This document shows, one piece after another, positions 1-64,000 of a DNA stretch of 64,000 bases. Made by a program: the position numbers and the translations under genes. Each line of letters opens with the position of its first letter. Position 1 is the stretch's first letter. A model generated the notes under the pieces. That model was given only the letters and a program-made list of their open reading frames with translations, had not been told where the DNA came from and did no database searches. Source of the stretch: Heterotrichella gracilis (lineage: Eukaryota > Sar > Xanthophyceae > Tribonematales > Xanthonemataceae). The DNA lies in NCBI GenBank assembly GCA_032358255.1, contig JAULBX010030928.1, positions 1 through 64,000 on the forward strand. Direction: 5' to 3'.

Positions 1-753
1 CTTGAAATGCCATTATAGCAGCTCTGAAATGTTTCTCTAACATCGTGGTATAGTGGACATTCAAAAATAAAATGGTGCTCATCTTCAACATGACGATAAC
101 CATCTATGGGTGTATTACAAGTAGCCACCAGGCTACAGGTGTATTACTAATGTGACTTGGCCAGTAGCCACCAGGCTTGTAGCCAAGTATCGGCTGTGGA
201 CAATGGTGCACTGCACCTGGAGAATCAGAATTTATTTAGCCAGCAAGTACAGAATTTATGTAGCCAGCCGGCTTATGCATGTTTTGCCAGTATTTATCCG
301 GCTAAAGTTAAAGGTTAGCCAATCCTGGTTTCATGGCTTGGTAGTAGTCAGGGGTTTGCCATGCATTTGCCAGAATTTAGCTGGCTATACCTCTGGAAAA
401 GGCCTGGCAAATCAAAATATACTCAGCCGGCAAGTGCATGTGGCCAGGGTTTAGGGGGCTAATGGTTAGATAACCATAGGGATACTACAAATAGCCATCA
501 TGCTAGTAGGCAGGTAGCGGCTGTGGCTAGTGGTGCAGTGGCCATTGTTCAGCCACTGCTGACTTGGTGTGCAACAACATTTAGCAAAAATAGGTGATGA
601 CCGTGTGGTGCACCTGCGCAGGTGCAGCTGGTGGGCAGTTCTTCAGAAATTAGGCTTCAATGAATTTCTTATATTTAAACTGGTGAAAAGCAACCCTGAA
701 TGTACCCCCTAATCGAAAAGCCTTGACCACAAACTAACCCTTGCGCTTATAAG
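1..753. other. Gene-poor stretch with degenerate short repeats
   Basis: I see no convincing gene here. Short degenerate units built around GCCACCAGGCT, TAGCCAGC and GCCGGC recur about every 30-60 bases, for example near 125, 170, 238, 262, 380 and 428. They look like an old decayed tandem repeat. A 100-codon open frame (152-454, +) runs through them, but its composition is repeat-like and it matches nothing I recognise. Confidence 0.4.
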
Positions 754-1734
754 TTACAGACAGTAGTCTTGAGCATGGCTGAGTATATTGTCAAACACGA
801 GGCTGCCAGGTACGTGCCACAGCAGGTCCTGCAAGTGGCGCTGGATAGCCTTCAACTTTTGTTGGTGTTTTTCCGCTGGCAAATGAATAATGGCCTGCAG
901 CTGTGCTAGCTTGAACTGGTGTGGCAGGTTATACACAAGGTTTGGCCAGGCCACTTTTCCCGAAAAAGGCAGGCCTACCATCCATATGTGTTCGCTAACA
1001 AGTATGGGAATTGCACCCTCGCCAAGTATGTCGTAGAGCCTAGAAGTTGTTGGAGTGTCACCATGAATGACGAGCCCAAACCGAGAATTCCGGAGGAGGT
1101 TTTCGTAAAAGGTTGCGTTCACTCGCTCAGTTTTGCAGCACGCGCAGTGTTGTGTTTGAAAGCACTGTGCCTCGTCACATTCACTCATCAAAGTAGTGCA
1201 AGGTCCCTTTAGCGGGGTGCTTGCAAAGGCATATGTAAAGTTGTGCTGAAGGCCCTCTGCCTCGATCAACTTGGCTACATTCCTGCGTGTTTGGTACCCC
1301 CGCCTGTAGTCAGTTTGGCTAACAAAGAAGACGTCGAATGCTCGGTCATTGAATGGTATCGCGGATGGCATATGCCTGCTAGCCTGGCGGGCTACATAGG
1401 GAGAGGATAGCAGACATCGCCCAAACTGGTTCTTCGCGCTTGCTCCTTCGAACTCGCGATCGCTTTCCATGTCCACTACAATGAAGTTGGCTGACGCACT
1501 CCTGAAAGCCTTTGATTGGTCCACTGTGTAGCTGATCCAGTCAAAGATCATCAGCACGTGGTCCCTCCCTTGCTTCCTTTGATAGCTGGGCTCTTGCAGC
1601 AGTGCTCTAGACGAGATGTCTAGCATCTGGGCTGGTGTGTGACCGCTGCAGTTGCCTGCCTGCAGTGTGTGTGAGCAGAAGGTGTGTTGACAGGTGGCTG
1701 CAACGAGTGCGTCTCCTTTGGGTGCACCGAGCAT
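754..1734 (-). CDS. Exostosin-like (GT47-type) glycosyltransferase, 5' end uncertain
   Basis: Probable Golgi glycosyltransferase of the exostosin family (PF03016), which transfers sugars to cell-wall or glycoprotein glycans. The C-terminal part carries the family signature: RNSRFGLVIHGDTPTTSRLY followed by an ILGEGAIPILVSE-like stretch, the nucleotide-sugar site found in many algal exostosin proteins. Upstream is DHVLMIFDW, as in algal members. The first in-frame ATG gives 326 residues. The frame stays open upstream to about 1830 without another ATG, so an upstream exon with the signal anchor may be missing. It is a single exon, unlike all its neighbours except the 48-52 kb genes. The family is fairly clear; the substrate cannot be told. 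Confidence 0.75.
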   Translation of the reverse strand: MLGAPKGDALVAATCQHTFCSHTLQAGNCSGHTPAQMLDISSRALLQEPSYQRKQGRDHVLMIFDWISYTVDQSKAFRSASANFIVVDMESDREFEGASAKNQFGRCLLSSPYVARQASRHMPSAIPFNDRAFDVFFVSQTDYRRGYQTRRNVAKLIEAEGLQHNFTYAFASTPLKGPCTTLMSECDEAQCFQTQHCACCKTERVNATFYENLLRNSRFGLVIHGDTPTTSRLYDILGEGAIPILVSEHIWMVGLPFSGKVAWPNLVYNLPHQFKLAQLQAIIHLPAEKHQQKLKAIQRHLQDLLWHVPGSLVFDNILSHAQDYCL

Positions 1735-2262
1735 GATGCTTGTAAACCACTGCCACTGGCAGTGGCAATCATTGCCGTACGGTTTATGATGCAGTGCTGC
1801 ATGGGGCCATGGTGCTGGCAAATGGCGCAATCGTTTGCCAAATGATCATGAAACGCCATATGGCATATGTCAACTTTAAATGCTCATATCAAAAGCAATG
1901 TGGGCTTGGCTATGCGGCGCTGAGCGCTGTTACAGTTTCTCAATAGCTCTTAATAAAACTAGAACAAACGGCTTGCAATTATTGTACTGATGAAATGTTG
2001 AAACGTCAATATGTCCAAGACAATCCCCAAGTCTTAGACAATCATTCCCAGTAGTCTACTGATAAGTATAAATTTAAAAAAAGGACTATTCTCGAAGCAA
2101 AATTATTCATTGGCAGCGAATGCATCAAAGAAGTCACATGCTGATTCAAAAATGAACTTTCTGCCATTGCTGTTGGCAAGATGAAAAACTGGCATATGAC
2201 CGGTGCAGCATTGTAAGGGCTACTCAATCAAGTAATAAATAAATACATGCGTCTGTATTGGG
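1735..2262. other. Spacer between two minus-strand genes
   Basis: About 430 bases beyond the open frame of the glycosyltransferase, AT-richer than the exons. It should hold the 3' UTR of the PC-esterase gene on its right and the promoter or 5' exon of the glycosyltransferase on its left. I see no further gene. Confidence 0.4.
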
Positions 2263-3572
2263 TTACTGCCGACCCTTTTTAGGAAGCAAGATCTGCCCAG
2301 CTGTCAGCTTGTGCTTGTACAACTTTTTGCGTAGCTTGAGCTTGGGTTTGCGCAATGCCCTGTTCTTGCATCGCGACTCATGTCCCGCAATATCCTCCTT
2401 AAGCTGAGCCAACCGCTGCCACAGCTTGTACAACCACACATTGTAAACGCTTGGCTGGCAATAGTGCGTGCAGTCATACTTGTCTCGCTTATGCTTGAAG
2501 AAGGGTATAGATTCATTCCAAGTGTCAAGCACAGGTATGCCCATAAATCGCATCTTTGGTGTTGCACGCATGTTGTGCGGCCCCCCTTTGATGTGAAACA
2601 GCACGTCTCCCTGCTCCCACTCTCGCACAGGCTTGCACTCTGTGTACTGCTGGCGGTAGTAGCCCCAAGGATGGTCAAAGTGCTGCGGCGAGGTGTCTTT
2701 CCACACGATGTAGGGCAGGTGATGTCGATACTTGGACACAAAGGCAAGAAACCGGTCTAGTCCTTTGCTGTATTCTGCCCAGGTGTCACCGGGAACACGC
2801 GAGTACCACAGCCTGCATCATGGGAAATCACCCCACAGGTGAGACATGCCATGCGACATTCCTCAACATGTGCATGCGTGCACTCACAGTACCAGTGGAT
2901 GTGGCTGACTGGTGACCCAAGACCGTACAGGCAGTGCATCCATGTGCTTTGCGGTGCATGACTCACCCAAAATTGATGACCATGATGTCCTGCGTGAAGT
3001 TGGCCATGCTGCGCATAAGCTCGGGCAGAATGGCCTCCAGCGCGCCCTCCTCGCGGTTGATCCTCAGCGAGCACATGCGGGTGCCGCCAGGCAGCAGGTG
3101 GCAGATGGGGTCGTACACCCGCGGCTGCTGGATGGGCGCCAGCCTGGAGAGGCCCCGCTGGATGACCGGGTCGTTGGTGACGGGCATGCGCATGTTGCCT
3201 GTGAGCAGCAGGTCGCGCATGAAGCACTCCAGCGCATAGAACCAGTTCCACATCTGCGAGTCGCCAATCATCCACAGGGTGCGCCCACGTATCTGGTCAA
3301 GGAACATGGCGGGCGTGAAGTCGCTGAAGTCGTAGCCCATGGCGGAGATCTGCTGGAGGAACTCGGTGACACTGCCGTTGCCCCACAGCTTGTGGCAGAA
3401 ATTGCGGTTATCAAACGCGCACACCCCACAGCAGGTCGACATGCCCTCCCCCTTCCAGAAGGCATTGTCCAGGACGCAGTGCTTGCACACGTCCCGCGGC
3501 TGTGGCCACAGGGTGTAGTCAAACAGATAGGGCAGGCCGGAGGAGCTGGCGCCGGAGGGGGCAGGGTGAGCA
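2263..3572 (-). CDS. Trichome birefringence-like / PC-esterase domain protein, 5' exon missing
   Basis: Likely Golgi polysaccharide O-acetyltransferase or esterase of the TBL/PC-esterase family (PF13839). Two exons are read, 3572-2967 and 2812-2263, joined by a GTGAGT...GCAG intron in phase 2; the frame closes. The first exon holds the catalytic Gly-Asp-Ser block (MIGDSQMWNWF). The second holds the matching C-terminal D-x-x-H block (DCTHYCQPSVYNVW), the Ser-Asp-His arrangement known in this family. The last about 30 residues are very Lys/Arg rich. The upstream acceptor (TTCTGCAG before 3572, phase 2) shows that at least one 5' exon, expected to carry the signal anchor, lies further right. I could not place it between 3.6 and 5.0 kb. 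Confidence 0.75.
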
Positions 3573-5116
3573 CTGCAGAAGGTAGGTAGCTGCGCGGGAA
3601 AGTCAGGTTAGATGTGGATGCTTCTCCCACGTGGGCATGGGCATGGGCTGCATGGGGCAATATATATTGGGTGCTGGCGTGTGCAAACAACTGGGGGTAA
3701 GGGTGCACGGTGAGGGTGTGGGACTGGCTGACAGTGGCGCGGAGAGGTTAGCACTGTACCTGCCATGTCAAGACCAGTGCCAACCAACATGCCCTCAACC
3801 ATGTCATGTGAAGAAGACTGTTCTACTCTTGGGCTGCTTCCGAATTAAGATTGGCATAGCAGGCTGGAAGAAGACATCACAAGCTCAGCCAAATTACATG
3901 TCACCCCGTAACAAGTTGGCAGTCCAGCCGTGGTGTATCAGCACCATTTCAAACACTTCTGCCGTGAGCTGAGCGAGCGTGTCACACAGACAACGTTTCA
4001 CAGCTTGGCATGTACCCCAAGGGGCACCTGTGTCAACATGAACAAAAGCAGTAAGCAGGCTTTGACGTTTTGTCAGCAACATGGACGCACGCTGCATCAG
4101 TACCCCAGCTGCGTCACGAACACGCGTCACATCAGACGTCTATCAGGGTCGCCAGCCCGGTCATGCACCACAACCCAATACGAGTAAGACACCGCAATTC
4201 TGTTGCAGCTGCTTGACGCAGCACCCACGCTTGATAGTTGTCAGTTTCAAAAATGCATATGCATGCATGCAAAACATACCGTTTCATATGTGCCCGTTGA
4301 AACCTGACAGCCCGTGCTTCGTTCGGTTGGACGACAATTTATTTGTTCATGCTCTAATTGGTAGAAGTTTGTCGCACAGTGCACCTCATGCTCTCCTCGC
4401 GGGTTGTCCCCACGAACTGCTTCAACCGGGTTGGGCCAAGGCCGCCGCCTGAAAGTTGGTGAAGTGACTAGGATAGGGGTCCAAGTTGCATTAGGCTGTG
4501 CGACAGCACTTCTGCCTCTTCAGCCTGAAGTTCAGGTTCACGAACACACTAATAATGGCCTAGGTAGGTTTGGCCCAACCTTTGAATACCTGGTGCCTGT
4601 ACCCAACCTGCCAAACTAGCACCTAGCCCAGTGACCTGAGGTGGGCTTCGTTCAAAAACCTGTCACCAATAAGTTGCGTGCAGTTGATTCGGTTGATTTA
4701 GAGCTGAACTCTCACCGGTCCCCCAAGCTAACCTGCCTTTTGAAGATAGGCAAGTGCACTGTCGCCTCAATATATGTGCATGTGCGCGAGTTGGGACCCT
4801 CCTTGACATTAAAGCATCATTTATGTCAAGTCACACAGTGGAGCACCAGAGTGTGGTGGTGCATAAAACCAGGACATGATTTTCGTGGAAAGCATTTAAT
4901 TCGTAGGGAGCAAATAGGGCACTACCCGTGCATTGCTGTGAAGAAACTGTGCATCCATCACATTCTATACAACTGAAGCGCAAGCTGTAAATCATTTGTC
5001 TGTCACAGTGAGTAAGAGTGGGAAACAGTTCAGAGCTGATGGCAAAAAACAAAGCATCCCGGGACAACACACGTGCAGGTCATCGTCGCATCGTCAGGGA
5101 GTGTGCAGCACAAGAG
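3573..5116. other. Spacer; probably hides the 5' exon of the PC-esterase gene
   Basis: No gene can be supported on its own. The right end should be the 3' UTR of the GRDP-type gene. A minus-strand frame at 3894-4130 is a possible but unsupported 5' exon. It holds one copy of TGCATGCATGCAAAAC (about 4262), which recurs near 11608 and 22113. Confidence 0.35.
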
Positions 5117-8100
5117 CTAGAAACCCCCACCAAAGTCTCCCCCACCGAAGTCGCCTCCACCAAAGTCACCGCCGCCGAAATCTGAACTACCGAAATCATT
5201 CCCAACATCCCCGCCACCAAAATCCCCACCGCCACCAAAGTCATCCCCGTAGCCCATGGTGTCGTAGAACAGCGCATCCACCAGCACAAAGGACATGAGC
5301 GTTACCCCAAACATGGGCAGCATCGAGGCGCCATACATGCCACCCATGCCCATGCCCATGCCCATGCCCCCCATGCCCATCCCATACCGCCCGCCCCCCT
5401 GCTGGCTGTTGCTGTACACCATGTGCTGCAGGGTGGTCTGGTCCTGTGGTGTGAGTGGGGACATACCGGTGGCGGCCAACAGACCCTGCAGGCAAGGCAG
5501 GGCGTCAGTGTGGGCAGGGGCACATGGACAGGGTGCCCAGGCCCTTGCTCATACACAGTGCTGCACATCCAGATCAGACAGCTATGCATTGGGCCAATTG
5601 AGAACAATTAAGGAGACATCCAGCAGTGCATCAGCCTACAGAACTGGCAATGCAAGAAGATTCAGTGCGGTGCACATGCATGCAACACCACACCCCCCCC
5701 TCGCACATCCACGTAGCAGGCCCGCATCCCTCCAGCACATCCCACCACACCACACCCCCACCTTTGCAAACTCGTCCCTCCTTGCCCCCCTGCCAGCCTC
5801 CGTGAGCATTGCCTGCAGGGACACAGCCACCGCCAGGGCCAGGGCAGGTGCCGCGTCGTCAATCTCCTCCACACCCACCCACCCCGGCTCCAGTGCCATC
5901 ACCACCTTGCCACTGGACCGCTGCTTGGTGAAGAAGCCGCCGGTGGCTGGGGGGGACCACTTGTATGACATTGTGCTGCCGTACCGCGTGTTGCGCCTGA
6001 GGCAGGGGCGCAAGCCACGAGGAGGTGGAGTGGCAGAGGGAGCAGGCATAGAGACATCGGGCAATAGCCAGGCAGTGGTGCACAGGTTAGAGGAAAGTGT
6101 CCCTTCCCGCTCTGAACTTTTGGTCCACTGTCAATATGCAACCGATGCTTGCACACAGTCGAATACCCATGCGCCAAGGCAAAGCGTGCGACATGATCCG
6201 AATGTCCGTTGGCAACTAGAATGTGCAGGCAAATGGTGGCACCATGCATCTACGTACTTCAGGGGGGTGCCGCATCTACATGGTGCAGGCATCTTCATGG
6301 TGAAGGTCGCCACATCTACATGGAGCACCTACATGGTGCAGACAGGTGGTGCCAGCATGCGGCACACGCCAATACCATACCCCTACCTGGGTGCAAAGTC
6401 GTAGCGCTGCCATGCACCATCCACTTGCCGATGCAGGGTTGAATGGAACCCCTTGCGGCGCACCCAGCCGCCCACACTGATGCCCCAGTCCTGGCCCCGG
6501 GAGGACACAAGGAAGGCGCGCTCCGCTTGCTGCAGGCAGACAGGTGGGGTGGCAACATGGACCTTGGGAGCAGGAACAGACATGCATGCAAACACATGCT
6601 GTGCACAAAACCATGACCAACAATACTGTGTATGCCTGGTCCTGCCAGGGTGTACTACTCCTTTCATTACTTATAATGGGCACGAATTCCTCTGTGACTA
6701 AGAATGTCCCCAATTGCTGTGCATTGGCGCATGCCCTGCGTACCCATGGATCCAGCTGTGGGTATGCGCGCGCATCCAGCTGGGTCAGGTCACGCGCATT
6801 GGGCAGCTGGAAGGGGAGGTTGCTGCTGGCGGAATGACCAGGGCGCGGGGGCGCGGGGTACCCCATGGCCGTGGGGGGAGGGTAGGCATTGGATTGGGGG
6901 TATGCTTGAGGAGGTGCCCCGTAGCCACAGTTCTGGGGTGGGGGTTGGCCATAGGGAGGGGGGTAGCCGCCTTGCTGCTGCTGCTGTGGGGGTGGTGGTG
7001 GAGGATAGGCACCTACACGAAGGACAACCAAGCATCCTAAACATTGGCCGGAAAGAAATTGGGCCACAGCAGCACACTCTTGAGGCAAGGCGTCCCACAG
7101 CAGCAGTGCAGCAACAGCCTGCAGGCACCTGGACTGTCGTGTGTGCCACCGGATGCTGCAGCAAGTCAGCTACTCAAGTGCACCACATGTGCGTGAGTGC
7201 GTGCAAGTGGCGGCCTAACTTCTCATTCTTGTACATGTGTTGAGCAGTGCAGTGCAGGCCGGGCCTCACCTGGTTGAACACCGTAGGCAAAAGGGCCGGA
7301 TGGTGGTGGGTACCCGCCTTGGGCAGCAGGGGGGTAGGCACCCTGATGCGGGGCAGCAGGTGGATATGCTGGGTAGCCTCCATATGATGGGGGTGGTGGA
7401 GGGGGTGGCGCATAGCCTCCATATTGTGGCGGGGGTGGTGCCGGGGGCGGTGCACCTGCGCTGCTAGCCAATGCCGCCACAGTCGCATCATCGAATTTTG
7501 GCTTGCCAAAGGTGTAGGTCACCTCTGGGAGCTGCTCTGCTCCAACCATGCGCGCCTGAGCAGCCAGCTTCCCCTGACAACCACCACAGGGTCAACAACA
7601 TAAGCAATTCATTGTCAGGTAATCAAAACCAAATGATGACCATCGGTAGGCTCCAGTGCTTGGTACACATCTTGCTTCAACAATCACACAACAGGCCTCC
7701 CACTATGTGCAATGCCCTTCACGGGATTCCAGCCATGCAAACCCGTCTCAGCAGGGGTTGTACGCATGTGGCATGCCCCATCCTGCATCCGCCCCTGCCC
7801 CCACCCACCTGGCCATCCCACACCTCCACCACTGCTGACATGGACAGTACCCCAGAGTGGCGCACCACTATGCGGTGAGGGGCCACGAGGGCACGGGACC
7901 AGTTGCCACGCTTGGGGACATCGCCCTGCAGGGAGGTACTTTAAGTGAGGGACCTGGTGTAGCACACAATAAAGTGAACAGGTATTGCATGCTGATATGC
8001 ACAACCATATTCTGCAGGCATGCAAAAGGTCTGGGCTGTAAGACTCACAGCCGCCCTCTAAGAAGACCCTCTTGCCAGACCCCAGTCCCCCCCCTTTCTT

Positions 8101-11100
8101 ACCTTTGGCAATATCTGATATGCCAGGAAGCTGTCCTCGATGCCTGCCAGTGCGTGTTCCAGCGTGTAGCAGGGAAGCAGCGGCTTGCCAAGGCTGGTCT
8201 CGCTACAAAGGGGAGCAAAGCGAGCAATTAGCAAGAAAATGCAGAATTCTGGTTGCCGGCTGTGATGGACTGGAACATGACAACATTATGCCATCATGGA
8301 GCAATAAGATGGGAGTGACAGAGCAATTACTCCAGCAATTATTCATGCTTTGTGCAACGCAAGTGGTGGTTGGTCGTTCAAATGTACCCACGTGCGCTCT
8401 TCGCACATGACAATGGCCACCAAGGTACTATTTCAGGCCATGGCACACGTACTGTCTGGTGATGCCAAACCACAGCGATGCATTCTTGTTCTTCTTGGGC
8501 GCCTTGCCTGCCTCTGACCTGGGAGGTGGGGGTATACCAGGGGGTGGCGGACCCCGAAACAGGCCACCTGCATGCACAGAAGTCCTTGATGGGCTTGGGG
8601 AATTGCAACAAATGCCAAGAAACAAAATAGCCTACAGTGCACTAAGACCGTGTTTTGTAAACAGTTGCTATGACTGTCATTCGTTAAAAGGAAGAATGTG
8701 TCAACATACATGTAATGGGCTTCCAGCCAGGTGCAGGGGGCTAGGCACCTTCAGCAGTCGCGCACACACCCTCTTGAGGCGCCGCGGGGCGCTTGCAGGG
8801 CGCGGAGTTATCCTATACATGGTATAGTACACATGCATGCTTTTCAATCTTTACATCACAATTTCACCCTTTAATTTTGCATACATGATGGGTGACTAAT
8901 CAAATATTCACAAGTATTATTGAAATCTATACAGTAAATAGACAATATATAGTATAAATTGCACCGTTAATCTGATTTTACAGAACTATAATGTAACATA
9001 ACTTGATTAAATCAATATCTCTGACTCATTGAGACCCTACCGGGCGCACACCGGTGCATCACAAGCGCCGACACCCAAGCGCTGGCACCAGCATACACAC
9101 ACCGCATCATGTCCCTAGCACAGCGCCAGACCCTGGCCCCCTCCCCCCCACTCACCTGGCTCCTGCAGCAGCTCCCCATACATGCCAAACCACGCCCTGC
9201 TGCTGCGCCTTGCCTCCTCCTCCTTGCTGCCACCCGGGCGCCAGTCCAGCACCTGGTCAACATGCCCCAGGGGCTTGCCACCTGGCATCAGTGCACCCGT
9301 GTCGCGCTGGTAGGATGCCCAGTCGGCCTGCAGAACGTGAACACAGCAAATGATCCCATGCATCTCCTACAAAAAGCCTGGAGTGAGGGAGAGGCAGCAC
9401 ATGCTATGCATTTCAATTACGACTACATACTACAGTAAGGCGTTCCGAGCCAACAACGCCTATGCATTTAGATCCCCTGCGTGCGATGGCGACCTCTGCC
9501 TGCCACCTCCATTCCTTGCTATGCCCCCACCATGTGCGCCCTCCACATGAGCTCAATGTCAGTGGTGGGCATCAGCTGGTGCTGGCTGTGGCCCTGCTGT
9601 GCGCACAGGTACAGCCAGCGCTGGTAGCGCTTGAGGGCGGCGGTGAGGAAGGAGGGCTCACGCCAGTGGGGCAGCGACACCTGGTACAGGAACAGGCACT
9701 GGCGCTCCGCTGCAACCCCTAGGTCGTAGGTGAGGCGGGTGTTGGGGTCATGGTAGTCGCCTGCACCGGGTAAAAAGGGAGTGAAAGGGAAGAGGGCCAA
9801 TGTGGTGTAGCCTGGCAAGACAGAGTACCTTGGTCCTATGGTCAGGCGTCGAAGCCACCATGCCATGTGTGCATCTATTGAATTATCGCCACCACCATAT
9901 GAGTATGAAATTATATGCTTGTATTGATAATAATATTAATATTAAACCCTCATAGATGGCGGCGGTAGTGTTACTCCCCCATAATATTCCTCCGCTTTAA
10001 CATTGCTACTCCCCTACAATATTACTCCATCGCCTTGTCCCAAGTAATGCCGTGCAGTCTCGCATGTGATCAGCTCACCAGCCGCTCACCCTGATGTGAC
10101 CAGCCAAGTGTATGCTCCCCTCACCTTGACCTATGAGCCCTTGCGCATCGAATGGCTCCTGTGGGCTGGCCTGGCTCCACAGCCTGCGGGTCAGCTCCAG
10201 TGCGCTGCCGCTGCGCTCAAAGGGGTGGCACCCACCAGCAGGGCCCACACCTGTCACCTTGACAAAATCCTGCAAACAATACACCACACAGTGTCTCGCT
10301 TCCTTGGAAGTTAAAAAAAATAAGCCTCAACCGGGTATTTGAAATACGGACGAGATTGCCCACCCAACACTGCCGCTGTACATGTGCAGTACAGCTACGA
10401 GGGGCACACAGCACCCTCCAACCAACTCCACACCCCATCAGCCTGCCTACGCACCACTCTGTAATACTCCGGTGCCAGAAGGTGCAGGTACCACACCCAC
10501 GCCACATCCAATGGGGGCGCAAGCGGCTGCGGCCGGGCTCCACTGCGTGCTGCCTGCCCCTCGTGAGCTGCCAGCAGCGGCAGCCACACAGTCTCGTAGC
10601 GACGGGCTGCGTGGCGCGCCTGGGCGGGGTTGTACAGGTATGGTGCCGCACGATCAACCTGTCAGAGACAGCGATGGAATAGTGAGACACGAGTGGATAC
10701 TGCGAGTCAATCTTTCATTGCCACACAACTGCAGTTGGTGTGTGTTGGCACTGACATCCCCCCCTGCCTCACCAGCTGCAGAAACTCCACCAATCTCCCC
10801 GCTGCGCCTGTCAGCTGGGTTGAGATGTTGACCTTGAAGGCAGCCACTGCAGCCTGGCTGGCGGTGGCAGGGGGGGTCATGTCTGCCACATATGCCTGCA
10901 ATCATGTAGCAAAGCAAAGCTAGGCATTCTGCACTGTTGGCGACATTACTGATGCGCGTGGCATGGCAACAAGTGGTGGTTGCTGAGGGGCAAATGAGAG
11001 TAGTACAACCCCCTTTGGCTATTAGGCGCAACGTGGAAGATCCAGACAGCTTGTGCACTTCACCTTGTACAGGCTGTCAAATGCGCCAGGAATCAAAGCC

Positions 11101-11346
11101 CGCCAGTCATTGGACATGCGCTCCTGTCGGCAGGCAGCAGCAGGCACAGGTGAGTATCACTGGGCTGGAGCGAGCTGTACTCCTAACGTTGCTACACACC
11201 ACCATATTCCGGGAGTTCCACACCACCTGAACAATATCCTTTGGGCGGCTGCCTCGCAGGTGGTGTTCCTTGGTCTCAAGACCATTGCTCCATCCGCCCT
11301 AAGGGCTCACACCTACCTGGACAGAGTTGCCCACAGGAGCTGCCAT
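5117..11346 (-). CDS. GRDP-type protein (DUF1399 region, proline-rich linker, glycine-rich tail)
   Basis: Fifteen exons close into one frame of 873 residues: 11346-11317, 11123-11064, 10895-10773, 10658-10455, 10269-10125, 9760-9531, 9327-9156, 8567-8447, 8202-8103, 7925-7809, 7573-7270, 7012-6744, 6529-6387, 5996-5762, 5485-5117. It resembles plant glycine-rich domain proteins (Arabidopsis GRDP1/GRDP2, linked to osmotic stress and development). Two DUF1399-like blocks are visible: PPLDVAWVWYLHLLAPEYYR in exon 4, and PTTDIELMWRAHM plus WASYQRDTGALM in exons 6-7. A Pro/Gln/Tyr-rich linker follows (exons 11-12). The end has Gly-Met repeats, a hydrophobic stretch (MLPMFGVTLMSFVLVDALFY) and GGGDF repeats. 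The start is the only ATG giving a short first exon that splices in phase. The biochemical role of the family is not established. Confidence 0.78.
8815..9035. other. AT-rich island in intron 7 of the GRDP-type gene
   Basis: About 220 bases of strongly AT-rich sequence within a GC-rich intron. The left edge carries the near-palindrome CTATACATGGTATAG. There are no open frames or clear terminal repeats. It may be an inserted short element or organelle-derived DNA; composition alone cannot decide. Confidence 0.4.
9885..10030. repeat. AT-rich hairpin plus tandem repeat in intron 5 of the GRDP-type gene
   Basis: Imperfect inverted arms (9887-9903 and 9949-9965; CCACCACCATATGAG against CCGCCGCCATCTATGAG once turned round) enclose an AT-rich loop. 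Directly to the right lies a diverged tandem repeat with a period of about 35 bases: TTACTCCCCCATAATATT then CTACTCCCCTACAATATT, each ending in CTCC. Confidence 0.45.
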
Positions 11347-12656
11347 CGTGATGTGACACCTTGGATGTCAGAAGCCACCTCCTAACAGCAGACTGCCCCC
11401 CTGCGAGACAAGGAGGAGACTTTCCTGACCAGCAGCAGTGACCACAATGGCTGACTGTAGCGTATACAGCAGCGAGGAGGTGCACAAGTCACAACTGTGT
11501 CAGTGATATAGTGCTGTCTAAAACTATAAAGGCATGCGGGGATGCTTGCGGGTACTGATATTTCGTGTCGCAAGCGTTTGCACACGTTTGTGGAGCTTCC
11601 ACATATATATGCATGCATGCAAAACAAAGATGCATGCAGATAGAAGGCCCTTATTAAGGGCTGGAGGGTAAGTATGGGGTGTACCTTTCGATGGGTGTTT
11701 GTCTAAAGATGTAGTCAAGGGTATCTCTTGTAGTCCTGGGCCCCTGGCGTGTACCACCTTTCAAACCTACTAACCGCGGTTTGGCACATCACCTGTGGTA
11801 AGCAATGTTTAGACACTTGGAGTGTTGTCCACAGGCGTAACGAATACCCAGACAGGAACGAATTATGGAGACATGCGTGAGAACAACGTACACTTGTAAA
11901 AAGGTCCTGGACCTTCGATCGAATTCGACCCTCAAGGGTCTTTGCGCTTGGGCTTGAAAACCCTAGAGTTAACCCTTGACACAAGTTCAAGGGTTCAACT
12001 GCTGGCCTGCCGTGTGTGGGAGCAACTGCTGGTGCCCGGCAAGCTGTATTTCAACAATGCTGGCTTATGGTGTGCCGCCATGTGTGGGGGCATTTTGTTT
12101 ATTTCCTTTCTTTCTTTCAACGTGATTTCGTTGACAAAAAGCTACAATTTGATATGACCGGAATGTCCCCGGGACACATCTCAGATCCAGACTGGCTTGA
12201 CAATTAAAACACCCAATGTGACAATGTCATGGAATTGGTGGATCGGAGTTCAACAGGCTTGGAATGAACAAGTGGCACAAGCTTGACTTTAGACAACGCC
12301 TTGCTTAGGTGAAAACGCATGACTCCCATGGTTTGAAGATCAACCCTAGGCCCTTTTTGGCAAACTTCAAGAATATAGATTTATCATAGTACCAAACGCA
12401 GAGATGCTCATAAATTCAACCGTTGTTAAAGAGAGAAAAATGCATGGAACTCAACCTAAAACATACCGTTGAAGTTCGATGTCCTTGCCAGATGATGTAT
12501 ACTGCAATGCTGCAGTATTCTTCAAGATGACTACTTGGTAAAATACAGCCAAGCAAAAAATGTTCAGTTCCCCCGCAAGTACAGGCAATGCTCTACACAA
12601 CCACCCTGTGGCAGCAAAAACTATTCTGCTCCTAGGCATGTTTAGGGCACCATGCT
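11347..12656. other. Spacer between GRDP-type gene and acid phosphatase gene
   Basis: No gene is supported. It should contain the promoter of the gene on the left and the 3' UTR of the gene on the right. It contains a 9-bp perfect hairpin (AACCCTTGA at 11971-11979, TCAAGGGTT at 11987-11995), TGCATGCATGCAAAAC near 11608, and the first copy of a dispersed T-rich repeat at 12073-12118. Confidence 0.4.
12073..12118 (+). repeat. Dispersed repeat, copy 1
   Basis: TGCCGCC, then GTGTGGGGGC, then TTTTGTTT and a run of TTTC units. The same order recurs at 32971-33014 inside an intron of the GAF-PAS-kinase gene. Two copies in 64 kb suggest a dispersed element, but its ends are not defined. Confidence 0.4.
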
Positions 12657-15600
12657 CTAGCGAGCTGGTGGTGCACCTGGTGGTCCGCGCGTAATTGCCT
12701 CACACTTTGCGTACGCGGCGGTGGCCAGGCAGCTGCACGACACGCTGGTGCCATCGCTGCTGCAGGTGTACTGTGGAGTTTTGGGAAGCTGACTAGGGCC
12801 GCCAATCACGACACCAGGGTTTGTGGGCATGAATGTTGGGCTCTGGACCTGCACGATACGAGCAAAAGTTAGGGTATTCCTCAGTCAAATGTCAGCCGTT
12901 CAATGCAGTGCACCGGTGCTGTAGCTCATAGACCTCTGCAAGCGTGCCCCCTTTTGTCCCTGCCGTTTCAACTCAGCTACATGCGTCCACCCAGGGGGAT
13001 GGATCCACCGACCAGTAGTCACATGCCGTGCAATAATGTCCAGCACACGTCCCTGCCAGGAGCCAGTCCCAAAAAGACCTTTAGTCCTGTTAATGCAATG
13101 CTGACACTGAGTAACAGGATTGTGCACGCTACCATGCTGGCGAAGTTGGATTTGAACATTTGCCTAGGCAGACGTGCGCATGACATGTCTAAAACCCCTT
13201 GGGCGATGCAGCCACCTTTGCCACTGTAATCTCAGCACACCTTGTAGCTTGTGGGGCACATCTTGAGCTGAGCAGGGTAGCTGGCGGGGTCGCAGGTCCC
13301 GGGGATGCAATGGGGGTTCTGGCCTTGGCCGGGTGTGCAGGGGGTGAGGTCGGGCACGCCTCCGTAGTAGTTGTACATATCAACCTAGACAGGAGGAAAT
13401 GTGCTGATGGAAGGGGTTGTAGGGATGCCAGTGAGATTAGTGAAAGATAGGGTACAGTAATATTTGTTGCGAGATCTGAAGAACTTGAACGTTCAGTAGC
13501 CAGGATAAGGAACACGATCGGGTAATGTTAGTGCTTTGCTGTATATGTTTGAACAGCTGGCTGAACAATTGTAACTAGTCAGCCAGCTGACACGGACGAT
13601 GCACCCTGTGGACGGTGGCAAGGGTGACTAAATCTGTGGCAAGCTGTTTGTAGAATGCATTTACTTGTAAATATTTTGTACGTTTCAAAACTCGGCTTGA
13701 GCAGTTTGATAATGGACTGCAGCGGGACATGACTTTGTTATTTCATTATTATTATTTTAGCTGCAGCCTGGTACATATGCATGTATGCTTATCCACCGCC
13801 ACGCAGTAACAGTGCCTCCGTTGTGCATACAGAGGCAATAACCCTGGCTAATTAGCGCACCTTGAAGGTGCTCATATCTGCAGTAACAATGGCAATGCCG
13901 CCGCCACCGTAGGCGCCGGTGATGTCGTTGCTGGAGTAGCCCACCTACAAACATCACCAAGTAGATGCAAGTCAAATATTAGTCCACAGCGATTTATTTG
14001 CATATACTGGATGTGTTGTGCCATGAGCTGGATGATTGCTCGGAGTGTGGATTGTTCATCATGTACTTGATACTGGGCAGCAGCAACTACATGTCATTCT
14101 GCATTAGGTACCTTCACGTTAGTCTTTGAGCTGGTGCTTGTGGAGCCATCTGCCTGGTCCCAGATGGATGCTGCGCCTGAGGTGACGTACATGGTGGGGC
14201 TGTTGGCGTCGTAGTCGTTGAATGCCACGCCCTGGAATGGCAAACCAAGCTCTTACCCCATACACTGGATTTGTTGCTTGCGAGGGCATGTACATATGTC
14301 AGGTTTCCTTTCACAAGATAAGATGATCATTTCGAAAGAGTAATCAATCTGGATGCGCAAATTTGGTCAGGTCAAATTGCAGCTTTTGACGAGTTTTGAC
14401 ACTTCAAGCGATTCATAGTAGCACCAGGCATGAATGTGCATTTGCCTACGCTTCATTTGCACATTGTAGTGCCAAAAGTATTTGCTAGACCACCACTGCG
14501 TTTCAACTTCCTCTGACGACAATCATTTTTGACAAATTTCTTTCACCACGAATTCTTTCAAGCGCTCCCAGATATAGCTGCACATAATTTGGGTTGTGCG
14601 CATATATTTACACTGGAACTACATACCTTAGGTTGACCTTATGAACGGGTGCGTGCATGCAAGACTAAAAGGATCATATATACGTCTTAAATCTGTATGG
14701 TGGCTTTGTCAATACCTGAGCGTGGTCATGGCCGTTGAAGTAGGCAACCACCTTGTACTTGACAATCAGCTCACGGATCTGCATCATCACAAAGCAATAT
14801 TCAATAACAAAAGGAACTTGGGACAGTAAAAAGTCAGGAAGCATCTGTAGGGTGGTTGGCAGATTTCATCTGTAGAGTAACTGTCCCTGCAGCAATCTGC
14901 CAGAAGCAACAACGCTAATTTACTAATATTTGAATGGGCATGAAGGCAACGGCTCACAGGGTTGCAAGAGCAACATGCAGCAGTAGCACGTCCGTGTTGA
15001 GGCTTTCTAAATGCAGCACACTATTAATTACTAGTGTTGTCAATGCTATGCCCATGTGCATAGGTGTACACACGCCGTAGCGTGGCAATCCTCACCTGCT
15101 GCCAGCACTTGTACTCCCCTGGGTAAGCCTTGTCGGCAGGGTTGCCGTAGCTCTCCTTGGAGGCACTGGAGCTGAACAGGGGGTAGTGCGACGACACCAC
15201 GTTCCAGCGTGCGGTGGATGTGTTGAGTGCCCGCTCCAGCCACGCAGTCATGTTGCCCACATAATTAGGGTTGTGCTGCAAAAGGGAGGGGCAAAGATAA
15301 GTGTTTTTGCAGCCTAAGTAATTGCACAGCGCAACAAATTGGGACCTATCTAAAAGAAATTCAGTCCCTGCAATCACTACAACACCCTGCCTGGTGCGCC
15401 AATTATAATAGTTACACATGCAGGGTGTGCCAATGCTGGTGCATGATGGCCTCCACTGAGTGCTTGGTACAAATTTTGATTATATTATCAGCAATCTCTT
15501 GTATAAATCTTGATAGCAAAGATGCTAATGACTATTATGGCCAAAATCTTGCACTTCCTTCTTAAAGACTTACTTAGTAAACTGATTGGCGAACATTTGC

Positions 15601-17674
15601 ACAGTTAGCTTCACTAAGTATACAAGGGCATGCGCAGGGGCCACATAACGTAACTGTTGCATCATATTCTGAACAGCAAGTGCGTCGATGGAAGCCAGCC
15701 TCAAAGGAGAAGCGCCCAATCAACCTTCGGAACATATTGGCTTCCTGTAACCCAAATAGTTGTGACCTCCAGCCTCAGCCAACAGTCTGGGACACGATCT
15801 GTGACTCACAAAACAGCCTATCGCAGTGTCCTGCTGCCTCATGCAAAGCGCTGGCCTCACCGTGACGTTGAACTCCGTGCGCTTCAGACCATACTTGTTG
15901 GTTGCGGTTGCATACTTGGTGACGCAGGGGTTGGTGTTGAGGGCGATGTAGCGGATGAGTGGTGTGGCCCCAACAGGCTGCTTCTTGGCGTAGGAGAAGA
16001 AGTCGCTGTAGTAGTAACGAGCAGGGAACTTCCACTTTGAGTTCTGCTTCTCATAGGCGATCTGCAGGTCCACGCTGCCTGTGGGCGCGTGGATCATAAC
16101 AGGGAATTAGTCAATATCATCATGTGAATGATGACCGAGCATGCCTTGAAGTCTATATCCTTGCAAGGCATATTGGCCATTTGCGTGCAGCCTGCAGAGC
16201 AAGAGCTGCTACTGTTCATACTTGAAAGTAGTGGGCTGCACAGATTTTGCTGGCGGCATAACATCCAGGTTAGACCTTTCGCATATTTTGCTTGGCCAGA
16301 CGACCTTGTCCTAACTGGCATTTATGCCCCAAGCGTACCTTCGGTGGGCAGGTCGTGGTTCCCAATGACATTGAACCAAGGCAGGTTCTTGCAGCCTGTG
16401 AATGAGCTCTTCTGGTAGATATTTGCAAAGTCGCTCTTGATACGGGGAGACATGCCTGGGCGGTACATGTCATCAGCACCCTGCGCGGAATGGCAATAGT
16501 AAGACTGCAGCCCTGCAAGCCAGGTCATTCAAGATGTGCACCTAGCCAACAAATTAAAACTGAATTGGGATCCCACAAGGTTTCGGTGCACATGTGCATA
16601 TGCAACGCCACACAGGACACCAGGACGCGGCAGCACATGTGCACCCAGCATGGCGTTCTGCAGGAGCCTGCGTGGTGCAGATGGTGCAGGTGGCACTCAC
16701 ACATGCGTAGAAGTTGTCGCCGGTCTGGAGCACAAACGCGCAGCCTGCTGGGCCGCAGGTATCGTTCAGCAGCTGCGCCACCAGAAGCTGGCTGGCGCCA
16801 CCTATGAAGAAATGCACACATGTCAGAAAACGGCATGCTTCGGGAATCTGTAAGGTGTGTACCACCTTAAGGGCACAACCCACACTCAAGTAGTGTATGC
16901 ATGCAAGGCAAGCGTGTCATGACCCACGTGCATGGATGTGGTAACTACCAATGGCCCATGCAGACAACTAGGAAAACCCAACTTGCGTTTTTATGCGACA
17001 TTAATCGATTAAATTTTCAGAATCCAAATTACATCCTACAACCGGTTACATTGATGCCGTGCCGTGCTGTGGTGCGCAGGTAGGGTGAATTGGGTAAATT
17101 TGAAAGATTCACCGTATACACAGTAGTGGCCAGCATCACAGGGTACCAGTCGTCTGGAATCCCCCTGGTCTTACCTTGGTACTCATCATCTCCAGCAAAG
17201 TCAGCAGCAAGGCAGTTGGGGTTGCCGTTGTTCATTGAGAACACGGAACCCGTGCGGCCAAAGTCTGCAAGGTGTGCAAAACAATGAACAAAAGGCTGTC
17301 ACTTAATTCATGGGTTGTGAACGTTATCGTGGAGTGCACATAAGATAATACAATCGGCATCTAGTTGAAATGAGATGACTGCAATAGTCTATTCCTGTTT
17401 ACCAACTTTCAGGATCTGGACCTTACTACACATAGAGAGTGGCAGGGAAAAACATAACATGTGGCGTACCTCCAAGCACAGCGAACTTCACTGCGGAGTC
17501 TGGCCCAAAACTGGCCGTGCAAGCTGCGCCACTGGTGGGAAACTGCGCAAGGGTTGGGTCCAGAACGCATTTGTGGTCTGTTGGCAGCTTGTAGGTGGAA
17601 GGCAGGAGGGCATGGGCCCCGCTGGCAACCAGTACCAGTGCCAGGAGCAGGGTGCCAATTGGTGCGCGCGCCAT
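12657..17674 (-). CDS. Secreted metallophosphatase, purple/tartrate-resistant acid phosphatase type
   Basis: Eleven exons give 512 residues: 17674-17470, 17264-17175, 16801-16701, 16480-16339, 16078-15861, 15275-15096, 14778-14716, 14231-14112, 13944-13861, 13384-13241, 12848-12657. It hydrolyses phosphate esters, probably outside the cell or in the vacuole. An N-terminal signal peptide is evident (APIGTLLLALVLVASGAHA). The five metal-site motifs of the calcineurin-like fold occur in order: VLGDFG (built across the exon 1-2 junction), TGDNFY, IGNHD, SSHYP and NGHDHA. Beyond the usual domain is a Cys- and Pro-rich tail of about 110 residues encoded by the last two exons. The start chosen follows a TATA-like box; an upstream in-frame ATG at 17731 would lie above that box and spoil the signal peptide. 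Confidence 0.88.
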
Positions 17675-19626
17675 GGCTGCGATACCTGCAGCAGTGCGCA
17701 GGAAGCTTGGTATTTTTATATGCCCCACCACAGGTGCATTTTCGAGGGTTCAATACTAGTGGGTTTGAGCTGAGGGAAAGTTGATGCCAAGGATGGACTG
17801 CTCTTGCCGCACATTGCTGTGCAAGCACACATTTGGCTGTGTATCGCTGCACACTTGTGGAGTGTTACAAGGTTTGGAAGGCCCAGTCTGCATACGATGC
17901 CGACCACACACTGCCTGGGCACAGAGTGCACATCCAACCCTGGCTCGGCATCGCACCGCACAACACCGACAGACGACCCACCGACCGACAAGGCGACGCA
18001 TGCATGCATGCGCTCGCGAAGCTTATGCCTAGGCAGTGGTTGGGTGGGTAGAACCCTGCCAAGCGCGAGGGAGTGGGGGCACAGAAGGGTACATCGCTGC
18101 CACCATCACGTTGTGTTCTGTATGCATAGATACCTTTGACCTCGCTCCACGCAATCCAACCTTGATGCCGGATGTGTGATGGCGCTGATTGAAACAGTGT
18201 GGACACTGCGCCTATTACGTATGCAACTTGGATACGGTGGACTGGCAGCCTTTGTTTGCGCCGCCAGTGCGCCCTTCCCTACGCTTCGACAGAGCAAAGG
18301 CCCTGCAAGGTGCTATAGAGATACCTTGCTCTGCAGGTATCTTTGCTGCTGCTGCTGGCTTGGCCAGCTAAGCAACACGTGATGGAAGCTCCGTAGAAAG
18401 CTCGCCCAGCTTGCACACGCTGCAAAACAAACTTTTATGTCGTGGTGGGTCAAAGATATCTAAAGTCGAGGAGCAAGCTTTCCTTCGCACTCAGGATGGT
18501 CACACATGCTGCGAAGAATGTGCGCACATTCGAAGCGCCGGCCACCTACGCCAACAGCTTCTGCTGCTTGTCTCTTTTCCGGCACATTTTGCTGCTGCCC
18601 ACTTCACCATATGAAACACGAGCCTCGCCAAAGGGTGTCACTGGCCTGAACGCCCGCTGAGGGTGTTGAGCCATCGACTTGGACTCCAAGTGGGAGTGGG
18701 CAGGTTATCCCCATAGTAGCTACCTGACCTGCTTAGCTACACAGTAAGTTCCATATCTTAGCCTTGATGCCTTGCCAGCACCTTCTTGCCACGGTGCATA
18801 CGTTCAAAAGGAGGTGCAGCAAGCCAGATGCTATGCTGGGGTGCCATATGCCAGCCCCTTCCAGGCAAGCCTAGGCACCCAAGGGGATTCCTGCCATGCT
18901 ATGCTATGACCAACCTGCTCAAACAAGCATGAGTTGGCACTAGCTTCCAAACCCGCCACCTGTGGGCTTCGTGCAGATAGTATATGCCTAAGGTGAGGTT
19001 GACCTGAGGCATGGCCTGACCATTCCAGCATACGCATGAACCCTTCCTGCCCAGTGGGAGTGCAGGTGCAGACACTTGCCTGAGTGCATCCCATTCAACA
19101 AAGAAATCCCGAGGCCATGGCAGCTAGGGCACAAGCATACAAACAGGATGGGAGCTGCCAAAGTCGGATGGTACCGACTATGCACAAGCTTGTCGCCCCT
19201 AGTACCCCAGACTGCTGGTCGCTGACATCGCTGGTAGCCAAGTTCTGATATGACAAGAACCGCACGCAGCGCTGCAGGGATTAGGTTTGAACCAAAATAT
19301 TAGCTCCCTCGATTACAAGCATAAGCATACAAGCATAAGCAACAGATAACACAAGGAAGTCCAAGTTGTTCTCCCACAAGTACACGTGGCGAGCCGTCTG
19401 CCACCAGTGGCAAAATGTCACAAACCATGCGAGACACAGCCCTTGAACCATCCAGGGAATAGGAACAGTACACATTACCCTGAGAGCACTGTCGTTCCCA
19501 ACTTTGCCACTGCAACATGCATTATAATGCACCATGCGAGCACAGCTACCACTCCCTCCATCCCATCCACCTCCTGTGCTGGACCTCGTTCTGCTATGGT
19601 CCCCCAGCTGAGCACCACGTGCAAGT
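17675..19626. other. Long spacer between acid phosphatase promoter and RPT2 3' end
   Basis: About 1.9 kb without a supported gene. Frames of 60-110 codons occur on both strands but show no splice context or recognisable motif. TTACA on the plus strand at 19313-19317 (TGTAA for a minus-strand transcript) could be the poly(A) signal of RPT2, 310 bases past its stop. Confidence 0.4.
17711..17720 (-). promoter_or_regulatory. Candidate TATA box of the acid phosphatase gene
   Basis: TATAAAAATA on the minus strand, 37 bases above the chosen ATG. If used, the 5' leader would be very short (roughly 10-15 bases). It favours the ATG at 17674 over the one at 17731. Confidence 0.4.
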
Positions 19627-21663
19627 CTACAAGTACAACCCTTCCGGCACACCCTCCTTCTTCTTGTACAAGACCTTCTCGCGCGCCTTCTTGAAGTCTG
19701 CCTGGGTCACGCGCATGCGCCGCTCGCGCAACGCAAGCAGACCCGCCTCTGTGCACAGCGCCTTGATGTCTGCACCCGACAGCTCATCCTGCACATGGTG
19801 AACACATGGTGAATAACCATTTGGTGATACAGGCAGCACAGGCACAAATGGCTAAATAATTCAAACAAGCGCTTGCTGCCCACCTTGGCCATCACAAACT
19901 CCTCGATGTTCACATCCTCAGAAAGCGTCATCCGGCCCGTGTGGATGTTGAAAATGCGCCTCTTTGTCTTTGCATCAGGCAATGGGAACTCGATCTTGCG
20001 GTCAATGCGCCCAGGCCTGATCAAAGCTGGATCCAGTGACTCTATCCTGTTGGTGGCCATGATAACCTTCACGTCACCCATGGCGTCAAACCCATCCAGC
20101 TGGTTCAGCAGCTCCAGCATGGTACGCTGGATCTCCCTCTCGCCCCCAGACTGAGCATCGTAGCGCTTAGTGCCGATGGCATCAATCTCGTCTGCGTGGT
20201 TGGAAAAAGGGTTAGGTTGCTGATCACCTGCAAAGCTCATGACACCACTGTTGACAACCCATGCATTGGTTTGCTGGTGGAAGACAAGTTTGCATACCTA
20301 TGAAAACAATGGCAGGTGCCAGCTCATCAGCCACCCTGAACAGCTCCCGGACCAGCTTGGGCCCATCCCCCAGGTACTTTTGAATGAGCTCAGAGCCAAC
20401 CACCCGGAGGAACGACGCTGAGGTGGAGTTGGCCACTGCCTTTGCCAACAACGTTTTCCCAGTACCAGGCTCCCCATACAGAATCACTCCCTGCACAAAG
20501 CACCCTGTTAGCGCCTATTTGCCCACAAGTACGCCATGGCGATGCCTTTTGTGCACATACTGCACCTTTGGAGGCTTGATTCCAATGTCCTCGTACAGCT
20601 CAGGATGCGTCAAAGGGAGTTCCACAGCTTCCTTGATCTCCATGATCTGCTGCTCAAGCCCACCCACATCCGCGTAGGACTCCAATGGCGCCTTCTCCAC
20701 CTGCCGGGGGCCACCAAGAATGCTATCAACCGGAACAACTTGTTTTACTGGTTACATACAGCATTCAGCAACGGTGAAATCCTGTACCTTCATAACGGAC
20801 ACCATCGGGTCAGTCTCGTCTTGGAGGATGCCAACCACAGAGAGCACCTACACAAACCATATTTTTATGGGCGTCGCGGAAGGTTTAATAGCGGCAATGA
20901 CTGTGGCTGAGAGAAGAACTGCTGGACTGGGAGTACTCTCAAGCCGCACCTTGTTGTGCATCAGAATAGTGCAGCCGGGCTCCAGTTGAGTTTTGTCAAC
21001 GAAAGACATTACGCTGACGTAGTACTCTGGCCCAGTAGATGAAGACACAATGGCATGGCTGCAGGCAGGAGGTGTGGTCTCAGTTTATGGGCACGGCTCG
21101 TGCACCAAATGGTTTGCAAATGCGGCAAATAACTCACTTCTCGTCGATGATCTCCTCCAGTGTGCCAACGCTCATTGGTGTGCCTCGCAAGTCATCAACC
21201 TGTGCCAAAGGTTTTGGTTGGGTGCTGGCGAACATCAAGGATGCAGGAACTGATGGTAATGGTTTTCTGGATACCTTTGTCCGATCTTCCTCATTCCTTT
21301 CCTCCTGAGGTTTCAACCTCTCCTGGTTGGCCACAAATTCCTCCTCCATGAGCAACCAATCCTTCACCCTTTCCAGCTTCAACAACCTGAGCTTGCATCT
21401 TGCATTTGGGGTCACTGTTGGCAGTTTATGACCAAGGCCCGAAGCTGCATCTCGCCTCCTCTGTTTCTTTCCCACTCTCGGTGGCGGTGGAGGAGGCTCC
21501 CACTTCTTCTTCTTCTCCTACGCAAAACCAGTGCTGGTTGAACACCGTGCACAGTGCTGTTTGGGTTGCAATGCATGCATATACTCGAAAGTTTCCTTAC
21601 CTGATCCTTCTTTTGGTCTCCTTGTCCAGGAGGACCCCCTTGGCTACTCGGAGCTTGACCCAT
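19627..21663 (-). CDS. RPT2: 26S proteasome regulatory particle ATPase RPT2 (subunit 4 / PSMC1)
   Basis: AAA+ ATPase of the 19S cap, which unfolds ubiquitinated substrates and opens the 20S gate. Nine exons give 444 residues (human about 440): 21663-21601, 21517-21275, 21199-21138, 21058-20950, 20847-20788, 20700-20566, 20490-20298, 20191-19884, 19788-19627. Features in order: MGQ start suited to N-myristoylation, a basic N-terminal region, the coiled-coil/OB region ([19 protein letters not shown]), Walker A GEPGTGKT, Walker B IVFIDEID (split by an intron), SRH-type [15 protein letters not shown] and the C-terminal EGLYL tail (hydrophobic-Tyr-x type). GEPGTGKT rather than GPPGTGKT is, from memory, usual in plant RPT2. 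It shares a 528-bp spacer head to head with the DHX37 gene. Confidence 0.97.
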
Positions 21664-22191
21664 CTTTACTTTCCAGACGAGGGCATTGCTTTGCAAGCGT
21701 TGAGGGGGTTACGTCAGGACCTTCCAGCCGGTTGAGGCAAATTCAACAGGTATTACGATGCTACAGCAGCGCCACCAGTCGTGGGCAAGACTAACTTGAT
21801 AGGCTGTATATGGCAAAATAGGTTTCAGCTACAAGGCGCCGAGTTTAAAGGTTGCTGCACCGCGTCGGATGCTACTTGTCATGTTTCAACGATTTGGACT
21901 ATAATACATGTAGCATGCATGCATGTAAGCGGGGATGACACCGCGTGGCACATGTTGCCCACACGCAGCCAGTTTATAAAGAGTGTCCTGTTTTGTAGCA
22001 CACGCACGTTCCAGACGTAATTGCCGGACCCTGATATTGGAACGAAGTGGGAAGCAAGCACTCCCAGGCTCAGCTGTGCAAACCCAGTTCCGCATTGCAT
22101 TCCCCAAACACAGATGCATGCATGCAAAACTTTGTCGACCACCACTTGGGGTGTGCAGATAACTGTGCGTATGTAGGAGCCGGTTTTCAAC
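21664..22191. promoter_or_regulatory. Shared spacer of divergent RPT2 and DHX37 genes
   Basis: 528 bases separate the two start codons, so both promoters must lie here or overlap. No TATA box is evident on either side. It contains two TGCATGCA palindromes (near 21905 and 22113). Confidence 0.5.
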
Positions 22192-29868
<7,677 letters not shown>

Positions 29869-30764
29869 TTGGGCTACATCTGTAGGGAGCCCTGGGGGCG
29901 AGGTTGGCCGAGCACTGTATCGTGCGCAAGTATTGTGCTCATTACTGCTGTGCTTGGGTAGATTACAGGCGTGTAATAGGCGAGCTAGTTGCCAGGCGTT
30001 GAGCAAAACCGTGCCTGGCAAGGCAACTCAATTGCCAGTGTGGTGCTGTTTGTATTCAAACACCTGTAGGTGTGCAACTTTGAAGACTGCAGAGAGCTGA
30101 ATTCAACAGCCATTTGCAAGTAAACACCGTTGAACGCTGCTTGGTAAGGTGTGCATCCTCGCTGTGAAGGCAGGCCATGGGCACAGCGGGGTTGCCAAGG
30201 CACGCGCATAGGCAGTGCATAGGCACCTGGGCGCAGCTGCGCACACTCTGAGGGACTCTGCCAATGCTTGTGGCCTGCCTTGTATGCAGTAAGAAGGTGT
30301 ACTTGGCCACTCAATACTGCCAACGCACATATTTTTGCCCAATAAGCCTGTCTCGAAATGGGCATTTTTTCAAGATCCCCAGTCGACATCAAATCCCCAG
30401 TCCCCGATCCCATCCCCGCCTGGACATATTTTATGCATGCATGCATCTAGAAACCCGCAAAACGTCCAATAAGCACAGCAAAACCACTGCAAGTATATTT
30501 GGGTGGGAGCCACCCTCGTTGGTTCCAACTGGGCTGACGTGCACCGCACCACACCGCTCGTTGCGCTTCCAACCCCCGCAAACTAGTGTGTGCCTGTCGA
30601 TAGCTCAAACGGCACACCCAACCAACACCACACCTAAAAGGCGTCGCCATATGCATGATACAGTACTAAGCCACACACCACCCACGTAACCTATTGCAGC
30701 AGCGTTTCTTCCCGCCCTGCTCTTTGATCGGATGGTGGGTGGGTAAGCCCCGGCGGATCCCACC
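29869..30764. other. Spacer between DHX37 and the GAF-PAS-kinase gene
   Basis: About 0.9 kb holding the DHX37 3' UTR and the promoter of the next gene. No further gene is supported. A TGCATGCATGCAT palindrome cluster lies near 30433. Confidence 0.4.
29972..29976 (+). promoter_or_regulatory. Candidate TGTAA poly(A) signal of DHX37
   Basis: TGTAA, the usual green-algal polyadenylation signal, about 105 bases past the stop codon. Confidence 0.45.
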
Positions 30765-33700
30765 ATGGGCTGCACGAGCTCCAAGGTGATAGCGACACAA
30801 ACCGAGCACCCACCGTATCCGACACCAATACAGAAAAACAAGGTAATCAGCTATTGGGCTTCACCTTGTTAACGGTTCGGCAGTGTAATGCGTGGGCGGC
30901 ACGACAAGGAGCCGCTAATCACCCACTAGCCCATGCACAACCACCGCCCACTTTCCACCCACCATGCCCACTCACCACCCAACCCTCTTTGCAGAAACCC
31001 AGCAAGTTCAGTAGCGCCCAAATTCGGGTCATCAACGTGTTGGCGACAGACGTGGCTGTAGACAGCGCACCACACTCGCCACACGGCCCAGCACCAGCAC
31101 CAGCACCAGCTGCAGCACAGGCAAAAGCAGACGCACAAACTCAAACAGAAGACTTGGTTGCCCCCCACGATCCTGCTGCAAAGCGTCACCTCACCAACCT
31201 CCGCTCTTTGGAGGTGCTTACAGTGCCTTCCGAGCATCAGTTCGACACCATCACCCGCCTGCTGTGCACCCTGTGTGGTGTGCCAATAGCGGCGGTTGCG
31301 CTGCTAGATGAGCAACGATTAGTGTTCCAGTCCACCCAGGGTATGCAGCTGAGCCAAAGCTTCCGCGCCAACACCCTGTGCGCGTGGGCCCTGCAGGCTC
31401 CTGGGGAAGCCAAGGTGGTGGTGGTGGAGGATGCACGCGCTGACCCTAGGTGAGGGTTTGTGGTTGGAACACAAAGAAGAATGGGGGGGGGGAGGTGGCC
31501 TGCTGGAGGCTCCACTTGGCCTGCAGCACAACCGCAAAAAACGCTAATCTCATGCCACTTTCTCCGCCTGTGCCACAGGTTGAAGGATAGTCCAATGGTG
31601 GCGGGTTCCCCCTGCATACGCTTTTATGCCGGCGCTCCCCTGGTGTCGTCAACTGGAGAACGCTTTGGGGACCTGTAAGTGCCTGCTTCACTTTTGTATA
31701 CATGTCAGTGCGCAAAACTCGTGCAGGCCCGCATCACCCACACCCGTACAATTTTGGTCACTGTTGCCCAGTAGGCCACTTGCTGCACATCTCCTGCAGA
31801 ATGATTGGCAAGAGCTGTGTGCGCATTGCCCAACCAATGGCCTGACCCCTTCCCTTGCAGAGTGATTATGGACACCCAGCCGCGCACCGCAGACCCTTCC
31901 ATCCTCCTTTTGCTGGCAAGCTTTGCCCAGCTGGTGGTGCACCACTTGGAACGGGACAAAGAGGCGGCTGAGCAGGCTGCGCTGGTCCAGGCAATGGACC
32001 ACTTCAATGAGGGAGTAGTTGTGGTGGATGTAGCAGGGGAGGAGGGGTGGAAGGTGGTCCATGTGAACGCAGCGTGGACAAGGACCACAGGTAAGAGGGG
32101 GGCATGCATGGTGGGCGCTGCATGAAGATGAGCCTACCAGCTATTGGCGCATGGATGTACGTGTGTACCGGGGTCACACAGCCTTGTTGGGGTGGTGTGA
32201 GAGCTGATGAGTGACTTGGCATGTGCAGGGATGAGCAAAGCATCTGCGCAGGGCAGCAGCTTCTGGGACATGATGCAGGCACCAGATGCGGTGAGGGGGC
32301 AGTGACAGTGGCCGGGGCAATGCACTTTTGCAGTTAGTGCTCCACATCGATAATGCACGCATTGCCCCACATGTGTTTGCTGTAGCTCTACTCTAAAGCA
32401 CTTACCAGGGCTTGTTACACAGTGTGCATGTTAGCAGGCACATGTGACACAGCGCTGCTGCTTTGCCTCGCAGTGCATGCATGCCCATGCCACAGTGGCT
32501 AAACACCTGGAAACCACCCTATGCGCAGGAGAGCCGCGACATGTACCAGGAACGTGTGGGATTGGGGTGCACTTTCACAGCGCAGTGCCAAGCAGTGGCC
32601 AGGGTGCGAGGCGGCCTGGGTGCCGTCACACCGGGCCGGATCTTGCACGTCACGTTCAGGTGGGAGCACAGGCATAAATTCTTGTAGTGATGCAAAGCAT
32701 GGGTAATCTCAGCTGCATGATGCATGGCGCCACAGCACTGGCACTGTGTTGACGACCCCTGTGACCAAACATAATTTCCTTTTCATGTTAAAATTTAAGC
32801 GCGTGTGCTTCCTTCTCAAATCACATCGACATGTTTTCCCTTTCCCCGGCAGGCCGTGCAGCACATTGCCTGGCGTGGACCAAGTGGGATCACGGGAAAG
32901 CAAACACTGTTGGGGGACTACACCTGGGTCCTATTACTTTGGAATAATGGAGGTAAGAATATGAGTGGTTTGCCGCCCGGCGTGTGGGGGCGTTTTGTTT
33001 CTTTCTTTCTTTCTATGAGGTCTGAGTGGTGATTTCTTGTTTTGCAAGAGGTGCAGCCTGCGGCAATGAATGCCAAAGTGTAAAAGTGTGAATTAAACAC
33101 TGTGAATTAATTATTAACTCCTGCCACAATGTCACGGTGCACCCTTGCAGTCGTAATTGCAAAACCAGTCAAAATGCATGCTTTTACCCGAGCGATGCAG
33201 CCATGCATTATGCAACAATTTGAAAATGCCTCGTAGCATGACCGCAGCCTAGGCTGACATTCCCAGGGCAATTGCTTGTGGCGCCTGCCCTGACAGCCGC
33301 CCCACTCCTCCCCCTGCAGCCCCACGATCCTGCCTCTGCCCTTGAGCGCAGCACCAGCCAGACCCTGGGCCTGGTGTCAACACATCAACCCTTCAGCGAT
33401 GTGCAGCTGGGGCCGATGATTGGACAGGGGGGGTATGGCAGGGTATTCAGGGGTGTGTGGAGCGGGGCGCCAGTGGCAGTCAAGGTATGGAACAAAATGC
33501 TGGCCAGCCATCTTGCCAAGGCCTTGCATAGCATTGTCGGGTGGCCAACTACACGCCCTGCTGAAGCATTCTACCCGCGGCAACTCATGTGCACTTCTTC
33601 ATGCCACAATCGGCTTACTGCTTTGAGTCACAGCATGCTCAATTGCTGTCTTCCTCCCCTCCCCAGATCCTGCAGCACATGGACACGGTGGTGGCGGCTG

Positions 33701-35158
33701 GACAGGGCCGCGCGCGCACCTGCCCGCTGTTTGAGGCCACGCTGTGCCGACACCTGGCGCACCCCAACATCGTGCAGACGTACAAGTACGCCACCTTCCC
33801 ACTGCGCCACCGCAGCGGGTGCAGCGCAGACACCCCCATGTCCCCGTCCAAGCATAAGCACATGCTGGAGACCTGGTTGCTGTTGGAGCTGTGCACCATG
33901 GGCTCGCTGCAGGCAGCAATTGACGAGGGCAGGTTCCGGAAGGCGCCCTTCCAGGCCCGATCCCCGCCCGTGCTGCTGCACATCCTGTACACTGCGCGGG
34001 AGGTGGCGGCCGCCATGGCCTACCTGCATGCGCACGGCATCCTGCACGGCGACCTGTCTGGCGGCAATATACTGCTGCAGGCGGGGGACAGCTGCGATGA
34101 CAGGGGGTTTGTGGCAAAGGTAGGTGGTGGGTTGGGGCGGTGGGGAGCCAGGCAGATGGTTGCATCCGTCTTATGATACATGGTGCTACACTTATACTGC
34201 CAGAATTGTCAAAAGCAAACAAGTGCCCATGCGCCAATACGCATGCATGCGCCCCCCTGCACCACGCTTTATAGCGCTGCCTCTGCCTGCACCACCCCTA
34301 GGCATGCAGCGCTAGCTAGTTCTGGAAGTGTGGCATGGTCATCGCCCCACCCACCTCTTTGCACCCCTTCAGGTTGCCGACTTTGGGCTCGCTCGCGTGT
34401 TGTCCGACGGCGCCATCAGCACTCGCAGCCTGGGCACAGTCAGCCACATGCCACCCGAGCTCATCACAGATGGGCTGCTCACACTTGGCGCTGACGTGTA
34501 TGCGTTTGGGGTGCTGCTGTGGGAGATGTGGTGCGGGCAGCGCGCGTGGTCCGGGCTGCGCCCCACCCAGGTGCTCACGCAGGTTGCGCTCAAGAAGGCG
34601 AGCCTGCAGTTCCCGACAGATGCGCCGCAGGACCTGGTGGTGAGTGGGCAGGCATGTGTGTGTTCTGTGTTTGTGCCAGCATCGGTGTGCATGGTGTGGT
34701 TTTGAGACCTACCGGAATGCACCACCTGAGATGATCAATTCCATTTGTCTTGATGCCAAGTCAATGCCCATGCTAGGTTTAGGGTTCCTTGTATTTCTTA
34801 CGCACTGGCGCCATCGTGTGAAACAGTGGTGCACCTTGTCACTGTTACAATGTCTGTTGGCAAATTGGCTAAAAGTATCACCAGTGTAGCTGAGAAAATA
34901 ACTGCAATGGATGAAAGATTGACTTTGCGTGCAACTTGCTCATCGGCATGAACACAAACATGCTTTACACGCCCCGGCGCCATTTCTGACCACCCTTGTC
35001 CTCATCAGGCCCTGGCGCGCCGCTGCCTCCTCCCAGACCACCACCAGCGGCCCAACTTCATCCAAGTGCTGCAAGATTTGGACGCGCTGGTCGCCGCATG
35101 TGAGGCGCTGGGGGGGGCGGAGTCGCCTGTGATCACATTTGACGTTCATACTCCATGA
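30765..35158 (+). CDS. Lipid-anchored GAF-PAS protein kinase (TKL/Raf-like)
   Basis: Putative sensor kinase. Eleven exons give 728 residues: 30765-30842, 30995-31449, 31579-31674, 31861-32090, 32229-32290, 32529-32659, 32853-32952, 33320-33484, 33667-34119, 34373-34639, 35009-35158. The N terminus MGCTSSK fits N-myristoylation at Gly2 plus palmitoylation at Cys3, so membrane association is likely. A GAF domain spans exons 2-4 (VALLDEQRLVFQSTQGM ... FGDLVIMDTQPR), followed by a PAS-like region (MDHFNEGVVVVDV ... YYFGIME). The kinase domain has GQGGYGRVFRG, VAVK, a catalytic loop HGDLSGGNILL, VADFGLAR and MPPE. Asp and Asn of the catalytic loop are kept, but Arg and Lys of HRDLK are not, as in many algal TKL kinases. 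The ligand is unknown. Confidence 0.88.
32971..33014 (+). repeat. Dispersed repeat, copy 2
   Basis: TGCCGCC, GTGTGGGGGC, TTTTGTTT and TTTC units, matching 12073-12118 in order and spacing. It lies in intron 7 of the GAF-PAS-kinase gene. Confidence 0.4.
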
Positions 35159-36214
35159 TGCCCAGGAATTTCCAATGGTTGCATCACTCCATTACAATTT
35201 ATTCGTTCTGGAAGGTTGGTGCATCGTTTTGAACCTGAAACACCGCCAGCACTACAAGCGCACATGAAGTGTGGCCAGGTGTTCAAGGTTGCCGGATTTG
35301 AAAGTCACAACGGTTGCCAGCAGGTCCAGAGGCCTGCAGGTTTAGAGATCATAGAGATTCAATCATATTCTTGGCAAGGTGCATCATGGCACGGCGCGGC
35401 GCAGGGGCGCAAGCGCTGTGCCAGGCGCATGCTGAAGGTTGCAGCAGCAGTCATAATGGCACCGGGTGTGTACACTAGTAATTTGACAAATGAATAATCA
35501 CTGAATGAATAACCCACTGACTCCGAGTGAGTGAACTCTCGTGTGGTTCTGGTGCATTTTCCGCACCTGGGCCAACTTGTCTTTTCGTGCTCCGTTGATC
35601 CTCTACCTCCTCTACTCTCAGAAACAGGCTGTTTACAAACATATACTATCCACAATGTTGATTATACAAGAGTGCTGTGAGCCTGAGCACTCAGTGAGCA
35701 GCAAATGCAAAAGTTACAACACAAGTGTCTTCTCCATAATATGGCATGGACCAGGTATACCGTATATGCATATAAGCGAGTACGTATCAGAGAGGGTTTT
35801 CCGGAAGGTTTTACGGCAAAGAAAGTTGCAAGGGGTACCACGGGTAGCCACACAGTGAACCAGGTTAACCTGGTCAAATCATCAATCTGAGACATGCATG
35901 CATGCCATAAGCGGCTTTTGATAGCATGCTGCAACCTAATAGTATTGCGCTTAATATGTCAGTATTAAAGTTCCAACTGGTTGCTCAATGGAGACATATT
36001 AATATCAAATGCATATTGAATTAAACAGCACCGATACGACCAGTGGACCACATGGCTGTTGTCCGACATACGGCGTTGATTGACAATTAAAACCTGCATG
36101 TGTGGCCCCAGGGACACACAGATTGAAACACACTGGTCTAGGAATAGTACCACACCACGTCCTGTAAATGTGACTTCCTAGGTCCCCTCGAGATCCCCAC
36201 CCTGCCGCCACACA
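35159..36214. other. Spacer between two convergent genes
   Basis: About 1.05 kb between the 3' ends of the kinase (+) and PEX5-like (-) genes. It is AT-richer than the coding parts and contains a TGCATGCATGC palindrome near 35895. I see no gene. Confidence 0.4.
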
Positions 36215-39200
36215 TCAGCCCTCCTGTGTGAGCGCTGCCAGCGCCTGCCCCGCCTCGAGCACCGCCAGGCGCGCAGGCAGCTCGGCCACCAGGGTTGGGT
36301 CTCGGTCACCCGCACGCTGTGCCATGATGGGTGCAGGCAGTGCCACCAGGGCCATGGCCAGCCCGTCCCACATGCGCCCCATGTGGGGTGCCACCTGCAG
36401 GCCATGCATGTAGCACCGCACCACACCCTCATGGTCACCTGCAACGGGGAGATATCCTAATAACATCAAGGGCACATTGCTACAAATGGCAAGAAACTGC
36501 GGGCATTATGGAAGGGGCAATCAGCTTTAGAGCTAAACATAAAACCTATCAGACGTCTGTTTCTGCGTGGCTTCAATTGTGAGGAAGGGCCAAGTGTGAA
36601 AATGTAAAGGAGTAAAGTCAGTGGGATGGTGCGCTGGGATGGTTGAGAGCTGTTTCATGCACATATGCGCCCCTGGCGCTGTCCTTACCCAGCAGTGCGT
36701 GGCACTTGGCTAGCAGTGCCCATCCCTGGTGGCTACCCGGCTGCTGCGCCACCAGCGCATCAAGTTGCTCCATGGCCTCCTGCGCCATGAGGATGGGTGA
36801 GGGTGTGAGCAATGGCGCATGCCCAAAGCTATTGGGTGGCGGATGTATGACACATGCATTTCAAAATTGAAGCCATGATTCTCGGTACCTGGGTGGTATG
36901 TGTGTGCAAAATAGGCCACGATTCGATGCCAATCGTAGCAGTGCAGTCTCGAGCACTGCATGATGCATGACCCAGGTCTTAAGCAGCACGATTTTGACTC
37001 CCACGTTGTCAATCCCCACCTCTCCTATCCCTGTACCACCCACCCACCCACCTGGTAGTCGCTGCAGCGCATGAGCGCCTCCGCCAGCAGCACGCGCAGG
37101 CGCTCAGGGGCTGTGCCTGGCGGGGTGCGGCCCAGGGCGGTGCGCAGGGCAGCGGCGGCGGCGGGGTGATCGCCACGGGCGCTGTGCAGGGCTGCGGCAA
37201 TCGCAGCCGCAGTGATGGCATGGGGGAGGCCAGTGGCCTGCAAAACAGAAGGTGGGTTGGGGTCAGGGGTATAAATCACGGCAATAATGCTGGTCACAAC
37301 AATCAAACAGCGCACACATTGATCACCTCTTGTGCAGTGACACACTGGCAGTTTCCAGTACCCGCCAAGCACCAAATACCCAGCAGGCACCAAACTGCAG
37401 CCTCAACCCCCTGCCAACCCCCTCCACCCCACCCACCATGTGTTCCTCAAGCTGCTGCAACAGAGATGTGGTGCTGGCAGGCTGAGCACCCTCCCCCTCC
37501 CCCTCCCCCTGAGCGCCCCCCCGCCCCTCCACCACCTCCAGCCACTGCCCTGCTGCCTGCACCTGCTCCTGGTGGGTGGTGGCAGGGGATGGGCAGAGGA
37601 GGAGGAGCGCCTCGAGGGAGGGCAGGTGGGCTGGGGACAGGCGGACAGCCTGCAGGCAAGAAAAATAGGGGGCTTTGCATGACCTGGATTGGATCCTGGT
37701 GATGGTATGCAGATGGGGCGCATGCAAATGTTGTGCGCAATTGCGTGGCAGCCCCTGCACCAGACTGCAGCCACGCCGCTCAGACCCGTGCTACACCATG
37801 CCCTTCCCACCCACATCAAGTTCACACCACACACGAGTCCTAGTGCGCCACGTCATCATACATGATCACACATGATCACACCTGAGTCCAGTGTGCCACA
37901 GTGATGCCCCCTGCCACCAATCCTACCTCGGCAAACGCCTTGGCTGCTGTTTCCTCCTCCCCCATGTGCAGGCGGGCCATGCCCAGGCTGTGCCATGTGG
38001 AGGGGTCGAGGGGGGACAGCTGCATGCACAGGGAGCGGGGGTCAGGCAAGGCAAGCTGATACGGGATTAGGGGACACAAACAGGGGTATACTAACTATTG
38101 GTATTATTAGTATACCCCTGACACAAATTGGTCAGCAACGATGTGGGGCATGCCGCACAGCTGTGGGTATGCCGTGGAAATCGGCCCACTTCTGCTGTAC
38201 GTATTTGCACAGCACAACCCATTACACCTCTTGTTACTCACCAACACTGCTCGTGCCGCCGCCTTCAGCGCCGCCCCTGGTGCACCCTCTCCTCCCCTTC
38301 CCAGGTCACCTTCCACACCGCCGCGGCGCAAGGCCTCTGTCACGGCACCTGGGGGGAAGGGAGATGAGCACACATCTTAGGCAGGGGGGGGTAACAGCAG
38401 GAAAAGGATGTAAACATACACCTTGGGAGGGGAATAGCGCGATGGAGATGAGCGTACACCTCGTGCATATTCTGCCATTTACGCACACGACAGACTATGG
38501 TACCACCCAGGCATGGCTGTGGCAAGCCAAACCCTTCGCTCACCGGTGCGCTCATTGGTGCTTTCTCCCCCAAGCTGCTGATTGTATTGCGCCACCCAGG
38601 AGGGGGCCAGCGGGTCCTCAAGCGGGTCGTCAGCCTGAGCTCCACGCGCCACCCCATTACCAGCCGCAGCTCCTGCACCTGTGGACCCCGCAGTACCCCC
38701 CACACCGTACTCCACCACCCAATCAGCACCACTAGTACCAGGTTGCACAACGCCTGTGCCAGACATCCCCGCAGTGCCCACAGCAAACTCCTCCGCCCAC
38801 TGCGCACCACCACCAGCAGAAGGCGCAGCTGCCGCCCCGCCAGAGCTAAATGCTGTGCTGCTGTCATTGGCCGATGGCGCCTGCATCATGCGGGAGTCGG
38901 CATACTCGAGTGCCCAGGACTGGCCACCACCCTGCATGCTGCTTGATGCCAGGCTGGTGGAGGCCGCCGCTAATCCATTGCCTGCCACATGGCTACCGCT
39001 GGCGCTGGGAAAAGCTGGCTGGGCCAGAAAATCCTGTGCCCATGCATCGTGGTGCTGTTGCTGCTGGTGTTGGTACTGGTGCTGGTGCTGGTGGGGTCGG
39101 TGGTGGGTTGCTGGGGCGGGTGCCCCTGGTGCGCGCCCATACAGCGGCATTTGCGGGGGCGGCCATGCGTGGTGTGGGTGCATGCGGGCCATCTCATCCG

Positions 39201-40136
39201 CCCATTGGTTGGCGAGGGAGAACGAATCAGACTGGTGCGCTAGGGTGGCACCCGATGGACCTGCACAGATGGGCACGCAGTGCACAGCATGAGCAGCATG
39301 GGTGCCACACTCCGACCGCACATCAACCATACGGGTGGGGCTCCTTGACAGAGCAACGCACGCAGTGCCAAATCATGCATATATAGCCCCTTTGTCTGCG
39401 GGCATGCTCATCAGGCAGGCATTCTACAGTGCATGTGAATGCGCAGTCCCTAGCCAACCAACTGCCCCTCACCCACCTGCTCCGCTGCTGAACTCCTGTG
39501 CCCAGCGGCCCCCATCCCCTGGCCCCTGCCCCTGCCCCTGCCCCCCCTCCAGCAGCTCCCGGTACCGCTGGTCCTGCAGGGGTGCACGCCAGGTGGACAC
39601 ATCCAAGCCCTGAAGCAGGCTGTCCACCTGTTGCTGGTGTCTGCCTGGGGTCGCATCTGCACACAAAGGCAAGCTCACACACAAGCACACAAGCTCGCAC
39701 ACTGACAGGGGTAGTCATGGGGCACGCACACACGCACACACACTGGACAAGCACGTGGAGGGCAGCGCATATGCGGAAGTGGGTGGTGGGTGGTGGCAGC
39801 AAGGGAGGGCGTGGGAGTACGGGGCAAGTGTGCACCCAGGTGGCAGAGCTACATGCAAGTGTGTCTGGGCATGGCATTTTGGGACGGCGCCGGTTCGGTG
39901 GTCTCACCCGGGTACAGGTGGCGCGTAAGCACGTGCGCCCTGTTGCGCATCTTCTCCTGCTGCAGGGGGGTGAAGGGCTGCTGTGGGCCCCGCCATGCCC
40001 CTGCCACCTCTGCCTGGCTCGCGCTGCTGCTGACCAGGTGGTGGAAGAAGGATGCAACGGGGTTGCTGCTGCTGGCGGTGGAGCCGCCGGTGGGGGCACA
40101 GCCCTGACCCACCACCAGGTCTTTCAGCATGTCCAT
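36215..40136 (-). CDS. PEX5-like peroxisomal import receptor with divergent TPR half
   Basis: Nine exons give 679 residues: 40136-39908, 39656-39477, 39260-38544, 38348-38242, 38019-37927, 37649-37437, 37237-37052, 36779-36689, 36438-36215. The N terminus (MDMLKDLVVGQGCAP then Ser-rich SNP) resembles PEX5, including the single early Cys used for ubiquitin-driven recycling. The first half carries a series of W-x-x-x-F/Y motifs for PEX14/PEX13 binding: WAQEF, WAQDF, WALEY, WAEEF, WVVEY, WVAQY. The second half has TPR-like repeats (DPSTWHSLGMARLHMGEEET, GSHQGWALLAKCHALLG). The strongly conserved C-terminal PEX5 blocks around LWNKLGA and the NLGIS-like repeat are not visible. Either the cargo-binding TPRs have diverged far, or this is a PEX5 relative without normal PTS1 binding. 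Confidence 0.72.
38074..38127. mobile_element. 40-bp perfect hairpin with 7-bp flanking direct repeats (MITE-like relic)
   Basis: In intron 4 of the PEX5-like gene. Terminal inverted repeats CAGGGGTATACTAA (38081-38094) and TTAGTATACCCCTG (38107-38120) are perfect over 14 bases with a 12-base loop. Both sides are flanked by ACACAAA (38074-38080 and 38121-38127). Termini starting CAGGG and a 7-8 bp target duplication recall hAT-type DNA transposons, but the unit is far smaller than a normal MITE. It could be a solo-hairpin deletion product. Confidence 0.6.
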
Positions 40137-40662
40137 CACGCCTCAGGGGCTGTGGAGAAGTTATCTAGTGGTGCTGGAGCATGCATGCACATATGCATGC
40201 ATTCACCAATAGCAGGACTTCAAGCGCTGAGACAACCCCGCTGCATAGAGCAGTGCAGTGCGTTAATAATAGATAGAGAAACGCACGAGGATTCATGCTT
40301 TTCTACCTCAGCCACCCTTTCCCTTGCAACCAAGATTTGTGTCGTCAACACTGCACCTGGGTGCACATTACATATAGGGTATGTGGACCAGGGAAGTGAA
40401 CACTTTTATCCAAGGTGACGAGGTAGACATAGCGACAGGCATCGGTTGAGCCTGATTGTGTGTTGGCTACCAAAGACTGCAGAACACCCTGACTAAATTA
40501 TAGCCAGGTCAGCAAGAACACCCATTCGACATGCCCAACACATGGCAGTCATACCTCAGCAAAGCATCGGATGCTTGTTGATGTACGCAGACCATAGCAC
40601 AAACTGACGTGCTGTCTCTTAACTGCAACCCGGCGGGGCCTTAGTTTCAGCGGCTTGTTGCG
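40137..40662. promoter_or_regulatory. Shared spacer of divergent PEX5-like and UFL1 genes
   Basis: 526 bases between start codons must hold both promoters. Near its left edge are clustered TGCATGCA/ATATGCATGCAT palindromes (about 40179-40202). Confidence 0.45.
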
Positions 40663-43600
40663 ATGGACGACCTTTCGCTTGAGCAGCTGCAGGCGCAGCT
40701 CATGTCTGCGCAGGAGGAGAAGACAGTGGTGCGTAGAGGGGGAAAATGTGGATAGCAGGGTGTAAACGTATCGCTGTTGTTGCTGTGGGACGACGGGTGA
40801 ACAATGGTGTGCCCAATGCCATGCATGCATGTCACACATATGCATGCATTAGCCTATCTCCATGGGGAGAAGCAGTGTGCTCTTACAAAGGAGGTATAGC
40901 ACAGGACACTTGATGTTGTTATGGGTTGCACATGCAAGCCTTCGCCTGGTTTCATTTACGTCCGGGAGAAACAGTATCTTGCTCTTACCAAGCATTTACA
41001 GCACAGAACATTTTGTCGTGACCATTGGAAGTCCACTACTGTGGGTTGTATGGCGTTTGTCAACCACAACACCAACCTTGGTTGTACCATCAAATGCCTC
41101 CTTGGTCCATGGCACCAGATGACCTGCACACCCCCTTCCCCCCACTCCTTACCCCCCACACCCCACCCTGCACACACACCACCCCCCGCTCCCCCCAGGC
41201 CCGCCTGTCCGAGCGCAACGTGGTTGAGCTGGTGTCCAAGCTGCTGTCCCTGGGACTCATAGGCGAGGAGCTGCTGCACAGCGTGAACGGGAGGGAGTAC
41301 CTCACCGCGCGCCACCTGCGGGGGGAGGTGGCGCAGGCGCTGAGGCAGGCGGGGGGCAGGCTGCCGCTGGTGGGTGGGACGAGAGGCGCAGGCGGGAAAC
41401 ACACTAGGGTTATGGTAGCATATTCTGGGGCAGGCTGCGGCTGGTGGGTGGGGCGGGAGGCGCAGGGGGTGGCATGCGGGGAACACAGATGGATTCAGAC
41501 ACCATGTGGGCATGCAATGTGGGCACAATGCGAGCACGCCATCTTTTTGAAATGTTCAGATTAAAGTGTATTAATTAAAGTTACTGCAGGGCCTCACGCC
41601 ACGCCATGTGTACCCTCCATGTCCCGATGCTATGCCCACCCAGCCGGTTCCCACCAGGGAACGGCGCGCCATGTTCCCGTCACATATCCCCCCTCCTGTG
41701 CCAAGGAGCATTTGCATCCACCACGGGTGTCCCCGCCACCTGGGGGCGGTGCAGCATTTCCCATGCCTCCTCCATACCAGAGCCCTTCACCCCCCTGTGC
41801 AGGTTGAGCTGCCCGTGCTTCTGAATGTTGACCTGGTGCACTGCCAGCGCGCCGCAGAGGCGCTGATCGAGGAGGCCCAGGGGGACATGACGCTGGTGCA
41901 AGGGGAGGTCATCACGGGGGCGTACTACGACGCAATGGCAGGGGAGGTGGACGAGCTGCTGCAGGAGGCGGGGGTGCTGCCGCTAGGTGGGGGAGGAGTG
42001 GGGGAAAGGGGCAGATTGTTCCAGTGTCAATGCGCATTTGCACACACTTTTTCCATGCGGACCAAAGCAATGCAAGAAGGCGATGCATAGAGGGTCCTCC
42101 CACCAGCTACCCTAAATCCCTAAACCCGAAACCCTAAAACAGTCAAGCTGCGTGCAGTGCAAGAGCAGCACCCTGAGTGCAGGGGGCTCCTCACACCGAA
42201 TACTCTAGACCCTAAACCCCTGTGCAGCAGCACCCTGGATGCATGGTGGCTGTGCACGGCTGCCAGCGCCCCCTCACATCCCCCAGCATGCCAGACAACG
42301 CCCCCTGCTGCCACAACCATCTGCTGCCAGGCAATGCTCATCCTCCTCTCACCCCCACCTTCAGGTGACATTGCCCGCCGCTTCACACTGAGTGCGGAGC
42401 TTGTCCAGGGGACCATCAGTGCGCGCATGGGGAGCATCATACACGGACGCATGGAGGGGGGAGTCATCTTCACAGATGCACACATTGCGCGAATCAAGGT
42501 ACACGGGCGCATCACTGCACGCATGTCCTCATGGCAGCGGAGGGAGGAGGTCATGTGTGGCTTGACCATATACCTGTGCAAGGCAAGATGGCCGCCACCT
42601 AGCCATGCATCATGTGTACCACGTCGGTACTTCTTGGCTGCATTGTGGTTGCACGTGCCTGTTGTGCCCTGATACACGTTCTTGGTTGTGTGCCTGTGCC
42701 GTAACGCCTGGGGAGGCAAGCTCACACGGCAACTTGGCCTTACCACCCCGACCCTTGCAGGCATGCCTACGGGGCGCCCTGCGTGGTTCTGCCTCGCCCA
42801 CTGCTGTTGGCCCCCTCACAAAGGAGCTGGGGCTGGAGGTGAGCAGTGGGGGATGAGACCCTGAGGGGTCAAACAAGTAATAACACGAAAATACAAGTAA
42901 AATATATGTTACAAATGTATGCTGCTTTATTGTTGTCTTTTTATGTAAATTTTCTGGTCACTTACAGATAACAAGAAGAACAAAATAAAACACGGATAGC
43001 TTCAAATTTATTCCAGCAAGGAGGGGCTGTTGTTCATGGCCAGGGCACGTGCACGGGGCATGCAGGGTGCGCTTTGCAGCAGCGGGCGCACTTGATTCCT
43101 GAACCATGCTGTGTGTATGTACACCCCAACCGTGGATTCTGGCCTTTATGCCTACACTCACCCGTGGCTTGCACTGTCCGGAATACATTTGAGCAAAATA
43201 GCCAAAAATAACCCCCCCTGCTACATGTGTATGACTCTAGACCCTGCTGTGCCTGCAACCTCACACTGCCCTGCCCAGCGGGACACGTCTCCCCTCCCCT
43301 TTTATCCTATCCAACACATAACCCACACCCCCTTCCCAGGGACTGGGCCTCAGCAGCAGCATGCTCAGCGGGGTGGTGGAGGAGCTGGTGGCAGGGGGAG
43401 CAGTAAAAGGAAGCCTGAGAGGGGGGGGAGCCGCATGGACCCCAGCCACGTACTCTCGCTCCCAGCAGGCCGCGGTTGCTGCCTTCTACCGCCAGAACGG
43501 CTACATTGCATATGACACCGTGGCCAAGCTGGGCATCAGTGGGGGCCGGGCGCACATGGCGGGGGCGTTCCCCGGCGGTGTTGCGTGCGGCAGTTGCTAC

Positions 43601-46600
43601 GTGTCGCAGGAGGTGGTGGGGCAGGTGGATGCGCAGGCGGAGGAGGCGCTGGCAGGAGGGGGGTGGTGCGTGGTGGTGTGGGGGGAGTGAGGGGAGCAGA
43701 TGGGTACTTGTTTGCCCACAGAGTGCAATTTCGACGTAGATAAGCAGCACCGATGCTGCTACCATATTTACATATCTCACGCATGGCTTGTATGTGCTCA
43801 CATGCTGGTACTCTGTTGCTTGGATTGCTGTATGCATGCATACATGCCCTCGTGCTGCATGCTGCCACGTGGCTGAATGGTGCATGCATGCTTTCCTCGT
43901 GCGCATGCCTGCACCGCTCACCCGTCCCCTCCTCCCTCCCCTTACCCTCCAGGGCTGACCTACAGCAGTTTATGCCCACACTGCTCACCACAGAGGATGC
44001 AGCCACCCTGCTAGAACAGTGCCCGGCAGTGCAGGCGGCGCAGCGGAACCCCGATGGCCCGCGTGGGGGTGCGCTGCTGTCCGCCACCTGCCTGGTCAGC
44101 GCATGCGTGCTGCGTGAGGCTGGGGAAAGGTCGGCTGCAGCGGCGCGGGGGGCGGCGGCAGAGGTGATGGAGCGGCGGGTGCGGGGGGCGAGGGCGGGGA
44201 AGGCAGAGGTTCAGGACGGTAGGCGCAGTTATTTTGGCATGCCAGGGTTGTGCACATGCAGCTGCGCCAATATAATGCCTTGCGCTTTAGAGCCCTGCAT
44301 TGCGCCCTGCATTGCGCCCTGCATTGCGCATTAGTGCCGATCTAATGTGGGTAAGTGCAACTTGTGATCCTGCCCTTGCTAGTCAATGGTGGTGCAGCCA
44401 GGTACTACCCTAGGTGATGCCTGTGCATAATGTGTGCTTAGGAGGCAGCACATACGAGGTGTCAAACTGCTCTTGCATAGCTCTGCCGTACATCTGATAT
44501 TCCTCTGACCCACGTGATGTCCCCTAGATGCCCCAGGCCCCAGCGGGAAGGGGGTTAAGCCAGGTGGTGCAGTAGAAGGGGAGGACAGCGACGATGAGTG
44601 GGGTGACCGGAAGGGCAAGGGCAAGAAGAAGGGGAAAAGAACGGGGAAGGCGCCTGCAGCCAAAGCAAAGGCTCCGCCCGCCAAGGTGAGTAGGGTTTTA
44701 GGGCGACAAGGATTGCGCTCCCCCTGGGCACCTGCAAAAGTCTGTGGGATTCACCATGGTACATACAGAAATAATGCAAAATCCGCCTTGCATGAAATCG
44801 TACAGGCGGTTATGACCTGCAATGTGGCACTGAGAGAAACGGCAGCAGCATGCATCAACATGTGGTGTCTGCATACACGCATGTGGTGACAATACCCTTG
44901 CATTTGTGCTGCGTTGCAGGGCGGCAAGGGCGCGCCTGCCTCCTCGCCTGATCCCACACCTGGCGTGCTCACCCCCGGCGGCCTCTCCCTGCTTGTGTGC
45001 CAGTGGTACCCTGACATGGAGGGGGCAGGGGAAGAGGGGGGGCTGGCGGAGGCCATGGCAGAGCAGGTGGGGGTGGGTGGGGGGTGGGGGTGGGGGGCAG
45101 TGGTATGTTAGGAAGGTTGTGTGCATTCAAAGAGGTGATCAACAGCAGTATACATACTGGGATGGGTTGGTTCGACAGGGTGCGACGTTGGTGCGACTTT
45201 GGTGCGATTAGAACCGCTGCCCTTTGGGAGTCCTGTGTCCTTTCCGGGCTGTGGCAGGCCTTCACTGTCCTTGTCGTAGTCGTGGGTGTTGTTTTGAAAC
45301 ATAATGCACTGTGCAAGTAGTTGTCTATATTACTATGGGACTGTCGGAAGATTTGGCTTGGGACATGGTGCACCTGCAAGCGGTATCATGCACCACCAGA
45401 TACACCACCATCACCATGCTCCAGCACCATTCCAGCGACATGCACCCACATCACCAGCACACCATTACGCATCCGAAATTCCCTTGTCATTTCCACTGCC
45501 ATGTCATCTTTCTCCACCTGAACAAGCATTGAATGCATGCAATACCCCCTCATCCACAGCTTTTGCCTGGAGCTGTTGCTGTGTACGAGCGCACTCTGGC
45601 CGCTGCTTTCAAGGCGGGTGCTGAGGCAAGGAGGCAGCGCAGGGAGGAGGCAGGGGGACAGCTGGCAAAGGCGGCGGAGAGGTGGGTCGAGGGGGGTTGG
45701 TTTGTGGGAGTGTGTAAGAGGGGAGGGACATGTTGGTCCAGGGATATTCGTGCGTATGAGCTTGTATGCGTCGTGCATGTTTCAAGCAATGCTGTGCGGT
45801 GGTATTGGTCGTGCGTGCATATCACTGGCCTAGAAACACAGCCACTCCTTTTCCAAGCCTGTCTACCATGTGGCCGTTGGCTGCCGTATTGTACACGCAT
45901 GCCATGTATGCATGAGGGGGTACGCTGGTGGCAGATACAAATCCCACCATCTTGTGCACGCACTGTCAACATGACATGCACCATTTGATGGTATGATATG
46001 CAATTCACCCCATTGGCCAGCCCTCCCCCTCACCCATGCCATGCCCCCCATAGCGCCTGTCCTACTACCCACCCACTGTTGCTGCACCCAGGTTCCAGCT
46101 GTACCTCAAGGGGTGTGAGGAGTTCACAGGGGATGAGGCCACTTGCTCTCAGCTGCAGCGCCACCTGCTGCGCACCACTGGCGGGGAGGCGCTGCACTGG
46201 GGGCTCAGGGTCATGGTGAGGGGAGGGTGATTAGTTAACTCATTAGTTACATGCATTTTGCCGGATGATCCCGGCAGTACAGCCAGACCAGGAATCAGCC
46301 TTGCACTTGGGGCTGAGGGACATAGTGAGGGGAGGGGGTGGTGGGTAGTTGGTTCATTACTTAAGTGCATACTCCGGAAGGTTGCGGCTGTGCAGCCAGG
46401 TCAGCAATCCGCCTTGCACAAGCTTGGGGCCACTCGGGTCTATCCTGGCATTGCGTGTACCATTATAGAAGGGGAGGGGGTGGCAGGCGTGGGTGGGTGC
46501 ACAGGGGGTTAATGGCCACCTGGCAACATGTTCATGTGCTTCAGCAGTAGCGTGTGTCTCCTGACTCACCGACAGCACATACACACGCCGTGAGCAGCCC

Positions 46601-48197
46601 ACTGGTACCCACAGTGTACAGGGATACCCCAGGGGTGTTGCCAACCCAAGTGGGACAATGCCAGTCACCATCGTGTTGTACAAGTAGCTTTAGAGTAAAA
46701 ATCGGCCTAAAGCCCTTTGACCCCCATTGAAAACATGGGCCATGCCTTGCTGTCCTTCCTTTCAACGTAACACCTCCGCTTCCCCCCCTGCAGGAGGTGG
46801 ACCTGGCCGGAGAGGGTGAGGGTGAGGCGGCGCCAGGTGGCGACCAGCCGCCAGCCTACACGCCATTCACTCCGGCGGAGCAGAAGGCGCTGCTGCAGCG
46901 GCTGCCCGCAGATATCAAGCCAGCTGCGCAGGCAATGGTGGAGGCGGCGGGAGGGGCAAGTGCACAGGTGAGGGGGCAATGTGTGTGGTTGCTTGGATTC
47001 AAAAGAATCAAGGAACAGGTATACTTGGCGCGTTGCTATGGGGTTGGGCCAGGCAATGTGTGGCAATGTATGGACGAATGAGCATGGTGTTGATTAACGT
47101 TACATGCAGATGGTTGACTGTGGTCTACCCTTGGCTCCACAGCCATTTGCCAAATTCCCCACAGGTAATAGTAGCTGACCCAACCAGCAGCCACATTTCT
47201 CACTATGCCCTTCTCATCTCTCCACATACACACATACACCTGCTCCCCCAGGCCTATTATTCTTCCCTTGAGGCTGCCAGTGAGGCGTGCGGGGTGCGGC
47301 TCAGGCGGCTGGACCGCAAGGCGGAGCGGGCGGCGGTGTCTGTGCACAGGCGGGCACTGGAGGAGGCGCTGGATGCGGAGGGAGAGCCGGCTGCTGCGCT
47401 GGCACTGGCGGTGCAGCTCATGGCAGTGCAGGTGGGTGGGGGGGTGCAAAGTCGTGTGCATTTGTTGATAAAAAAGCATTAGAAAAGACATATTGTTTCT
47501 AATAATGTCAATTACTATACTACTTAAAATTATAATAATTATTTTTCAATAATAATCTTGATTTTTTATCAAGCTAATTATATATACAGCCAAAAGTTAT
47601 TGTAATGCGCTACAGCTGGCCACGCATGCAGGCTAGTTGGTTAATTTTGCCAGCACACAGGTAAAACATTCAGAGAAATTTGTTGTGGCATTTTACTGGG
47701 CGTCGACCGCGCACAGCACCCCTTTGAATAGCCAGAAGGCGCTGTTGATTTGGATGCCACGCCGTATATTGAGAAGCGCAGCCATTGTGGTTCCGGCAGC
47801 ATCCATGTCTGCCACTCGAACCCCTCCCACCACTCACACCCTGTCCCCTGTGCAGGTGCTTGGTCGCGCAGTGAGTGTGCCTGGCCGCTGCCTGTCGGGG
47901 GTTATTGAGCGGGTGCGGGCGGGGGTGGGGGAGGACGCGCACGCGGTGGTGGCCGGGTACCACGGGAGGGTGGTGGAGGCGCTGCGGGCGGAGGGCGGTG
48001 GGGGTGCTGACAGGCTGAGGGAGGGGCTGGTGGCAGACTTACCAGCTCTCAAGGCGGCTGTGGGGGTGGGGGTGGCTGTGGGTGGGGGTGGTGAAGGCAA
48101 GGCACCACCACCAACCGTTACTGTGGCTGAAGGAGATGGGGAGGGTGTCGGTGGCGAATCAGATGGTGCGATGGCAGCTGCGCAACATGCTCCATGA
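40663..48197 (+). CDS. UFL1: E3 UFM1-protein ligase 1 (UFL1)
   Basis: Scaffold ligase that transfers UFM1 to targets such as 60S ribosomes at the ER. Fourteen exons give 823 residues (human 794): 40663-40728, 41199-41369, 41803-41986, 42365-42498, 42761-42838, 43340-43665, 43953-44218, 44528-44685, 44920-45066, 45560-45681, 46092-46215, 46794-46967, 47252-47431, 47856-48197. Family blocks in order: RLSERNVVELVSKL, VNGREYLTARHLRGEV, LLNVDLVHC, EGGVIFTDAHIARIK, SPTAVGPLTKELGLE, FYRQNGYIAYDTVAKLGI, LTTEDAATLL, and a Lys-rich acidic linker (exon 8). The exon 6 donor was set so that a Trp conserved in UFL1 is rebuilt across the junction. The last exon is recopied twice downstream. Confidence 0.93.
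41350..41488 (+). repeat. Duplicated 3' end of UFL1 exon 2 with its splice donor
   Basis: The end of exon 2 plus donor and early intron (GGCTGCCGCTGGTGGGTGGG, from about 41353) recurs at about 41427 as GGCTGCGGCTGGTGGGTGGG. Both copies continue with a GGCGCAGG stretch and a GGGAAACACA or GGGGAACACA stretch. The second copy sits inside intron 2 and carries a potential second GTGGGT donor. Confidence 0.65.
42110..42222 (+). repeat. Interstitial telomere-like repeats in UFL1 intron 3
   Basis: CCCTAAA-type units (CCCTAAATCCCTAAACCC, then CCCTAAAAC, and CCCTAAACCCC near 42210). They share the plant-type telomere motif with 29507-29552. Confidence 0.55.
42870..43010. other. AT-rich island in UFL1 intron 5
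   Basis: About 140 AT-rich bases at the donor side of a 500-base intron. No terminal repeats or frame are seen. Confidence 0.35.
44291..44326 (+). repeat. Three exact 12-bp tandem units in UFL1 intron 7
   Basis: GCCCTGCATTGC repeated three times without change, followed by a partial unit. Identical copies suggest recent slippage. Confidence 0.85.
46194..46425 (+). repeat. Tandem ~110-bp duplication of the UFL1 exon 11 end and donor
   Basis: Unit 1 begins in exon 11 (GCACTGGGGGCTCAGGGTCA) and crosses the donor GTGAGG. Unit 2 begins at 46303 (GCACTTGGGGCTGAGGGACA) and keeps AGTGAGGGGAGGG. Both continue with a CATTA stretch, TGCAT, a CCGG stretch, CAGCCAG and a CGCCTT or AGCCTT end. A third start (GCACAAGCTTGGGG) follows. 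Unit 2 is diverged and lies wholly in the intron. Confidence 0.65.
47465..47610. other. AT-rich island in UFL1 intron 13
   Basis: Very AT-rich for about 140 bases (TTATAATAATTATTTTTC and similar), in sharp contrast to the flanks. It is a candidate organelle-derived insertion or a remnant of a mobile element. Confidence 0.4.
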
Positions 48198-49093
48198 AGG
48201 CACCAACACTGTATGTGGCGGGTCCTAGGCATTGCGCCGTAGTGTGGCCTGCACAGTATGATCGGCTCTGTAAAATTCATGCTACTGCGTGGCATGGCTA
48301 GGTGACAATGATGTTGAAGTCGAGCACTCGGCATGCGCTGATGAGTACTGGAGGTCAAGGAGGCCCTGAGAGTTTCCCGGGGGCCATCCTCCGAGGAAGT
48401 TCCTGCACAAAGCATACCCCAGGTTGGACGCTCAGGCAAAAAAAACAGGCTAGGGTCTTGGCGCATGTGCAGGCAGACCACCAGGCCTGCCTAAGAGCGT
48501 GTAAGTTCCTGTGAAAGCTACGATATGCTTGCATGGCGAACCTGAGGGCTTCTCCGCTCAACCGAAACCCCAGGCTAGGGTATGTGCATCTGCATGCATG
48601 CGTTTTTATGCATGCATTTTTATGCATGCATGGGTTTCTCTTTGCCCATAAAGTTAGAGTGCACTCGTGAAGGTTGGGCTACGCCAGATTATTTGGAGGT
48701 GCTCGAGGGAGCAGGTGAGGGTTTGGGGAGGAGTCAAGTTTGTCTTTTCTGGTGAGGCATGCAAACTCACGAGCACCCAGCGAGCACCCAGCACCATACA
48801 AGGTTCCCTTCTGGAAATGTCGAGGTAATGGTGCATGTGGGCGGTAGGCGGTTGTGCCTGGGCAGAGGCTCAGCCTGGACTACAGTTGCAGTCTCTGAGC
48901 TCTTGCAAACATTTCCTATAAGACCATAAACGCCTACCCGTATTGGCTGCGTTGTGGGTAATGACCTGGCTGCCTGTACCTTGTAGGCTGTCGCTTGTAC
49001 AACTGACGAGTTTTATCAGTGGTACTCACAGGAGCCCTTGGTGCAGTGCAGTCGCCACACCCCCCAGGCGCCACACCAAAGACTACAGTCACC
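48198..49093. other. Spacer of repeat unit 1 (UFL1 3' flank to gene A)
   Basis: Holds the UFL1 3' UTR and the upstream region of gene A. Much of 48300-48830 is matched by 50200-50640, including CACAAAGCATACCC, CCTGCCTAAGAGCGTGTA, GCTAGGGTATGTGCAT and AAGGTTCCCTTCT. It contains dense TGCATGCA palindromes (48592-48632). A possible acceptor (CTCACAG before 49035) could join an upstream exon to gene A. Confidence 0.5.
48269..48273 (+). promoter_or_regulatory. Candidate TGTAA poly(A) signal of UFL1
   Basis: TGTAA 72 bases past the UFL1 stop. The duplicated copy downstream keeps it (CTCTGTAACG, 50154-50158). Confidence 0.5.
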
Positions 49094-49765
49094 ATGTCCA
49101 GCAACGTTAACGTCCACGAAGAACTGCGCAGTGCAAGAGATGAACTGCCGCAGGCTGTGGAGAATGTCAGAGGGTCTGCTGCAATAGCTGCATCAACATC
49201 TGGTGTCCAAGAGCTGGCCTCAAGTGCTGTGGTCGAAAGGGAAGATGGCCCAGTTGTTCCCAGTTGGAACCAACCTCCTCGCAAGCTTCGTGTTAAGCTT
49301 GGCACCAAGCCACTGCCCTTTCAACCAGCTGAAGGCAGCTTCGTATGGCAAATGCTACGCGAACTGGACAACCTGAGGCATCGTATTGACCTGGGCAACG
49401 TGTCACAAGTCCGCAAAGTGGCCTCACAAATTCTGGAGGCAACCGCCAGCACACAAGGGGGAGCTTTTGGGCCCAGCTTGGACAGCCATGTCATGAGGCG
49501 AGGGCTTGTGGAAGACACCCGCTACCTGGAGCTTGCAGGCAAACTCAACACAACCGCGGATGCCTTGATGTCCAAGGCAGACAAGATGCGCACAAGGAAC
49601 ACAGCACAAGGTTACTCGGCCAGCTTGCAAGTGCTTGATGAGGATGTGGCAAACGCAAGGGCACTGATATCTCCTGGCGTGCGGCTGCTGTGCCCTGAAG
49701 AGTGCCAGACAATTGACGACTATGAGGTCGCCAAGGAGGTATTTGCCTACAAATTTGGGTGGTGA
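49094..49765 (+). CDS. Unknown protein, tandem paralogue A
   Basis: An uninterrupted 223-residue frame with no intron, unusual here. I do not recognise the family. It looks mostly helical, soluble and charged, with no signal peptide or membrane segment. The C-terminal half (about residues 120-223) is strongly shared with the frame at 51230-51931: AFGPSL, LAGKLNTTADALMS, KMRTR, EDVANAR, SPGVRLLCPEECQTID and an EVFA-x-x-FG end. The N-terminal half is shared more weakly (AVENVR against AVEQVR; SWNQP against DWNQP; LGTKP against VGTRP). Maintenance of two open, diverged frames suggests a real protein. The start is the first ATG; an upstream exon is possible. Confidence 0.6.
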   Translation: MSSNVNVHEELRSARDELPQAVENVRGSAAIAASTSGVQELASSAVVEREDGPVVPSWNQPPRKLRVKLGTKPLPFQPAEGSFVWQMLRELDNLRHRIDLGNVSQVRKVASQILEATASTQGGAFGPSLDSHVMRRGLVEDTRYLELAGKLNTTADALMSKADKMRTRNTAQGYSASLQVLDEDVANARALISPGVRLLCPEECQTIDDYEVAKEVFAYKFGW

Positions 49766-49795
49766 ACCACTAAACCAGAAGCAGCAGCGTATGGA

Positions 49796-50165
49796 GGAAG
49801 GAAGGGTGGGGAGGCGCTGCGGGCTGCGGGTGGCGGGGGTGCTGACAAGCTGAGGGAGGGGCTGGTGGCAGACCTTCCGGCTCTCAAGGCGGCTGTGGGT
49901 GAGAGTGGTGACGGCAAGGCGCAATCGCCACGTGGTGCACCCGTGACTGGGGCCCCATGGGGGTGAAGGAGAAGGTGAGGGTGGCGATGGCGAATCAGGT
50001 GGAGATGGGGCAGCTGCGCAACATGCTGCATGAAAGCACCAACAGTGTAGGTGGTGGGTCCTAAGCATCATGCCGAAGCGTGGCCTGCACAATACTATTC
50101 ACATCAGTGACGAACGCGAAACGTTTTTTTGGGCAATCTTCGAAGTCGGGCTCTGTAACGTACGT
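49796..50165 (+). pseudogene. Second copy of the UFL1 last exon and 3' flank
   Basis: From the GGAAGGGTGG start onward it follows UFL1 exon 14 from about 47964: GGAGGCGCTGCGGGC, GGGGTGCTGACA, GGCTGGTGGCAGAC, TCTCAAGGCGGCTGTGGG, GGCGAATCAG, CAGCTGCGCAACATGCT, then the 3' flank GGGTCCTA and GTGGCCTGCACA. It has small insertions and deletions, lacks the rest of the gene, and cannot encode UFL1 alone. It lies directly after gene A; GCAGCAGCGTATGGAGGAAG marks the junction. Confidence 0.75.
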
Positions 50166-51229
50166 CACCAGGGTGCTACTGGGCATGCGTGGCTTGGCTA
50201 GGGGACAATTATGTTGAACTCGAGTACTTGCCATGCGTGCGTTGATGAGTACTCGAGGTCAAAGAGGCCATGAGAGGTCCCCCGATGCCATTCTCCTTCC
50301 TACACAAAGCATACCCTAGGCTAGGATGCTGGCGCTTGAGCAAGCAGACCACCATGCCTGCCTAAGAGCGTGTACGTTACTGTAACAGCTAAGATGAATG
50401 ACGAACACTAGGGCTTCTGAGCCTAAGCAAAACCCCAGGCTAGGGTATGTGCATATATGCATGCATGCATTTTTATGTTGTAAAAAGTGGGTTCCTATTT
50501 GCCCCTTTGCCCCTAAAGGTAGAGTACACTTGTGAAGTGGGCTACGCCAGACACTAGTTTACGGTGCTCGAGAGAGGGGGAGGCAGGCAAACTCACGAGC
50601 ACCCAGTCAGCACCTGCCAAGGTTCCCTTCTCAATAGAATGTACATGGGCCCACGAGTGAAGTATCGAGGCTGCCTTCAGCTGGGGTTTCAACTGCCACT
50701 GGCTTAGTGCCAACCTTACGAGGAGACTGGTTCCCACTGGGACCAGCTGCGCCATCTTCCGTGTACGCCACAGCACTTGAGGCTTGCCTGTTGTGGATGC
50801 AGCCTCTGACATGCTCCAGAGCCTTGTTGTCGTTCCTCTCCAGCACTGCGCACTTCTTCGTGAACGCTGCTCGACATGTTGACTGTAGTCTTGGTGTGGC
50901 GCCCCTAGGGAGTGGCGCCCACTGCTCCAAGGGCTCATGTGAGTAGCGCTGGCAGGAACAAGCAGCAGCCTGCAGGGGACCAGCAGCCAGACCATCACCC
51001 CACAACACAACCAATGCAGGTAGGTGGTTACGATCTCGTGAGCATGTTTCGGGCTTCTTTCCCTCGTTTTGAAAAACAAGCCATTGCTTCAAGCTGGTGA
51101 CAGGAGCATACTGTTTCTTGCTTGTTGATGTCTGTGACAACTTTTGAGGCCTGCCACCTGCCCATATGCATATATGCCAAACCTGCCAGGAGCCTTCACT
51201 ATCCTCACCTGCATCATTTTGCTGTGTAG
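50166..51229. other. Spacer of repeat unit 2
   Basis: The left part (50200-50640) is collinear with unit 1 at 48300-48830. The middle (about 50660-50955) is an inverted fragment of the gene A/B family, listed separately. The right part leads into gene B and has no match I could see in unit 1. Confidence 0.5.
50660..50955 (-). pseudogene. Inverted 5' fragment of the gene A/B family
   Basis: Read on the minus strand, it matches the start of gene A and its leader: GAGCCCTTGG, GGCGCCACACC, GACTACAGTC, CACGAAGAA, GTGCGCAGTG, GCCTCAAGTGCTGTGG, GAAGATGG, TTGGCACTAAGCCA and AGCTGAAGGCAGCCT. It lacks the conserved C-terminal half of the family. It is a partial copy in opposite orientation between two direct copies, so it arose by a separate inversion or insertion. 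Confidence 0.65.
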
Positions 51230-51931
51230 ATGACCTCCTTGACAGTCTACGCGACCAACAAGGTGTACCAGGAAAAGCGCGGTCCAGGGGAAGAAATGCA
51301 ACAGGCTGTGGAGCAGGTCCGACAGTCTGCTGCAGCAACATTCGGCAACCCACACTTGACTGTCAACGCTGCGGTGTACACCGCTGATGGCGCAGCCGTG
51401 CCTGACTGGAACCAGCCTGGCGGCAAGGTTGGCACCAGGCCTTTGGCGCTCCACACGCAAGCTCCAGGCAGCCTCCTGGAGCAACTTGCAAGCAGCAGCA
51501 GGTCCCTGCAAGCTGACCAGCAGCAAACAAATCAGGAGCTCAGGCGTGACCTTGACAGGATCATTGTGACACGCATCCGTAACGTGGCTTGCCAAATCTT
51601 GGAGGCAACCACCAGCGCGCAAGGGGGGGCTTTTGGGCCCAGCTTGAATAGCAAGGTCATCAAGACAGCGTCCATGGAAAGCAACCGCTACCAGGAGCTT
51701 GCAGGCAAACTCAACACAACCGCGGACGCCTTGATGTCCAGGGCAAACAAGATGCGCACAAGGTATACCGCAGAAGGTCACCCGGGCAACTTGCAAGTGC
51801 TTGCTGAGGATGTTGCCAACGCAAGGGAAATGATGTCTCCTGGCGTGCGGCTGCTGTGCCCCGAGGAGTGCCAGACCATCGATGAGTACGAGGTCACTAG
51901 GGAGGTGTTCGCACTCGAGTTTGGGGTGTGA
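51230..51931 (+). CDS. Unknown protein, tandem paralogue B
   Basis: An uninterrupted 233-residue frame, the paralogue of the frame at 49094-49765 and likewise without introns. I do not recognise the family. Shared C-terminal blocks are QELAGKLNTTADALMSRANK, LQVLAEDVANAR, SPGVRLLCPEECQTID and EVFALEFG. The middle has a Gln/Arg-rich stretch, probably helical (LQADQQQTNQELRRDLDR), with QILEATTSAQGGAFGPSL at its end. No signal peptide, membrane segment or catalytic motif is visible. The first ATG is used. It is directly followed by a third copy of the UFL1 last exon. Confidence 0.6.
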   Translation: MTSLTVYATNKVYQEKRGPGEEMQQAVEQVRQSAAATFGNPHLTVNAAVYTADGAAVPDWNQPGGKVGTRPLALHTQAPGSLLEQLASSSRSLQADQQQTNQELRRDLDRIIVTRIRNVACQILEATTSAQGGAFGPSLNSKVIKTASMESNRYQELAGKLNTTADALMSRANKMRTRYTAEGHPGNLQVLAEDVANAREMMSPGVRLLCPEECQTIDEYEVTREVFALEFGV

Positions 51932-51949
51932 GGTCTTTCACCAGCTGCA

Positions 51950-52205
51950 GCAGCGTATGGAGGAAGGGTGGTGGAGGCGCTGCGGGCTCAGGGTGGTGGG
52001 GGTGCTGACTCAGTGACAAGCTGAAGGAGGGGCTGGTGGCAGACCTTCCAGCTCTCAAGGCGACTGTGTGGTGGGGGTGGCTGCGGGTGGGTTTGGTAAA
52101 GGCAAGCACCAATAGCTGCGCAACATGCTGCATGGAAGCCTTAGGCACCGAGAGTGTACGTGATTGGCACTAGCCAGTGCGTCGTGGCCCGCACAGTATG
52201 ATGTC
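51950..52205 (+). pseudogene. Third, shorter copy of the UFL1 last exon
   Basis: It starts at the same GCAGCAGCGTATGGAGGAAG junction as copy two and continues with GTGGTGGAGGCGCTGCGGGC, GGGGGTGCTGAC, GGCTGGTGGCAGACCTTCCA, CTCAAGGCGACTG and CTGCGCAACATGCTGCATG. Internal deletions are present. After GTGGCCCGCACAGTATGAT the match ends, which marks the right border of the amplified region. Confidence 0.7.
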
Positions 52206-52565
52206 ATCATTGAACGAGACAATTATAATTGGGCAATTCTCCACATATATCTTGCCCTGAAGATTCCAACATAGATGACATTGTGGATACATGACACATA
52301 GCGGCCATCGTGATAGGTTTTTACAGCTCTAGAGCCCAACTAGGCTAACTAGGCCAGCCTGTAGGCTGTACGAATAGCTACAGTTCAATTGAGTTGCACC
52401 ATGATTGCTACAACTGCGCGGAGACTGAGTGAACTTGTGAAGCTGGCAAATAAGTTAAACATATGAAGCCTTCAAGGTCCAGTCGTCAATGACGTGGCAT
52501 GTGCACAGTGTACGAAGCACAGTATCCGCCATTATTGAGCGGCTCTGCCAAGCTTTAGCAAGTGG
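52206..52565. other. Spacer at the right border of the tandem array
   Basis: About 360 bases, AT-richer, with no gene. TTACA at 52321-52325 (TGTAA on the minus strand) is a possible poly(A) signal for the PLP enzyme gene on the right. Confidence 0.35.
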
Positions 52566-55500
52566 TTACCACTCCAAGTGCCACAGGCTTGATACCATGG
52601 TGGCAACTGTCCATGGCATGCCCTGTTCATCCCTATTGCGCCCCCGCTGCATCTCCACCTGCTCCAGTATGAGACTGGCCGCCTGCTCCACCTCCCCGCG
52701 CTTGCTGTACCTGCCCAGAGAGAGGCGCAGCGTACCCACGCCATACTCAACAGGCACCTGCATGAAGCGGGGGTATAAACAAATGGCCGTATACTGCTCA
52801 CCTTCCTGAGGAGTCCACTGGATTAGTGTGTTCTGCAATTCATTTTACCGGCTGTTTTGTTTTCTTGGTAAATTACAGGAAGTTTAGATTATGACATGTG
52901 AACAAACAGAAAGGAAAATGCGCCCGGTCTCATTGACTTGAATTATGAAAGACATAATATACCAGTACATGGTGCGTAAAACCCCACTTATCCATGACCA
53001 GCATCCAGCATTGCTCGCATCCCACCATGCCTCCATGCCTCTCGCACACTGGGTAACTCACCTGCATAGCCTCCAGCACTGCCGACACTCTTGGCCCTCC
53101 CCCCGAGTGGCAGGCTGCCCCCGCTGATGCTGCCAGGCGTGTGGACAGGGCAGCCAGCAGCGAGGATGAGTCCACACCCTTGAACCCTATGCTTAGGGTA
53201 TTGGGCAGGCGGAGCGCAGGGTCTGGCGGGCCATGCACCATCACCTCGCCCTGCAAGGCCACAGGCGTAAATGCAGATCACAAGGGGGGAAACCCTAGCA
53301 TATGAAAGGTGGGATGCCATGCACGCCCCAGGAAAGACGTGGACACATGGATGGGGTTAATTTACCATGTCTTTGCTGCACCATGGAACAGGTTTGAATT
53401 CCTTCAGTCCCTGTTCTCAAATATTACAGCCTCCGGCCACATCATCCCCACCCACCTCTGGCAGCGCCCCCACCAGCTGTTGCCTCAGCTCCTCCCTCAG
53501 CGCCGCACACCTTCCCCCCACCTCCCCACCATGCTCCACAGCCCACTGGGCAGCCGCCCCCAGCCCGGCAATGAGCGCCACGCTCTCCGTGCCACCACGC
53601 ATGCCAGACTCCTGCACGTGGCGGTGCTATGTGAACAAGCATGCGGTGCAATGCATATGCCACAGTGGAGGCTGGATGGTGATGGTTGCACACTAGGGCG
53701 TGCAGCATACAGCGTGGGTCACATTCGGCTGCAGGGTTGCATCATGCATACACCAAGGTTAATACAACAATATAAGATCCTATCATTACACTCGATTGAT
53801 ACTCAGATATTGGCCACACCAAACACACGTGCTCCCCTTACACCCGACCCAGCTACATCTGCAGAGCTGGCAGCGCACCTGGCCCCCACCATGCAGCAGC
53901 TTGTCTATCGTCACCCCCTGGCGAATGTACAGCGCCGCCACCCCCTTGGGTGCACCGAATTTGTGCCCCACCACCGTCAGCATGTCCACCCCCAGGGCTG
54001 CCACGTCAACTGCCACCTGGCAGGAAAAGAGAATGGAACAGGGATGTCATCAGCAAGTGGCCCAATTGACATGCACCCTATGGCTGCTGCTGCATATACT
54101 TGTGCATAGAAGGTGGGGGTGATGGTGGGTTGCCTGCGGCACTGGGTGCAATGGGCCAGCTACCATGTGTCCCTCACAGCCTTCACATGCAATTGGCCTC
54201 TGTCTGTGCACCGCCTTGCTGTCTTCAGTGCACACATGAGTCCATGGCAGCAGTTGTGTCCCGCAGCAGTATTATAAGACTAAAGCCCTGCTCGTGCTGC
54301 TCTTGGTCGTGGCCAGGCCAGTCCCCACCGCTGGCCCCACCCCTGGCTGTGGCCATACCTGTCCCCACCCCTCCTGTGTCCCTCCTGTGCTCACCTACCT
54401 ACCTTGCCTATGCTCTGCGCCGCATCACAGTGGAACAGGATGCCGCGATCACGAGCCAGACCTGCAGCGTGGGGTGGCCAACGCTCACATGATGCAACAT
54501 TACCGCCAATCATCAAACACACAGGAGCACCCCATATTGACTGGCAGACAGTGTATGCATTGCGCATCATTGGAGTATGCAGCACTCAAGCATCTGGCAC
54601 TGAAGGGACGACGATGGGCTTTCAACCGCAATTTCAGACAGCAGCCAATCGTCAGTGTCACCAGGTCAGCAGTGCACCATTATTTATGCACTCACTGCAG
54701 GCGCAAGTCCTCACTCGCTCACTCGCTCGCTCGCTCACTCACTCACTTGTGACTACCCCGACCCACCTGCCATCTCCTGAATTGGCTGCAGGCTGCCCAC
54801 CTCGTTGTTTGAGTGCATGATGGTGACCAGGCGCGTGGCAGGGGTGAGAGCGGCAGCCAGGTGGAAGGGGTTGACACGGCCATGGGGGTCAACAGACAGG
54901 AGGCTGAAGGTGGCCAGCCCCTGTGGGTGTGAAGGGGAGGGGGCAATGTCGCACGCTGTGGCAGAAATCATTGCAGTGTGCCACAAGCCCACGGGCTGCA
55001 CAGTTCATGCAATAGAGTGCACTACACCAACCGCATGAAGTGCACACTATCCAGATTGCAACCCACATGAAAACGTGGTCAAGTTCTAGATTTATGTCCA
55101 AGTTCTAGCTGCACATTGCAAGGCAGCTTGCTGACTCAGCACCTCACATACCCTGTCCCTCAGGTAGGCCAGGCACTCCAGCACTGCGGGGTGCTCAATC
55201 ACACTGCTCACAACGTGGGGCACAAGGCCTGGCTCAGCCGCCCGCGCCGCCATGACCGCCCCCGTGATTGCCCAGTTGTCGGCCTCAGTGCCGCATGAGG
55301 TGAAAAAAACCTCGGCAGGGCTGCAGTTGATGAGGGCTGCCAGGTGGCGGCGGGCGGCGCACACGGCGTCGCGACTCTGGGAGAGAAATGGGGGGTGGGA
55401 CACGTGGGGCACATGCTCACAAGGAAGGTGGTTCTGCCTAATGGCTTGCCTCCATGTAGTATGTGTTCGTGTTCACATGCAAGTTTCTTGCTTTCTTACT

Positions 55501-56238
55501 GCGAAAACGATGTGCCACATATGCTATGGCCACTGGTGTATTTTTTGCGTGCATTGGTGCGGTGTGGTGTGGTGCGATGCGGTGGCTGCTTACCGGTGCA
55601 CCATACGCATGGCTGCTGGAAGGATTGCTACAATGCGAGGGAACACATGCGTTTGTAAGTCAAAGAGGAAGATTGGCAGCACCTAATTTACAGCTGGGTA
55701 CAGTGTCAGCAACTCTCTGCATGCATGAATGTGAGCGCAGGCAGTTGGGATGTAGCCACACAGGGTGCCATACACAAAATTAAGTACAGTTTTGCAGACT
55801 TTGAAACCTCAGCGGTGCAGCCAGGTGCTTGCAGACGATCCTCAATACACGCAGCAGCAGCAGACACACGTGTGCAGATCCAGCCCACAAAACCCGCACT
55901 CACCCAAAATGCTCTCTGAGGAAGGGTTGCATGGCATCAGCCACCTGTACAAATAAATTCCTTGATATGTTACCCTGCCGTGCAACCAAGTTCAGACCAA
56001 GCAGGCAGGGCTGGGTGCGGCGCACTACAAGTGCAGCCACGTTACAACACACTAACGATTGCAAGGTGGTCCGAAGCATGACTTGACTGTTGGCTGGAGC
56101 TGTGGATGCAGACCATGTGGGGTTGTTGGTGGTGCCACAGCCTACCTCGGGGTACACAGGTGTGGTGGCATTGTAGTCGAGGTACATGCACGCATTGGAG
56201 GCAAATGGGGAGGAGGAGGAAGCAATCGGGCTGTCCAT
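52566..56238 (-). CDS. Cysteine desulfurase / selenocysteine lyase-like PLP enzyme
   Basis: Class V aminotransferase-fold enzyme that takes S (or Se) from Cys (or Sec). Ten exons give 426 residues: 56238-56146, 55944-55904, 55627-55594, 55376-55152, 54920-54767, 54461-54403, 54016-53879, 53611-53456, 53250-53062, 52757-52566. Visible: MYLDYNATTPVYPE; GNPSSSHAYG (a 34-base exon needed to complete the block); FTSCGTEADNWAI; MHSNNEVGSLQP; HCDAAQSIGK; the PLP lysine in VVGHKFGAPKG; RGGTESV; and the catalytic Cys in SAGAACHSGG. AACHS resembles animal selenocysteine lyase rather than classical NifS (ACTS). The frame is open upstream to an ATG at 56481, so an N-terminal targeting extension is possible. 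Confidence 0.88.
54711..54747. repeat. CACTCGCT-type microsatellite in intron 5 of the PLP enzyme gene
   Basis: Alternating CACT and CGCT tetranucleotide units over about 37 bases, just below the donor of exon 5. Simple slippage repeat. Confidence 0.8.
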
Positions 56239-57156
56239 GGTGGCTGTCAAGGCGTTGCAGCGATGGACAGAGGAGGGGTTGCTGCTTAATGGCAGGTTTT
56301 GATGCTGGGGTCTGGGTTCTGAGGTGCTGGGCTGTTGGACTCCACAGGCGACCAGGAGTGGTCCAGGAGCACGAGCAAGTTTACCTAGGAAACGGTTGCA
56401 ATGGCAAACACTGCCTGAGCGTGCACCCCGATCTGTAACCCTGCGAGAGGAAAGGTCGAGGGCGTGGGTGGCGTGCTGCATCTGAAAGGGGGGCGAGTTC
56501 CCATGTGTTGCATCTTCACCTTCACCACCACTGCTTGACGTGTGCACATACCCTTTCACCATATGTAGGCTTAGCTATTGTTAATGTTTTGTATGGCCCA
56601 ACTTTGCAAGCTCCAACTGCGGTATATGTAGTGATAGCAAGCTTATATGCATGCATTTGCAGTGCATATGCATTGTGGGCTGAACGGGTGCCAGGTGGCG
56701 ACAGCGCAGCACTGCAGAGATTTCAAAACTTGCAAGATCATCAGCATCGTGTTTAAAAGCCTGGCTTCAGCGTTCCTTGAGCGTATTTGTGGACTGTCCC
56801 TTGTACCTTCATCGCACCGTTGCCAGAACAGTGGGGTTGGGGCAGGCGCTGGGGAGACGGTAGGTAGTGTGCATCTTGGCCGCTGGTCTCAACAACTGCA
56901 TGCTGCACCCGTTCAGTGCCAGCAGCGTTGCCCTGGTTCATCCAGTGAAAGCACTTTCCATTAGCTGCACATTCTGCATTCCGTTGTGACAACTCTTCTC
57001 TGCGTATGCATGCATAATTACCCAGCATGTGCACCCCAAGTGCCCGACAAGCATGCAGCGCCCCAGTTAACTGCAGTTCCTCCATCCCTGCTCCACCTTT
57101 GACTCGGGGTTCTGGTGAAGGTGTGGAGCCTTTGTAGAACACAAGTGAGGCCGTCA
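56239..57156. promoter_or_regulatory. Shared spacer of divergent PLP enzyme and Dabb-protein genes
   Basis: About 0.9 kb between start codons, or 0.68 kb if the upstream ATG of the left gene is used. TGCATGCA palindromes lie near 56650 and 57008. Frames on both strands here have no family match or splice support. Confidence 0.4.
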
Positions 57157-59159
57157 ATGGCCACCTCCCACCTGTGCTCCAGCGCGACCACTCGCCCCCT
57201 GGGGCACACCCACACACGCCAACACGCACCAACACCCGGCTGGTCCCCCCTGCACCACCCTTACACCAGCAGCACTGGACCCCCCTTGTTAAGGAGGGTG
57301 TCAGCGCCCCCACGCCTCCATGTATGCCGCGCCTCCTCCCGCCAAGCAGACGTTGCAGAGCTGCTTACCCTGCTTAGGGTCAGGCCGGAGGTAGAGGAGG
57401 TATGATGACCAAGTTTCAAAGCTTTCAGCAAAGGGATCTAGACCTAAGTTGTAGTCGGCAGCCCAGGGCTGTGGCAAGCGGCGTTTTGAGGCGGGGGCTC
57501 GCAGCAGTCAATTGCCTTGTCGAGGTTCAGAGTTCTGGACATACTAGCACAGTGCACTGCAATGTAGGGTCACACTCTACAACAGTGCTGCTACAGCATT
57601 GTGTGGGGGGTTTGATTTGCATTCACAACCACCAGCACCCATTTCCCATGGCCACCATCCAATACGCTGCCACGCATGTTAGAGCTTGGAGCTCAAGCTT
57701 GAGCTTCTGCCGCCCCCCTCTCGCACCCTGTGTGAAAGAAATCATGCTTGCCGCACCACAGCCGCACCTGCTGTTCACACCAGCCTTGTCACCACCAACA
57801 GCCCTCCTCATTCTACCTCCTGTCCCTTCCCCAGGCCGAAGCTTCCCGCCTGCTAGACAACCTGTGGTCCCTCCAATACGTCATACCCTCGGTGCTGTGT
57901 GCATCGGCGGGCCCTCTCCTCCCCGCATTCAACCAACATGCACCCCTTGAGGGGGGCGCCACAGCCCCCGCTGTCCCCACACATGCGGTGCTGAAGCGGT
58001 TTGGCAGCGCCGCCGCGTGCAGTGCGTTTGCCGACCACCCCCGGCGTCGCCTCATGCTGGCGCAAGCAGCCCAGGAGCAGTGCGAGTGGCTGGTAGAGGT
58101 GGCATTCCAGGTCAGACCCTAGGCTAGGGTTTGGATGATCATAACGTGGCCGTGAGCAGCAGTATGGAACGTAGACTGGGCCACCAGTGGCTGGCTAAAT
58201 GTGTGGTGTGGTCTTTGGGTCCAGGGATGAGCAGCAAGGTATGCTACCGTGAGCGGTAATACAGCTTTAGTGCAGTTGCCACTAGTGGTTTGTCAATGCA
58301 GCACGCTGGGTGGCATTGGCATCGGGCACTAAATTCACGTCTGTGCTGCATCCAAACACCCTTCTTCCCTTGTCCTGCAGGGCAAGGTGGAAAACGAGCT
58401 GGAGTCAATATTCAGGAGGGGAGGGGAGTGGGATGAGGGGGTGGAGCACGTGCTGCTGCTGGCTGCCAAGGGGGGGATTAGAGCGGAGATGGCGGGGGAG
58501 TACCTGTCCCAGCTGGCGGCTGTGGCTCAGAGCAGCATGGCGGGTGCTGTGCAGGCATCCACAGGGGCGGTGATCACCTGTACTATGGACACAGGTGAGA
58601 GGGAGGCGCACCATGGTTGAGTGGCATGGGGAGAATCCAAGCATGAGCCTGGCATCGCATATTGCTGCGATCCTAACATTATGTTTTCCTGTTACCACGC
58701 TCAGCAAGTACTAGGTCTTTCTTAAACCCCGCAAGAAGCCCCCAGGCTGGCTGGCACCCATGTGCATAGATCCCCACCCATGATCGGGCGCCATCACACC
58801 TGACACCTTTAGTCCCTTGCAGCTAGTTATTGCAAGAAGTCTGTGCATGGCGCCTGTAGTCCTTGGATGTAGGTTGTAGGAGGTTGGGGGCGGCAGCCCC
58901 TGTGGTACTGATGCGGCATTCCAGTGACCACTAGCATGGTCCCCTTGCAGGCTCCACGGTGCGCCCCACCCACGCCTTCATGACGCGCTTTCAGACACCC
59001 TCACAGCTGCGCCGCTTCCTATCACTGCCCCCCTGCCAGGCGCTGTGGGACGAGGGGGACGAGCGCTGCCCCGTGCTTGCCCTACAGGGTTTTGCTGTGT
59101 CTGTGGTGGGGCCCACTGACTCTGCCACCCAACAGCAGGGGCCAGGGGGGCTGCTGTGA
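57157..59159 (+). CDS. Plastid-targeted stress-responsive A/B barrel (Dabb) domain protein
   Basis: Four exons give 313 residues: 57157-57399, 57835-58110, 58381-58594, 58951-59159. The first about 60 residues are rich in Ser, Thr, His, Pro and Arg and poor in acidic residues, ending near RLHVCRASSRQ, as in an algal chloroplast transit peptide. Two Dabb-like segments follow: one ends FADHPRRRLM; the other begins VEHVLLLAAKGG and ends THAFMTRFQTPSQLRRFLSL. This resembles plant plastid two-Dabb proteins (Arabidopsis UP3 type), whose biochemical role is unclear. The assignment rests on pattern resemblance rather than a strict motif. Confidence 0.62.
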
Positions 59160-59887
59160 GCGCAATGGATTTCTGGGCCACAATGTGGCACGCGGCATGA
59201 TATAGTACAGGCCCATTCTTTACGTGCACTGCTGAGGTATGCATTGCAACCGGTGTGTAAGTTACGTTGAACGTGACAGTGGTGTGGACTCCAATTTGAC
59301 AATGCACCAGTGCAATTTCCATACTCAGGCATAGCTACGTAGATATATATCCGTTTCTGATTGTACCCATGATACTGAATCAGATGTCAGTCAGACCAAG
59401 ACCGAGTCTCTCCCTCAGGGATTCGGCCCCATGATGGGGCCGCCAAATTGTCCCCCACAGCGCCACATCCATCATGATCCGTTAAGCGCCCATAAAACAG
59501 AACACACCCAGGCTTGGTTGCCACACGTAACACAATCAATGACCCATTTGACTGCCTGTGTGTCACTGATAGTTGCATACCATGTGCATACCACGGTTGC
59601 TAAAGAAGTAAAGAAGGAAACGCCAGGCGAGATAAACAGGCGGGGTTGCACCCCCTTGAACACAGTTGAGAGCCTTTGCATGCCAACGGTAATTTTAGTA
59701 CAGAAATCTGCCAGACGTGGTGCATCAAGCCATGGCATGTTTGTTTGCAGTATTGCATTTCCGGTGATGTACACAGCTGCTTGCAGTGCAGCAGGCCACC
59801 CCTGCACAGCGCCGCAGAACCATTAATTTCCCCAAAAATAAGGTAACTACATCACCCTGGCCCCTGCCCCCGCCCAGCCCCCCTGGC
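59160..59887. other. Spacer between two convergent genes
   Basis: About 0.7 kb holding the 3' UTRs of the Dabb-protein gene (+) and the unknown gene (-). A 110-codon frame at 59472-59807 (-) has no start context or family resemblance. I see no gene. Confidence 0.4.
59256..59260 (+). promoter_or_regulatory. Candidate TGTAA poly(A) signal of the Dabb-protein gene
   Basis: TGTAA 97 bases past the stop codon, followed by AGTTACG. Confidence 0.45.
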
Positions 59888-61475
59888 CTACATGGTGACA
59901 CCCTTGGCCTGCGGCCCCGCGCCGCCGATGAAGATGGCCTTGGTGAATCCATCGCGCACCCACTCCAGCAGGCTGGCATCCGAGCCAGGCATGCGGTGGC
60001 GCGACAGCTCCGCCTTTGCCTGCGTGACCCCCCTCATCCGCACGGCGGCGCAGCGGCACAGCGGGTGCATTCGTATGGGCTGCAGGAAGCCCTCTGCGGT
60101 GATGAGCACCACGGTGGCCGCGATCTCGTTGCCGGAGTAGTTGTGGGTGCACAGCAGGGGGACCACGGCGGGCAGGGTGCGCTGAAGCGCGGCGTTGACC
60201 AGCGCCGGGGTGAGGCAGAAGACTGCGCTGATGGAGGTGATGAGGGACACCACCAGGTCCATCCACTCCCTGCACAGGAGGAGGTGGGAGGTGTTCGGTG
60301 TTGGTTACTGAGAGAGCTTCCTTGGCTGATTGAGGCGTGTGCAGGGGGTGAGCTGTGCTGCAGAAGGCATGCAGGTAGCATGAAACACAAAAATGGCATC
60401 CAAATAAATGCCGCAAACCTCTTATCTGCCCAAAAAGCAGAAAAGTATTAGTAAATGCAATTGGGACCAATCATAAGTATTCATACGTAAGTATGGGACA
60501 ATATATCATCTTGCACCCACCCAGGCTGTATATGGCCACAGCCAGGCATGGTGGTCTCCAGGTGGAGGTGAGAGCCTTACCTAAAGTCTGGGGCGGAGCT
60601 GGCAGGAGGTATGTGTACAACGGGAGTGATCTCCCTGCCCGTGCTGCTGATAATGGGTAGGGGTGCTCCGCCATGCTGGGCACCACCCATGACGCCGTGG
60701 TCAGATTGCAATGCGACGCTGGTTGGTGCAAAGGGCTGTGGGCCACCGGCAGCGAGGCCTGAGTGCACCCCTCCGCCTTGCTGTGGCTCCTGCATCTGGT
60801 CCTGGTCCGACCCGCTGCTGCCTGCTGCAGCCACAAGTATACCCCCGCCAGCTGGCGCGTCCGTGGGCGAGGTGGCCAAGGGGGAGTGGGACAGCACGGA
60901 AAAGGGAGACAGCGCGGCAACGGTGCGCGTCAGGATCCTGCTGTACTGTGGGGCGGTTGCAGGCAGTGCCAGCGGCCGCGTGGGCTGTGGGCCGGCTGGG
61001 AGGCCCAGCAGGGTTTGAAAGCTGGCGTGCCTGTCTTCGGTCTGATCAGAGGAGGTTGACTCAACAGCCACGTTCTGGTCTTCTGGTTCTGGTTCTGGTT
61101 CTGGTTCCAAGTCTTCCTGTTCTGCTGCTCCAACAGAAAAGTTCACCTACAAAGCAGATGGGGCGGGTTTCAATGTCATGAAAGGAAACCCATGGAAGGG
61201 TGTTTGGGTGCAAATCCAAGCCTCACCGACTGCCTGGGCTTCCTGAGGCGTGAGGATCGCTTCCGCTTCATTCCCATGTCTTCAGAGATGGGTTCACTGG
61301 CTATAGCTTGCGTTTTGCTGCGGGTGTGGACAGGCTTTGGGGTTTCTGTGACGCCTGCTGTGGCATCGGTGCCGCCCTGGGAGTTAGAGCCTTCGGCCAT
61401 GCCCAGGCCTCGATACGGGTTGGTCTGTTTCCTGTGTCTTGCCCGGGAGGGCAAGCTGTTGCCTGCCAAACTCAT
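59888..61475 (-). CDS. Unknown protein with basic N terminus and helical C terminus
   Basis: Three exons give 398 residues: 61475-61227, 61146-60581, 60269-59888; phases agree and the frame closes. I do not recognise the family. The N-terminal 83 residues end in a Lys/Arg-rich stretch (MKRKRSSRLRKPRQS) that could be a nuclear signal. The middle is low-complexity, with Glu-Pro repeats, then Pro/Gly/Ser/Gln-rich sequence. The C-terminal about 125 residues look like packed helices (EWMDLVVSLITSISAVF, PALVNAALQRTLPAVVPLL, AATVVLITAEGFLQP) and end near FTKAIFIGGAGPQAKG. A HEAT-like fold is possible but unproven. Confidence 0.68.
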
Positions 61476-62678
61476 TTGCACACCTGCACCTTTAAAACAC
61501 GCGCGATCAGGCTAAGTGGCTCGAGTTGCTGTTTGGACGCCTGACAAATCACGGAAAGATCAGTAAATAGCTGTTGGCCCCCCACCAAGCGCCACCAAAC
61601 GAAGTCACAAGCTCCTGGCCCAAAAAAAGTGATGAAACCCCCAGAAGCGAGCAGAACGGACGTGCTCGCGGGGATGTGTGTTACCTGAAGCTGCAGTTGT
61701 CAGGCAGGCGACTCGCTCTGGTGCCACGCGTGGGCCTGGGGTTTGAAGCCAAGGAAACGCGGCCAACACCACCCACAGAAGCCCAGGTACCACCAAGGCT
61801 CCACGAACAGTAGCCCAAGGATGGATTTCTGCCGTTCAAAGACGTTGCGTGTGGTGTTTTCAGATAAACCTGTGCATTTCAGGTACCGAGGAAGGTTGTG
61901 GACACAATCTGAAGTTGGAGCCTAAACCAAGCTTCAGGCGTCAAAGAAACAGGTTTCAAAGCCTCAACAAAACACAGTCCTTCTGAATGTCTTTCTTGCT
62001 TGTGCTTTACAGCCACCTGGGTGTTGCAGACCCCAGCAGAAGGTGCCAGGTTGACGTTTCCCCATGAGTGCAGCGGTGGTGGCCTTTACTGATACGGTGA
62101 CACCTGTCAGCATTGCAGATGTGCCACCTGGACACTGTGTGGATTGACACGTAGACGGAACGGTTTTGCATAGCCCGGGCACTTTGCCGGGCTATATGCA
62201 TGCATTTGCTTCCGTCATTCACAAACAGCCCGGGCACTTTGCAGACAAGGTTGTTTTACTTGCTTGCACGAGTATATAACGGCTTTTGGGCACCGCCCAC
62301 CGCGGCTATCCAGAGCATTTCCCTTGCATGCACTGTTGCAACAGGCATATTCAAGCAAGCCAAGTCTACAGTGGTTGCCCATAGCAGTACGGTTCTTCTT
62401 GGCCCCCTTATGCTTTTGCTTTAGGCGCAGGTGTATTCTGACGCTCGCTCGCTGAGACTGTGGCAAAACAGAAAGCTTGCTCTTTAGGCAGCAAGTGCAA
62501 TAACTCAAGGAAATAAAGTTAAGACAGCCTTTCTTTGTTGTTCCCAGTCAACTGCCTGTGCTAGTCATAGTTAACTGGGTTGGCGCTTGTTGGAGGCGAT
62601 CTGGAAAGCTTGGTTCCGCATGTGGCAGTCATGCCCAACGGACTGACGCCATGGACTGACTGATACCACCGGACCCAC
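61476..62678. promoter_or_regulatory. Spacer of divergent unknown gene and ITPK4-type gene
   Basis: About 1.2 kb holding both promoters. It contains a direct repeat of AGCCCGGGCACTTTGC-like sequence (about 62173 and 62227) around a TGCATGCA palindrome (near 62200). No gene is supported. Confidence 0.4.
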
Positions 62679-64000
62679 ATGGAAGTCATCCTTGTGCACA
62701 GCTCTTGCTTCACGGCTCAGGATGCAGGTGAGGCCCCTGCATGTACATGTGCCTATCGCAACAATGCAGAAGCCGTGGCTCACCACCCGTGTGTGCAGAG
62801 GTGCAGGAGCTTGCGGAGGTAGTGGGGGCGCTCAAGGAGGAGGGGTTCCAGCTAGGGGTGCTGCCCCAGGCTGGAAATGAGTTGTCCATCCCTCAGCAGC
62901 TGTTGGACGCGGGCTTGCCTGAGGCGGAGGCCACAACTCCCGGTCCGGTTTCTGCTGCAGACCTCACCCGGTGGGGCACGCCACTCTTGAAAGGAAAGCT
63001 GTGGTTCAGTGCATACCTTGTCCAGCTACATCATGAGGCACCTGTGTTGAGTGTGTGCGTCGCCTTGTCAAGGTCTGACACCAGTGACGTGTGGCCACTT
63101 GCTCAGGCCTGCTGGAGGTACCCTGGTGGTGGTGCGTGGCGCGAGTGCACAGGAGCAGCGCGAGTGGGCTGCAGCTGGGTGGCAGGTGCTGGACCTCTTA
63201 CAACACCAGGTGTGACGGGGGATGCCAGCTGCACCTGCACATGTTCCTAGCCCCTCTCGCTGCCCGCTCCCTTGATGTGCCTGCCCAAAGCATGGTCCTT
63301 GCGCCATGCACCATGGGTGCATTGTCTATCAGAAGCATGCAAATGACTGGCACCGCCCCATTGTGCGTGTTGCGCCATCATCCGAAGTGACTGCTCACAG
63401 CACTACTGTGTATCGCCAGTATTTTCTCAGTCAGACCCAAAAGAAGTCAGGCACCCATCGTGTAGTGTGCATGTCTACCAAGCAGTTACACCATCAAGTG
63501 AGGCATCCATGGTGTAGACATGTGGGCATGTAGTCAACACCAGTCCCAATGCCCTTCCCACTCCCTTGCATCGCACACCCCAGGCATGCGCCTGCCCCGC
63601 AGGCCCCAGCCATCTTCCACGCCATGGCCTGCGCCTTCCGGGCCGCCACAGGCGCCCTGGTGGTTGGATACAGCATGAAGGCGTCAAGGGTGCGCTCACT
63701 GCGGGCCGCGGGCCTCATGCCCACCCGCCCTCACCATGGCCTGTGCTTCGTCCCCTTGCTGGCGGGGAGCGTGGAGTGCTGCAAGGGGGAGACGGTAGAC
63801 ATACTGCTGCACAAGGTGAAACTCAGCAAGCAGCAAGTCATGAACCCTTGACCCAACTTGACCCACATGTACCTCAGTGCCACCATGTCACTCTAGCCCC
63901 ATGCTGCGTGGCAATGACCAACTCACGCACCACACATACTGACCCGTGACATGCGCTGTTCTTGCCGTGACATCTCCCCTTCCCCCTGTATCCAGGCCAC
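62679..64000 (+). CDS. Inositol polyphosphate kinase, ITPK4-type, 5' part
   Basis: ATP-grasp kinase family that phosphorylates inositol polyphosphates. Exons read are 62679-62727, 62799-63003, 63107-63209 and 63603-63815; the next acceptor (GTATCCAG) opens exon five at 63996, at the window edge. The frame gives MEVILVHSSCFTAQDAG, GALKEEGFQLGVLPQ, GTLVVVRGASAQE, then GALVVGYSMKASRV, HHGLCFVPL, VDILLHK and AT. This follows Arabidopsis ITPK4, as I recall it, in having an extra N-terminal domain before the ITPK N-domain (MKPSRV, GLIFLPL, ADIIFHKAT). The donor of exon 2 (GTTCAG) is weak and was chosen because it restores this match. The ATP-grasp part lies outside the window. Confidence 0.75.

Follow-up and report, generated by a model that had tools for sequence, protein, structure and literature searches.

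Two uninterrupted open reading frames lie close together in the window analysed here, a stretch of 64,000 nucleotides from Heterotrichella gracilis, and they raise the question of whether they are genes, to which family they would belong and what has shaped their evolution. Both frames had been reported in the initial annotation, at 223 and 233 amino acids, and both were recovered intact on the plus strand:

G1, 49094-49765, plus strand: single open frame of 223 aa, family member
G2, 51230-51931, plus strand: single open frame of 233 aa, family member

The best explanation, held tentatively and at slightly less than even confidence, is that G1 and G2 belong to an orphan, apparently lineage-specific family that evolves by birth and death and perhaps has a role in recognition or conflict.

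Homology between G1 and G2 at the DNA level starts at about 51260, and the first codons and 5′ region of G2 are unlike those of G1. In 1000 first-order Markov resamplings of positions 48900-52000, the longest ATG-initiated frame reached at least 233 aa in 2.8% of cases and the second-longest at least 223 aa in 0.2%. Frame length is weak evidence for either gene, because the same stretch also contains two other ATG-initiated frames (236 and 215 aa) that necessarily lie on the minus strand. Stronger evidence comes from the match of the sense frames to proteins encoded on other contigs, described below.

The family across the genome

When the genome (68.5 Mb) was searched iteratively, family members came to light at 14 loci on 11 contigs, a count that is a lower bound. 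The two tandem paralogues of the initial annotation are a true pair but too narrow a view: the family has 14 or more loci, and half of these are interrupted. With G1 as tblastn query only G1 and G2 were found. The C-terminal half of G2 gave a weak match on contig C297 (E 0.013), which falls within an open frame that reads for 209 aa from an ATG, and the C297 protein as query found C246, C663, C771, C243 and C365 together with both window genes. Further queries added C89 (two loci), C437 (two, inverted), C50 and C166. The weakest counted member is C243 (E 1.2e-4 and 5.2e-4), which as query matched only itself. Kept outside the count were C13:237521 (E 0.26), two short fragments on C365 and an inverted fragment within the window (G3inv, see below).

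Frames are open at seven of the 14 loci (G1, G2, C297, C246, C437a, C437b and C50) and interrupted at the other seven (C771, C243, C365, C663, C89a, C89b and C166). Stops occur in C771, C243 and C365, and frame changes, some of which could be introns, were seen by eye in C663, C771, C89a and C89b; C166, known from match rows alone, is matched in two frames. At C50 (L057:4281-5402, minus strand) a single frame of 374 aa contains the family module twice, in nearly identical copies produced by a recent internal duplication; the gene model is uncertain, with no ATG in the first module. The family is thus scattered through this genome, where it keeps duplicating, breaking and changing, behaviour that is also known from some genes engaged in evolutionary conflict.

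Membership was judged by the C-terminal module, using profiles built without the sequences under test, and both G1 and G2 were recognised. A profile built from six members that lie on other contigs, not wholly independent since these members came from searches starting with G2, matched G1 at E 6.5e-15 and G2 at 1.2e-13; the next of the 1381 window frames, taken from both strands, scored 0.72, and only the G1 and G2 sense frames matched. A profile of C297 and C246 alone still reached the two window genes at E 2.9e-5 and 1.2e-4. In a tree of 11 modules, comprising nine single-module loci and both C50 modules and leaving out C771, C243, C89b and C166, the G1/G2 pair (0.999) joins C297, C246 and C663 with a support of 0.92. 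The family is real, and the libraries searched do not contain it. That the two frames are chance or antisense products of GC-rich duplicated DNA, as the long minus-strand frames in the same stretch might suggest, is very improbable given the homology of the sense frames to proteins from other contigs (E about 1e-14) and a start codon common to G1 and the inverted fragment; as accidents of sequence the frames seem unlikely.

The coding part of family members appears to lie in a single exon. The claim that G1 and G2 lack introns holds for the coding frames, and there may be a 5′ intron: visual inspection showed acceptor-like sites upstream of G2 and of the exon of C297 and C246.

Protein properties and searches for known relatives

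Members share a C-terminal module of about 115 residues that ends in LD..v......C..EC.vi..YE.ik..F. The proteins of five members are acidic (pI 4.8-5.7), measure 22.7-25.4 kDa, contain one to three cysteines each and are without a transmembrane-like stretch. Two AlphaFold models were helical and too poor to use (pLDDT 38.9 and 46.6); the proteins are probably small, soluble and all-helical.

The absence of a recognisable family, as first noted, was borne out by searches of Pfam, PHROGs, NCBIfam, PADLOC and the PDB, none of which gave a convincing match. PHROGs held nothing for G1 or G2, PADLOC gave no match, and the PDB gave none for the G1/G2 pair; NCBIfam offered Rad50 (0.036) and SLATT_1 (0.11) for G1/G2, both far below cut-off. 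In Pfam, G1/G2 met only the MADF/Myb-SANT-like profile (PF10545), below cut-off; it was rejected, being found in G2 alone of 11 members and at 13.6 bits against a cut-off of 22 (E 0.088). Alignment A2 comprises 11 members or pieces and excludes C89b, C437b and C166; its sequences matched eight Pfam families at E up to 10, each in one member, and these were treated as chance (the best, NEL, at 0.029), as were the PDB matches of the same alignment to 4wpx (0.032) and 1knz (0.65).

A short motif also invited comparison with HEPN domain proteins, whose motif is RNxxxH. RNQGMH in C297 and RNQAVH in C246 occupy matching places and C365 has a similar string at an offset position, whereas the motif is altered in G1, G2 and C663. 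No HEPN profile was among the eight Pfam families of the 11 members (E up to 10) and PADLOC gave none, and a HEPN domain was dropped on the grounds of the missing profile match and the lack of conservation of RNxxxH across members.

A text search of the literature, in which sequence is not searchable, found no description of the family. Bacterial, archaeal, viral and phage relatives were likewise not found with the queries used, in scans by short exact peptides or tblastn that are sensitive to close relatives only. The family is a candidate for one that is, apparently, lineage-specific.

One further identity to be weighed is that of cargo or accessory genes which a transposable element or an endogenous virus has carried around the genome. 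The family's spread over 11 contigs, its poverty in introns and the interruption of half its loci would all fit such an origin, as would a 2.0-kb unit common to two dispersed members:

C297/C246 pair, L029:4005-6010 and L030 (reverse): dispersed pair in which the flanks are similar but the coding exon has diverged strongly

Against this, DNA comparison found just two copies of the unit in the genome, and the C297 copy, the one inspected, shows no terminal inverted repeats. The C297 protein had no relative in genome_contigs or viral_contigs, the G1/G2 alignment had none in viral_contigs, and G1 had none among phages. By Pfam, no transposase, reverse transcriptase or integrase was encoded in 20 flanking frames, drawn from the 120 listed frames of at least 140 aa and from eight of 11 loci; these frames gave F-box, weak LRR and PGM1 matches. 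The matches that the initial annotation had weighed against its own reading were thus not seen, with no convincing known family in the libraries searched and no mobile-element family in the 20 frames. Carriage by a mobile element is considered improbable. The F-box-like domain (L034:6122-6913, plus strand; E 1.1e-6, above cut-off) lies near the family member on C365.

Duplication of the locus together with the UFL1 3′ end

The two window genes are set in a series of repeats derived in part from their upstream neighbour, the gene for E3 UFM1-protein ligase 1 (UFL1):

UFL1, 41193-48197, plus strand: tail donor, with exons identified within this range
T1+F1, 47964-48812, plus strand: first copy of the repeat, made up of the tail of the last UFL1 exon and the 3′ flank
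T2+F2, 49800-50631, plus strand: the UFL1 tail and flank for a second time, immediately 3′ of G1
G3inv, 50666-51036, minus strand: 5′ part of a third G copy, in inverted orientation
T3, 51962-52202, plus strand: third, partial copy of the UFL1 tail, 3′ of G2

Matches to PF09743 and PF25041 above curated cut-offs fall between 41193 and 48002, and the last UFL1 frame ends at 48197. The main part of T2+F2 is 68% identical to the first copy, gaps included, and its flank part 78.7% identical over 526 aligned nt with 12 indels, while T3 has an 8-nt insertion and more gaps, leaving the UFL1 frame broken. G3inv comprises an upstream region, ATG and N-terminal part, including the G1 start codon and about 170 nt 5′ of it; it is frameshifted, is matched by tblastn as two pieces in different frames and is without the C-terminal half. 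Its identity to 48921-49343 is 70% with gaps, and that of a slightly wider pair of stretches is 76% over 403 ungapped sites.

The 3′ end of UFL1 has therefore been carried along in a duplicated segment, and a copy of its tail follows each G gene; the suggestion that the genes are cargo of a duplicating segment proved well founded, in that the segment was duplicated jointly with the UFL1 3′ end. The simplest history would be repeated tandem duplication of one G gene along with the 3′ end of UFL1, followed by inversion and deletions. The UFL1-derived sequence 3′ of each G may act as its 3′ untranslated region. TGTAA, a green-algal polyadenylation signal, is present 3′ of UFL1 in its flank and again in the copy of that flank after G1 (48269, 50154 and others), but none was found from the end of G2 to 52800. 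Because TGTAA follows G1 and is missing after G2, a UFL1-derived 3′ end seems plausible for the former and doubtful for the latter. The locus thereby suggests a route, segmental duplication, by which a gene may gain the 3′ end of a neighbour.

The relationship to UFL1 (PF09743, PF25041) is confined to this arrangement: its tail and 3′ flank belong to the duplicated G segment, but only the sequence 3′ of each G is derived from it. The possibility that G1 and G2 are retroposed UFL1 copies was dropped, as tblastn against the window (E up to 10) gave no convincing similarity between them and UFL1 exons. Rfam had no match in positions 40000-56000 of the window.

Divergence and selection in the G1/G2 pair

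G1 and G2 are 59% identical in protein overall and 71% over the last 118 codons, and dN (NG86) is 0.164 in the C-terminal half and 0.483 in the N-terminal half, in agreement with the original description of a strongly conserved C-terminal and a looser N-terminal half. The corresponding dS values are 0.391 and 0.67, with an overall dN of 0.291 and dS of 0.509. The dN/dS check that had been proposed for the two frames gave 0.57 overall and 0.42 for the C-terminal half.

Neutral expectations were obtained from 2000 simulations in which the same numbers of changes were placed at random. A stop was gained in 99% of these, and in 84% for the C-terminal half alone, a comparison that is inflated in that the frames had been picked for being open. 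Amino-acid changes numbered 89 against a neutral mean of 107.8, with none of the 2000 simulations as low; the C-terminal half has 34 against 41.5 and the N-terminal half 55 against 63.3 (P 0.0085). The earlier argument that frames open despite divergence suggest selection on the protein is supported for this pair by the stops and the larger numbers of amino-acid changes in the neutral runs and by the dN/dS values.

Comparison with the UFL1-derived flank, where 112 of 526 sites differ, separates the two halves. In the N-terminal half 72 of 196 first and second positions differ (P 3e-5, Fisher), and third positions are raised as well (39/98). The C-terminal half exceeds the flank neither at first and second positions (36/236; P 0.06) nor at third positions (29/118). 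The raised third positions of the N-terminal half, together with its fewer-than-neutral amino-acid changes, count against the best explanation.

These results bear on a second account, in which the family is an orphan under relaxed, mostly neutral evolution with little present function, its copies decaying while gene conversion homogenises flanks and some exon blocks, and exon divergence reflects age or exchange. Interruption of half the loci fits this account, as do dN/dS values of 0.57-0.90 among the pairs. It sits poorly with G1 and G2, which are open, have fewer amino-acid changes than expected and show zero indels in the last 357 nt of their coding alignment against the 12 in the aligned flank. 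It is a serious possibility, judged to have appreciably less than an even chance.

Divergence of coding exons and flanks in other pairs

The C297/C246 pair, which lies outside the window, gives the most striking result. Upstream of the exon are two blocks, one of 228 nt (91.2% identity) and one of 317 nt (97.8%), separated by 42 gap-rich nt at 79%; within the exon identity falls to 71% over 661 nt, with proteins about 52% identical, and 3′ of the exon it returns to 89.8% over 630 nt with 62 gap columns. There may be an exon within the 5′ block as well, a point against the best explanation. The drop extends from near an acceptor-like CAG to the stop codon, boundaries that count against the largely neutral account. 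In 100-column windows identity is 0.60-0.80 in the exon and 0.77-1.00 in the flanks, and some flank windows (0.77-0.84) overlap the better exon windows, which counts against a faster exon.

First and second positions differ at 120 of 412 sites, against 7/317 in the 5′ block and 64/630 in the 3′ flank (Fisher 3e-25 and 1e-14), and a residue is changed in 98 of 206 codons. Third positions are as diverged (60/206), so the whole exon exceeds the flanks, not only its amino-acid sites, and positive selection is not proven because all three positions are raised. Among codons that encode the same residue in both copies, 8 of 54 fourfold sites differ, a level similar to that of the 3′ flank (P 0.26) and higher than that of the 5′ block (P 0.0004). 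By NG86, dN is 0.356 and dS 0.411 (dN/dS 0.87). The exon is thus more diverged than its main flanks at all positions with dN/dS below 1; the equal divergence of codon positions and an exon dS above that of the flanks would also be expected of the largely neutral family.

A third pair has a different pattern:

C437 pair, L060:1286-2014 (minus strand) and 3855-4577 (plus strand): inverted family members, 85% identical

Its members are near-identical over the N-terminal coding part and differ in variable blocks further on, a mosaic that favours neutral evolution with conversion; the clustering of their amino-acid changes is counted in favour of the best explanation. The coding sequence differs at 56 of 720 sites against 10/244 and 22/100 in the flanks, with no excess over flanks (dN 0.080, dS 0.089), which counts against that explanation. 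In all three pairs NG86 dN/dS is below 1 (G1/G2 0.57, C297/C246 0.87, C437 0.90), a further point against the best explanation. The family data do not distinguish between selection, whether positive or balancing, exchange of exons within flanks that are homogenised, and a relaxation of constraint.

Possible role and parallels

The preferred reading, a birth-and-death family with a possible role in recognition or conflict, draws on two sets of observations. Duplication has been tandem, inverted and dispersed, and about half the loci are interrupted; and the coding exon has changed more than its flanks in C297/C246 and in the N-terminal half of G1/G2, with no such excess in the C437 pair or the C-terminal half of G1/G2. 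From this evolutionary pattern alone, the proteins would bind something that is itself variable. Their role would most likely be intracellular recognition or decoy in a host-parasite conflict, or self or mate recognition, which is offered as a best guess.

In MHC genes, exon diversity is kept by selection with homogenised flanks. By analogy, diversifying or balancing selection acting over a long time may have maintained diversity in the coding exon while the flanks were homogenised, and the UFL1-linked pair would then be one cluster of an unrecognised variable recognition system. The equal divergence of the three codon positions in C297/C246 fits such selection as well as exon exchange; this more specific proposal is considered unlikely.

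A parallel for the preferred reading is found in the trappin multigene families. In armadillo, cattle and pig, their coding regions are reported to have evolved much faster than the introns, flanks and non-coding exons of the same genes, and positive selection was reported for the pig paralogues (PMC2831891). The trappins are mammalian host-defence peptides, whereas the G family has larger proteins with one to three cysteines in the five members considered and positive selection is not proven in it; no sequence relationship is expected.

Diverged coding exons within near-identical flanks can flag conflict or recognition genes, and families of this kind are easily missed because they are absent from profile libraries. 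If intact members are expressed and vary between strains, the family would be a candidate variable recognition system in a little-studied eukaryote.

Elsewhere in the window, an Exostosin GT47 domain is encoded at 757-1845 on the minus strand, and HA2_N and OB_NTP_bind matches, as in DEAH-type helicases, lie at 26650-29086 on the plus strand.
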